In this document: positions 1 to 64,000 of the stretch, one piece after another
Position numbering within the stretch: position 1 is the stretch's first letter
Layout of the letters: the number at the start of each line of letters is the position of its first letter
NCBI RefSeq assembly: GCF_028009165.1
Contig: NW_026611615.1
Location: 682,001 to 746,000, forward strand
Source of the DNA: Akanthomyces muscarius
Lineage: Eukaryota; Ascomycota; Sordariomycetes; Hypocreales; Cordycipitaceae
Length of the DNA: 64,000 bases
Direction: 5' to 3'
Position numbers and translations under genes: made by a program
The notes under the pieces: model-generated
The model's database searches: none
Told to the model about the DNA's origin: nothing
The model's input: only the letters and a program-made list of their open reading frames with translations

Positions 1-2276
1 TTATAATTTTAAAATTATATATTATAAAGGATCTAAAAATAGAAAGGTAGACACACTTAGTTAAAAAGAGGATTTAAAAATAGAATAGTAAGTAGATAAT
101 ACACCTTTACTATACTAAACTAAAAATAGGAACCTTATACTAGACACCTAAGAAATTAATATAACTTAGTAAGTATAACTAGATAATATCTAGCTATAAA
201 AAATTAAGTTAAGAATCTAAAAAGACTATCTAACTAACACTTAGAGATTAACCCTATTTCTTATATAGAAAGAAAATAACTATTTTTATAATAATTAACT
301 ATACGTCCTAACTATATTATAAAAATAGCTTATAGAAGAAATATATATACACCCCCTATATAGACATTAAGGTGTTATAAAGATAATTAGTTAACTATAA
401 AGATTATATAACTTCCCTAAGAGTAGGAAGATTATATAGGAAATAATTAAGAAATATAACGTTTATAATAAAGTAAAGTTAGTATAATATATACCTTATA
501 GCGAATTATAACTAATATTACTACCTAAAAGAGTATAATAGACTATTACTATAGACTTTATTATTAAACTATTTAAGTCTAAAGAACTAATAATAAAAGT
601 ACTCTATAATAGTATCCTAGTTATTATTAATAAACTTATAAAGTATATCTACTATATTCCCTATATAAAATCTAGTAATACTAAAGATTTAGTATATATA
701 TTCTTTAAAATAGTTATTACTTAATATAGACTACTAATAAAACTTATATTAGATTATAATAAATTATTTATATTAAACTTCTAGAAGTGCCTTATAGAAA
801 TAATAAAAATTAAATAAAACTTATCTATAATATTCTACCTATAATTAGATAGTTAGACTAAGATTCTAAATTAAATACTAAAATAATACCTATAAAGCTA
901 TATTAACTACTAGTAAGATAATTAGGTAAAATAGCTACTACTTATATAATAGGCTTATAATAGCTCTAAAATTAATAATATAAAAATATTACTATTTAAA
1001 GCGAATTATAGATTTAACCTTATTATTAAAATATATATAATATAGAATATAAATATACTAGTAGTTATAGTGTATATAGTAATAATTATAGATATATAAA
1101 AACACTTATAATAAGAATAGATATTTTTATAAAACTATATAAAGTACTATATAAATAAAAAGAGATTACTAGTACTAATCCTAAAAGAGGGATATAAAGT
1201 CTACCTTATATATAAAAATATTAAAATAAAGTAACCTAATAATAAACTTAACTAAAAGAAAATTAGACTATTCCTTATTAAATAAAAAATATTAAATACT
1301 AACTATAAACTATTATTACCTAATAGAATAAGAATCTATCTTATATTTTATATCTTACTATTTAAGAAAGCACTAAATAATATTATAGTTACTATAGATA
1401 TTATTATAGAAAATAATAATATATACGAAATTAAATAAATACTTAAGGTATAAAGGAACTATAAGAAACACGAATATCTTATTAAATAGAAAGGATACCT
1501 AAACTCTAAAAACACCTAAGAACCTATAAGGAACCTTATAAGTTACTTAGACCTACTATAAGGCTTTTACTAGTAGTTAGTAAGGGGCCTAGCTTAGAAA
1601 TCTCGCCTAAACTAAACTATAACTAGTTAGGCTTATTAGGGACACCTAACGCCTATAAATTATAAATAACCTACTATTTATAAGAGCTTAGGGTAGGGAG
1701 GATATTATCCTCCTTATCTAGCTCTTAAATACCCCGCTTAAATAGCTTCTAGCTCTTATTCTTTACTAGACGATAAGTTTTATAGATCTATATTAAATAA
1801 TTTATAGCTTAAGATAGTTAAACCTATAGTTTAACTAAATACTTCTTAGCCTTTTCCTTAATATTATCTAGTTTCTTCTATTATATAAGTAGATATAAAA
1901 CTATAAAAACAAATTAGTAAGGAAATATATAAAAGAAGGAAGAATAAAACTTATAAGAGGACACTACTAGTATACTATTATAAGAATAACTATAATAGAT
2001 ATACTTTTTATAATAAGTCTTACTATCTATTAGATAACACTTTAACTAATAGTTAAAATAATAAGTATATAGTATCTTAGCGTCTTAGCTATAAAGAGCG
2101 ATAAAAGACCTTAGGGCGTCTTACTTATTAGATTTTTAGGAATAAGGTTTTTCTATATAACCTAATATATTATTAGTATATAATAATAAAGGAGGGAAGT
2201 TTTACGTACCTACTAAATAAATAACTAGAATAGGATTAGTAGCTTTAAGGATAAAACTAATAGAGGAGGAGTATTA
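1..2276 (+). mobile_element. Decayed Ty3/gypsy chromovirus, integrase to 3' end
   Basis: Conceptual translation of the plus strand gives broken but recognisable integrase from about 360 to 1400. A TITIDF-type catalytic Asp region lies near 540-560, and an ILVIINKLIKY-type segment and an AYNSS-type segment follow. The integrase tail carries the RIYLIFYILL-type stretch near 1330. A chromodomain follows at about 1416-1560 (YEIK, ILKV, EYLIK, KGY, ENT-EP order, with Trp codons turned into TAG). A purine run at 2262-2271 lies directly before the LTR at 2277 and fits a polypurine tract, so this element reads left to right. Its 5' part lies outside the window. Stops occur throughout, so it is inactive. 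Confidence 0.82.
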
Positions 2277-2678
2277 TATTATAAACGATAGGAAGTAATA
2301 TAAGGCGACTAGGGAAGCGGCCTAAGAGGACGACCTTATAGCGCCTATAGACTCCCTAATCGGGCCTTATAGTTACGTGACTTTACTAGATTACTAGAGC
2401 GAGTAAGCTAGTAAGCTATAAAGGGATTATAGGAGTAAGTAAGCTAGTAATCTAAGGGAAAGTAATAGAGAGGTAAACTATTATATAAAGGAAAGACTAT
2501 AGCTAGTCTAGATAGTTTAGATCTCTATTAATTAATCTAAGTAATAGTTTTACTATTAAAAGTTCTACTCTTAATGACTATTTATAATACTACTTAATAT
2601 ACTATCTTATAGCTTTCAGCCTAACTTACTCTCTAAGAAATAGACCTACTATAACTTAGTAAATAAGCTATTATTACA
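2277..2678 (+). repeat. LTR copy A (402 bp)
   Basis: This is the first of three near-equal copies (2277-2678, 6040-6441, 14590-14990). Each begins TATTATAAA and ends TTATTACA or its RIP-altered form. A purine tract precedes copy A, and the 80 bp upstream of it also match the DNA upstream of copy C, so A and C look like 3' LTRs attached to internal sequence. The terminal TG..CA expected of LTRs would read TA..CA or TA..TA after RIP, as seen here. Confidence 0.78.
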
Positions 2679-5600
2679 CTTAAGTTACTTAAAAGTATCA
2701 TCTTCTTACCTTTTTTATATAAATAGGACACCCTTATAAGTAAGATATATTAAGGGTTTAGTAAGTAAAAAGAAATTAAAAATAAAGTCCTTATAAAAGT
2801 TTATAAAGTTAAAGAAGCTATATACTCTATATACTTTAATAAAGGCCTCTTACTACTATATAGCTTTAATCTTCTCTAAGTCTAGTTTAAATAATTTCTC
2901 TACCTTTATTATAAACTCTAAGTACTTAACTTTTATAACTAAAAGTTTATACTTATTAATATCTAAAAATAGTCTAGCTTTTACTAGTTTATCTAATACT
3001 ATCTTAATCTTTTCCTTATATTTTTTAAATATACTTAAGCTATAAATAATTATATTATTTAGGTATATAGATATAAAGTTATTAAGTATCTTACTTAAAA
3101 CCTAGTTAATATAATATTAGAAACTAATAAAAGTACTTATAAGTCTAAATAAATATATAAGTTACTTAAAAAGGCTAAAATAGATATAAAACACTATATA
3201 CTTTTTAGATCTAAGAGCTATATATAGCTAATAAAAAGCTATTTAGATATCTAATTTAGTAAACTATTTTACTATTAAGAGTAAATATAAGGTCTCTTTA
3301 ATAAGTAAAAGAGGATATTAGTCTTCCTTTATAATTATATTAAAGGCCTTATAGTCTATATAAAATCTCTATTTACTATTAGGTTTTTTAATAAGTAAAA
3401 TAAGTATTATAGTTAATAAAGAACTTATATAAATCTAGCCCTTATTAAATAAAGATATAAGTTATTAATATAACTCTAATAATTATTTATATAATATCTA
3501 GTATAAACACCTATATAAGAGTTATTTAGGTATCTTATTAGCTTTTCTTTTAATATTAATTATATAATTAAAGCTTAGTTAATTTAGTAAAAAGCTTAAT
3601 ATAGTATTTTCTAAAAATAGATTAGTATATTCTTTATATTAAGTTAGAAGCTATTTCCTAAAAAATAAGGACTTTTATAATAAGGAGTTAATTTTAAAGA
3701 TACTTATTATAAATACTAAAACTTCTTAACTAGTTTTTATATATTTATATTTTAATACCTTATAAAGCTAGTATTTATTAAAAAAGGAATATCTTTATAC
3801 CTTTAACCTTTTATCTAGTATATATATTTATTAGTCTAGGGTTAATTAAGGGTATATATAGCTTATACTTATATTTAGGACTAAGTTATAATACTTTAAT
3901 TATAAAAGGCTTAAAATAATAAAGTAAGTTAGTAAAAAGATAATATAGAATAGTACTAAAAAAGACTAACTATTAATATTAATACTTACCTATACTATAT
4001 AAGAGATTATAAACTTAAAGCTTTTCTTTATTATTAGTTAAATATTTTATTTAATAAGTAAAGGTATAAGTTAAAAGCCTAATTACTTAACTATACCCTT
4101 TTAGATAGCTCTATAATAGTTATAGCTTAAGTCTATAAGAATATTAAATAAAGTAAAAGTCTCTAATATAGCTAGTATTAAGAAGAGTTAAGTATTTATT
4201 CTTTTTTCTACCTACTTTTAAGCTATTTTATTTTATAACTTAGTATTTAGTATATTATTTAAGACTAACTATTTTAATTATCTTAAAAAAAGACTTTTCT
4301 TTAAGATTTATTATTTTCTAAACTTATAGTAAATTTATTAGATTCTAAACTAGTATTTATTTAATTAATACCTATTAAGGGGAGGGCCTATATAAACTTA
4401 TATTCTTTAATATAGTATCTATTTTACTTATATTAAAAATAAGTACTAAATTCTTATTATACCCTTATAACTTCTTTTAAAACCTATAAAGTTTACTTTT
4501 ACCCTAAATTCCCTTAGATATTTTAGATAGTAACTAAAAGTAGTATTAAGAGTATATTAATTCCTATTATAATAAAGTCCCCTTTATAATTAATATAATA
4601 TTAACTTCTTTTATTTAAAGGTAGTTTTAATATTACTTTAATCTAGTAGGATTTTAGGTTAACTATAAAGGATTATAACTATTATATAGTAATATTATAA
4701 TAGCTTTTAAAAACCCCCTAGCTAATAATAAGATATCTTATAGTATCTAAAAGTATAAAATAAAGTTTATCTAGTTTAATCTTATTTATCTATAATAGAC
4801 CTCCTATTAGGGCTAGCTATTACTTAAAATAGATATAGAACTTAAAGAAAGACTTTTATTCCCCTTATTATAGTTAACTAATTCTATTTAAAGTAAGTTC
4901 CTATTAGTATAAGTTATTAAACACTCTACTTAAATAGTAAAAGAAATTATATAAATTAGTATTACTATATTAGCCGCCCTCTTTAAAATATATAATAACT
5001 TTTTATTAAGCTACTAAGTTAAGGTTATTTTAAATATATATAAATTAGGACTTTAAAGGGCTAATAAAGTCTATATTAATTTCTAACTTATACTTAATTA
5101 TTTTTTTCTAACCTTAAAATAAATCTAATTTACTATTATACTTCTCTTTAGGTAAGAGAGGTTTCCTTTTAGATATATAGGTGTTATTTCCTAGTTAGAT
5201 TAGGGGGGCTTAAGTAGTATAATAAGGTAGATTCCTTATACCTTATAAGGCTTAGAGTTATTCTTATATTACTTTTATTTAGGCTTATATAAGTGTGTTT
5301 TACTTTTATAACACTTTATTTTATTCTTAAAGAGAATAGTATTTATTTAAAGGCTCCTTATAAGTTAGGTAGTCTTTTATTTTATATTCTTTTAATAAAA
5401 AGAGTTAATTATTATAGACTAGCCTTAGGGCGTCTATAAATAGGCGTTATAATTATTATTAACTCTCTTAAAGAAAAGAAGGAGAAAAAATAGGAAGATA
5501 GTAAGCCCTTCTTATTTTATAGTAGTTTAGGTTTATATAGAGTTAGTATAGAGTTTAGCTAGGGTCTTAGTAAAGTTAACCCTAAGCTCAGCTAGCTAAT

Positions 5601-5700
5601 ACTTAACCTATACTATCTTAGTTATAATAGTGGGCTAAAGCCTAGTACCTTTATAACTAGTAGCTAAGCACTAAGTTGTTAGAATATTAATCTAAGATAT
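2679..5700 (-). mobile_element. Decayed Ty3/gypsy element, RT and RNase H, inverted
   Basis: The minus strand encodes a broken reverse transcriptase. From about 3430 to 3000 the order LIKKPN, F-IDYKAFN, YPLLLIKET, FTKLDI and IYLNNIIIYS can be read; the last corresponds to the YLDDILIYS catalytic block with its Asp codons altered. The RT/RNase H connection follows at about 2990-2700 (KYLEFII, LEKIKAI, NFINFYKDF). The integrase expected downstream is missing because LTR copy A begins immediately. Protease and gag should lie at 3450-5600 but could not be resolved. All frames are full of stops. This element is inverted relative to the one at 1-2276. Confidence 0.78.
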
Positions 5701-6039
5701 ACTTAGGCAGCTAGCTAAAGCTTATAATAATATCTAGTAGGCGACTATAAAGCACTTTAGGCCACTTTATATAGTATAACTAGGCAGTTATTTTATTATC
5801 TTATTAGTATACGTATACCTATATATTATATTAGTTCTTTTATACTTTATATTATAGTTACTAATCCTTTATAGCTTCTAATTATAGCAAATTAGCTATA
5901 TATCGATTTTCTATAAGTAGATATTAATTATAGTATATTATAGTAATAGTATATTCTATAGTGTTAAAGGCCTCTAGTATAGCTAGATATAATAAACGCC
6001 TATACTATTAGACTATAAGGTAAAAGATTAGGGCATTAA

Positions 6040-6441
6040 TATTATAAATAATAGAAAGTAATATAAGGTGACTAAGAAAGCGGCCTAAGAGGACGACCTT
6101 ATAGCGCCTATAAGCCCCCCCTAATTAGGCCTTATAGTTATATAACCTTACTAGATTATTAGAGTGAGTAAGCTAGTAAGCTATAAAGGGATTATAAGAG
6201 TAAGTAAGCTAGTAATTTAAGGAAATACTAAAAAGATAAACTATTATATAAAGGAAGGACTATAACTAGTTTAGATTATTTAGATCTCTATTAATTAATT
6301 TAAGTAATAGTTTTACTATTAAGAGTTCTACTCTTAATAAACGCCTATAATATTACTTAATATATTACCTTATAGCTTTAAGCCTAACTTACTCTCTAAG
6401 AAATAGACCTACTATAACTTAGTAAATAAGCTATTATTATA
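6040..6441 (+). repeat. LTR copy B (402 bp)
   Basis: It is colinear with copy A along its whole length, including the shared block of about 30 bp around 6090 (AAGCGGCCTAAGAGGACGAC) and the TTAGATCTCTATTAATTAAT segment near 6290. The DNA before it differs from that before A and C and has no purine tract. It may therefore be a solo LTR or a 5' LTR. More CpA sites are lost at its right end than in A and C. Confidence 0.75.
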
Positions 6442-6720
6442 ATTAAAAGTAATTCTAATAATTAATATAGGCGTAATAGTAGTATATAGCGTAGAGTAGT
6501 GCCGCTATAATAGTTTGTTATACTAGATTACTTATTAGAGGTAGGGTGGGGATTAGGCCTACTTTAGATACTATATTAAACACTTTCTATAAGATTAGTA
6601 GAAGGGTCTTTTTTACCTACACTAAAGAAGAATATAATTAGCGTATTAATTTAGTATTAGAAGTTTAAAGGCTAAGTGTAATAGAAAAGGGGTGAAAGTA
6701 CATCTATCTACGTATATATT

Positions 6721-7093
6721 ATAAACACTTATAGATAATAGGTAAAATGAGGAACTGCTGTGGAATAGCTTATTTTGGTTAAAAATGACTTGAATATGTA
6801 ACTGTGATTAGGTAATTAAAAATTTCTGTCTGGTGATTGGGCCGTACCGGGGCAAGTCGCCGAGAAAGTAAATACGTAGCGATTATAAATAGGGTCAGAA
6901 TGTATGTTTTGTCGATACGAGCAGTGCAGACTACATACCCGTAGGGATTCTAGAGTTCAAGATTGCCTTTTAAATATATAGCCGATTTTTGAGGCCATTA
7001 AGTAGTATTATTTATATGTCGTGTTATTCGATACAGCGAAAATCTATCAGAGTAGTTCGCTATTAGGCTAGGTATGCGAAAACCGTAGGCAGA
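6721..7093. other. Intergenic, block edge
   Basis: Composition changes from RIP-type to normal here. No gene, RNA or repeat was recognised. Confidence 0.6.
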
Positions 7094-7747
7094 TCACATC
7101 ACAATGCTCGCACGCAACACCACCGGGGTAAATTCCTTGCCATTCGGATCAGTTGGGTTCCACAGCAGCTGCCAAATGTACACATCATCGGTAGCAGCCG
7201 CGTAGAATGGGTTCTTGAGGCTGCCATTCACATGGGCAAAGACAGTCCCCCCATAAAGAAGCAATTCCGCTGACCCGGTCGAACTGTTCGTAACAGTCAC
7301 CTCTGAGTGGGTAAAGTCGTCATCCGCCGGAAGGGCGAGTTTGCCGTTGCCGAATTGTGGGTTAGGGGACCTGGTCGTGTTGGCAGAGACCGTCCAGGGT
7401 GCAGTGGGGAAGTTCTGATCCCGGGTAACTGAGGAAAGGGCGGATTAGAATGATGTCAAGCCATCCCGAGAAGAAAGAAATGGCGATCACTCTTACAGTA
7501 AATGGAGGTCAGGTTCGAAGGAGAGGTCACATTCGATATCATGATGAATCCTATACTTGTTTATACGTGGTTAATGTTTCTGTATTGATCAGATGGAAAA
7601 AAACAAACCATCTTTATAATAGAGCTCAGAAGCTCCAAAAGACCCGTTTGTAGTGTAGCAAAGCAAGTTAAAGCTACCATCGGCAGCTAAAGCAGCAGCA
7701 GCAGCCAGAATGAAGCCAAAGATTTCAGGACCCAAAGAAAACTTCAT
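7094..7747 (-). CDS. Small secreted protein, unknown (gene model uncertain)
   Basis: The first exon starts at 7747 and begins MKFSLGPEIFGFILAAAAAL, a clear signal peptide followed by a Cys- and Gly-containing stretch ending YYKD near 7612. The last exon runs from about 7425 to 7094 after a good acceptor (CTAATCC..TCAG). It gives about 110 residues with several N-x-S/T sites (NTT, NSS, NGS) and ends ..VLRASIVM. The middle is unresolved: one candidate intron is only about 29 nt (GTTTGT..TACAG), and another (GTAAGAGT..TCAG) is about 68 nt. No family was recognised. The gene is divergent to the laccase at 8486. A degraded gene with an internal lesion is an alternative. Confidence 0.45.
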
Positions 7748-7932
7748 ACTCCCGGTTGGAGCTCTGCTTGATGGAACGATAATAAGCGTAGAACGAAGCG
7801 TAGAAAGTAGACTGTCTAGGAGCAGATGAGCAGATGTTAGTGCCATTCTAGTTCAGAACTAGAGGACGTCCAAGCCAATAAATAAAACTTCTTAAAGGCT
7901 TCTATTCATACAGATTCGTCATTTACTTACGC

Positions 7933-8047
7933 CAACAATATCATTATTGATATGCTTTGACATTTAGAAAAGCAATCCTCCACATTCACCCACGTCAATA
8001 TTATCATTATTGATACGCTTTGACATTTAGAATGGCAATCCTCCACA
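7933..8047. repeat. Imperfect tandem duplication, ~60 bp period
   Basis: Two units (7933-7984 and 7994-8047) share TATCATTATTGATA, GCTTTGACATTTAGAA and GCAATCCTCCACA with a few substitutions. They lie about 190-300 bp upstream of the minus-strand secreted-protein start. Confidence 0.85.
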
Positions 8048-8218
8048 GTGTGGCTCCGCTCGTTGACCCCAGGGAGGAGCATGTCCACGTCAGCCCTGAT
8101 AGAGTCTAAGTTTCTCGCCGACCAAGACAGCAGCAGCAGAATTTGAAGCTCAAAAGACAAGCAAACGAAACAGTCGGGCGCCGAAAAAGCCGAGAGGGCC
8201 GAAAACTAGCTATGGGAC

Positions 8219-8338
8219 ACTAGTTATATCAGAAACTCTAAAACATCGCGTAAATAAACTTAGTCACGATGATTCGATACTAGTAATACCAGAAACTCTA
8301 AAACATCGCGTAAGTCAAGGCAGACACGATGGTCCTTT
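8219..8338. repeat. Tandem duplication, 60-bp period
   Basis: Two 60-bp units meet at 8278/8279. A 23-bp core (8231-8253 and 8291-8313, beginning AGAAACTCTAAAACATCG) is identical in both, and the rest has diverged. The array ends about 15 bp before the laccase TATA box, so the unit may hold an upstream activating site. Confidence 0.87.
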
Positions 8339-8352
8339 TTGTTTGAGATATG

Positions 8353-8360
8353 TATATAAA
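8353..8360 (+). promoter_or_regulatory. TATA box of the laccase
   Basis: TATATAAA about 125 bp before the start codon, directly after the 60-bp tandem duplication. Confidence 0.6.
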
Positions 8361-8485
8361 GGTGTTGTCAATTTGGATGTCTTGGAGCTCAAGAGGTCCT
8401 TGTCCAGCCACTCCATCAGGCATTACAAGCCGTCACAAAGTTCCACTACAAAGTCTTCATCTACTGGCAGAGAAAACCACACAGT

Positions 8486-9786
8486 ATGCATCTTATCGTT
8501 TTTCTTCTTCTTTTTCTGTTTTCTGCTGCCAGTTGCAGTAGCATGCTTCCCCGTGGAGCCTGCTCTGGGAACACTGCAACAACTCGTTCACAGTGGTGCA
8601 ATTTCGACATCAACACAAACTACTACGACGAAGTTCCCGATACTGGCGTCGTGAAGGAGTACACCTTTGACTTGGTCCAAATCACTGCTGCACCAGATGG
8701 CTTTCCGCGTACCGTGTATGCCTTTAACGGCGTGGTGCCCGGACCAACTATTGAGGCCGACTGGGGCGACACTGTCGTGGTTCGTATCAACAACAATCTT
8801 ACGCTGTCGAAGAATGGTACATCGGTTCATTTTCACGGCATTCGTCAAAACTACACCAACCAAATGGACGGTGTAACGGCCATTACACAATGCCCAATCT
8901 ATGCGGGTGGATCAACGACTTACACCTGGCGCGCCACACAGTACGGCACTTCGTGGTATCATTCGCACATTGGTCTACAAGCCTGGGATGGTGCCGCTGG
9001 TGCTATTAAAATCAATGGCCCGGCAACTGCAAACTACGATATTGACATAGGTCCTATTTTGTTATCGGACTGGACGCATCGGACCGCGGATGAGCTCTAC
9101 TCCTCGGCGTTGTTAGTTGGACCGCCGTCCTTAGACAACGGCCTCATTAACGGTACCAACATATGGAACAACTCTGGAACCCTCGTTGGCTATCGATTCA
9201 ACACTTCATTCACAGCAGACAAATCGCACCGACTAAGGTTAATTAATGGCGCCATTGATACACAGTTCAAATTCACCATTGACAATCATACGATGACTGT
9301 CATCGCAGCCGACTTTGTGCCCATTGTGCCGTATAATACCACGATCTTGAACATTGGCATGGGTAAGTCATCAAGGCTTACTAATGAACCATCAACTGAG
9401 GATTAATCATGTTACTCAAATAGGTGAAAGATACGACATCGTTGTCAGAGCAGATCAGCAATCTGTGGCCGATAATTTCTGGATGCGTGCTATCCCGCAG
9501 AAGTCTTGCGCTGGTGGCAGAAATCCCAGCGACGTCCGTGGCATAGTATACTATAGGGACGAGCCATCAGAACCAACTACCTCGGGGTATCCTTACGTCG
9601 ACGCGTGTGTTGATGAGCCAGTGGCAAGCTTGATCCCCCAGGTGGCGCTCAGCGCTGGCACACAAGACCAGTCCGATCAGGAAGCAGTAAGTCTTACACC
9701 CAGCAATAATGAAGGTGTCGTCCTCTGGGCTATGAATAATACATCATTCTATGTCGATTGGAAGAATCCTACCCTACTTCAGCTGT

Positions 9787-9831
<45 letters not shown>

Positions 9832-10271
9832 CTTATACCAGACGCAACCACGTTATTTCGTTCGATCAAGCAGACAGCTGGATCTATGTTATTATTGAGG
9901 CTCAGAATGCTGTTGCACACCCTATCCACCTACACGGGCACGACTTCTCCATCTTGGCACAAGGCTCTAGCACTTTCAACCAGTCGACTGATCTCTTCAG
10001 CCTGACCAATCCAATGCGTCGTGATGTGGCCTTACTTCCTGGTTCCGGGCATCTGGTGCTGGCTTTTAAAGCGGATAATCCCGGTATTTGGCTGATGCAT
10101 TGTCACATTGGGTGGCATGCCAACCAGGGTCTAGCGCTTCAGTTTGTGGAACGGGCAGAAGAAGCACGGGCGCTGATCGATTACGAGCTGCTCAACAAGA
10201 CCTGTGCGGATTGGGGCACGTATACTGCGCAGGCTAGCGTTACGCAAGGAAGATATGATGACGGCATATAA
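8486..10271 (+). CDS. Laccase-like multicopper oxidase, secreted
   Basis: Two exons, 8486-9362 and 9424-10271, are joined across a 61-nt intron (GTAAGT..ATAG) that splits a Gly codon. The product is 574 aa with a signal peptide (MHLIVFLLLFLFSAASC). All four copper-binding signatures are present: HFHG (His115, His117), WYHSH (His159, His161), HPIHLHGHD (His458, 461, 463) and HCHIGWH (His518-Cys519-His520, His524). Leu at Cys+10 predicts a non-Met axial ligand. It should oxidise phenols with reduction of O2 to water outside the cell. Odd features are a run of 14 Asn (415-428) from an AAC microsatellite and a C-terminal DDGI, close to the DSG(L/V/I) tail of ascomycete laccases. Many N-glycosylation sites occur. 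The exact substrate (lignin-like, pigment or melanin) cannot be read from sequence. Confidence 0.93.
9789..9830 (+). repeat. (AAC)14 microsatellite in laccase
   Basis: Fourteen uninterrupted AAC codons encode poly-Asn within the third cupredoxin domain region, just before the segment leading to the HPIHLHGHD motif. Purity of the codon run suggests recent slippage. Confidence 0.95.
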
Positions 10272-11060
10272 GCAAGCGTTTAACAAATACTGGCAGTAAG
10301 GGAGCAAAAATATCATTCCGGTAGACTTGTATTCGGGGCGTTTCTAACTGTTTTAGTAATTTTGAACTGCTTAGTAGGGAGGTATCTGTCACGGGTTGGA
10401 GACTGGAAGAGACTTAGTGTAGCGATAGCTTAAAACTGAGTCACAGTAGATCTGTTTCTTTAAAATGTGTGTGTGTGTAATAAGCGACTGTACTACGCTT
10501 TAGAGTAGGTTTCAGACGTGCTATCGAGCTATCGAAAGACTACTGTTATATAATTGCACCCACTGAGTAGATTGCACAGACCGCGACAAGTCGCGCTGAT
10601 ACTCTTAACAGAATATTTCCGGGTAATCCCTCCACATAATTGTCCTCCAGCCATAGTAGTTTCGCGCCCAATGGCATATGTCTGTCTTAGTCGATATCTG
10701 GCAGCGTGATCACGATAATGATGGCCGGATGCGCCTAGGCTTACGCCGTGGTTGGGTCGCGTTAACAACTGTTGTCACCTGGTCTTTTGATGGGACCAGC
10801 AGGGGCCCTGCGCCCCTGGGTTTTGTGGTCAGAATCTTCTCGCTCTTACGCTAACATTGCTACCATAGTCTACCCTCTAGCAACCGAGCGATAGGAGTAG
10901 TGCTAGGGCGGCGGTAGGGAAACCCTTAGGAAGGAGTTAGCGGCCGACGACCCATAAGTAACCCTAACCCTGGGAGAGAGGAAAAATCTCCGCAACTCGC
11001 TACTATTATTAGAAGGTCTGCATTCTAATACCTATAGCTCCTTAGTTCTAAGGGAGGCTA
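10272..11060. other. Intergenic after laccase, edge of RIP block 2
   Basis: No gene was recognised. There is a short perfect inverted repeat (CAGGGGC..GCCCCTG, 10800-10818) and two CCCTAA units near 10960, neither interpretable. From about 10860 composition drifts toward the AT-rich block. Confidence 0.5.
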
Positions 11061-11789
11061 TAAGGTGTGTGTGGACGAAAAGTTAGAACTAGCTTTATAA
11101 AAGTTAGAACTAGCTTTATAAAAGATAATAAACTGCTTTAAAGGACATCTTATAAAGGCGGTAATAAAGATGGTAATAAAAGACAGTGATTATTTTACGT
11201 GATAATAGCTAAAAGTAGTGGATATAGTAGGTAGTGTGTATAAGAAAGCTATAATACGTGGAATAGGAAGACAGTTAATAGTAGTGAAAGATCCTCTAAT
11301 AAAAAGTCTTTTATACTATACCTATTATAAATTATACTACTATTAAATTATACTAATATAGGTACTTAATTTATACTACTTTATAATTTATATAAAGTAA
11401 TAAAAATATCTTAAAGTTAATATATTTCTTTACCTTATAGAGGTAATAAAGGAAGTTAATAGTATAGCCCTATATATAAATTAGGATTAAAAAAAAGAGC
11501 TCTTTTTTAATATCTTTAATAGTTTTAATATAGTTTTAAGTTAATTATAAAGCTCGCTTATTAAAAGGAGATAGTAATAAGAAGGTAGTATAACTAGTTA
11601 AGCTAGCTTTTAATCCTAAATTTATTATTATACCTACTATAAAGATAGTATAACTTTAAGTTAGTATTATTCTAAGAAAGGGATAAGTATTAAAGAGTTA
11701 TAAGAGAGTTTATTTTAAATTTTATTTTTAAACTTAAAGTATTATAATAAGTACTTAGTTTTAACTAATAAAAGTTATTAAAATGAAAA

Positions 11790-11905
11790 TAAAAAAATAG
11801 ATACTAATTATAAACTATTACTATCTAATAAAATAGAAATCTATTTTATATTTTATATTTTATTACTTAAAAAAGTACTAAATAATATTATAATTACTAT
11901 AATAT
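11790..11905 (+). mobile_element. Gypsy integrase C-terminal fragment
   Basis: It aligns without gaps of note to about 1300-1410 in block 1: TAATTATAAACTATTACTAT, the AATAGAAATCTATTTTATAT stretch and AGTACTAAATAATATTATA all have counterparts. Similarity stops at about 11905, before the position of the chromodomain, so the element is cut or interrupted here. Same orientation as the element at 1-2276. Confidence 0.7.
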
Positions 11906-14589
11906 AGTTAATAAGTAATTAGGATAGATAATTAAGTATTATATTTCTACTAACCTTTTAACCTTTAATTATAAATAATTTAACTATAATATTAAAAAAT
12001 ATCTAAAACTAATTAAAATCCTCTTCTATACTAGTTTTTATATTTATAATATAAGTATTATAATACTAAATAATATATTTAATATATATATATTATAATA
12101 CCCTTATATTATAAATATAAAAGTTTAATACCTTTTAGTAAATAATAGAATTTTAACCTTTTTCTTTTAATATAATATATATTTTAAAATACTATAATTA
12201 ATTAAATATAAAGTCTTATATTTATAGATAGAAATTACCTTTTTAAGTATTCTCTTTTAACCTATAATAATAACTTATTATTAAGGCTTTTACTATAATA
12301 TATAAAATATAAAATTAACTTATATAAAGTAACTTAATCTAAATTAACTTAATTCTTAAAGATTATAATTAATTACTTAAAAGTACTTTTTACTATACTA
12401 ATATTTAATATACTACCCTTATAAAAGTAATATCTTAATATTAAAGTATATAGAATATTTTTAAAAGTTAGTATATAACTTTACTTAGTATTTATATTTT
12501 TAGAATTATAGTATATATATTATATCTAGTCTAACTATATATACTATATTACTAATTATATATTCTAACTTTTACTTTATAATAACTATAAGTTTATACT
12601 TTATTTTTTATTTAACTATTTATATCTATTTACTTTATTAAATCTCTTATATTTTATATAAAATAAAATCTTTTAGTTTATAATTTTATTTTTTTAATTT
12701 ATTAATATTTACTAATTAGTTTATTTATAAATTTAAAGTTTTATATTTAAATATATAAAAATATAATCTTATATATAGTAATTATTATACTTTTTTTTAA
12801 AACTATTAAATATATTAAAACTTTTAGTTAAAAAGCTATTTAAATAATTAATAATTTATTTTTTTAAAATTAAAAACTATAAAACTACTTTATTTATTAT
12901 ATTTAATATCTAAAGACTTAAAATATAACTAATTTTAAATATAAGTTTAAAAGAGTTAATATTATAAATTTAAATTTTAAAGTAAAAATAATCTTTTTAA
13001 AATTAAAAGAGATAATTTTAGTATTTTAAAAACTATTTTAAATATCTTTTTTATAATAAACTTATTAAAAGTATTAAAAAATATAAAAAAGAAATCTTTT
13101 TTAATAATATATATAATATTAGTTTTTATAAAATCTTTAATTTATTATTTATAAGCTTTTTTAAATAAACTAAAATAGTTAATATTTAAAAGTTAAAATA
13201 TATAAGAAAAATATATAAATATATAAAAAGTAATAATATTCTTTTTTTAATAAAAAAGTTTAAATATAATTAAATAATAACTTTTATAACTATTTAAGAT
13301 TAAAAAGTAATAATTACCCTTTTTTTAATCTTTTATATATTTATTAAAATACTTAATTTAATTTATACTAATTTTATTTATTATTTAACTATTTACGTTT
13401 ATATTAATATAGTAATTTAAAAGTAAGTATTTATTTTTATACTAAAATATAAAGTATTTTTAGCTTTTTATTATAATATATAATAATATTATTAAGTTTT
13501 AAAAATTTACTATTTAAATTATAATAACTTATTTTTTATTATTAAACTATATTATTTTTACTTTTTTAATCTAATTAGAGTTTATAATAACTCTTTTTAT
13601 TATAATAAAGCTTATTAAAAACCTAGTTTTATTAAAATTATAAATATTAGACTTTATAATATTATATTTTATAATTATATTTTTTAAAAGTATAAACTAA
13701 TTATAAATAATAGTTAGATTTTTATATTTAGTCTTTTAGTAATTATATCTTTATTAAAAATATATAATAAACTCTAATTATAATTATATAAGTTTTTTTA
13801 TTTAATATACTTTAATATATTTATTATTATATTTAGCTAATAGTTAGTTTATTATATCTTTTATATTTATATATTAAAAATAAAAGCTTTATAAATCTAA
13901 TTAGAGAATATATTTTATTATAACTCTTTTTTTTTTAAATTAGTAAGCTTTTTTAAATTAGTAATATAATTATATTATAAGTTTTAGGTATTATATTAAT
14001 ATTAAATAGTTATTATAAAGATATTATAGATTTTTATTATTTTATAGATATTTAATTTAGGTGACTTTTTAATAATAAGTAAGGTAAGAATTATATTACT
14101 TTTTATAAAAGTGTTTTTTATAAGTTATTATTAAGTAATTATAATATAAAGATAGAATTTAGTGTTTTATAATAAAGGTATACTACTTACTTATCTATAC
14201 CACTTATTTATTAACTATATTATAATTAGACTATTTTAGTATTATATTTATATAAGAGGAAGTTTAAACTAAAACCTATAATATTAAAGTCCCTATTATT
14301 AAGAGTATATTATATTATAAGAAGTTATTATAACTAGTTATACTATAACTAAAGGATAAGTACTTTTAGGACTACCTATATATCTTAGTTAGTATATTTT
14401 ATATTACTATTTATTTAAAAATAGTAGGTAGTAAATAAGAGTTATAATATATCTAATAGATAGTATAATATTTTTTAAAACTAACTAATTTAATCTAGTT
14501 TATAGTTATTAATAAGTTATACTTACTAAATAAATAGTTAAAATAAAATTAATAGTTTTAAAAATAAAACTAATAAAGAAAAGGTATTA

Positions 14590-14990
14590 TATTATAAATA
14601 ATAAGAAGTAATATAAAGTAATTAAAAAAGTAACTTAAAAGAATAGTCTTATAATACTTATAAGCTCTCTAATTAAGCTTTATAGTTATATAATCTTATT
14701 AAATTACTAAAATAAATAAACTAGTAAGTTATAAAAAGATTATAAGAATAAGTAAGTTAGTAATCTAAAAGAAGTAATAAAAAGGTAAACTATTATATAA
14801 AAGAAGAATTATTACTAGTTTAAATAGTTTAGATCTCTATTAATCAATTTAAATAATAGTTTTACTATTAAGAGTTCTACTTTTAATAAACGCCTATAAT
14901 ACTACTTTATATATTACCTTATAACTTTAAGCCTAACTTACTCTCTAAAAAATAGACCTACTATAACTTAGTAAATAAGCTATTATTACA
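14590..14990 (+). repeat. LTR copy C (401 bp)
   Basis: Third LTR copy, more heavily mutated than A. The 70 bp before it (from about 14518) also match the DNA before copy A and include a purine-rich tract, so it is the 3' end of an internal region of the same family. The element boundary at 14990 nearly coincides with the return to normal composition. Confidence 0.77.
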
Positions 14991-15000
14991 CTTATACCCT

Positions 15001-15768
15001 ACACCTAGCTAGCTACTACCATTTTATACTACGTCGTTTATACTTTTACACGTACCTAGTATAGTAGACACGCAACAATTAAACTGATTAAAAAGGATTT
15101 GAGTAGCAGGTGGTTAGGCCGTTGCCAATAATTAAGATATTATCTCTCCATGCCTTTGATAAAACGATGCGGAATTCGTCCTGAAAGCATGCGTTCCTTT
15201 GCCAACCGTGGTAATTGTTTTCGCCCGTTTCCCCGCTCGTCCTTAACGGTCAGGGTAGACCGGGGTAGTGCATTAATTGATCGGCGGGAACATTACTTGT
15301 ACAAGGAAAGAGAAGGACAAAGTGGTCGGAGTTAAGGCGGCTCTCGTAACCGGATGATAAGCGACATGAGGCTGGCCAGCCAATGCTACCAGTACATGGG
15401 ATGCCCGACGCACGCTTGGTGACAACGGACATTTTTATTTCGAATTAAAAAAGTTTCTCCCACAATGGCGGATCAGGGTAGTTTGGACCTTTTAAAACAT
15501 GCGGGCGTATCCAGCAGTTTCCACGGCAATTTTCTACGATTCGCAATGGCATGTCCAAAGTGTGACATCTTCGAGACAAGGAGGGAGGCCAGCACGGATA
15601 TTGTGCAAGAGTCTTGGTTAAATACAACGACTGGGAAGCTCCAGATTTTTTGTTACTTCGTTCAAAGCTCCAAATTCCTCTATTCGTTTGACCTTGAACA
15701 AGTACGCCGCGTCATTGAACTTTTCCGCCGTGCATACCTCCTCCATTTCCACCATATCCCTTTTGGAA
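15001..15768. other. Intergenic, block 2 edge to lipase
   Basis: Normal composition returns by about 15060. Short reading frames occur but none resembles a protein family or has a convincing gene structure. The region probably holds the lipase promoter. Confidence 0.5.
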
Positions 15769-17146
15769 ATGCGAAACCTTTTCAGGCTCTTCTACTTCGC
15801 GATATTGGGTCTTTCGGTTGCACGACAAGGCTCCAATTTCAACCTCACGGCCGAGTTTGCCACCGCAAACGGTTGTGACGATAAATGTCTGGAAACCCTT
15901 AACAAAGCCAATGCCGCGGATCTTGATACATTTGGGCGTGACTTTGACTTCGAATGGTTCCTAACTGCAAGCAACTTCTCGGGCTCTAGTCCCGGCGACC
16001 TTTTGAAGCTACAACCATTGGACCCGAAGACTCCCGGCTTGCTGGTCAAGCCCGGGACGACCGTGTACCGCATACAGTACACATCTCAGGATCTTGACAA
16101 CTCCTCTGTACCCGCCACCGGTTTTATTGTCCTACCATTTGCGCCAGTGCAGTTGAAGAAATCCACAAAGAATGACTCCTCTGCTGCAGGCTTGTTCCCA
16201 CTTGTCGCCTATGCTCATGGCACGAGTGGTGTATACACTGGATGCGCACCATCGAATGGCCCGGCTCTATATGACTATGACAGTGCAGCTCCTTGTTCAA
16301 AGAGGATACGCTGTCGTTGCTACGGATTATGCTGGCCCGGGAAACAACGAAACTGAGCACAAATACTGCAGTTTTCCAGTCCAGGTAAAAGATATTGTGC
16401 ATTCCGTGACAGCGGCGAGAAAGGCTATGGGCCAGATATTCACAAATGAATGGATGGCTGTGGGCCATTCGGAGGGCGGCGGTGCCGTGTGGAAACTAGC
16501 AGAGAGTGGGTTTGTCAAGGCAGACAAGGCATATCTCGGAACTGTTTCTCTCGCCGCAGCGGTCAAGATTGCAGATATGCTTGGAAACCACATCAATTTC
16601 ATCCTTCAATCCGGCTATCTGACCCTTGTGGCCAAAGTGCTTCAGCGATTCTCGCCCTCCTACAACTTCACTATGCTCGGCGACATCCAGCGGCAAAGAA
16701 TGGCCATTGCGGATAGTGCGCAGCCCTGCCTCGCAGCTCAAGGAACCATCAGTGTTGGCCTATCTCGAGATCAAATTATCATTGAGAAAGGCCTTGCCAC
16801 TGATTTAAATTTGCTCAAGAGATGGCAGGCCGAGATGGCTCCAGCGTCTGGCGGCCGCACGTCAGCTCCGATGCTGGTCGTGCAGGGTCTCAATGACACC
16901 GCTGTGGTTCCGCAAGTCACACACGAGTCGTGGCAGCAAGCCTGCAGTGATTCGAACGAGGTTCATTTGAGCGAGTATGCCGCTCTAGATCACTCTCCTG
17001 TGGTGATCGGCGCAGCGGCGGAATGGTTGGCTTGGATCGATGCTCGATTCAACGGCGAGAAGACCCCAGGCAAATGCACGCAGGTACAAAGACTGCCATT
17101 TGATGGCTCTAACCTGATAGCACCACCTGGGAAGCCTCCCGAGTAG
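15769..17146 (+). pseudogene. Secretory lipase (LIP family) with frame break
   Basis: The first part starts at 15769 with a signal peptide (MRNLFRLFYFAILGL). It continues through an AYAHGT segment and a GCAPSNGP motif typical of fungal secretory lipases. At about 16281-16292 the family reading moves to another frame, which runs to 17146. That part carries the nucleophile elbow VGHSEGG, the acid region LVVQGLNDTAV and the His region LDHSP. Read as a frame break it looks like a one- or two-base indel in a conserved stretch, giving about 458 aa. Alternatively a 58-nt intron (16231-16288, GTATAC..TGCAG, phase 0) restores one frame and gives 439 aa, but it removes the conserved GCAPSNGP segment. 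A recent pseudogene or a base error seems likelier to me. The enzyme would hydrolyse triacylglycerols outside the cell. Confidence 0.8.
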
Positions 17147-17883
17147 AATGTGGCGAGAAGCGCCGATAATAAAGCGCGTGGGCAGGCAGATGGCTTGAGT
17201 TAAGCCTGCACACCCACCAACTCCGCAACGCCACGCCCCCCGGACCAGAAGATGAGGTTTTTCCCTAGTGGCTATGCTGGGCACTTTTTCCTTGACTCGC
17301 CAAGCATGAAGGTGCCGAATCAAATAATTAGCATATTGTGATTAGTCAATTCATGAATCAAAACAAATGGTCAACATGCTATAAACCTCGTCAATTGAAG
17401 CAGCCGTGGAATTTCGTCGCTTCACGGCTACTAGTCTCATTTTTTCTGTCTTGATGGCGTACGAACGACAAATGGAAAAAGCAACCTTAGGAGAGAATTG
17501 GATTATCCTTCACGAGAGCGATTTAAACAAGGCGTGCCTTTAGCAGCGAGGGCGCGCATGTAAACGGCAGCGGGCATTCTCGACTCAAAAGCCACGGCAT
17601 AGACATATACGACAACTTCGGCCAAGGGTAGACTACCCGCTATATGTGCTGTCCGAGCCCAAAGGCTCAGCTGGCAGTCCCAATGATTAGTCCCAAACCA
17701 ACCCAGGTTATGTTTCGGGGGTCGCGAGACTTCCTGATGCAAGGCTACGCGACTTCCTTGGCCCGGATGCATGTACTCCTTACTTCCAGTCGCACTGTAT
17801 TTACGTGCATAGTAGATAGCCCTCACGAAACTTTGGACGCAAGAATGCACTTGAAGAGGCGAAATTGAGTGATGCTCACTGAG
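17147..17883. other. Convergent intergenic region
   Basis: It holds the 3' ends of the lipase gene and the LITAF-like gene. No other gene or structured RNA was seen. Confidence 0.5.
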
Positions 17884-19292
17884 CTAATATGTTGCACTGC
17901 GCTTCTCCCGGTCTTCTCTCTCCAGTACCTTGGTGGCTCTTCTCACCTGCGCAAGGAGCGCACAGTAGCTGCCCAATATTTCTCCCAGCACTCCAGTGTC
18001 TAAATCAGCATAAAGCTTCAGCCTACACTCACGCAGCATGCCACCAGAGCCATCAGAGGAGGAGACTACACCAGGAATTCGCCTACTAAGCCAGCCGTCC
18101 ACGGACGCCAATATCCGCTCGTAGTCGTCGACGAGGCACAGCCTATCATCCAATTTCGTCATTTCTGCGTCCCGGAACCGCCGCGAGACCCACAGAAGAT
18201 TGCCCTCGGACGACTTCCAGCGCCATATGGGCATGGCGCCCCAGAACTGCGTGCGGAAGCGCTTCGAGACGGGAGATCTGTTGACGACAGGCGGCGGGGA
18301 TGAGGACGATGAGGACGACGAGTAGGACGGAGGGGCGTTTGAGGGGAGGTAGAAGTGGACGGAGTAGTCGTCACCAGGGAATAATTGGATGCGACAGGCT
18401 TCGGTGAATTCGAAGGGCTGCGAATCGTCGTTGTTGGCCGCGGTGTGTGGTGGCGGTGGCTGCTTCCTGTCTGATGCTGTTGGCAAACGGGCTGCTGCTG
18501 CAGCTCGCATGCTGACTATGATGTGTGGGTTGGAATTGTTGTACGAGCCGAGGTCGTCAACGCTATTGAGGTAAATTTGACAAAAGACCTCTCCTTCTCC
18601 TTCCTCTAACTCTCGCGCAGTCGGCGGATTATCAGCACCAGTCATCTCCATGCACCTGACTGTACCGCAGAGCCAATCATCAGATACGAGCTTTATTCGC
18701 GCCCTGGCTTTCAAAGTTGCGAAGCGCTGACTGCACGTCTTCATTTCCTTTTCCGTAATCTCCGGTCGTGGCCCCAGGGGAGACCGCGCCACGCGCATGC
18801 CGCCTGGCAGTCGCGCCAAGTCGGGTCGCCAGTCGTCCTCGGCCGGCGCAAAGTTGGACTCGGAGACGTCGGCGGCAATCGTGAAACCAAAGTCGCTCAT
18901 GCCGCCGGTAGTGATGGCGAGGCGCAGGCCGCAACGCCGACAGGAATGGATTGCGAACTGCGGCTTAAAGAGTAATGGGAGGACAAGGAGCATAATTCCG
19001 AGCGTGAGGGGCGCAAAGATGATGGCCACGGCCGTGCCGGCTGCGTATCTAGTTTCGTTCAGTTAGCCGGCGATCGTGGATGTGAAGCTGGGTGAATGAA
19101 ATAAAAGACCAACCGCCATCCTGCAAGGCGCTCTTTGGCGATTATTGTAGTACTACCGTGTCGGCACGCGGGACAGGTGGCGAACTGGCCGCGCTTGTAT
19201 GTGAGGTTGAGCAGCTCCTGGCGCTGTTGCAGTAGGTCGTCGCGACCTGCTGCTTGTGTTGGTGAGCCTTGGGTGCCGCGCTGGGTGCCCAT
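17884..19292 (-). CDS. LITAF-like zinc-binding membrane protein, hypothetical
   Basis: Exons 19292-19114 and 19048-17884 are joined across a 65-nt intron (GTTGGT..ACTAG, branch GCTAAC), giving 447 aa. The N-terminus has CPAC (Cys40, Cys43), then a hydrophobic stretch at about 66-88, then HSCRRCG (Cys96, Cys99). This Cys pair, membrane insert, Cys pair order is that of LITAF/SIMPLE domains, which sit on endosomal or vacuolar membranes. The remaining 340 residues are not recognised. They include Pro-, Ser- and Asn-rich low-complexity stretches (PPPPHT, a run of eight Ser) and a C-terminal helical part. The intron falls within the zinc domain, and splicing is needed to join the two Cys pairs. 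The role is unknown; the long cytosolic tail is unusual for the family. Confidence 0.75.
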
Positions 19293-20247
19293 CCTAGGAG
19301 TAACTAGGTGAGGATGTCTGTAGCGCTATCCGTACTTAGGTCAGGGTCGATGTCATTATGTTCCTTTTCGTCGTTCGAGAAGGACAAAGGTGAGTAAATA
19401 AAAGCAAAGAGCCAAGCGAAACGTAACACAGCCACTTTTCGGAGAAATGCATAGCTATCGGCGAATAAACGGGGGGGGGGGTGCCTTTGTCTTGGTGAGG
19501 TGCACATGATACAGGATAACTAGTTACACAGTAACTAGCAGTAGGACCAGCAAACCCGCTTTGCTTCGCGAACAGTCCGGAACGCGCCTGCCAAGACCCC
19601 GCTTGCAGCGCTCGGTAAACACGCCACCGTGAAGGCAAGGCAGAAAATGCCTTGTCGGGCGTGCATAATATTGCTGGTCAGGAGGATCGCAGGCAGCCCT
19701 CGATGATTTTTCTTTGAGTGGCCAGCCATGCGCACGTGTAGCATTGGGAAAACAAAGTGACGTAGTTGGGCCGTCGCTCGCGCATCCGCCTTTGAGTTCA
19801 TGCGTGCCGCTTTTTGCGCAGCTCTCTCTTCGCCCTCACACGGAATTGTCATACTATTGCGATCAGCTTATAAGGACGCGATAGCGCTCCCCTTGGGCGC
19901 TGCCTGGTTAGAGTGGAATCACTTGAGACTAATTGTACACGAGAAGATGCGTATGCTGCTGCGGTGTAGCCCCCACGCTTTGCTGAAATAATAACAAGTC
20001 TCTGTCAAGGAGTGGCCAAATACTGTGTGAAAGATTCTATGAGAGCGTTGGGGCTAAAATGAATGCCTTTCGAAGTATCTTACTCGGAGCCGTTCGCCGC
20101 GTCCTTTTGTTATCTGCTTCTCAGGTCTATTCTCATTGCCCCCGGTCCAGTCCCTGTTAACAACCCTTCTTTCTAGCAGAAAGTAAAGCGTTCGACTAAT
20201 CAACTGTTGCGGACTTGGTAGTTAGATTCTTTTTTTGCTCTCAGGCC
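19293..20247. other. Intergenic
   Basis: It holds the promoter of the LITAF-like gene (reading left) and the 3' flank of the next minus-strand gene. A run of 11 G lies at 19471-19481. Short frames on both strands do not resemble proteins. Confidence 0.5.
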
Positions 20248-21488
20248 TCACGCAGAGCAGGACTGCGGCAAAGAACTTCGCACAATGGATACTTCTTGAA
20301 ACTTGCGCTTTAAGTCGCACAACGGCACCACCCAACCCCGAAATAGCACGTCAAAAACGGCCGTCAAGATACCATCAACGATCTTCTCCATCTGTCTCCC
20401 GTCAACGGCTCCGAATGCGGCTTCTATCTTGGGCCTCAGCTCGCTTGGGAGAGGGAAAATTGTAAGGAGCAAGGGTATGTCTAGAAAAGAAACATGGGTA
20501 GTGTTGGAGATGGTTAGCTCGACTCGGGTATCATTGAGATGGTCCCAGAATGGGTTCCAATTTTCGAGGGCTGGTGATCCCTTGTTTGCCGCCGAGCTGA
20601 CCAAGGCGAATGGTCTGGCCAGTCCATCGGCGACTACTGGGCCATGTATTTCACCATCAAAATTCAAGCCACCCTTTATGCGGCTGTCGGTAAGCATGGC
20701 GGCGGCGGCGGCGGCGCCTCCAAGGGAATGGCCAAAGACGGCGATGCTAGAGACGTCGACTTGGTGAGGAAACCCTTTTATTAAGTGACTGAGCATAGTC
20801 CTGTTGTGCAGCTGATTTATGACGAAGGAAATATCTCCGCTTCGAACCTGTTTTATTTTGCTGTAAGCGCTTGTCCCCGATACTCGCAAACGATTCTTAC
20901 CTGTAGGTTTTGGAGTATGGCACTCTCGGATGTCGTGTTGTCGGGACCGCGAATGACGGTGCCGTCGGGAAATTCAACAATATCCGCGTCGTGTGGGTGA
21001 TCGATTGTGATGACGACGTAGCCGCGACTTGCTAGGCTGCGCGCAAGTGCCGTGTACAAAAGCCTCGAAGCTGAATGGCCCGGCGAAAAGATGGCGACAG
21101 GAAATGCCACACCTTTCTTGGAATCCTTGCAAGCTGCAGCCGGTGGTAGCTTACAGTAGTCAACCTCAAACGCACTGACGAAGGCGGCAGGCAGTCCCAT
21201 GCCTACCGCCAACTGAGTGTACACACGCGTTGTTTCTGGAGGCAAGTAAGGAACCACTTCTGGAGAACAGGGGAACCGGCTCGCGTTCAAGGGCAAGAAG
21301 GTGGAAATAAGAATGCGGCGGAAGGCTGATCTCCCCGTGGGAGCATATGGATCTAGCCTACTGACATCGGTGAGATCTTGTACTTTGGATGCAACAGAGT
21401 ATGGGCCTTGCGTTTTAGGGACCAGAAGAGACTGGACGGCCCCAATAAGAGTGGGAATAACGATGAAGAATTTCATGCTGTCGCGCAA
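20248..21488 (-). CDS. PAF-acetylhydrolase-like secreted lipase
   Basis: Exons 21488-20901 and 20847-20248 flank a 53-nt intron (GTAAGA..AACAG), giving 395 aa. There is a signal peptide (MKFFIVIPTLIGAVQS, after an optional four-residue extension). The alpha/beta-hydrolase core shows an oxyanion-side FSPGHSASR segment, the nucleophile elbow FGHSLGG, a likely acid in LNFDG and a likely catalytic His in NTTHVSF. This layout matches the platelet-activating-factor acetylhydrolase/lipase family, which cleaves short acyl chains from phospholipids. Several N-glycosylation sites fit secretion. It is the second predicted secreted lipolytic gene in 5 kb, near the RIP blocks. The substrate is inferred only from the family. 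Confidence 0.85.
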
Positions 21489-22525
21489 TATGAATGGAGG
21501 TACATTTTATGAATCAGCTGTCAGGGGAAGAAGGCAGCATTTATTGTTGACAATTGGATGCTGGTTCCGGCAGCGCCGGCATTCGAAGGATCTACGCCGG
21601 TGACCATGACGCCCGGCGACACGTCCGACGGGGGAGTGATGTGCGGCATTTTCCACAAGGCGCGTCTGTAGTCGTGGGAAAAGGGAAAATCGGAGTTCGT
21701 TTTGTCTCAGCAAGGAAACGTCCGAAGCGTGCTACAAATGAGGCTGGCTAGCTCCACGCATCAGTGGGTTGCTCCAGGGATTGGTTCTCGTGGTTGTCTC
21801 GGGGTGTTAGGTTGTGAGTGATGTACAAAAGTATACTCCTGGCAGCCTGACAACCCGGTTCAGTAAAAAGTCAATCACCAAAACTGAACCATCTAGCCTT
21901 GCCAAAAAGTTGGTTCATAAGTAATGCCGTCTCCGAATGGCCTTGAGGCTGAGGCGGGTGACGTTCCAAGGCTTAGATTTCGGGGGTGTCCGCCCTGTCC
22001 AGCGTCCCAGAGTGTCTGACGGCGCAGGATACAGATAAACCGTGCGTCTGATGGATACCTGGGTAGGTAGGCACAGCACCATGTACCTGGGTTGTGACGG
22101 CAGCGTGCGTTCAGTTCTGCCGGTTCTTCCTCGCTGTTTTCGCGTAAACTGTGAAGCATCAACGAATACTAGTAATTAGTCGTGCAGAAGAGATGGCACG
22201 TTGGCATACAGACAAGCGATTGGCGAAGTGCTTGCTCAATATCCCTTTCCCTCCCTAATTCAGGTCCGTCTATCCGTAGTGTCACACCGATCGGCTCCTC
22301 AAAATTAACTTGTGTGGCGCATCCAAAAATCGACAGCACCAGATTCGATGCGCGTCAGCCAGTCGTAGGACCCCGCCATCGGGCACGTCACTGGCGCATC
22401 AAGATTGTGGTACTTAAAAATCCGATGAGAGAAATGCCACCCGCGCTGCGAATTCCCACGCCTTTCTCTTCTATTTTCCCCATACATACTTTCTGCTACC
22501 TGCGAGTAGCATTACCGCCGTCGCC
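21489..22525. promoter_or_regulatory. Divergent intergenic region
   Basis: Shared upstream region of the PAF-AH-like gene (reading left) and the GT8 gene (reading right). No clear TATA or protein-like frame. Nothing else was recognised. Confidence 0.45.
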
Positions 22526-23553
22526 ATGACGCAGACCGGGCGTAAAAGAGCTGCCCCCTCCGACAAAGGTCAGTTCCTCCATTCCGTCCCCTTGAATCCC
22601 GGCCCTCCGCTGACCGTCGCAAAAATACAGTCTGGGCGACGCTCATCACCAACCTCGACTACCTCGCCGGCGTCCTCACCCTGCACCATTCCCTCCTCCA
22701 AGTCCGATCCGCCTATCCTCTCCTCGCGCTATACACTGACACCTTTCCCGCCACTGGGCTCGCCGCCCTCGCCGCTCGGGGGGTTCCCGCGCAGCGTGTC
22801 GACCACCTCACCCCGTCGGCCGGCTCGCGCGACTTCTCCGCCGATCCTCGCTTCGCTGACACATTTACCAAGCTCGCCACGTTTTCCCTCGCCGAGTACG
22901 ACCGCATCGTGCAGCTCGATTCAGACATGCTCGTGGTGCGCAACATGGACGAGCTCATGGATATCCCGCTCGACGACCCAGCGCTTAGCGAGAACGGAAC
23001 GAAAGAAACGTCGGCAAGAGTCTTTGCCGCCAGTCATGTCTGCGCATGCAATCCATTGAAGAGGTCGCATTACCCTAAGACGTGGGTCAAGGAGAATTGC
23101 GCATTTACGAGCCAAGCGGCCGATCCGGAGAACGCGCAGCGCGAAGGCGCGGATCCGCGCGGGCGAGCCGTGGCCATGATGAACGGCGGACTGGCGGTGC
23201 TGCGCCCGTCCAAGGCGCTGTATCAGCAGATTGTCGACAAGATTGAAAAGGATGGCCACGACATGTACTTTCCTGACCAGGAGGTCGTGTCGGAGCTGTG
23301 GCGGGACCGCTGGGTGGCCTTGCCGTATGTGTACAATGCGCTCAAGACGATGCGCAGGAAAGGCGTGCACGACGATATCTGGCGAGATGACGAGGTAAAA
23401 AACGTGCATTATATCCTGAGCCCGAAGCCATGGAATGAGGTGGACGAGCAGGGCAATTACACGGGCGAGGATGAGACGCATCAGTGGTGGGTGGCGGCGA
23501 ATCAGAAGCGAAAGAAGGATGAGAAGATGAGAGGAATAGCGGATGGTTATTGA
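22526..23553 (+). CDS. Family 8 glycosyltransferase (glycogenin/galactinol-synthase-like)
   Basis: Exons 22526-22568 and 22631-23553 flank a 62-nt intron (GTCAGT..TACAG) that splits a Val codon, giving 321 aa. After splicing the N-terminus reads ..DKVWATLITNLDYLAGVLTL, the usual start of the GT8 Rossmann-like fold. The metal-binding DxD is seen in VQLDSDMLVVRN, and MNGGLAVLRPS matches the conserved loop after it. No signal peptide or membrane span is seen, so the enzyme is probably cytosolic and uses a UDP-sugar. Acceptor and product cannot be read from sequence. The very short first exon is typical of this gene family in fungi. Confidence 0.87.
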
Positions 23554-24131
23554 TCGACCCCATTGTTGCACGATCTCGCGGAGTTAAGGCAACCGAGTTG
23601 GGAAGGGCGAGGGTTTGTTGCAATGCGAAAAGTATAGAGAGCGCCGTGTACGTATTATGAGATATCTAGAGCATAGAACAATTCAACGACTTACGTTGCA
23701 CATCTGCAAAGACCTGGTGTAATTTACGATATCAAGGCTGGTTTGTGGTCCCTTCAACACGGCAGCTTAGCATAACTAGTAAATATCTCGGTCCGAGACT
23801 ATCCTCTCAATTACGCCTATCATTGAGGTATGCGCCCATTACAGGCACACTCAGGCTATTGAACTTGATATGTACCGTCATTGTTCATCTACTCTAATCT
23901 AGTACTATGAGAATACGGGTAGACGCCCGTTCCATTCTTGGCTTTCAAGTTACCAAAACAGTATATGCCGAGATATCTTCAAAGGAAGCAAACGCCAACG
24001 CCGATACAGAACTCCAGCCATGATACGCAAAACAGAAACACACGAAAACAAACTGGTAGTCTCTATTGCAATAGACTGTGCTGGTTGAAAATCAAGTCGT
24101 TGCATTCGTGCACAAGGAGTCAAACTGGAAA
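23554..24131. other. Convergent intergenic region
   Basis: 3' flanks of the GT8 and ATG2 genes. No gene seen. Confidence 0.5.
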
Positions 24132-27100
24132 TCAGTGCTTGTATTTCTGCTAGTTGTTAGTACTCATCAGTTGTCAGGATTAGAACAACGTACCTCGTCA
24201 ATTCTCCTTCGGTTATTCGGATCCATCGCGTTGGTGGCACCCATGAGCGTCTGCCCGATTACCTTCGTGACGCCGACGGCCGGGCGGAAAATAATAGTCG
24301 GCGCCCGCTTCAGCATGACCTTGGCGACGCCCGCCGCCGACGCATTTTCCATCACCTCCCCTGGCACGGCAATGATGGCATCTCTCGCCAAATTGACGTC
24401 ACGCGCCAGTGATCGATATCCTCCTCGAATTCCTTGGAGGACGCCGGTGGGTTGGTCAGCGTAGAGTGAGATTTGCTTCTTTTCTTCCTCATCCAATTCA
24501 TCGTCATCCCAGTTGCCTTCGTCTGTGCGCTTCTCCGCGAGCATGTCTTCGGCCCCGAGCAAGGCGTATTGTGTGCCTACAGCAAGCTTGGCTCCCAATT
24601 TGACAATTTCTGTACCAGTAGTCCGTGCAAATGCTGTCGCGCCTTTGGAGATGCTTCTGAAAACTCGTCCATCCTTTTGGTACTCGCGAATCGGAATCTC
24701 GACCAAGTCCTTGAAGCCACTGCCTATATTAACAAGCGACCGCACAGGTGCCAGTCCAGCAATCACTCCAGGTAGCTGATTTGTCCGCACATCAGGCATC
24801 CAAATGTCATTCAGCATCTTACCAAGACGATCAAATCCAGACACGCCGTAGAGGATAACATGGCGCAGAATCATGCGAGATTCTTCCAGGACGATGAAAT
24901 TCATAAATTCGGTGGTGTGTCCTGATCGGAGTCCCGCATAGTCGACGCGCTTGGGCTTGAAATCGAGCTTTACCGATACGTTGTTAATCTCGGCTCGCTG
25001 GACAAACGGTACGTCGCTGGGTGAAGCGTGTACCGGCACCTTGTCGTCCTTGAATTCAAAGAATCGTGTGATGAAGTCGAGCGCATCCTGATCAACATGC
25101 AGCCGCAATGGCAAGAGCGTAGCCCTGAGAACGATTTCCGCAGCTGCAAGCTCTAGAATCGGCTTGACATTCAAAACTTCAAGGTGCACCATACTGGTAC
25201 CCATCTCACGCTCGCCTTGATCTTGGTCATATGTGGCAAACTTTCGCCACGTAGACGTATGGATGTGATCAAAAATGTCCAGGTTCTGCACACGAAGATC
25301 AATGCTGCTCTGTGTTTCGCCAGATCCTGGAGGATACACCACAAGATCCGCGTTCACACCTTGTAGCTCAAATGTGACCTTGTGGTGTTTGCTTCTGCTA
25401 AGCCGCAGACGCTTGGGCTTGTGTTGCTGGCGTCGTATACCACGGCTAGTCGTTGTAGTAAAGGCCGTGGTAGCAACTGACTCGGTCTCAGTCGCGGCGT
25501 CGTTGAGCCCCTCATTAATTGCTCTGGACAGTTCTTGGGGGTCGCGATTCGCAGGAATGCCGATATAAATCGAGTTGAATAGAAAGTCGCCAATAGCTTC
25601 GCCATCGTCAAATTCCTCCTCCTGAATCTGCGCGCTGATAGTACGAGATTGACGCTCCATGGCTCTGTTCTCAACTTCTTGCACGGCTTTGCTGATGGTG
25701 TCCCGAGTGTGCTGCCAGTCGTACCCATCAAACAGATTCCAGATGACATGAACGTCTCGCGCTGAGACCTTGACGGGACTGCATTTGACAAGCGTGGAAG
25801 GCGCACTATCGTATGTGTTTTTTGACGAGTTCCAGACCTTGGCAGCCTGCTCACCAGCAGCGTCTTGACCATAAAAATTGTCGTGTATCTCGAGCTCTTC
25901 GCTATCCACCGAGCCCTGACTAATGGTCGGATCAAACCCAGTGAGTAGAACGCCTTCGGTGGTTTCTTCCATTCGAGTGCCCTCGGATAGCATGCTCTTA
26001 GTGGCATCAAACAGCTCCTCGCCCGTCGATGCAGTGCCGTAGTACTGTGAGTCGACGGGGAACGAAGTCTCGCTCCCGCCGGCATCCGAAACGCTGCCAG
26101 CCAACTCTTGCGCACCAGCAAAGTCCTGGTCAAAGTCATAATCGCCTTCGGATCTACCGAATGCTTCCGCAGATATTGAGGCCAGGAGATCCTGGACCGG
26201 CACAACATTGGTCCTATACTTGTTCTCCTTGCTCGGTGGTGTCGGAGGCTTCAAAGCGTTCGCGAGCGTGATCAGCGTCTGAGTAGAGTCGGCGCAGGTC
26301 TCCAGAACAAGCAAGTCATCTCTAAGATCCACAGCCACCTGTTGCCCACCATCTTCGCCTGGAGCAACTTTGACCACAACCATGGCCGAGGAAATGTAGC
26401 AGATATCTACATATCCCATGGAGCACATGTCCGTAACAAGGGCAGATGTGACGGATGATGTTGGTCGCTTGATCTTGACAGGTGCAGGCTCGTCAATAGC
26501 GGTTGATAAGTCATCGATAAGGAGGAGGGATGCCTTGTTAATATTGAATGAGGCTCTCATCTGATTGTCCTTGGGCAGCATAACATCCAAGTGAGCGTCG
26601 GTCAGAGCAATCGTGAGCTTCGACGGCAGGTTCAATGGGTTGAGGCCGATCAGGCAGTCAGAAAAGGCAATGTCCAGCTTCGTTGGTTTCGCTCCTTTGG
26701 ATGACTGACTGGGTGACTGAGGCTGACGAGCCAATGCCGAGTGAGTCTGGTCGCCCAGGTTTGCTACTGAGGCTGCGAGTGAATCATCAAATTCTTGTGG
26801 AGTGGTGTCCTCGCCGAGACCAAGCAGGTCCATGATCGTGTGCACACGGTATTCAACAACAAGATATCGGAGCTTCAACTTGATAGTCGGTTCAATCTCG
26901 TCGCCAATTATCCGAGCCATGAAGACAGGCCCGCGACTTGGTATTTCTTGTGAGGCGGTAAATGGCGTGCACTTGACCAGCTCCTCCATTTTGTTTCTGC
27001 TGACAGAGACACCGCCGACAGACAAGGCAACGAGCGAGGGGAGCGTGATATGACTAACTTCCAACTCTTCAATTCCGCCAGTGAAGGAGCCAAGAGCACC

Positions 27101-30100
27101 ACCGACGTCGACACTGCCGCTGATACGTTGGATCTTTCCCAGGGTGAGCAGACCCGGCCGGTCATCTTCGGGCAGGTACTTGGCAACGGTAGATAGCTTA
27201 GCAAGTTCCTCGGCCAGGTTGGGCAGCACTGCCATTTGGCCAATATTTTTGATGCGGAAGCTGACGACATCTACAGCGGCCCGGAGCACAGAGCCCTTCC
27301 GACGCTGTCGTAGCAGTGTATCGACCATAATTTCGTCAGTTGTATGGTCATACTTGACCTTAGACGGGATGATGAGCTCGAGCAGCTTCTCCAAATCTGA
27401 ATTATTCGGCGCAGTCAAGAATTCTAGACGAATACCGCTGATCTCCGTATTGATAGCAGGTTCCGCCTCGGAGCCTTTAATGTAGGGGCCAGATACTCGA
27501 ATGCGGTTGCATGTAATGCCAATGCCTTCATCTCTGCTGACAATTTTGAAGGCGTTGCTTTCCAATGAGATACTGCACTCCCTGCCGAGAATATTGATAC
27601 GAGTGCCGCCAATCCGAACGTTGAGCTTGTTGCTAGACGCCACCGACTTGTCCTCCGGATAAATTGGTGTATCGAAGCGCACGCCGCGAGGCTTCATCTG
27701 CGGTGTGGGCGGCGTCTTAAAAGGCGGCGTGCTCGACGTTATCGAGGCGCTCATGTTAAGAAAGCTGCTCAGACCACCAAACCAGCTAAATGTCTCGTCC
27801 AGGCGTTGTAGCTCCAGCTGAAATACAAGCGCTAGAGTTTCCACTTCCGTGCGAATGCCTTCTGGAGACTCTAGAATTTTGATCGCAAGATCACTGCCAG
27901 CCGACAAGAATGTATCGCGCATAGAAGTGCTCATCGACTTGCCACCCTCAAACGAGATGATATCGCCGTCCGCATACCCAAGACGAAGCCGTTCAAGCGC
28001 AATTGTGGTTTCATACGAAATAGCGTTTGTAATTTTCGAGGACGCGGGCGAGGCCACAGTCCTTGACACAGCCAGGTTTTTCAGTGTCAAATTGAGCAAG
28101 ACCTCCTGTCTGAAGTCAAAGGCAGAGGGGTCCAGGAACCTATCAGCGGTATCTGCAATGCCACTCAGATGATTCAAAAAGTTGAGAGAAAGCTGCTTGA
28201 GGGAAATTTTGATTGGTGACTGCCGGTTTCCTTTTTCGTCTTTCTTGGTAGCACATCGCGACGTCTTTTGCGGGGCATCGGTTGTGACGGAGCTGAGCAG
28301 CTTTGTGGTGATCATATAAAGCAGGAATGCGATGGAAGCGTCGAAGTTGATTGTCATTGGTGACATGACAATTTCTAGTGTGTCATCGAGCTGCGTCGCC
28401 GTGGTTTCTTTCTTTGCCGTCTGAGATTCGGGAAGTTGTACCGAGAAGGCTCCAGGAGCCTGGGGGTAGATAGACCGAGTCATCGATGCGGCGAGATGCG
28501 GCGTGGATTCGTCGCCCGTCGTATGGATTTCAATATGCCGGTGCGAAGATGGCACATATATAGACAGCTTCTCAAGCTCGAGAATCTTCTTAACGACTTT
28601 GGTTGGTCCCATTGGTGTTGGTGCATCCTCTGGTGCAATATTGTCATCGCCAATACTTTCTGGCTCGCCTGCAGGGGCCTTCTTGGGGGCTGACTCTGCA
28701 ACGTTCTCGTGAATGGGCTCAGGTAGAGCAGCAGCCGTTACGGTAGCCTCAGGGGTGTCTTGCCCTGGTTCACAAGCTGACTCTTCGCCCCACGCACCGG
28801 GCATAGACGTAATATCTGCGAACGGTTGCCGCAGCTCTTCGGACACCAGTTCTACCTTGTCATCAGGCTCATTTTCTGCCTTGCCAGAAAGAACTTCCAC
28901 TTCTGACTTGGTCTCAGACTGCAACGGTTCAAGTGAAACCACAAATTCTGCTTTGCGGGCAACAACATCTTCGGCGCTCTGTTCGAGCACTTCAAGTGGT
29001 GTGATGGGCTCCGCCATCTCCTGCACTACTTGTGACTGCGCAACACCGTGCGAAAAAGCACTCATGTACATGCTTTCAGCTTCCTCGTGGCTATAGAGAC
29101 GCGACTCTTCTAGGTCATCGGACTGCGATTTGTCTGAACCAAGACCAGACGGTTGCATTTGGATACTCGCAGGACGGAAAGGCAATTCTCGCATGAATCC
29201 CGAGGGTGTCATATAAGTTGACGACTGCGATGTTTCTATTCGCTGAGAGTTGGCAACTGAAAATGCAGGCTCTTCATCGCTGTCGGAATGCATTGAGTCT
29301 CCGAAATCGTGGTAAATGGAGGCTCTAGGGGTGGCGGGATTTTCGTCGTCGTTTGTCTCCAACTCGTAAGGAATAGCCAAGGCGTCTTCACTGTCTCCAA
29401 GGGGATTGTCAGACTCGGTGATTTCAGCCTCCTCGGTAAGATGTTCCCTGAAGCTCTGCTCAAGATTGATGGACTGCTGTGACTGAAGCATGGATTGGGG
29501 TATATCAGAAGGCTCTCTTGAGGGCGGATTGCGGGTCATGAACGGCGACGACGTTGACGACGGCGAGAGCATCGAAGGAGACCGTGAGAGGGTCGGGAAG
29601 ATGTTGGCCTCTGATATTAAGAATGCCTGGATATTGTCTATAGAGATGTGGCGTTTGCCCTCCTTGGGGACGATCTTGGGCGCATCGCTAGCCGCGGAAG
29701 ATGGCGTGGTGACTCCTTCAATGTCTATGCTGTCAAGGGAAATTTGGAACGTAACTTGTTCCAAGCGGTTAGATCCGAGCTCGGTCGGCGTCTCCATGTG
29801 CAGCTGAAAGTTGACTCCACTGATCCTGACCTGCATACGGTCGAGTATGCCCTGCAGAAAGTCGGCAAGGAACAAAGGCAGAGATAGCGCCTGGCCTGTA
29901 CCTGTGGGGGATCCTTCCTCGCTTCCGTCCTCGCTCATGGAAACTGACGCTCCGAGATCTTGCGATTCGGCATCTAGGGCGTCTTGCAGCTTGCGGCGCT
30001 CGGCTGGAGACTCAGTGTCGAGGAAAGACTGTGCGAGATCCACGGCACTCGGTACAGTGTCGGTTGTTGCAGTCGTATGGGTCGGCGTCCGGTCGAGAGC

Positions 30101-30473
30101 GAGGACTTTGAGCTGCACATCGACACCATCCACGTCAACGACGATGGGACTGCTATAAAAGTCCATGGGTATAGTAACTCGAAGCAACAGAACTTTGGAC
30201 TTCTGGAGGATAAAGGCGGGCGGGAGGCTGAGCAGCTTCTGGAGTTTCTGTCGCAGCGTCAGTTAGCGCGGCACACTATGGCTACTGGGATTTCCATACA
30301 TCCAGTTTGACTCCAACATCTCGAAACTCCAGAACGGTATTCTTTCCGAGTGCAAGGTCGAGGTTGTCAAGATTCAGCGCGTCGGCATCCAGCAGCTCCA
30401 GGCGCGACAACGCATACCGCAGCAGCCGCTTGGGCATGCTAGAGCTTGTAAATGACGGGAAGAAGGACGCCAT
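24132..30473 (-). CDS. ATG2: Autophagy-related lipid transfer protein Atg2
   Basis: Three exons (30473-30300, 30247-24194, 24149-24132) are separated by introns of 52 and 44 nt, the second with a perfect TACTAAC branch site. The product is 2081 aa. The N-terminus ([20 protein letters not shown], then [13 protein letters not shown]) is the chorein-type start of Atg2, the lipid-scoop end that faces the ER. The C-terminal part includes [28 protein letters not shown] and [10 protein letters not shown], the conserved ATG_C region. The last exon adds only QKYKH. Atg2 works with Atg18 and Atg9 at the edge of the growing phagophore and moves phospholipids into it. The middle has long acidic, Ser-rich low-complexity stretches (residues about 150-560). 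The start at 30473 is the first ATG of the exon. Confidence 0.96.
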
Positions 30474-31123
30474 GATGTATCTGTGGAGATTCCAACCGGT
30501 ATGAAGTCAAGTGTCTTCTTCGTAGCGGTAGGGAATGTGCCCAAGGTATTACCGGTTCCGCGGCTGCCTGTCGAGCGCAGTTGGGTAGGTGCCTAGATAT
30601 CACGACACTCCCGTCAAGATGCGGGGAAGCGAGATCATGGCGCGGAGGGCGGAGTGGACATATAGACGATGAATGGAATCTACAGAGGTCGAGTTGAGTG
30701 GTCTGTGGCGAAGCAGAACTGGCTGATTGTGATGCAGCTCAGTGCAGCCGGTGTGCGAGTCTGAGAGTCTGGCCAGGCAGATGTCGGGGTGCTGCACGAC
30801 ATGGCAGTACCTAATGTGTGCGCAAGTGTGGTGCCAGGAGTGACATCTGTTGTGCTCAGCAGCCTACAGCAGGGCACTAGTGGCTAGTTAGGTAGCAAGG
30901 GTTTGTGTTGGGGTCAGTTGGCGTTTGGCCCCGCTAATAAAACTGCCCTGCGCTCGTGATTGAGAGGGGCTTTCAGTTGGCTTTCAGTGCGCGGACCCTG
31001 CTTCAGTGGCTACCGCTACCCCTGTATAGGTACCTACCTTACCTACCTAGAGGGACCATGTCAGCGGTGTCACTTGACCTGACCAGCTGTGCGATTGCGC
31101 TGGCTCACAACTGCCCTCGCGAT

Positions 31124-31163
31124 CCCCCAAGAGAGCATTGCGCCCCCCAAGAGAGCATTGCGC
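31124..31163. repeat. 20-bp tandem duplication
   Basis: The unit CCCCCAAGAGAGCATTGCGC occurs twice head to tail (31124-31143, 31144-31163) with no difference between copies. Confidence 0.9.
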
Positions 31164-31170
31164 CGCTGAT

Positions 31171-31202
31171 GTGCCTCCCTACCTACCTAGGTAGGGAGGC
31201 AC
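31171..31202. repeat. Perfect 15-bp inverted repeat
   Basis: The arms GTGCCTCCCTACCTA (31171-31185) and TAGGTAGGGAGGCAC (31188-31202) are exact reverse complements with a two-base centre. It lies 8 bp after the tandem duplication. It could be a binding site for a dimeric factor, an element terminus or a DNA cruciform. Confidence 0.85.
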
Positions 31203-31834
31203 GACACGTCGGAATTTTGTCTCTTCACAAATAAAATGTGCATATATCTACTTTGAAGCTGATTATTTCTCACCCCCCCAAAGGTCGTCGTTCCTCGACT
31301 TATTTCCTAGTACAGCTGCACATCAAACACCGTGCCCACATCACGGCAGCTTGCGGCACGCCACTGAGATTGACACCGAGATTTATTAGACTAGATAGGT
31401 AGATAGCTACATGTGGCCAAGACAGGGCGACTCTTGTGCCTAGTAACTACCACATTCCAACTCGTGGTCATCGTTGATTCATCATCGGCCGTGCCTTAGA
31501 AACGCCAACTGTAGGCTTGGAGTACCTGAAGTGATGAATTTGCAGCTAAGATTCACGCTACCAGCAACATCCGGTCACGATGCCCTGATGGTAGGGTAAA
31601 TGCAAGGCACGGTCGCGAATGCGACTGGCCCTGTTCGCAGACTGCGGCTGTCGCAAGATTCCTCTTATCAAAGCCACGCAAAGCTCAAAGCGGAAGTTGT
31701 ATCCAAGCTTAAGTTAATGCATGCCAGGTAGTTTGCGGCGCAGTGCTCTATTCACGTGGTGCCCATCACGATGCCCCGCTGGCCAGGCATGCCAGAGTAA
31801 ATGGCCGCAAACATTGCTCTGCGCCTATCCAACA

Positions 31835-33405
31835 ATGACCATGGCATCCAAGTCCAGGGCGCACATTGCCGTTGTTGGTGCCGGCCTCTCCGGCCTGCGA
31901 TGCGCCGACGTACTTTTGCAAAACGGCTTCCAGGTGTCAATCCTCGAAGGGCGGGACCGCGTCGGCGGACGGGTGCATCAGACGCAGCTCAGCAACGGCC
32001 ACTGGATTGACATGGGGCCCAACTGGATACACGGTACCACGGGCAACGTCATCCTAGACCTGGCTATGGACACTGGCACAGGCATCGACGATATTGATGA
32101 GGTTTCTTGCGCGTTTGACGAGACCGGAGTCAAGCTGGATGTCGCCGAAAGCCTCAGATACGAGACCATCATGTGGGAGACTATCGACGACGCTTTTGCA
32201 TACTCAACAGCATCAGAGGCAGAGATTGATCCAAAAAAGAGTCTCATGGATTTCTTTAGGGAAAAAGTGCCGCTAAAGATACCAGATGATGAGCCCAACG
32301 CAGCGGCCAAGCGCAACACAGTGTATCAGATCTGCGAGACGTGGGGAGCCTTTATCGGATCGCCGGTCACAAAGCAAAGCCTAAAGTTTTTCTGGCTAGA
32401 GGAGTGTATCGATGACGGTATGTCAGAAAGAGACGTAGTAGAGAAACGCTCCTAATAATAAGCAGAGAATTTGTTCTGCGCTGGTACGTATCGCAAGGTC
32501 TTACAGCGCGTTGCCAAGCCCGCAGGGGACAAGGCAGATATTTCCTTCAATACTATCGTCGATAGCATTACATATAAAAAGGAGGCAAAGGAAAAGGTTA
32601 CTGTTCACGTCAAAGATGGAAAGATTCACGAATTTGACGAAGTTGTCGTCACTGTCCCGCTGGGATGGCTGCAAAAGAACAAGAACAAGGCTTTTGACCC
32701 TCCTCTTCCAACCTCGCTTACCTCTGCCATCGACGCCATCAGCTATGGTTGCTTGGAAAAGGTATTTCCTACGACGCACCATCGATTCTACATCGCTTAC
32801 CAGTGCAGGTATATATCAGCTTCCCCGAAGCGTTCTGGAGAGCAAAAGACGACCAGCCAGAAACTGCCAAAGGGTTCATTCAGTGGGTATCGCCCACCTA
32901 TCACCCCGAACACAACGCCAGCCGCTGGCCACAGGAAGCGGTAGAGCTGTCCAGCCTCGGCAATGACGACGCGCACCCGACCTTACTCTTCTACACCTAT
33001 GGCGAGCAATCGCAGTGGTTTACCTCGGAACTCACCAAGCGTCCCGAGAAAAGAGACAAGACGGAATTCATCATCCAATACTTTAAGCCGTATTACTCTC
33101 GGCTGCCCAATTACATGGCCGATGCGGTGGTGTGTCAGCCAGTGGAATGCGTGGCTACCGAGTGGCTCAACGATGAGCTTGCAGGGAATGGGAGTTACGG
33201 CAACTTTCAGGTTGGTTTAGAAAGGGGCGATGAGCATATTAAGACGATGCGCGAGGGCCTACCGGACCAGGGCTTGTGGTTTGCGGGCGAGCATACGGCG
33301 CCGTATGTTGCCCTTGGCACAAGCACGGGCGCGTACCTGAGTGGCGAGGCGGTTGGGGAGAGAATCCTGGAAAAGTACGAGGAACTGAAATTTTCTGGTA
33401 AATGA
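31835..33405 (+). CDS. Flavin-containing amine oxidase, polyamine-oxidase-like
   Basis: Exons 31835-32417, 32466-32761 and 32809-33405 are joined across 48- and 47-nt introns, giving 491 aa. The N-terminal dinucleotide fold reads VVGAGLSGLRCADVL and is followed by the RVGGRV signature. The end carries LWFAGEHTAPYVALGTSTGA, the FAD-binding closing motif of the amine oxidase family. These enzymes oxidise polyamines or acetylpolyamines with O2, releasing H2O2; plant-type PAO and yeast Fms1 are relatives. No signal peptide or clear C-terminal peroxisome signal is seen (ends KFSGK). The start was set at 31835; another ATG two codons later has the better context. Substrate is not determined. Confidence 0.9.
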
Positions 33406-33988
33406 CGGAGCTGAGACTGGTAAATGGTCATGCGTGCGTAAGCACCTGCCCGCGGGTAAACCTGGGGATTGTCCGGAGTTTACAGTACACTGAACCATGT
33501 CAAGGCTCCGCAGTCGCTTCCCTCGAAGCTCCGGAGGATGCTGTGATGTTTCAAGTCCAACGTTTGAGATGAATTTACGTTGATTTCTGGTTTCTCCCAC
33601 TATAATTTGGCCTCACGAACCCGTCGCCTCCATCGCGGCGTTCAACTTCGGGCCTCCGCATCGGGTATTGCAGCTCCACTTGGCCCGGTCCCGAACCGAC
33701 GCCGCAGCTGGATCGGTCGGAGCTGATTGATCTGGCCATTGCCAATCATGAGCTCTCGTATACAAACGAACGGATAGGAGACCAAAAGACTCTAGTAGTT
33801 TTACGTCATTACTCATCGAGGGTCGATTTTTTTAGCCTACGATTGCCGATGCGACCTGCCCGCTTTCACCTCGCACCGCTGCCCAAAGTATAAAGGAACG
33901 ATTTGCCAGACACTGCCAGTCACGCAAAAGCATCAGACTCTATACAGCTAATAGCCTTACAAAGCTGCGTCAACACGAACAATCAAGT
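33406..33988. promoter_or_regulatory. Intergenic with MDR promoter
   Basis: A TATA-like TATAAAG lies at 33889-33895, about 95 bp before the next start codon. Nothing else was recognised. Confidence 0.45.
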
Positions 33989-34948
33989 ATGCCTGAAACA
34001 ATGCGCGCAGTGCAGATCCTCGGAGACAAATCGTCGCCCCAGATTAGCTTCTCTAGCACCTTCCCTGTGCCGTCTGCCACCAGCGGCGAGGTGCTGATCC
34101 GGGTATCCGCCGCCGGCATCACCGCCGATGAAGTCTCGTGGCCAGAGGTGTACGAATCCAACCGCATCCCCGGGCACGATATTGCCGGCACCGTAGCTGC
34201 TCTCGGGCCAGCCTACAAGGGCAGCGTCAAGCCCGGCGACGAGGTCTTTGCCATGATCAAGGCGGCGACGAAAGCTGGCGGCCAGGCCGACTATGTGCCC
34301 GTCTCGGGAACCGAAGTGGCGCTGAAGCCGGCGCGCATCTCCATGGGCGAGGCCGCGGCGCTGCCGATCCCGGTTCTGACAGCATGGGAGGCGCTGTATG
34401 AGCATGCAAAGATTGAAAAGGGAAACAAGCTCTTGATTACTGGCGCTTCGGGGGCCGTAGGCGCCATGCTTGTGCAAATTGCGAGCAAGCTGCTCGGTGC
34501 CGAGGTGGTTGCGCTCGCGTCGCCCAAGAGTCATGCGCACCTGCAGAATCTAGGCGCAAGCAGCTGCGTGGACTACAATGCAGCAGACTGGGAGACGTCT
34601 GTGGGTAGCGTCGACGCAGTCTTTGACACGGTCGGCAGTGAGGTCTATCGCAGGAGTTGGCACAGCCTGCGACAGGGCGGGACCATGGTGACGGTCGCGG
34701 ATCCGCCCCCGGCGTGGGCATTCAATGGCGGAAAGCCAGAGGAAGTAAAGGAGAATCCAGATGCCAAATTTGTGTACTTTATTGTGACGGCGAACGGGGA
34801 GAACTTGGGCAAGACGGCAACGCTTTTTGACAGCGGATTGCTCAAGACGCTCCCCGTGGTGGAATTCAAGGCGGAACAGGCGCTGGAGGCGTGGAAGTAT
34901 GCTGGGCAGCGTGGCAAGGCCGGAAAGGCTGTCATCCAGTTTTCTTGA
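33989..34948 (+). CDS. NAD(P)H quinone-oxidoreductase-like MDR protein
   Basis: Single exon, 319 aa. The N-terminal GroES-like domain reads VLIRVSAAGITADEV and GHDIAGTVAALGP. The nucleotide-binding Rossmann fold shows LLITGASGAVGAMLVQIASK, an AxxGxxG-type loop of the zinc-free quinone reductase branch of the medium-chain dehydrogenases. The Cys/His zinc ligands of true alcohol dehydrogenases are absent. It should reduce quinones or enones with NADPH in the cytosol. It lies 360 bp upstream of the bacterial-type response regulator, on the same strand and also without introns. Confidence 0.88.
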   Translation: MPETMRAVQILGDKSSPQISFSSTFPVPSATSGEVLIRVSAAGITADEVSWPEVYESNRIPGHDIAGTVAALGPAYKGSVKPGDEVFAMIKAATKAGGQADYVPVSGTEVALKPARISMGEAAALPIPVLTAWEALYEHAKIEKGNKLLITGASGAVGAMLVQIASKLLGAEVVALASPKSHAHLQNLGASSCVDYNAADWETSVGSVDAVFDTVGSEVYRRSWHSLRQGGTMVTVADPPPAWAFNGGKPEEVKENPDAKFVYFIVTANGENLGKTATLFDSGLLKTLPVVEFKAEQALEAWKYAGQRGKAGKAVIQFS

Positions 34949-35308
34949 ATAGCGCCCTCGATGCTTGGGTTTGGGAGTTGAAACAAATGATTTTGCTGGT
35001 TTTATAGTACCAGACAAGATCAAGAGAGATGAAACAATGATCAAGTGCAGAGTAACGTAGTGAGAAGAACAGCAGGTGTACGGATACACGATGTGGATAC
35101 AGGCGCCGTCTCCAGTCTGACAGAGAACCGTCGTGGCGCAGATTGATTGGGCCGATGCTTCCGTACGTCAAGGAAATAAACACCACCTCAGGACGACCAG
35201 TCCGTCTCATGCTGAGCAGTTCATCCGTCCCCATTGCGACCCGAAATAAACGCCTCGCTTTGCAGCCCAAGTATTACTGCATTTACACCCCGTGCGGTAA
35301 CCCCCAGC
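34949..35308. other. Intergenic between MDR and response regulator
   Basis: A 360-bp spacer with no coding signal. It must hold both a terminator for the MDR gene and a promoter for the next gene if that gene is expressed separately; no TATA box is evident. Confidence 0.5.
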
Positions 35309-35920
35309 ATGGCTAGCGCTCCAGCGTTCACTGGCAGAGCAATCCGCGTCGTGCTCGCTGATGGAAAGCCTGACGTCGTTGCCTACTTCCAAAAAGCCTT
35401 TTCCTCAGACACGTACCCAAATATTGTCGGTACGGCAAACACACCTGACGAGCTCAAAGGCGCGCTTTCGTCCACGCGCTGCGATGCCGTCCTTTTAGAC
35501 ATGGAGACATTTGGAGAGGCGTCTGTGCTGCAGGCAATCAAGGACAGCCACGCGGCGCTGCCCGCCATCTACCTCTCGCACAACCCTGCCTCGGACACGC
35601 TGGAAAATATTGTTTTGCGCAAGACTGCGACTGGGGTCGTGAAAAAGGAGGAGAAAACGGAGGACTTGGTGTTTGCCATCGAGGCCATCCTGGAAGGCCC
35701 TGTCGAGAGCGACGAGGCATCCGCGGTCAACCCCAACCGACTGACGGTTCGTGAGAGGGACGTCTTGAAGTACCTGCTAGAAGCCATGACGACGAGCGAA
35801 ATTGCGTCGGAGCTGCATCGGAGCTTAAAAACAATCTCGGCGCTGAAGCAAAGCGGGTGCGAGAAGCTGGGTGTCCAAAGCATTTCTGGTCTCTTTAAGC
35901 TCAAAGATCGCATTATTTAA
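35309..35920 (+). CDS. Bacterial-type response regulator, REC + LuxR HTH (RcsB/NarL-like)
   Basis: Single exon, 203 aa. The start was chosen at 35309 (CCCAGCATGG context); the frame stays open 25 codons upstream. Residues 11-130 form a receiver domain: IRVVLADGKPDVV, then AVLLDME with the phospho-acceptor Asp64, Ser90 at the Thr/Ser position and Lys112 in VVKK. One Asp of the acidic pair is replaced by Gly19. Residues 145-200 form a LuxR-type helix-turn-helix (LTVRERDVLKYLLEAMTTSE, EIASELHRSLKTIS, EKLGVQSISGLFKL). The RSLKTIS and KLGV parts resemble enterobacterial RcsB especially. I recognise no eukaryotic response regulator with this output domain. Codon use and GC look like the neighbours', so any transfer is not fresh. 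No partner kinase lies in the window. The function is unknown; DNA binding is expected from the fold. Confidence 0.87.
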   Translation: MASAPAFTGRAIRVVLADGKPDVVAYFQKAFSSDTYPNIVGTANTPDELKGALSSTRCDAVLLDMETFGEASVLQAIKDSHAALPAIYLSHNPASDTLENIVLRKTATGVVKKEEKTEDLVFAIEAILEGPVESDEASAVNPNRLTVRERDVLKYLLEAMTTSEIASELHRSLKTISALKQSGCEKLGVQSISGLFKLKDRII

Positions 35921-36825
35921 ATATCTTTTGATCATTCGCGTATTCATCACAATGAAAAGATGTTGATTTTCTATGCCGAAGCCTAGGTCATGATGTGGTC
36001 GCCTTTGCCTGCTGGCTATCAGTAGCGTGTAAATACAGGCATTCTCGCCATCACAGACGGAGAAAATTACTGTGTACTTTAACAATGCCTCAACTTTTGC
36101 GACGAGTATCATGCCAGTCAGTGTTTCTCGTGTTGACACATCTGTTTGGGAGTGAATAAATATCTGCGGCAGCATCATTGACACACGGTCGTTGCTGCAA
36201 GACTATTGACATTAACACCGCTTTAGAAACAAGAGCTTATTGTAGTATCATTGGCATTTTATTTATCTGTCTCGCAGCGCGCCTCATGAAGGGCCACGAC
36301 TGAAACCTACCGACCAATCTGGGGAGGGTACTTCCAACCCAGCAGCAGTCAGTTGAAACTCACGCTACTACGGGCGCTTTTATATTTGCTCAAGCACACA
36401 TTTCTTCTCACGTATCTTGCTTTTCAGATACAGCCGTAGTTACATGCAACCCCGGCTGTGCGGTAAAGGCCGGCGGGGGAAAACGCACATGCTAACTGCT
36501 CCCCCAGATTTCGATCAGCCAATCAGCAGCAGCTATTGTCAGCTAGCGATAAGCAGCCCCGGCCAATTTGCCCACGTAACAACGCCGGGAACATCGTCAC
36601 CTTGCCGAGGCAATTGGTGGGTCTCGAGTCTCAATCGGCATTCAATGATACTCCGGCTGTTTGTGCGCCGTTCTCCCCAAAAATCCTCTCTCTGCCAACC
36701 TTATTCCCTCATCCTCTATCCTCCTCGAATCGCCGCCGTGACTTGCTTCTGTTTTCTCGTCACAAGAAGCACTCAGTCGCCAGCTCTACACGCTTTCCAT
36801 CCCGACTTCTCCCACGCTACACACA
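35921..36825. promoter_or_regulatory. Intergenic, promoter and 5' leader of acyl-CoA dehydrogenase
   Basis: The last 250 bp are pyrimidine-rich, as in leaders of highly expressed fungal genes. No gene was recognised. Confidence 0.45.
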
Positions 36826-38424
36826 ATGGCCCCTCCAGCCGAGACGTTTACCCGCGAGGAAGTGCGCGAGCACACCTCTGAGGACTCTCTCTGGTGCATC
36901 ATCGACAGCATCGTCTACGATCTGACCGACTTTGTCATGGCACATCCCGGCGGCGAGGCCGTTCTGCAGCAGGTCGCTGGCCAGGATGCCACCACGGCCT
37001 TTTACAACCTGCACCGTCAGGAAGTCCTCAAGAAGTACGGTGACCTTGCCATCGGCACAGTCAAGGGCGAGACGCCCCAGGTCGTCGTCCCGCAGCCCGG
37101 CGACCTATCCCAGATTCCCTACGCCGAGCCTCTCTGGTTGACGCCCGCCTTCAAGACGCCCTACTACAACGACTCGCACCGCGCCTTGCAGAAGGCCGCC
37201 CGCGTCTTTGTCGACGAGCACCTGATCCCCGAGGCGCAAGACTGCGAAGCCACAGGCCGATACATCTCCCAGGAAATGATTGACCGCATGGCCAAGGAGG
37301 GCATCCTGCACATGCGCCTAGGCCCGGGCAAGCACATGAACGGCGTCAGCCTCTTTGGCGGTGTCATGAAGGGCGAGCAGTTTGACTACTTCCACGACCT
37401 CATCATCGGCCAGGAGTTCTCGCGCACCATGCAGCGAGGCTTCCAGGACGGCAACATGGCCGGTATGACGATTGGTCTCACCTGCGTGCTGAACTTCGCG
37501 CACGACGAGGCCTGGAAAAAGCAAATCGCCGACGAGGTCTTCAGCGGCAAGAAGAAGCTCTGCCTCGCCATTACCGAGGCCTTCGCCGGCTCGGACGTCG
37601 CTGGCCTGCGCACTACGGCGGAAAAGACACCCGACGGCAAGCACTACATCGTCAACGGCACCAAGAAGTGGATTACCAACGGCTGCTGGAGCGACTACTT
37701 TGTCACCGGCGTGCGCACGGGCAAGCACCTCTCGGTCCTGCTAATTCCCCGCGGCGAGGGCGTCGAGACCAAGCCCATCAAGACGTCGTACTCACCGGCC
37801 GCCGGCACTGCATACGTCACCTTTGACAATGTCAAGGTTCCCGTCGAGAACCTACTCGGCGAGGAGAACAAGGGCATTCACGTCATTCTGTCCAACTTTA
37901 ACCACGAGCGCTGGATGATGTGCACAGCGACGGTCCGCTCTATCCGCACCATTGTCGAGGAGTGCCTCAAGTGGTCCAACCAGCGCCTCGTCTTTGGCCA
38001 GCGTCTCATTGACCAGGCCGTCATCCGCCATCGGTATGTATCTTCTCCCCTCATGATTTCAGAACAGCGATGCTAATGTTGAAATAGCATCGCCAAAATG
38101 ATTGCCCTCGTCGAGTCTCACCAGGCCTGGCTCGAGAGCATCACCTATCAAATGTGCCACATGCCCTATAAGCAGCAGGCTCAGCACCTCGCCGGCCCTA
38201 TCGGCCTGCTCAAGATGAGCTGCACCCGCGCCGCCCACGAAGTTGCCGACGAGTCTGTCCAGATCTGGGGTGGCCGCGGTCTGACCCAGACGGGCATGGG
38301 CAAGCACATTGAGATATTCAACCGCACCTACAAGTTTGACTCGATCCTTGGCGGCTCCGAGGAGATCCTCGGCGATCTCGGCGTGCGACAGGCCATGCGC
38401 AACTTTCCCAAGTCCATGCTGTAA
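36826..38424 (+). CDS. Cytochrome b5 / acyl-CoA dehydrogenase fusion
   Basis: Exons 36826-38033 and 38088-38424 flank a 54-nt intron with a TGCTAATG branch site, giving 514 aa. Residues 1-80 are a cytochrome b5 domain with heme ligands in AHPGG and FYNLHR. The rest is an acyl-CoA dehydrogenase: LAITEAFAGSDVAG is the first family signature, and KFDSILGGSEEILGDLGVRQ is the second, containing the Glu-rich active-site loop. This fusion is known in fungi and probably feeds electrons from acyl-CoA or a related thioester through heme. No mitochondrial presequence is seen, so it may act in peroxisomes or at the ER. The substrate is not determined. Confidence 0.92.
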
Positions 38425-38941
38425 AAGACAAGAGAGAAGAAAAAGTCGGAAGAGGCACATTTCTCTTTGACCCGGCCTCTTTTTGTGTACTTTATCTTTT
38501 TCGCGTATCATATAGAAATGTAACAACTTGCATACACTCAGCATCTTCACGTCGATACACCTTTTCCAAATCGCGTATTCATCTGCCCTAGTATCAACTA
38601 GCTACCAACGTTCATTGTTCATGGTCGCGTGCCAACGTCCATCGTCGTTTGCCAAACTTTTAAATTCGTAAACACCCAAGTGAAAGAACAAAACTTAATG
38701 CCCAAGAGATCCATTCGTCGTGCTGCCGGCGAGGCCATCAATCTTGTCCCTAGAATCTCCATATGTCCGTTCCAGTAGCGTAAAATGCCGAGCTTTTCGT
38801 CGATAAACACAACAGTGTTGCAAAGCCAAGATGTAACAAATGAAACTTGTAAAACAAACAGCCAAGAAATAATCGTGGGTATCATGGAGCTGCCACGTCA
38901 ACTTCATCTCGGACCATCCGAGTGTCCCATTACCGCACGAT
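38425..38941. other. Convergent intergenic region
   Basis: 3' flanks of the acyl-CoA dehydrogenase and GIS2 genes. No gene seen. Confidence 0.5.
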
Positions 38942-39946
38942 TTAGTTGTTGGGGCAAGCAGACTGGACGTGACCGGACTGCTGGCACTTGTAGCAAATCT
39001 TCTCGCCACCGGTGGACTCCTTGGGGCAGTCGCGAGAGTAGTGGCCAGACTCGCCGCAGTTGTAGCAGCGCATGCCGTTGACGCACTCGCCTGAGAAGTG
39101 TTAGTCAAATGCGTGCAATGTTTGGAGAGGTCATCTTACGAGACATGTGGCCGTAGCCGCCGCAAGAGTAGCAGGTCTTGCCAGCACCGCCGTTGTAGCC
39201 GCCGCCGCCGCCGCCGCCGCCGTAGCTGCCGCCATACGAGGACTCGGTGCAGTGGCGAGCAATGTGGCCCATCTTACCGCACTGTGCCTGTTAATATACA
39301 TTTTTCTGGTAAATGAGTATTATTTACTTACCTTGTAGCACTCGGTGGACTGGCCGTTGCCTCCAGCGGTGGGGCACTCGCGAGACAGGTGGCCGGGCTG
39401 GCCGCACTTGTAACAGGACTTGTTCTCCTTCATGGGCTCGGAGCAGTCGCGGCCTGTTTTGTCAGAAGTTTTCGGTGTTAAGGAGCGGGAAACATACTCA
39501 TGTGGCCCTCGTTGCCGCAGTTGTAGCTGTGTCACTGTTAGTGGGTGGCGAGCAGTGTGCATGCTTTGGGAGCTTACCACTTAGCAGGACCCTTGGAGGG
39601 GCAATCGCGAGCCTGAAAACTGTAAGTGTGTGTTACGCTATGAGAAAAGTTTGTTGTTGCGGTTACCTGGTGACCGGAGTTGCCGCCTGGGATCTGGTTA
39701 GCATCTGAGTGAAGGAGCTGCACAAATCGAGGCGCAAGCGGCAAGGCTTCCAGTGGAAGTCTGAAAGACCTCGCAGAGTTACAGTCACAGTCGAGCGCGC
39801 TGCCTAGGTTACAAGAGGGCCTAGAGTCAAGCGCAGCTCGGTGATGCCGGATTCAATGCTTGGGCTTGCGTGGAGCAGATGGACTCACAAGAGTAGCAGG
39901 CGCCGCGGCTAGGAGCGGGAGCAGCGTCCGAAGGAGTGAAGTCCAT
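38942..39946 (-). CDS. GIS2: CCHC zinc-knuckle nucleic-acid-binding protein, Gis2/CNBP
   Basis: Seven exons (39946-39889, 39686-39667, 39612-39578, 39526-39498, 39453-39332, 39281-39140, 39090-38942) give 184 aa. After splicing there are seven CX2CX4HX4C knuckles: [84 protein letters not shown] and [15 protein letters not shown] Gly-rich linker (GGGGGGG) separates the fourth and fifth. Yeast Gis2 and animal CNBP bind G-rich mRNA and aid translation of ribosomal-protein messages and stress granules. Six introns in about 555 coding nt is a very high density here, with exons as short as 20 nt. Introns interrupt knuckles 1, 2, 4 and 5. The first intron is about 200 nt. The acceptor of exon 6 was chosen to give CX2C spacing. 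Confidence 0.92.
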
Positions 39947-40948
39947 TTTGATGGTTGGAAGCGTGCAAATAGAAAGCTAGGAGATGAACAGGTCAGCGAT
40001 TTGCGCGCACAGAGCAGATGATGGCGGTGGTGTCGTCAACGAAGTGCTGGGCTAAAAGGAAGCCTGGGTCGCAGCCAATCTTGGACGTGAAAGTGGAAGG
40101 AGAGGTGACTGCAGGGTCCAGCGATGGCATGGGAGACATACGGGATGCAAAGGTAATTGTGACTTGGCGCCGAATGCAAGTGCAATAGAAATTGAGCTCG
40201 GAATGTGGTGATGCACAAGATAGAAAAGCTGCAGCAGTTATCGCGAAAAGTTTTTGGGCCAAGTGCCGCTCAGCTTAGCACTTTTTTTTTTACTGGGTTG
40301 GGCGGGCCGTTCACTGCCCACACCAGCGTAGATACTGCCTAAGCAAACGGCTAGCGCACGCCCTACTTTGCCTGACGGATGGTATTTCCAAAATCGGGTA
40401 CTAAGTAGTTAGGCTTGGGGAAAGTCAAGCAGATGAGTTTTAATAGACGTCAATGCGGAATTTGTATTCTAAGCATATAAATGTTTGATCAACAATTGAT
40501 ACTCTCGCTATCTGCCAATTCGCTTCTGCCCGATGCCCACGTTGTCCGTTTGCACTGTGCCGCACGCACGTTGTTGCCAGCTGCCGGCCTGCAGCTCTTG
40601 CCAGCTGCGTCTCTAACTCACCGGAGCACCCGCTACAGACTGCGGCGGATGATCTGTGCTGTGGCTGAGGAGCGGTGAGTCTCGCTGGGCGCGCGGCTGA
40701 GCATTCATGAGTAAAGACATACTCTAATGGCGGAAGACTTTAATGCCTGAAGGCTTCTTCTGTATTAAATACGGCACTAGATTTACCAATTCATCTCATC
40801 TATACCCTTGCTGAAACCTTGTGACCGGGTGCTTCCCCAGTGACATCACGTGTAGTGGCGCCGCACCGCCGCATCGCGTGTGGCTACGCGTCCTACAAAC
40901 TTGGCATTAATTCTACGCAACGCCTATCCAGCTTCTACGAGGCACAAG
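39947..40948. promoter_or_regulatory. Divergent intergenic region, GIS2 / SAE2
   Basis: Upstream regions of GIS2 (left) and SAE2 (right). No conserved coding frame; a T run lies at about 40283-40291. Confidence 0.45.
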
Positions 40949-43079
40949 ATGACGAGTTGGTTCGACAAGGGTCGCCCTGCTCTTCAGGAGGCCCTGGAAA
41001 GAATATGCAACGAAATAGATGCAGACATAGCGGCTGGTACATACTTCAGCCTGCCGAGCCATGTGTACTACATACTGACTTACTTCAGATCTGGAGAGCT
41101 CCATCGATGCGCGGGAACTTGTTCAATGCCAATCCCTTTTAAAACAACAGGCTACCAAAAATGACTCGCTCGAAAAAGAAAACACGGCTCTTCGGTCTGA
41201 GCTCGACAAACTTCGACATCTCAACGCCACTATAGACAGGTTTCCCCTTGAGCCTCTTCCACCTCCTGGCTCATCCATGCCAAACGGAGCACTCGAATCA
41301 TCCGACCCAGAAGTGGCGCAAAAGATTGAATATACCAAACTTGCGCAACGATTCCGGCTGCTCAACGAGAATTTTCGCAAAGCCCGCGGTGCTCTTGAAC
41401 GACGCAAAGCCGAACGTGATGCATGGAAGAGACGCTTCGAGACACTGCAGGAACAAGTTCAGGCTGCCGAAGACGAGCATGGGGTAGAGATATCAAGTCG
41501 CGCGTCGGCGGCATTGGCTACCTTGCAACCCGTTGCTGCGTCATTCGGAAGCAGCTTTTCTAGTACCTCCGACCCTAAAGACGCGGCACCAGAGTCAGAG
41601 GAACCGCAACTGCCTCCCATAGTTCCTAAGTCATTTACCTCGAGTCGCTCTGTTAGCACCGTGCTGGGACCGCTCGACTCGACGCAGGGCGAATCCGAAG
41701 CAAACGATTTACCCTCTCTCCCTACTACCGCCGAAGCGCCATCTGAACCCCTCGTTAAGAGAGAGCCGTCGTCGGATGGCCCTATTGTAGTCTCGGAGCG
41801 ACCAGTCAAGAAACGCAGAAGCGACGAAAGCACCACGGCGACGCGGCTACTCGTCCGTGTGAAGGAGGAGGCGGAACAGGATTCAAGTCCCGTAATTGGA
41901 GAATCACGACTAGCTGCCTCTCAAGAGAGCATTGACCTGGGAAATATTACCCATATGACGACACCTCGCAAGCCAAGAGAGGCAGACTCGACCCCGAGAA
42001 TTCCGCCGATCCATATAACTACACCGGCAGACACAAATGCAGTCGTGACACCGGTTGCAAGATACGTCCGACTCGACGTGCCCGTACCTCAGAGCGCGAG
42101 AGCTAGTCTCATGTCATCTGCTCTTACGCCGATTAGCGCCAACAGGAGAATGAATCGCTCGGGAGGAGACAAGCCTGCCAAACTGTTGCGGAAACGACAG
42201 CTTGATGAAGGCATTGCGGACATTGCGGACGATGGTACCTCGGTTAGAACTGGTCAAGAAATCACGCCTCTTAAAAATGTGCAGAGCCGCTACCAGACGC
42301 CTGAGAATCGTCTGGAGCAGCTTCTGCAACAGGGAGAGGTTGATGACAGTCCAGCACTGTCTCGATTAACCCGTCAAACTCGAAAAGGTCCTTCTACAAT
42401 GACTGCTGAACTCAACATCCCCGAGCGGCGTGAGCTGCCCTTCGAAAAGCAGGCACGTCAGAGCAGGCCCGTTCTCCCTCCAGCCGCTATCGCACAACGA
42501 TCCCCTCGGTCGCCGCAACGTTCGCCGCAGCGGCCGGCCAGACAAGGCCAGATTCGCGACAAGCCACCTCGAGAGCTGCGGCTGGACGATTTTCGAATCA
42601 ATCCCGTAGCCAACGAAGGCCACGACTTTGCCTACTCTGATGTAGTCAGAGACAAGAATGATAGAGCCTGTCTCACAGGATGCGCGGAGATGCACTGCTG
42701 CGGCAAGCAATTTCGCGCCTTGGCAATTTCGCAACGGCCTGATCTACCATTGACGGCGGCACAACGCATGGAAGAGCAAAAATTGCTAGAGCAGCATCTT
42801 GGCGACTATGCCTATCGTTTGGCGATCATGGACCCAGAGGAGCGAGCCGAAGCCTGGATACAGGCAAAGACGCAGGACCTCGCGAATAAATACGGAAGAC
42901 ACCGACACCGATACTCACGTATGCAGTCGCCTCCTGGATTTTGGGACGCGGATTTTCCTTGCACGCAGGAATTGGAGTTGAACCGGGAGGAGGCAGCAGA
43001 GCGAGAGAAGCGGGCGGTCCGGGAGCGGTACAGAGAGGCGATGAAGCCTGGGGGGCGCTGGCTGTTTAAGGATGAGTAG
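40949..43079 (+). CDS. SAE2: DNA-end resection factor Sae2/CtIP/Ctp1
   Basis: Exons 40949-41036 and 41089-43079 flank a 52-nt intron (CTGAC branch, TTCAG), giving 692 aa. The N-terminus (residues 1-150) is helical with coiled-coil character, as expected for the tetramerisation part. The middle is disordered and rich in Ser, Pro and Glu. The C-terminal 170 residues match the Sae2/CtIP C-terminal domain: GCAEMHCCG, the RHRHRYSR stretch that binds DNA, and GFWDADFPCTQE, the conserved FPxTQE-type end. The protein activates Mre11-Rad50 nuclease to open protein-blocked double-strand breaks. S/TP sites such as DSTPRIPP fit regulation by CDK, an inference from the family. Confidence 0.9.
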
Positions 43080-44293
43080 GGTTTGGGTGGCACCTGTGTA
43101 TATCAATATTCCTCCATTTTGTCGGTGTCAGTGGTGGTATCGGCGATGATGCATGCTTCAAGGGCTGAAGCGTGCGTTTCTTGGGCATGATCCAGGCGTT
43201 ACATATCAATTCGTTTTTTTGTTATTTCGGTAAAAGACATGTGGCTTATCGCCTGCTATGAAGCTCTTCCGGCGTGTCAGCTTTGATGCTGGTTCAGTTC
43301 AATTCTACTTTGTTCGTGCCTAGTGCACTAGGTACCTCAGCCGCCGCACAAGCCTCGCGCACGCCTCGTAGACGCCCTTGGCCTGGTACAGCATGGCGAA
43401 GGATACAGGTAAAAGCGTAAAAAGTCAAAAGGTAGCAAGACTCCCTTGAAATAGCCCTCGCCTTGTTCAACAGGGTAATTCTACAACGAACGGGTGTTTG
43501 TGGCATAATTATAGTTCAAAGTTTCAAATTATATTTCGAGGCTCCAAAATTTATTGTGCCTCTAAGCTGCATGTTGGGCAGATAAATGGGTGCAGTGAGC
43601 CGCCCGCGGCTCCCAAAGCTTGAGATTGATCTTCCCCGGAGGGAAGTCTATATAAAAGGCCCAACCTCACTGTTCTTTCAACTTCATCTTGTTTTATTTC
43701 CATACTTGCTCCGAAATTGCTACCTCAGACATTTCCGCCAACGGCCGGCGGACAGATTTAGTCATAGCTCGAGCCCACAAAAGTTTTGGGTGGCCTCGCC
43801 CGCTCCTCCGCGGCGCCAGCCCAGGCGCATCTTTGACAAGCTCCAGTTCGTGCGCTGCTTCTTCCACCTCATCGTCGGCCTAAATTTCATCTTCTCTTGA
43901 TTTTCTCCCATCCCCTCGCCTCGCTCCAGCAACAGCCTGGCGCATCTTTCAACTTCTTTCCAATTTCTTCTGCCCCTCCGTTTTATTTGTTTCGCCTGTG
44001 CCCTTACCTTTCCTAATTCTCGCTGCCTATTTTCCCCATCACCCCCGACCCAATTCCGCGCCTGTCTGCGCGTGTCACCAACGAAGCAACCGCATCAGGC
44101 CGAACCGCATTAGAGTCACTCCGGTATCGCCCAGCTCCTCTCGTCAGCAATTTCTTACGCATCCGACGCAGCTCCTTTGCATCAGCGGAGCCCCTGGCGA
44201 CACTATTGCGCATCACCACCGCGCGCCCTACCCCGACGCTCCGAAGCCCCTCCAAGCACGGGGAGGCATCAGCATACTCCCCACGCCGGCAGG
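43080..44293. promoter_or_regulatory. Intergenic with TATA box and long leader of UBP3
   Basis: TATATAAAAG lies at 43649-43658, about 640 bp before the chosen start. The DNA between is CT-rich and lacks family-like frames, so a long 5' leader, possibly with an intron, is likely. Confidence 0.5.
43649..43658 (+). promoter_or_regulatory. TATA box upstream of UBP3
   Basis: TATATAAAAG, about 640 bp before the chosen start; a leader this long would need an intron or simply be a long 5' UTR. Confidence 0.45.
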
Positions 44294-46738
44294 ATGAGTA
44301 ACCGCCACCATCTGCCGGCTGGGCAGAACATACACGCCCACAGCGGCATGCCCATGGATATGAGCGGGCCCGGCCCGGCAGGAGGAGGTGCCCGACGAAG
44401 ACAGCAGCAGCAATACATGCCGCAGTATCATCAGCAGATGAATCCCATGTATCAAAACTACGGCCACCAGCACAATCCATATGCCCCCCCTCAGCAATAC
44501 TATGGTATGCCCCCGCAGTTCCAAAACGGGGGAATGCCCTCGCCAGGATGCCCGCCTTACCAGGGATACGGTCGCTCGCCGCCTACCATGCCACAATATG
44601 TGCCCATGGTCGGCGTCAGTGTTCCTCCCAACTACTCTCGCCACGCTCAGAACTCTCCCAGTCTGTCGACTCCTTATCAACCACCTCAGACGACTGTTCC
44701 CATTCCTCCGCACACGCCTTCGTCAACGCACTCTTCGCAGATTCAGCCTCCACCCACGCCGCCAACGCCGCAAATACAGGAAATCATAAACCCGCCCCCT
44801 GCGGCCCAACCAGTCGCACAACAGCCCGCCTCTCCTCTCCCACCTGTCGCGACTAACAAATCACCGTTCCGCCCTCCACTACCGTGGCACTCGTGTGCTG
44901 ACGCCGAGTTTCCCGTACGGACCACGCGCCTACGCAAGTCGCGGCAACGGATCGACAAAAATAGCAAGGCTGTTTCACTCCCCAAGGTTCAGCAGGATGC
45001 CGCAGCAGGTGTTCAGGCCACCAAGCAGCATGACTCTACCGCGCCAGAGACGGAGAAGCAAGTAAAGACTACAGACGCCCACCAGGAGACACAAGTGACT
45101 CAAGCTCTCCCATCTGAGCAACCTGCCCCTGAGGCCAGCGAGTCTGCTCCTGTCGCGCGTGCGCCCCCGAGCAGCTGGGCCAATCTCTTCGCCAAGACTC
45201 CCGTTGCCGCTGTTGTCAACATAAATGGAGGCAATGATGCTTCGGACGAGACAAACGGCGTCACTCCTGAGGGAAGCAATAGCGGTGTCGTTTCGTCTGC
45301 ACTCAAGGCCAATGCCAACTCTGTCGCGGAGGCTATTCGCTCATACAAGGTTGGTGGAGCTGACCAAATGACTGTCTTTCTGGAGCCTCGGGGCCTGATT
45401 AACACCGGCAACATGTGCTACATGAACTCGGTCCTTCAAGTCCTCATGTTTTGCTCCCCATTCTATAACTTCCTCGACCAGATTAGCAAGCGTGCTGCTC
45501 ATAGCTTCAAGAGCGAGACGCCACTCCTCGACGCCATGATTATGTTTATGCACGAATACAATATCCTCAAGTCGGCACCAACTAACGAGCAGCTGCGCAA
45601 GCTTATCCGTGGCGAGGAGATTGAGCGTTACGGAGAGCCTTTCACCCCCGAATTTGTGTACGAAGCTATACGACAACTTTCGCGATTTGCGAGTATGCGT
45701 CGGGGCCACCAGCAAGACGCAGAGGAGTTTCTTGGGTTCCTACTCCAGTCTCTTGATGACGAATGCACTCATGTCATGAACAACGCATCACAGGCTGCCA
45801 GCCAAGCTGCTGGCTCCGAGGCTACTTCAGTAGACGCTTCCGCTGATCCTAACGGCGATTGGCTTGAGGTTGGCCGCAAGCAGCGTGCTGCTGTTACTCG
45901 CTCTTCAGGCTCCAACTCGTCTACCCCCGTCACTAAGATTTTTGGAGGTCTTTTGCGATCCGAGTTTCGCGTTCCTGGTTTGAAGGACTCCATTACTACG
46001 GAGCCCTACCAGCCTCTTCAGCTTGACATCGGCTCGCCTGAGATCAGAAACGTTGTCGATGCCCTTCGCGGGCTCACCCGCCCCGAGCGCCTGCAGGGTG
46101 ATTTCAACTCGCCTCGCGGCAAAGACGTCACTGCGACGAAACAGGTCTTCATCGAGACTCTGCCTCCTGTGCTCATCCTCCACCTCAAGCGCTTCCAGTT
46201 TGATGCTGAAGGTGGTACGACAAAGATCTGGAAGAATGTCGGATACCCTCTTGACCTCGAAATTCCACGCGAGGCTCTCTCCCGCCAGACTCGCCAGAGC
46301 TTGAATGATGGCACTCTGCCCAAGTATAAGCTGATCAGCGTCATTTATCACCACGGAAAGAATGCTAGTGGTGGCCACTACACTGCCGATGTGCGTCGCC
46401 AGGACGGTCGCGAGTGGCTTCGCCTTGATGATACGGTCCTACGGCGTCTCCGCAGCGAGGAGGTCGCTGAAGGCGGTTCTGAGGAGGAAATCAAGGATAT
46501 CCGCAAGGATAACAGCCAGTCCGCCACTAGCAACCGCTTTGGCGCTATGAATGATGAAGATGAAGGCAACGAGGAGGGATGGAATCAGGTGACTGCTCCT
46601 GCGGGAAGCAGTGGAAAGCGATGGAGCAACGTTGTCAATGGCGCCACCAACGGGGCCAACAAGGACAAGTACGTCAAAGAAAGCATCAAGGACAACAAAG
46701 TCGCATATTTGTTATTCTACCAGCGTGCCTGGCAGTGA
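44294..46738 (+). CDS. UBP3: Ubiquitin-specific protease Ubp3/USP10
   Basis: Single exon, 814 aa from ATG at 44294; the frame stays open upstream but that part has no conserved features. The first 330 residues are Gln-, Pro- and Tyr-rich and disordered, as in Ubp3 and USP10. The catalytic domain begins with GLINTGNMCYMNSVLQVL (Cys375). It continues through GHQQDAEEFLGFLL and LPPVLILHLKRFQFD, and ends with GGHYTADV (His695), WLRLDDT and VAYLLFYQR. With its Bre5/G3BP partner, Ubp3 removes ubiquitin from COPII and ribosome-linked substrates and supports ribophagy. That role is from yeast and not shown here. There is an insertion of about 60 residues after FLLQSLDDE containing DWLEVGRKQRAAVTR. 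Confidence 0.94.
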   Translation: MSNRHHLPAGQNIHAHSGMPMDMSGPGPAGGGARRRQQQQYMPQYHQQMNPMYQNYGHQHNPYAPPQQYYGMPPQFQNGGMPSPGCPPYQGYGRSPPTMPQYVPMVGVSVPPNYSRHAQNSPSLSTPYQPPQTTVPIPPHTPSSTHSSQIQPPPTPPTPQIQEIINPPPAAQPVAQQPASPLPPVATNKSPFRPPLPWHSCADAEFPVRTTRLRKSRQRIDKNSKAVSLPKVQQDAAAGVQATKQHDSTAPETEKQVKTTDAHQETQVTQALPSEQPAPEASESAPVARAPPSSWANLFAKTPVAAVVNINGGNDASDETNGVTPEGSNSGVVSSALKANANSVAEAIRSYKVGGADQMTVFLEPRGLINTGNMCYMNSVLQVLMFCSPFYNFLDQISKRAAHSFKSETPLLDAMIMFMHEYNILKSAPTNEQLRKLIRGEEIERYGEPFTPEFVYEAIRQLSRFASMRRGHQQDAEEFLGFLLQSLDDECTHVMNNASQAASQAAGSEATSVDASADPNGDWLEVGRKQRAAVTRSSGSNSSTPVTKIFGGLLRSEFRVPGLKDSITTEPYQPLQLDIGSPEIRNVVDALRGLTRPERLQGDFNSPRGKDVTATKQVFIETLPPVLILHLKRFQFDAEGGTTKIWKNVGYPLDLEIPREALSRQTRQSLNDGTLPKYKLISVIYHHGKNASGGHYTADVRRQDGREWLRLDDTVLRRLRSEEVAEGGSEEEIKDIRKDNSQSATSNRFGAMNDEDEGNEEGWNQVTAPAGSSGKRWSNVVNGATNGANKDKYVKESIKDNKVAYLLFYQRAWQ

Positions 46739-47507
46739 TGCTGAGCAGAACTTGCCACTAAGGAGACTTTCACTATGTTTTTGTACTTTTGTAACGAAAA
46801 AGGGGAATTTGATGTGCAGAAACGGATGACAAGCGACGTTGTGCTTGAATGTACATATACCCCCAGGTCCGACTACATGCGGCGTTGCGGCGTCTCATTA
46901 GCAGGGGCCAATGAAAAACGGAATACTGAAAAGCAATGGTTTCGGGTAAGAACGAGCTATCAGAGACGGGAATGGTAAATGGAGCTGGGTTCACGGCCCA
47001 AAGGCAGGGGAAACAAGAGCCGACGATGGCGCTCTCGTGCATCTATGTTTGGTGTCATCCTATCACGGACATTTACTATGGAGAAAAGTGATCGAGAAAG
47101 TCAGTATGTAGAATGTTTGGGTGTGGCCGGTGTATTGGAAGATCAGGATATGGCTGGTATCTTTGTATTAGTAGATGAGAGAGCAATGCATAGTGGACTG
47201 AGATACAAATGGTCGTCAGATAATGATCTGTAGATAGGAAAGCATCACAATCACTAGTGTTCTCCAATGGTAGCAATGATGTGACAAAAGAGATTTGAGT
47301 TCTTTTTCAATAGGCTGAGAAAGAAAACACGGTCTTGCACTCAAGACCTAGTTGTCTATACATAGGATACACAGGACCCGAAGCCAAGTCCATACTTAAT
47401 AGTTTAATGTCTTGCTCGCTTTCCGGACCTTTTTGTTTTCTTGGAACTTCTTTCCCTCCTTCGCTCTCTATATAAACAAGGGGTTTTTTTTCAGTTCTAA
47501 GAATAGT
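46739..47507. other. Convergent intergenic region
   Basis: 3' flanks of UBP3 and QCR7. Short frames are not protein-like. Confidence 0.5.
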
Positions 47508-48337
47508 TTAGTGCTTCTTGATGACGGTCATGGAGTCGAGCGCATCCTTTTCGGCGAGCTCAGCCTCGACCTGAGCGATGATGTTGCGAAGGTACGGGGT
47601 ATCCTATTTTACGCCAGTCAGTATGATGAAAATTGTCGACGGTCGAAGGACGAAGATGGAAGTGGTAAGTTACCTCCTCGGCCGTAGTCCAGTCCTCCTT
47701 GGGGAGCAGCTTGTGCTGGTAGCTGCACTGGGTGGCACGGCGGATACGGTAGATACGGTCGTATGACTCCTGGCTAGAAAGGCGTCTGATGGCAATTTGG
47801 ACGGCCTCGCGCTCCTCCTCGAGGAGGTCATCAAATCTGTTTGTAGATATGCGGTTAGCATGCGGCTCTGGCTGAGCGGGCGATTTCCCCTCGGCTTCAT
47901 GTGAGGCGACGCGATTTTCGGATTCGAGGGCTGCTTTGGTAATGGTTTCATGTCGAAGAATCGTCAACGGTGCAATTGGGGTGGTTGAGAAGTCAGGGTT
48001 GCGCGGATAACGCTGAGCTGACTCCTTGCCGCACGGGCTGCGCATGAACCCGGTCGGGGGCTGCGAAAATGTGCCACTGTCCACCAAGTGAACAATTGGC
48101 CACGAATGACCAGAAATTACATTGCCTCGGTTCGATTCCGGCTGTCGTGGCGCTTGTTGGCATCGCGCAGTCGTCGTTCCTCGGGAAGCTGGGGGAAATT
48201 ATCGCCGGAAAATTGAGCAATTCGTACCTCAGGCCCAGCTTGCGGTAGCCGGCGGCATTGGCGTACCAGGTGGCAGCAGGCATCAGCATCTTGGTGAGCC
48301 ATGGGCGGCGCAGGACAAAGGGGGCGAGAGAGACCAT
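47508..48337 (-). CDS. QCR7: Cytochrome bc1 complex subunit 7 (QCR7)
   Basis: Exons 48337-48228, 47836-47674 and 47603-47508 give 122 aa. The protein reads MVSLAPFVLRRPWL, AGYRKLGLRFDDLL, RRATQCSYQHKLLPKEDW and TPYLRNIIAQVEAEL, the standard order of the 14-kDa ubiquinol-cytochrome c reductase subunit. It sits on the matrix side of complex III and is needed for assembly with cytochrome b. The first intron is 391 nt, long for this gene set; the second is 70 nt. The first intron splits an Arg codon within LGLR. Length matches yeast and animal homologues. Confidence 0.94.
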
Positions 48338-48955
48338 GGTTACTGCGTGTCGTTGGACTGAGTTGCGTGGTTGTCTGGTGCAGTGCAGTGGGCGAGGGAT
48401 ACTAAGGTGAGGCCGGTTTTGCGCGCAGAGGAAAGACGATGGGTCATCAGCGGTTATCTGATTGGCCATGTGGCTTTGGTGCAGGTATGCTTTAGTTTGG
48501 CGCTGGGAGAGCTCGGGATGTCACGTGACAGTCCGGACACGAATAGCCGCAGGTGGTACACCTTTTTACTGAGTACAACCTTCTACAACCCGTCTCAAGT
48601 TTTTACACGATAGCTTCAATCGATTGATAATTAAGTTGGGAGATTCAGTCTCAGGATCATCAGCCTGATCCGCTCAGGTTTTTGGCATATTTTTGTGGTG
48701 ACTCCTCATCCTGCGGAGGGCAGTGCGCCCACAGACGGCGTTTTTGTTTCGGACATTCCGCTGTTGCTGTGCTGATGGCGTCTACTAGCTCAAGCAGCAG
48801 AAATTTAAATCTGACAGGCGTCGGATGGCATATTTCTCTCGTCCTTTATTAAATCTCGTACAGTTGTCAAATTCTCTACGTACTGACTACTTTCTCAATT
48901 GAGCCCGCGTACTTCCACAGCTTCCGAAACTGTATCATAAGATTTACCTCACAAC
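48338..48955. promoter_or_regulatory. Divergent intergenic region
   Basis: Upstream regions of QCR7 (left) and the DUF1304 gene (right). No gene recognised. Confidence 0.45.
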
Positions 48956-49321
48956 ATGATCACCCTCTCCCAAATCGCAACCGGCCTCGTTGCCGCCGAG
49001 CACGTCTACATCCTCGTCTTGGAAATGTTTCTCTGGACGACACCCCGCGGTCTCAGAACGTTCAAGCTCGACAAAGATTTTGCGGAAAAGAGCAAGGCGC
49101 TCGCCGCCAACCAAGGGCTCTACAACGGCTTCTTGGCGGCCGGCTTGGCCTGGAGTCTGCTGCACCCGGTGCCGGTTTTTGCGCAGGAGCTGCGCCTTTT
49201 TTTCCTGTCCAATGTCGTCGTGGCCGGTGCGTACGGCGGCGCGACAGCGACGAGGAGGATCTGGACAGTGCAGATGATGCCGGGCCTGGTATCCTTTGCA
49301 TTGACGTACTTTGGGCTATGA
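48956..49321 (+). CDS. DUF1304 family membrane protein
   Basis: Single exon, 121 aa. It has four hydrophobic segments (about residues 5-28, 54-70, 76-95 and 102-120). The conserved pieces are HVYILVLEMFLWTTPRG, ALAANQGLYNGFLAAGL and FLSNVVVAGAYGGAT. This is the DUF1304 pattern, a small four-helix membrane family common in bacteria and present in some fungi. The function of the family is unknown. Intronless, with an ATG in a good context (CACAACATGA). Confidence 0.88.
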   Translation: MITLSQIATGLVAAEHVYILVLEMFLWTTPRGLRTFKLDKDFAEKSKALAANQGLYNGFLAAGLAWSLLHPVPVFAQELRLFFLSNVVVAGAYGGATATRRIWTVQMMPGLVSFALTYFGL

Positions 49322-50448
49322 GGGATGGTCCGGTGTCAAACTGTTGGTGCAACTGGTTGAGCAGTATCCGTAGCTATTGTTGAGAAGCTATTTCTTCCTT
49401 GTTGGCGCGTGGGCTCCGTTATTACTGGTATGTCTCAGATCCGAGGTAGTCGACGGGAGCGGCGTTTATCAGGGCTGTTTTCGAGGGACCATACTTACTT
49501 TGTAGTCGAGAAATTTTACATTATGGTCGCACGAAATGAATTCACATGTTGAAGATAGACACGTCTTTGACGTTCTCAAAATAATCCTGTAGTCATTCCA
49601 CATCGTGCCGAAATGATGCCACTGGGACAGCCATAGCAGGTAGGGATTGTGACATCACCAGCCTCAATGCCGGAGCACGAGCAGGAAGCTGCAGCAGGGT
49701 TCTCGACAGTAGAAATTACAGCAAAAAAACATCGGCAGTCTCTTAATTAGCAATATTAGTTTCTGCTCTCACATTTTCATGTCTCCCCGCTTGCAAGCGT
49801 TGATAGAGGTGCCAACACTTGCTTGTCGGTCGCCCACCCTTGTTCCGTTAGCAGTTCCACCCTCACTATCCACTGTCAACCAAGCTCTCACCTGCTCTGC
49901 GTGGTTACCTTTCCCACTTTCCTCCCACACTTTCCCCGGCAGCATATCATATCACCGGTTCTTTGCCGGCCGAGCACTCCCGCGACTGGCTCCCACGACT
50001 TTCTACCTCATCTGCGTCTGCCCGAATACTACTGGTGGCGCCGTAGTCGTTAGCCCGCTGCCGCCGCTAGAACGAAGCTACAGAAGTCGCCGCGGAAGGA
50101 AAAAAAAGCTACCACAGCGAGAGAGGCGTTTGCTCCCCCGCAGCAGCCGAAAGTCGGCCGCCCTGTTCATTTCCCATGCGAGCATAACCGCCAGACGCCA
50201 TTCTCGGATGCATCGATTTCGACACAGAATTTGACCAGAATCGAAATTCGCACGTCGCTCTACTATTCTCCGCCGACGCACCGTCCCACGAGGCTCCTTC
50301 GACGTTCCTCTAGCCCACGTCGAAGTCCTCGGAGACGGTGTGCTATCCACGGAATTCGACCGGACCACCTCCCGTCACCCTAAGCAAGATACCGACATCG
50401 CCAGCATATCATCCTGTCGTCTCGATCGCTACATCTGTCGCTCCTGGC
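49322..50448. promoter_or_regulatory. Intergenic and 5' leader of carrier gene
   Basis: The last 600 bp are C-rich and pyrimidine-rich. The carrier frame extends upstream in frame to 50338 but without conserved residues. No other gene was seen. Confidence 0.45.
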
Positions 50449-51710
50449 ATGTCTCACGATCAACGCCCTCAATCCCGGCCTATCCCGACCGCAGGGCATG
50501 CGACACCGCCGTACGCTTCCGCAAACCCCACGATGAACCGACAACAGGCCGAGGGGCCCTCGCCCCTGCAGAAGTGGGCGGCCAGAGCCTCAGAGTCGCA
50601 GTTTAATGCTATCGCCGGTGCGCTCGGTGGTTTTACCTCGGGCGTGGTAACTTGCCCGCTCGATGTTATCAAGACCAAGCTCCAGGCGCAGGCCGCCGTC
50701 AAGGCTGGCCACTCGCGTATGTACAATGGCCTGGTTGGCACGGCCAGTGTGATCTGGCGAGAAGAGGGTATTCGAGGCATGTACCGTGGTCTGGGGCCGA
50801 TTGTTCTCGGCTATCTCCCTACCTGGGCAGTCTGGTTCACAGTGTACAACAAATCCAAAGTGTACCTGGCCGACTATCACCGTAAGAATCTTCGACAATA
50901 GCGATATATATTTTTACTGACAGCATGATAGACAATGTCCATCTTATAAATTTCTGGTCTTCTATTATTGCAGGAGCTAGCAGCACCATTGCTACCAACC
51001 CGATCTGGGTAATCAAGACCCGGCTCATGTCACAGAGCAACCCCAACGCCCACCGTAACGATCATCCCAGGCCCGGCAACACACCAACCGCGCGCCCAAC
51101 ACTACACACAGCCTGGCACTATCGGTCAACGCTCGATGCCGCTCGCAAAATGTACAGCTCCGAGGGCCTCCTCTCCTTCTACTCGGGCCTAACACCGGCA
51201 CTCCTTGGTTTGACCCACGTGGCGGTGCAATTCCCAACCTACGAATACCTCAAGACGAGGTTTACCGGACAAGGCATGGGTGAGCCAGAGGCCCCTGGCG
51301 AGCAGGCCCATTGGTCTGGTATCTTGTCCGCGTCAATATTATCCAAGATTCTCGCCAGCAGCGCAACATACCCGCACGAAGTGATTCGCACACGACTTCA
51401 AACGCAACGGCGACCCGTAGCAGGCGAGCAGTACCTACAGGGTCTCGGTGTCGCCACACCAGGGGTCCAAGCACAAGCCAACTCTAGCTCGAGTTATACG
51501 CCAAAGTACAAGGGCATTGTTATGACCTTTCGCACCATATTACGAGAAGAAGGCTGGCGGGCATTCTACGCCGGTCTCGGAACCAACATGATGCGCGCAG
51601 TGCCGGCAGCAACAGTGACAATGCTCACCTACGAGTTTGTCATGCGCGAGCTGCGACACGCCCGAGCAGAAGGACGTGCCGGCTTGGGGCTGTCGGTGGA
51701 ACACAAGTGA
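50449..51710 (+). CDS. Mitochondrial carrier, NAD+/pyrimidine-nucleotide type
   Basis: Exons 50449-50881 and 50932-51710 flank a 50-nt intron (CTGAC branch), giving 403 aa. Three repeats each carry the carrier motif: CPLDVIKTKLQ, NPIWVIKTRLM and YPHEVIRTRLQ. NPIWVIKTRL in the second repeat is the form seen in the NAD+, folate and pyrimidine nucleotide carriers (yeast Ndt1/Yia6, Rim2). The length and the order AHWSGILSASILSKILASSA, TYEYLKTRF fit Ndt1 best. It should sit in the inner mitochondrial membrane. The N-terminal 45 residues are disordered. The start at 50449 (GGCATGTCTC) is one of two in-frame choices. Confidence 0.86.
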
Positions 51711-52633
51711 AGGGAACAATATGGCGTTAATCATGGAGGTTTTTGGCTCGAGAATAGAGTCTACAAAAGGCTAGAGCGCATCTTCTGAGGGGAGGTGTTG
51801 GCATAATCGCGAGCTGGCTGTCCTGTATAGCCTGATCCCTTTGGGAAGACGAGTTGGCAGCAGGTTACTGTACGGTCTAGAACCCTTTTTGTTACTTTCA
51901 TGTTCTTTTGGCGGGTTGAAACGATCTGAAAACAACCCCGGGCAAAGGCACCTTGACATTTACGATACTTTTTATTGGGCATGGTATTTCGCATTCTGAC
52001 TATTAATATTCCTTCTTTTGGTATTTCATTATCGATGGTGGGGCTGCGTAGATGATTGGGAAGAGGACGCGGGTTAGAAAGACATTTATGTACATATATT
52101 GCGAAATAAAGACGGAAGAATTCCTCCTCGTTTACTGGCATGGGCAAAGCGCTAATTGAATTATGAGTCAAGCAGCAGGCAGGCCGGTCAAGGACACAAG
52201 CAACACTTTTCGAACATTCAGCTAGAGCCCTAACCATTCGCCACCCTTTACCTGTCTACTCGTCATGTATTCGCTTTCGTTGCTCGACTCAACAGCTGGC
52301 TAGTGACCGTGGCGCCATGTCCTGGGCGAATGCAGAAATGGGGTAACATGATGCGAAGCTATGCGTAATGACACAGAAGTCTCCTGATGTCACCGAAATG
52401 TCTCCTCCGAGTACTAATAAACGTGCCGGTTTCCCAATGTAGGCAACACCATGAAGGATGGAATCCTGCCGTTTTTTTGTGGCTGGTAGCATGCCTCGTC
52501 CGTGGCGCTTGCCTGCGGCACTGAGACACTTATAAAAGAGGTCTTCTCGCCGAGCCAGGGTATACATTTTTTTTTCATCTTCCCCTAATCCTCTCCTTGA
52601 TCAAAAATCAAGAAACCTCTAGTCTGATTTACG
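51711..52633. promoter_or_regulatory. Intergenic with promoter of Kazal-like gene
   Basis: TATAAAAG lies at 52531-52538, about 95 bp before the next start codon, followed by a T run and a CT-rich leader. No other gene was recognised. Confidence 0.55.
52531..52538 (+). promoter_or_regulatory. TATA box of the Kazal-like gene
   Basis: TATAAAAG about 95 bp before the start codon, followed by a T run and a CT-rich leader, the usual layout for a strongly expressed secreted-peptide gene. Confidence 0.6.
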
Positions 52634-53037
52634 ATGAAGTTCACTCTTGCCATCCTCGCCATTGCCACGGCCGTCATCGCCGCCCCCGTTGAGAAGACCA
52701 ACTGCGATGGTTTCTGTACGGACGAGTACGCTCCTATCACCTGCTCCAACGGTGTCGTCTACGGTAACGCTTGCAGGCTCAACGTATGTTTTCTGTCTCC
52801 AGCATAGCCTTGTTGTTCCGATTTGAATATGTGACTAATATTACTGGACTGCAGAATGCCAAGGTATGATATCCGTGGGCGCTGCAGGCTAACTATGCGA
52901 AGCAGGCTTGCTAACTGATATGTAGCAGGTAACTAGTCTACCAAAAACTGACATTTCAAATCGAAGGTTAACACGACGCGCAGTGCGACCCTCGCGCCTT
53001 TGACGGCGTCACCTGCAGCGCTGGCGACGTGAGCTAA
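52634..53037 (+). CDS. Small secreted Kazal-like protein
   Basis: Exons 52634-52783, 52855-52863 and 52984-53037 give 70 aa. A signal peptide (MKFTLAILAIATAVIAAP) precedes six Cys (24, 28, 37, 47, 54, 64). The core EYAPITCSNGVVYGNACRLN then NAKC matches the Kazal serine-protease-inhibitor fold. The middle exon is only 9 nt (Asn-Ala-Lys). Near the end of intron 2, TAG followed by CAG and GTAACT at about 52925 offers an alternative 3-nt exon; I left it out because NAKC keeps the usual spacing. The predicted role is an inhibitor of extracellular proteases, own or foreign. The TATA box, leader and intron signals make this a real gene despite its size. Confidence 0.82.
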
Positions 53038-53508
53038 GAAGTCGCTGCGGCTCTCTCGGCTATGCCTGTCTGTTGATCGCAGGCTTTTTGTTGTAAGCAC
53101 TGTGTGCGCAAATCAGGTCTGGACTTACTGACAGCATCCCAAGTTCCTTATTCGGGGGGTAGCGTCTCAATGGCTGCGAACGCGAGGCATTCGCTGTTGT
53201 CAGGACAGTTAGCTGTTGGGCAGGTCGGCATCAAAAATCCCCGCGTCGGCATTTAGAGCTAGCCAATGTTAACAGACAGCTTTGAAGCATGACTGCCGCT
53301 GGAATGCAGTGACTGTTTATATAATCTCGATACAAATCCATAAAATAAATGCTATACATGCTCTTTTATCATCCCGTCTCAACCTTGTGCGATTCCATCA
53401 CAGTTCCAACATGGTCACCGTGTTTCTCCCTGTCCATCAGAGTAAGGTCCCCATACTCCTTTCCGTGTATAACTCAGCCTAGGAGACCCAATCCGTACGA
53501 CAAGAGAC
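53038..53508. other. Convergent intergenic region
   Basis: 3' flanks of the Kazal-like and peroxiredoxin genes. Nothing else seen. Confidence 0.5.
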
Positions 53509-54279
53509 CTACTTCTCAAGCTCCTCAACAAGCGCCTTGACGCGATCGAAGGTGCCTTGGGGGCTGCCCCCCTCGGCCACGAGCACTTTGCCGTCCTTGC
53601 TAATGACAAAGACGCCGCGCTGGGTACCCTTGGGGCTCTTCTTGAGGCCGATGGCGTCGATCAGAGTATAGTCTGGGTCACAAAGCAGCGGGTACTGCAG
53701 CTTCTTGTTGGTCTGGAAGGCAGTGTTGGCCTTGGGAGAGTCGGCGCTAAGGCCGTAAATGGCGAGGCCGTCGGCGGTGAGGGTCTCGTACGCATCGCGA
53801 AAGAAGCAGACCTGCTTGGTGCCTGTTTCAACTACTGTCAGTACATCGTCGGAAAGGGGTGAGCAAGGGCTGCGAGCAGCTGCCCAAGCTTGAACATGCG
53901 CGAGCGCGTCGCGTCGCGGGGGATCCAACTTACAGCCAGGCGTGGAAGCCTTGGGATAGGTGAAAATCACAACACCAGACTTGCTCTCGTCGACGAGCTT
54001 CTTCAGCGTCGTCTTTTCGCCGTCGTTGGTCTCGACCTCACCGCCAAAGTCGTCGAGGCTGACAAGATCGCCGACAGCTACCTGCTTGGCACCCTTGGCT
54101 GTCGCGGGCAAAGGAGCGGCCACAGCAGAGGCCTCCTTCTCGGGCGCGGACTCTTTCTTTTGCGCGGTCGCTTTCTTGGGAGCTGCCGCTTTCTTGGCAG
54201 CAGCGGCAACGGCCTTCTTGGGAGCCGGCGGGGCGGGCGCGGGCTCAGGCGCCTTGCGCTTGCGAAGCGTAGGAGGCAT
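53509..54279 (-). CDS. Nuclear peroxiredoxin, PrxQ/BCP type (Dot5-like)
   Basis: Exons 54279-53934 and 53822-53509 flank a 111-nt intron, giving 219 aa. Residues 1-65 are Ala-, Lys- and Pro-rich with a basic RKRK start, a likely nuclear signal as in yeast Dot5. The thioredoxin-fold domain contains YPKASTPGCTKQVCFFRDAY. The first Cys (residue 116) is the peroxidatic one and the Cys five residues on the resolving one of the atypical two-Cys PrxQ class. YGLSADSPKANTAFQ and QRGVFVISKDGKV follow as expected. It reduces alkyl hydroperoxides with thioredoxin. The intron splits the peroxidatic Cys codon and has no in-frame stop. Confidence 0.9.
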   Translation of the reverse strand: MPPTLRKRKAPEPAPAPPAPKKAVAAAAKKAAAPKKATAQKKESAPEKEASAVAAPLPATAKGAKQVAVGDLVSLDDFGGEVETNDGEKTTLKKLVDESKSGVVIFTYPKASTPGCKLDPPRRDALAHVQAWAAARSPCSPLSDDVLTVVETGTKQVCFFRDAYETLTADGLAIYGLSADSPKANTAFQTNKKLQYPLLCDPDYTLIDAIGLKKSPKGTQRGVFVISKDGKVLVAEGGSPQGTFDRVKALVEELEK

Positions 54280-55699
54280 TGCGACAGCTGTGTATGTGTG
54301 TTTTGCGCGAGATAAATTAAAGAGCGAGGGGTCTTGTCAATCTTGGTACAACGCAGATGCCTAGCAATTACGGCGATGGCGAACAGAGACGAGAGACTGC
54401 TGCGGCAGGAGAGCTGAGGAAAGGGTCGGGAAGTAATAATGAAATGAGAAAGAGGGCGAAGGAGCGAGCGAGCGAGCGAGCTTGAGCGCGGGCGGGAGAG
54501 CTGCGGTGGTGTGGGATGTGCGACAGATTGCGCCAGCAAACTACCAACCCCCCAATTTAGCTGCATGCATCTCCTGTATGCAAATAGCGAAATCAATGAC
54601 TGGCTTTTCTTTTCCTTCTCGGTTTCCTTTCCTTTTCCGACTTTCTACGGCGTTTGCGCACTTGGCGCCCACCGTACGACGCAGCACGCTGCATGGAGCT
54701 AAGGCCTGGCAGCCTGTTTGGAACAGCCATCAAGCTGGCAATCTCTGCGCAGCACTCGCTACACAGCACGAACACGGATTTAATCAGGCGAAATGATTAC
54801 GGGTGGCCAGAATTGTCCTAGAAGCAGTTTTTTTCTCTCAAAGTTCCCAATCAGAATGACCCGGGAAATAGACCGCTGTCATGCAAACCCCCCTCCCAGG
54901 CAGCCCCCGTCCAACCATGGGGCCATGATATGATTGCGAGTCCAGACCGTTACCGCGGGGCGATTTACCAGCTGCACACCTCTCTTTGATCCTCCCAAAC
55001 GAAAACCCGCTCACCCCGGCCACTGTTGCATCCCAGCTCAGTCTAGCCGTTTGTACCAGTAATTCAGGCCCTACAGACTAGCTTCCGTCAATCAGCTACT
55101 CCAGCTCACCGGCGCACAACAGCCGGTCCAGGGGTTGGTTGCTTTGCATCAGACGCTTCGGGCGCTCCCACGTTTCGCCCCTAGCCTGCCCGTTGTTGTT
55201 TGGTTTTTTTTGGTCTTTTTTCTTGGTGGTTCAAGAGATAAACTGCTCAGATAATGGATCCAAGAGTAAGCAGCCTGGCACAGTTAAGAAACCTCAAACC
55301 TGACTATTGTAGAAATTCATGGCCCCGGCCGCCGCTTTCGCCATGGCCACTGTGCTGTTTGTGTACGAAACCCTCACGCAACCGACCTCGCTTCTCGCTC
55401 ATACATGTCGCTAACAATACTGTAGCTATACGCGATCTTCTATCCGCGCTGCTCGAAGTCAGACTGTATGCAAAGCCGGGACCAAAGAAACGCAGACACC
55501 TGCTGACAAGCTGCAGCGCCGAGCATAATTGCAAAACGCGGCACCGGCAGCGGCAATAGAACTAAGCAACTCCGAATTCAGCAAACGACTGTTACCATCT
55601 ATTGATACAATCGAGATGGCTTTACGTCGACAGACCATTACAAGCATATTCTTTACGTAATTCAGACTCGCTCAATCCCACCAAAGATTTCGGCTGGCC
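54280..55699. other. Intergenic, low gene density
   Basis: The first 250 bp should hold the peroxiredoxin promoter, with a GAGC repeat near 54465-54481. The rest shows no supported gene on either strand. Confidence 0.5.
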
Positions 55700-56706
55700 G
55701 CCTGTGCTTGCCACTGGTCAGGACGATTGACATACGCATGACGCGCTCCGAACATCGAGCCTTCGCCAAATCATAATCCAGTATATACATGAGCCGAGAC
55801 GGATACTCACGCTCTGCTGAGACTTGAGGACTTCGCAGCTGCGACCACGTCATAGTCAGGTCAAACTGGCCAGCACCGGGCCAGCGAGGCCAGCACAAAG
55901 CGCGTCTGCGCTTTGCCCGCCCTCCGCATAAATAAGACCCCGCCGAACCATCAGTTGCACCAATCCGGCGCATCTCTTTAGCACAGTACACAGCTCGCCT
56001 AGAAATTCATGTCGCGTGGCATGTTCTCCTCGTGGTAGTTGAGCAGATCCTGCCACGCCACGTTGATGCATCGGACGCGCGCAAGACGGTGCGGCAGAGC
56101 TAGCTGCGCAAAGTACAGAAACTAGTCCGCGTAAGTAAAGTTAAATGTGTTCTGGCTGTGCAACATGTCGACGGTTTACGAGTACATGAGCCTGCAAGTT
56201 TGCAGAAGAGGACGAGGTGCGCCAGCTATGCGCAGTGAGGGAGCTCGTATCTCGTAGGTATGTAACGCTATAGGGCGTAAAGCGCGTGAAATGGGGAGAG
56301 TATTCATTATCGTCTCGTGTGGACTTCAATCTCTGTCTCAAGCGTGTCTACTTTGGGGCAGGCGAAGGCGCACAATTTCTTGTGTAGCTATACAGGTCAT
56401 GTGTAGCAGTTGCCCGCCGAGCACATGCAGTCGTACCCGGATCCGCTCTTTCGCGGGTAGTCGTGACAGGAGCCTGGTATGGGTTTGATCGGAGTCTCGG
56501 CACTGCATTATGTTTCGTTTGCTCGCCTGGGCAGAGGAGATGAATGGAACAGACGGCGCCGCGGAGGCTTCGCTTTTTCTTGGGTGGTGAGCGGCTGCGC
56601 CGGCGGTGTACTTCTCCAAGCCTGATTTCTCTTTCTGGCATTTGACTCGCTCAAAGCACTGCGGCGCACCACCTGTAATGTTTCTGGCCACTGGGTACTT
56701 GTGCAT
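55700..56706 (-). pseudogene. Decayed DUF7730 domain gene
   Basis: The minus strand carries pieces of the DUF7730 pattern (an F-box-like fungal family) in order. They are LLSRLPAKERIRVRLHVLGG near 56450, CRLMYS near 56190, QNTFNFTYAD near 56140, FLYFAQLALPHRLARVR near 56100, and a late FDLTMTWSQL near 55855. Stops (TAA, TAG) and frame changes break the reading several times, for example between CRLMYS and the next block, and at MNF followed by TAG. The pieces are separated as they would be in one gene of about 330 codons. The family assignment is from my recognition of the motif order. No intact version is in the window. Confidence 0.6.
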
Positions 56707-57240
56707 GTGAAAGGTGGTTGCCAGTGACGTTGATATAAACTGGCAGCGAGTCTAATAAGCCACAATGGTGGTGAGCCATGGCGCAATGGACACAAATTTC
56801 GGGTCAAATAAACGGTTTAAGGTGGTCACCAAATTTTGCTACATTGTGTGGTGTTATTTTTTGCATGAATGTTTCGAGCTGTTGGATTTTCCATGATATG
56901 ACGTGAGGGAAAAAGTGCTTTCAAACGCGGATGTGCGGAGGTGTATCCGCAGCTACTCATACAAAATAGGGACATTAACCAAACGGCCTCATATTTCGCT
57001 AGCCACTTCAGTTAATGTGCTTGTTACTTTCGACAGTATTTCAGGTTCTCTCTGGTAAACTTCACCGTCCAAGTGCTTCGACAGCACATCTAATTTTGGA
57101 CATGCGGCTCCAGGGTAGGCTCTTCGGCAAATTGGCGGCTAAACTCTAACCAATCCCACCATCGGCAATAGCAACGCAACTCTCACCACCAAAGCTCACC
57201 ACGACACTCTCTCCTCCAGCACCAAACCATCCACGCCAAC
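56707..57240. promoter_or_regulatory. Intergenic, promoter of complex I gene
   Basis: Upstream region of the next plus-strand gene. Nothing else was recognised. Confidence 0.45.
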
Positions 57241-58018
57241 ATGTCGGCCAATGCGGTAGCCAAAGCCGCGGGCGGCGTTGTTTCCATCGCCAAGGTAAGC
57301 AAGCCTTTTGCAAGCCTCATGTCAATTGGATGCGCATGCGACTGCAATTTCCCTCGACAATAAAAAAATTACCCTCACGCAGCCCGCGAAACCGAACACA
57401 ACGAACCGAAGCTGACCACACACGACTCCCCGAACAGAAGCAAACTCTTCAGTCGACCGGCATCTGGGAGTCGTTCCGCAAAGCCCTCGCGATTGACCCC
57501 AACCGCTCCAATGGCGTGCCGCTGAACCCGTACTACCGCCTTCCTGCGCCAGGCTCCAACGACCCGGCGTCGTTTGAGGATCCCGTCACGCTACCCGCGG
57601 GTGACATTGCCGGCAACCCCTACTGGAAGCGCGACACGCGTCGCAACTACCCACAGCTCAGCGTTGTCAGCCAGGCTGACGTCGTGAGCCTGCTGACTGT
57701 CGGCAGCGCTGTCAACCCCAAGGTCGAGCTGATTGGCGAGGCAGGTGAGAAGGCTCTCGTGGCTGCGCAGCAAGAGGGCCAGACGACCGGCCTGGCCAAG
57801 GCGTTGGCCAAGGCCACCCCCAAGGACGTCGCCAAGGATCTATTCGTCAATGGCCTTCCGCCGCTGCCGAGCGGACAGTCGCTCTCCTCCGGAGAGTGGA
57901 ACGTGCACAAGTATGAGCTGACGGACCGGTCGTATCCTGATGGGTAAGTCTTCGACAGACCGAACAATTGAACACGAGACTGACATTTCGCAGATACCCT
58001 TGCAGATCATTCCAATAG
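57241..58018 (+). CDS. NADH:ubiquinone oxidoreductase 21.3 kDa-like subunit
   Basis: Exons 57241-57294, 57453-57943 and 57994-58018 give 189 aa. The core STGIWESFRKALAIDPNRSN, GVPLNPYYR and the ending YPDGYPCRSFQ follow the fungal complex I accessory subunit first described as 21.3 kDa in Neurospora. The N-terminal 18 residues are Ala- and Gly-rich with no strong presequence. The first intron is 158 nt. The last intron has two acceptors 12 nt apart (after 57993 and after 58005), both in frame; I took the first because it gives YPCR. The protein should sit in mitochondrial complex I. Confidence 0.82.
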
Positions 58019-58208
58019 ACGGAGAAGACATTGTATATAACTGGGGAGGCATAGACGCCTAGCCTTTTCTCTTTTGTACTGTGACATCAATAAAGCTAGT
58101 TTTGCAACACATCTCTGAAACCAGTGATTCGTGTTGAGTCTATTTCTAATGCTCCCAAGTGGTCCGGAAACTCCAAACGCCGCAAGTCTCATAACATCGT
58201 AATGAGGC

Positions 58209-58664
58209 TTAGCAAATCATCTTTTCGACGACCTTGGCTTTGCCCTGCGCACGCTTAAAGCGGTCGTCAAAGTCTTGTACAGCCTCGTCCACATTGGATG
58301 TAGATAACGTTTCCGGCTCGACCAGGGCGTAGACCATTTTGATATTCTTGCCAAGCCTCGCGTTGTCTGGTAATGTCGGCAGCGTGCAGGCCTGCTTGGG
58401 TTGTTCTGTGTCTGCCGCAGCTGAAGCGCCCGCAGCTGAGCTGGAAGATGTGGTGTTCTGTGATGATGGGAGACGGTTTGCCCAGACGATGGCGCGGCTG
58501 GCAAGGCGACCGCTCTCGAGAAACTTGTCAAAGCCGGTGCTCATGCCAAACTGGCGCCCCTCGACGCGCCCGGCGGCCTCGCCATCCTCGAGGCCCTGCT
58601 GGTAGCCTTGCCGGTAGAAGCGGTCTTCGAGGGTGAAGACGTCGTCGAATGGATCGGACGCCAT
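58209..58664 (-). CDS. LTO1: Lto1-like Fe-S adaptor protein
   Basis: Single exon, 151 aa, from ATG at 58664; an upstream in-frame ATG at 58706 lacks conserved residues. The N-terminal half holds FYRQGYQQGLEDGEAAGRVE followed by GRQFGMSTGFDKF, the repeated G-x3 pattern of Yae1/Lto1 proteins (human ORAOV1). Lto1 with Yae1 brings the cytosolic Fe-S assembly machinery to Rli1/ABCE1 for ribosome recycling. The C-terminus ends KVVEKMIC; a C-terminal Trp, known in Lto1 of some species as the docking residue, is not present. The middle has a short Ser/Ala-rich insert. Confidence 0.86.
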   Translation of the reverse strand: MASDPFDDVFTLEDRFYRQGYQQGLEDGEAAGRVEGRQFGMSTGFDKFLESGRLASRAIVWANRLPSSQNTTSSSSAAGASAAADTEQPKQACTLPTLPDNARLGKNIKMVYALVEPETLSTSNVDEAVQDFDDRFKRAQGKAKVVEKMIC

Positions 58665-59463
58665 CTTGTGGCGAAGGGAGGTGAGGTGCTTTGAGCGAGG
58701 CTGCAAGACGCAAGTTTGTCATGAAGGCGCTGTAGAAATATCTGTCACCCCACCATCTGCAGCATGGTGGCGGGGCATGACGAGGTGTTAGCAATTTGCA
58801 GCATTTATGCAGGCTTAATAAATGATATATCGAGAATTTCTCATAATGTCATACTGTGACTATTATAATCATCGGATATTTTATTTCGAAGCGCACCAGG
58901 CCGAATACCGGACTTCATACACGATCCAGAGGAGATGTGCCTGATTGCGTCTCCCCTGCTTTTGGACAATGGCTTGTGTTGCAACAGATCTACAAAGTTA
59001 CACGACGGCTCACATCCCAACCACCCATGCAGACTTGATCTTTCCGATTTTTTTTTGGGGTGGTTAACACTTTCTCGATCGCTTCCCATCCGTGGCCTTG
59101 CTCACCATCTCGCCGTCGAAGACGCATTGGGTTCCACTTTTTACAGACGCTGGTAGTGGCTGGTAGTTAGGTAGGTAGTGGGGGAGCGACGAAGCATCGG
59201 CGAGCTTCATTTTCGTACTCAGTAAAGAGCCTTTGCATCCGACCACTACCACCGCTCCTCGTCCGCTCCCTCCCCCGAATCGCGACCTCTGACTGGACCA
59301 GGTATCTTATACGTCCCGTCGTTACCTCTCCTCGCCCGGAAGCCGACGTTCAGACTCCGTCCTCGCATCGAATCCGCTATCTCGCGACACATTACCCTCT
59401 CCGTCCCTCGTCACTACTCGGCCTCTGCAGATACCTTCCTCAACGCTCGACCTCCAGCCCGCT
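58665..59463. promoter_or_regulatory. Divergent intergenic region, LTO1 / NAA10
   Basis: Upstream regions of LTO1 (left) and NAA10 (right). The last 240 bp are C- and T-rich as a leader. Nothing else was seen. Confidence 0.45.
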
Positions 59464-60209
59464 ATGGATATTCGCCCCTTGCGCAACTCGGATCTGCCGC
59501 TGATCCAGCACGCCAATCTCGAGAACCTCCCCGAGAACTACTTCCTAAAGTACTACCTTTACCATAGTCTGTCGTGGCCGCAGCTCAGCTTCGTGGCCGT
59601 CGATGTTTCCCGCCCGTCCCAGGACCCATACGACTACCCGAAGATTGTCGGCTATGTCATTGCAAAGATGGAGGAGGAGCCGTCGGACGGTATCCCCCAC
59701 GGCCACATTACCAGCCTGAGCGTCATGCGCACGCATCGCCGGCTGGGCATTGCCGAGAAGCTTATGCGTCAGAGTCGTAAGTGGAAGGAGGACTGGAGAA
59801 TGTAAAGGGATATTGCTAACTTCTTGCGACGTTAGAACTCGCCATGGTGGAAACGTACCAGGCCAGATACGTCTCCCTCCACGTTCGCGTATCCAACGTG
59901 GCCGCCCGCCACCTTTACGAGACGACGCTGGGCTTCAAAATTGAAAAGCCCGAAGCCAAGTACTACGCCGACGGCGAAGATGCGCTCTCTATGCGACTGG
60001 ACCTCGACTACATAAAGAAGCAGATTGAGGCTGAGGAGGAGAGCGAGGAGGCAGCGGCGGCGGCGCAGACCAATGGCAGTAGTAAGACCAATGGCGAGCA
60101 CCTGGACGAGGGCGAGGCGGTCGGCGAGGTAGGCCGCGATCCGGAGGCTGGAAAGAAGCCTATGAAGTTCAAGATTCCTGTGGGTCGGAACAAGGAGGCG
60201 AGCAAGTAG
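59464..60209 (+). CDS. NAA10: N-alpha-acetyltransferase catalytic subunit Naa10/Ard1
   Basis: Exons 59464-59776 and 59836-60209 flank a 59-nt intron (GTAAGT..TTAG, branch GCTAAC), giving 228 aa. It starts [20 protein letters not shown] and [13 protein letters not shown], as in Ard1. The GNAT acetyl-CoA loop reads [13 protein letters not shown] (RxxGxA), and [10 protein letters not shown] and YETTLGF follow. Naa10 with Naa15 forms NatA on the ribosome and acetylates nascent N-termini that begin with Ser, Ala, Thr or similar residues after Met removal. The tail from about residue 185 is acidic and Ala/Glu-rich, as in other fungal Naa10. Confidence 0.94.
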
Positions 60210-60517
60210 AGCAGTTGTGCTTTCGTTGTTTTTAACATCTTCAAGGGTTAGATAAGAGGGCGGATTTGCATATATGTGTTTGCGATGTTAGGGTTTAGAC
60301 AAAATGAATTGTTTCTCGGCGAGCGATAGATATGGAATGCCATGACTATTACTGGTATATATTGATAAATCCGAAATAACTTGCAGGCTTGAAAAATGCC
60401 AAATGGAAACGAGGGTGCCTAATTTGCCTAGGGGCTTCAAAATAAGATGAAGAACGACTTAACCCAAACCAGCGCGCGTCGCAAACTACCTGCTTAAACT
60501 ATAAGGCAACTGGCAGA
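60210..60517. other. Convergent intergenic region
   Basis: 3' flanks of NAA10 and the SH3-tailed gene. Nothing else seen. Confidence 0.5.
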
Positions 60518-62759
60518 TTACAATGGCAACAGTTTTGCATGATGAGCCGGAAAGAATCCGCTCTTGCCCTTGTACGTCCCATGCCACCATTCGTCCGAAG
60601 GAAACGTGACGTTGGTAATTTTGGCACCCTTTGTAAAGCTTAAAACTGGATTGAAAAAAAAGTTAGTCCCTTAACTCGTCCCTTCAAGCGGAAGCAGTCC
60701 ACTCACGGTCTTTTGATGTCGTCCAGTATACACCCTTTGTTATGACCGATCTCTCGGGAGTAACATGCGAGCCCACAACATGGCGCGCATACTCCTCATC
60801 AGCATCCATCCGCAGAGATTCTAGCGATTGCATCATGGACGCAATGGCGCTTTGGATCGCGTCCTTTCCGGGCCCTTCGAACATGTTGTCGGCCTTTTCC
60901 TGCTGCTTGCGTATGGCGTCTTCGATGCCCTGCGCCGCCGTGTACTTGGCCGCCAGCGCTGGATTCGGCGCAGGCGGCGCGTCGCCTTGTCGGTCGCTGT
61001 CAGACCGGCACCCTGGTGGTCCGTGACGATTGCGAGGGGGCCAAGCGCCGGGGAATCCGGCCCGGCCGAATCCACCCCGGCCGAATCCGCCACGTCCGTG
61101 ATGAGACCAGCCGCCTCTACCACCAACTCCATGTTCATGGTGGCGTTGGTGAGGGTGGTGGTTATGGAGACGCATGGAGGGCGGGCAATGCATCCCGTGA
61201 GGCAGGGCGGGCATCGATGGCATAGCTGGCATGGCGGGCACAGCTGGCCCAGCGGGCACAGCTGGCATAGAACGGCCATGCGGTAGAGGAGGTACAAAGG
61301 GCACCGGGGGCATGTGTCCGCCGTGCCGTCTCGCTTCCTTCTCTGCCCGTCGCACATCCCTTTGCGACCTCTTCATGTCTCTCCTCCACTGCTTGCGTTC
61401 ACGCTTTTCCTGCCGACGCTGCTTTTTGCGTGCGCTGCGAGTACCGCGCTGCGTTTTGCGCTGCTCGCGTTGGATCTGCTTCCACTGCTTCAATAGCATC
61501 TTGATCTGTGCCTTGAGCTCCCTCTTATCCGTGGTGGGGTTGGCGGTGTGAAACTTGGCGAGACTGAGCTCGTTTTTGAGCCAGACTACATCCGTGTTGG
61601 TGCGAAGGTGACTGGGCTTGGAGGTCCAATCCCGTAAAATGTTGAGATAAGCAGGCAATTGCTGCTCGCGCACCTCGTCGTAGTCGGGTAGTGAATCTAG
61701 CGAAGAGACGCTAGAGCTTGAAGATGTAGACGATGCTGATGAGACCGAGGAGGCAGATCGATCCCGAGCCGTGCCTTTACCTTTGCCTGTCATGTTGTCA
61801 CTGGCTTGAGCTCTCCCACGCGTGGGTTCAGCATCTGGCACGCTACGTGACGACGGTCCCGCTCCTGCATCCTGCAATATCCCCGGCGCGTCACCATCAT
61901 GACCCGCCGTTCGAATGCCATTGGCATCCATAATGAGAGAGCCAAGGCGGATACCCCTGCCATCCATGACGAATTTCTTGCCATACGCGATGCCGCCGGC
62001 GTCGATCCTGAAAGACGACGCATTCGGCCACCACCCACTACCAGGGGCCGGTTGCTCTTCCCCATCCCGCGCAGTCGCACCATAATCAACCTCGTCGTCC
62101 TCGCTTGCGGCAATACTAATGGTGATGCCTCGTGGCGTAAAGAAGCCATCGTTCCACTCATGAACGGTGGCCATCGCATTCGCCTGTCGCTGGGCCTCAT
62201 CCTGTAAAGCCTCAGGGCCGGCTGTGCGCATCATATGCCGCTGGAGCTCAGCCTGCGAGCGTCCACTGCTCACACTGTCGCCGGCTTCGCTTTCCGCCTC
62301 GGCGCGGAGTTTGCGCTCCAGGATAACATCGTTTCCGCGCGTGGTGTGATCTGGCAGTAAAAAGTTGATGAATGTGGCCCAGTCCTGCGCATTAATGTCA
62401 CGCTTCTCCCAGTCGCTCGGAAAGGGAAAATCATCGGGCAGTGACTGCGTCTCGAGATGCAGCGCATGCACGAGCGTCGACTGGGGAATCACACCTGGCG
62501 GCGGCGGGGGTCTTGTCTCAAAGTACAGGTCGGCGCCGGCTTGCGGAATGCCAGTGATGACGCTACGGGAGTTGGTTGTGCGGGGGGTATCTGGGGGAGT
62601 GTAGATAATTTCTTCGTTTGACGACATGCGGGATGTCACGTCGTCGGCTAGGGTGGGCGGCGCTGACGGGACAGCACCAGCACCAGAGTTGGAATATATG
62701 TCTGTCTCTGAGTATGGCGGCGGTGCATCGCCGCCGTGAAGAGGTGCAGCGCCAGACAT
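60518..62759 (-). CDS. Low-complexity protein with C-terminal SH3-like domain, unknown
   Basis: Exons 62759-60707 and 60645-60518 flank a 61-nt intron, giving 726 aa. The second exon completes a C-terminal SH3-like fold: LLSFTKGAKITNV, DEWWHGTYKGKSGFFPAHHA, with the WW, GFFPxxxA pattern of SH3 domains. The first 300 residues contain a PPPPYSETD-type start and a conserved central stretch (LPDDFPFPSDWEKRDINAQD). A basic coiled region (KKQRRQEKRERKQWRRDMK) follows, then Met-Pro repeats (PAMPAMPSMPALPHG), a His-rich part and an RGG-like Gly/Arg run (GRGGFGRGGFGRAG). Without the intron the frame ends shortly after the donor, losing the SH3 end. The function is unknown; the features suggest a scaffold or RNA-linked protein. 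Confidence 0.8.
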
Positions 62760-63374
62760 GATGGCCCGGAGATGGTCAGTATCACGCAGTTGACTGAAAG
62801 CGATACAAATGTTGGAGGGAGGAGAATAACTCAGATCGTTCGCTACCTCGCCAACGTCACTTAACCACGGTTGCCTGTTCGGCCAGCCGTGGCGGGCAGT
62901 GGGCAGCCTTGCTGGGCTGGGGCCAACGCAGTGAGTTGCGCGTCTCCTCTCAGCCCTGTGGGCGGGCTTGCGTCAGCCTCCTGGGTGATTGGACGGGCCA
63001 CGACATCATCCGTAAGAAGCGGGGAGCTAGACCAAGACTACATATGCTCGGCATCATTTACCGAGCATGAGGATTTTTATCGGCCATAAAACGTGTTTCG
63101 TGAGCAGCTGCTATTCTGTGCTGCTGCATACAATAGAGTCGTTTCGCTGGCCGTTTACAGTGGCTTCAGTCCGTTGACGTTGAGTAGATGCTACCCCGAC
63201 TCACTCTTCAACAACATTATTACGGTATACTTACTGTCGAGTCGGCGGAGAATCTCATGGCTTAGCATCACGCGAAGTAGATGCTAATATGTGGTTTGGG
63301 TATTGAGCCTTGAGGGAAAGAATCTATATGGAGTGTCTACCACCTCTCTTGCTGCAGTTACTGTGCCGTGCTAA
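62760..63374. promoter_or_regulatory. Intergenic
   Basis: Upstream of the SH3-tailed gene (reading left) and 3' flank of the eIF2B gene. No other gene recognised. Confidence 0.45.
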
Positions 63375-64000
63375 TCAAACCATACGTTCTCCAACCAAAT
63401 CAAAATTAACATCTTGATGTTTGTAATGGTCAGCAATAATACTGGACAAGTAGTCGCGTGAGTGTGTGCCCCTGACAACGATTAGTACTGCCCAAAGACG
63501 GCCTCGGCGATAGACTTACAGGTTTGTAATGTATGTATTAATGAATGTAGAAGGCACCATTTCTGTCAGAGCGGAGCGAATCTCGACATTGTTCACCATA
63601 GTACCGTTGGAAAAGTTAACAAAGCTTGACGAGTCTCCCCACTCGATGAGACTATCCTCCGCAAACGGATTAGCAGGACTGAGCTTGTATACACCGCTTA
63701 GCACTATAACGGCAGTGCCATGCTCCTTAGCGGCGCGCGCAATGGCTGCAGACCCGGCTGTGGCCATGACGCTGCCGTTGGCCACAATGGCCTTGGCACC
63801 AAGAATCACCTTATCCACGCGGGACATGTAGGCCGTCAGGCCCGAGTTGTGAATGTTGATGACGGTGATGCCAGCTGCCGTCAGCTTCTTACGGAACGCA
63901 GCGTGCGGCACTTCGGTGATGGGTTTGCTGGGAGCTTCGATGGCCAGAAACAGCGTAAATTTTCTCTTTTGAGCGGCGCGTAGGATGAAACGCTCGACCG
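63375..64000 (-). CDS. GCD7: eIF2B beta subunit, 3' part (partial)
   Basis: The last two exons are visible: 64000 (window edge) to 63520, and 63471-63375, around a 48-nt intron with a TACTAAT branch site. The protein reads VERFILRAAQKRKFTLFL at the edge, then YMSRVDKVILGAKAIVANGS, VLSGVYKLSPANPF and YITNL. After splicing it continues GTHSRDYLSSIIADHYK and ends GERMV. This is the alpha/beta/delta-type fold of eIF2B, and the KLSP and GAKAIVANG motifs fit the beta subunit (yeast Gcd7) best. eIF2B exchanges GDP for GTP on eIF2 and is the target of the integrated stress response. The 5' part is outside the window. Confidence 0.82.

Follow-up and report, generated by a model that had tools for sequence, protein, structure and literature searches.

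The window analyzed here, a stretch of 64,000 nucleotides from the hypocrealean fungus Akanthomyces muscarius, carries an intronless gene for a small protein that joins a receiver domain (REC) to a helix-turn-helix (HTH) of the LuxR/GerE type. The reading we favor, at a probability of roughly 0.7, is that a complete RcsB-like gene passed long ago from Proteobacteria into the lineage of this fungus, a relative of insect-killing molds, and that its product would now be a fungal transcription factor with a non-canonical receiver input. To an earlier, sequence-only reading of this DNA, the analysis adds that several genera carry the gene, that the protein is RcsB-like rather than RcsB, and that its metal site carries a fungus-specific change.

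A receiver and a LuxR-type HTH in one short protein

The protein is encoded in one open frame and both of its domains are recovered by Pfam (Table 1), which bears out the initial description of an intronless, 203-residue receiver-HTH protein; the HTH strings quoted at the time, HRSLKTIS and EKLGV among them, are all present in the translation. GerE is matched over residues 144-195 (E 1.3e-9, 37.9 bits, above the cut-off of 23.5) and Response_reg over residues 14-124 (E 6.1e-6), for the window protein at 26.8 bits and thus below the cut-off of 30.2. In the fungal alignment A1, which holds 17 rows (the window protein and P0003-P0018; P0002, one residue off the window protein, was omitted), GerE is matched by all 17 and Response_reg by 16 at E <= 1e-3. 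The order of REC and GerE HTH within a single short protein is that of response regulators of the NarL/LuxR type. The start codon has A at -3 and G at +4, a good eukaryotic context, and the fungal relatives align from the same methionine; 17 of them are 203-206 residues long. Ahead of the receiver lies an N-terminal extension (residues 1-11, 35309-35341) in which M1, F7 and G9 are invariant across the 17 fungal rows. The 360 bases upstream of the gene contain no inverted repeats with arms of at least 7 within 40 bases.

Table 1. The REC-HTH gene, its parts and its neighbors in the window (window coordinates).
Feature	Position	Strand	Basis
Intronless gene, REC + LuxR/GerE-HTH protein, 203 aa (stop codon included)	35309..35920	+	translation, Pfam, relatives
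REC domain, residues 12-130	35342..35698	+	Pfam, alignments, predicted strands
Short linker, residues 131-143	35699..35737	+	alignments
LuxR/GerE-type HTH and C-terminal tail, residues 144-203	35738..35917	+	Pfam GerE, conservation, predicted helices
Upstream neighbor, zinc-type alcohol dehydrogenase family, 319 aa	33989..34948	+	ORF, domain match
Downstream neighbor, cytochrome b5 + acyl-CoA dehydrogenase	36826..38424	+	domain match; gene end read by eye

An AlphaFold2 model computed from a 50-row alignment is of moderate quality (pLDDT 64.0, pTM 0.49) and is therefore relied on here solely for secondary structure and fold family. The receiver is predicted to have strands at 13-17, 38-43, 60-64, 86-90 and 109-112 with helices between them, the fourth helix being short and of low confidence; the HTH part is predicted to have five helices (147-157, 162-169, 173-187, 192-196 and 199-202). 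RcsB ranks first for the fungal protein both in a sequence search of the PDB and in Foldseek, where the best 21 matches are all RcsB chains. The whole-length fit to these is low (TM about 0.5, rmsd above 10), perhaps reflecting a different placement of the domains or an imprecise model.

A receiver pocket that lacks its second acidic residue

D18, D64, S90 and K113 are invariant in all 17 fungal rows and align with D10, D56, T87 and K109 of RcsB. The position that follows the first of these, 19 (D11 in RcsB), is G in 13 fungal rows and A in the other 4; it is D in all 19 ungapped RcsB-like rows and in 34 of 35 other bacterial rows. In CheY-type receivers, the equivalent residue helps to bind the Mg2+ needed for phosphorylation. 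The complete phosphorylation pocket of two acidic residues, Asp, Ser/Thr and Lys is thus not present, the second acidic residue being missing, and the fungal protein is a NarL/LuxR-type member by architecture and descent that is atypical in its pocket. The alignment further shows a loop after D64 that is shorter than in the bacterial rows; a linker that is shorter than in the aligned bacterial relatives, with none of its 13 positions invariant across the 17 fungal rows; and, at residue 110, V, A or L in the fungi, where 53 of 55 bacterial rows have an aromatic residue or Ile. Because of the G or A at position 19, the shortened loop and linker and the change at 110, the fungal receiver is likely atypical.

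These features bear in two directions on the suggestion that the protein works without phosphorylation: the loss of the acidic residue throughout the fungal rows speaks for it, the retention of D64, S90 and K113 against it, since the latter would equally fit residual phosphorylation. An alternative of the same origin is accordingly that the receiver is still phosphorylated by a hybrid kinase and a Ypd1-type HPt relay, forming an output arm beside Ssk1 and Skn7. The invariance of D18, D64, S90 and K113 favors it, as does the model, in which D64 closes strand 3. The genome (36.2 Mb in 12 contigs) moreover holds 21 REC stretches, the window protein among them, and one HPt match, which together make a fungal His-Asp relay likely. 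We nevertheless consider this alternative unlikely, given that every fungal row lacks the second acidic residue, that residue 110 is V, A or L, and that D64 is followed by a shortened loop. A precedent for a phosphorylation-independent fungal protein is provided by RcsB, which is active without phosphorylation when joined by partner proteins; judged by its residues, the fungal regulator probably works without canonical phosphorylation. The sole HPt match (contig C1, 7197648-7197950, minus strand) contains two stop codons when read through, perhaps owing to an intron.

Conservation of the HTH

Among the fungal rows, mean pairwise identity is 90.3% in the HTH and 75.1% in the receiver, and 39 of the 60 positions of HTH and tail are invariant, as against 41 of 119 in the receiver. 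Ten bacterial relatives show the same contrast (67.9% and 49.7%); a better-kept HTH is thus usual for proteins of this kind and reflects ordinary constraint, not a special sign. In the recognition helix, the fungal protein has L179 where the 20 RcsB-like rows have Q (19 rows) or H (one row), a substitution that suggests an altered DNA target.

The missing pocket ligand and the sub-threshold Pfam score of the receiver could also be taken as marks of a transferred gene that is decaying and without function. This is scarcely plausible for a protein whose HTH hardly varies from genus to genus and whose 17 database relatives have all kept their length.

The gene is common to several genera of Cordycipitaceae

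A single-sequence search returns 18 matches at E <= 1e-3, of which 17 are full-length (E <= 2.1e-85, 72-100% identity); the 18th is a NarL-type protein at 29% identity (37 bits, E 7.6e-4). Eleven of the 17 close relatives carry an organism name, in every case that of a hypocrealean fungus, and the remaining 6 were taken as fungal from their level of identity. The holders are Akanthomyces lecanii, Beauveria namnaoensis, B. bassiana (two), B. thailandica, Cordyceps javanica, C. fumosorosea, C. militaris (two), Lecanicillium saksenae and Aphanocladium album. Of the five species looked up in the NCBI taxonomy, A. lecanii, B. bassiana, C. militaris and L. saksenae (now Corniculantispora saksenae) belong to the Cordycipitaceae, and Aphanocladium album is placed in Hypocreales incertae sedis. 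Close copies thus exist in related fungi: the gene is common to several genera of Cordycipitaceae and to Aphanocladium, and is no peculiarity of one genome. The source annotations of some copies read 'capsular synthesis regulator component B' or 'RcsB', which shows that the likeness to RcsB had already been noticed in annotation. No study of this gene appears in the literature listings consulted, whose incomplete coverage does not establish its absence from print.

Outside this set, similarity falls off steeply. A profile search gives 330 matches; among the 120 listed, the first after the 17 fungal ones scores 63 bits at 30% identity, and none beyond the fungal set exceeds 35% identity over at least half of the query, shorter local matches reaching 48%. 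No other eukaryotic relative is recognizable among the 18 single-sequence matches or the 120 listed profile matches, most of the latter being without an organism name.

The gene resides among ordinary fungal genes

In the A. muscarius genome the window protein is the sole match to itself, and also the only match to GerE (both at E <= 1e-3). Its flanks are occupied by ordinary fungal genes, as had been recognized from the start: a dehydrogenase and a cytochrome b5/acyl-CoA dehydrogenase on either side (Table 1), the frame of the latter broken by an intron-like stretch at about 38034-38087 (boundaries by eye), and, within about 11 kb, ATG2, SAE2/CtIP and a ubiquitin hydrolase. The gene has a GC3 of 0.67 and a codon preference of 0.08, compared with 0.007 to 0.237 in nine long open frames of the window and with -0.053 and -0.02 in its own wrong frames; its codon use is local to the window.

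Bacterial contamination or an assembly chimera might be considered for a gene that is intronless, whose non-fungal relatives are of bacterial type and some of whose copies bear bacterial names in their sources. The local codon use and the fungal genes on both sides argue against it, as does the lack, beyond the fungal set, of a listed match that comes close over half the query. Most strongly against it, close copies occur in the assemblies of several other fungal genera, some of them on megabase contigs (the longest include 5.46, 4.55, 3.50, 2.61 and 2.46 Mb). On the strength of these copies contamination is rejected, with a negligible probability left to it, and a chimera is very unlikely, in agreement with the initial view that simple contamination does not account for the locus.

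Elsewhere in the window, two blocks are AT-rich: 1-7000 (GC 0.23) and 11000-15000 (GC 0.14), with TpA/ApT of 1.65 and 1.45 and (CpA+TpG)/(ApC+GpT) of 0.14 and 0.09, respectively. They could be the residue of repeat-induced point mutation, and are separated by an island of normal GC with a multicopper oxidase frame (8486-9403). Two further open frames, 17887-18993 (minus strand, 369 aa) and 60687-62759 (minus strand, 691 aa), have no Pfam match at E <= 1e-5.

In trees without BglJ the fungal clade groups with RcsB-like Proteobacterial regulators

Trees were built from 10 fungal rows, hand-picked from 18 (the window protein and P0002-P0018); 20 bacterial RcsB-like rows, kept from 85 locus proteins by shared 4-mers; and 30 generic rows (within P0019-P0056), obtained by going down a list of 103 and keeping the first that were dissimilar to one another. 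With five other E. coli regulators included, the fungal and RcsB-like rows split from the 35 others at 100/98; before these five went in, the grouping stood at 100/95. As the bacterial genome rows had been selected via a recognition-helix pattern, taken from an alignment that contains the window protein, trees were also run by domain and with the helix dropped. The grouping is retained at 95/83 without residues 170-190 and at 100/99 on the HTH only; the receiver on its own recovers this split at 93/81 (not starred). The trees of the two domains point one way, as expected for the transfer of a whole gene.

One sequence disturbs the grouping. When E. coli BglJ is added, on a branch of 4.58 changes, the fungi adjoin it and fall outside the RcsB-like rows at 97/87; because this branch is long and the fungi were drawn next to it, the tree was built anew without BglJ. 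Except when BglJ is included, then, the phylogeny of REC-LuxR proteins that had been proposed as a check groups the fungal clade with the Proteobacterial RcsB-like regulators. Within this group, AU tests favor neither a fungal position as sister to all RcsB-like rows nor one nested inside them (p-AU 0.455 and 0.481; 0.448 in the 100/98 tree), and in the 100/95 tree the separation of the 20 bacterial RcsB-like rows from the fungi has a support of just 47/2.

Searches for a donor lineage found none, the best bacterial relatives being about 30% identical. Conserved fungal peptides gave 133 pattern matches in bacterial genome contigs, with no relative among them; a scan of these contigs with a mixed alignment gave 478 relatives from 523 stretches, of which the 80 kept include none above 32% identity; and tblastn against plasmids gave 149 records, the best place of each below 60% identity and the 40 listed at 26.8-31.1%. 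Among these 40 and the 80 kept, RcsB-like matches come from Burkholderiales, Pseudomonas and Enterobacterales at about 27-32%. The stem of the fungal clade is long, at 1.59 and 1.66 changes per column in two trees, and implies either that the donor is unsampled or that the gene changed fast after its arrival.

The long stem could also mark an old eukaryotic REC-LuxR family that descended vertically and was lost nearly everywhere else, and the trees allow a position of the fungi as sister to the sampled RcsB-like bacteria, or outside them when BglJ is present. Such a history, which would require very many independent losses, is highly improbable: the older eukaryotic clade that would have spoken against transfer is not seen among the matches searched above, the profile matches being mostly unnamed, even though the BglJ tree runs against the RcsB-like grouping. 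Ancient acquisition from bacteria, as first proposed, gains its support from the similarity cliff beyond the fungal set, from the whole-protein, HTH and helix-less trees, and from the copies in several genera.

Proposed origin and mode of action

Since the fungal copies form one clade, we infer that a complete Proteobacterial RcsB-like response-regulator gene was transferred once, long ago, to an ancestor of the Cordycipitaceae and their near kin, and that its product would since have settled there as a small transcription factor. Through its LuxR-type HTH the protein would bind DNA as a dimer, and the receiver may serve mainly for dimerization and to take in a regulatory signal that is not canonical, Mg2+-dependent phosphorylation. 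The site of action would be the nucleus, into which the protein, at about 22 kDa, could pass passively. Taken in full, this becomes a more tentative proposal: a captured bacterial output protein, uncoupled from the relay by the loss of a metal ligand, may now act in the nucleus as a transcription factor that controls a fungal regulon of its own, kept through the radiation of the Cordycipitaceae, a family of insect pathogens.

To our knowledge, genes taken by fungi from bacteria are mostly enzymes. For fungi to retain a regulator whose DNA-binding domain is bacterial would be unusual, because such a regulator needs targets in a foreign genome and has to work with a different transcription machinery; on the more tentative proposal above, a bacterial regulator would have been wired into eukaryotic gene control. 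As the gene is kept in several genera of a well-studied group, including workable species such as Cordyceps militaris, this wiring-in is directly testable.

Comparison with known response regulators

RcsB (NCBIfam NF008098) is the best family match in sequence and fold, and shares with the fungal protein the order of REC and LuxR/GerE HTH and the HTH type, RSxKTISxxK...KLG. The early description 'close to enterobacterial RcsB' holds for the type of HTH, less so for the whole protein, which is 28% identical to E. coli RcsB. It differs from RcsB in the G or A at the second acidic residue, in L179 for Q, in its shorter loop and linker, in its fungal host, and in having no adjacent RcsC or RcsD, the neighbors being a dehydrogenase and an acyl-CoA dehydrogenase. 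Identity or orthology with RcsB is excluded by a score of 48 bits against the NCBIfam equivalog cut-off of 235.

The RcsB-like regulators of Pseudomonas, Janthinobacterium, Variovorax, Collimonas and Pantoea share with the fungal protein both the RSxKTIS core and a C-terminal LF(K) motif, at 29-34% identity (eight aligned), but have an intact acidic pair and a longer linker; the AU test neither establishes nor rejects a specific tie between these regulators and the fungal clade (p-AU 0.455). Regulators of the NarL, UvrY, EvgA-FimZ and UhpA types have the same two-domain architecture, but lie across the 100/98 branch. The fungal response regulators Ssk1, Skn7 and Rim15 have output domains of other kinds; what they have in common with the window protein is a receiver domain and a fungal host that has a His-Asp relay, and the window protein is the only GerE match in this genome at E <= 1e-3.
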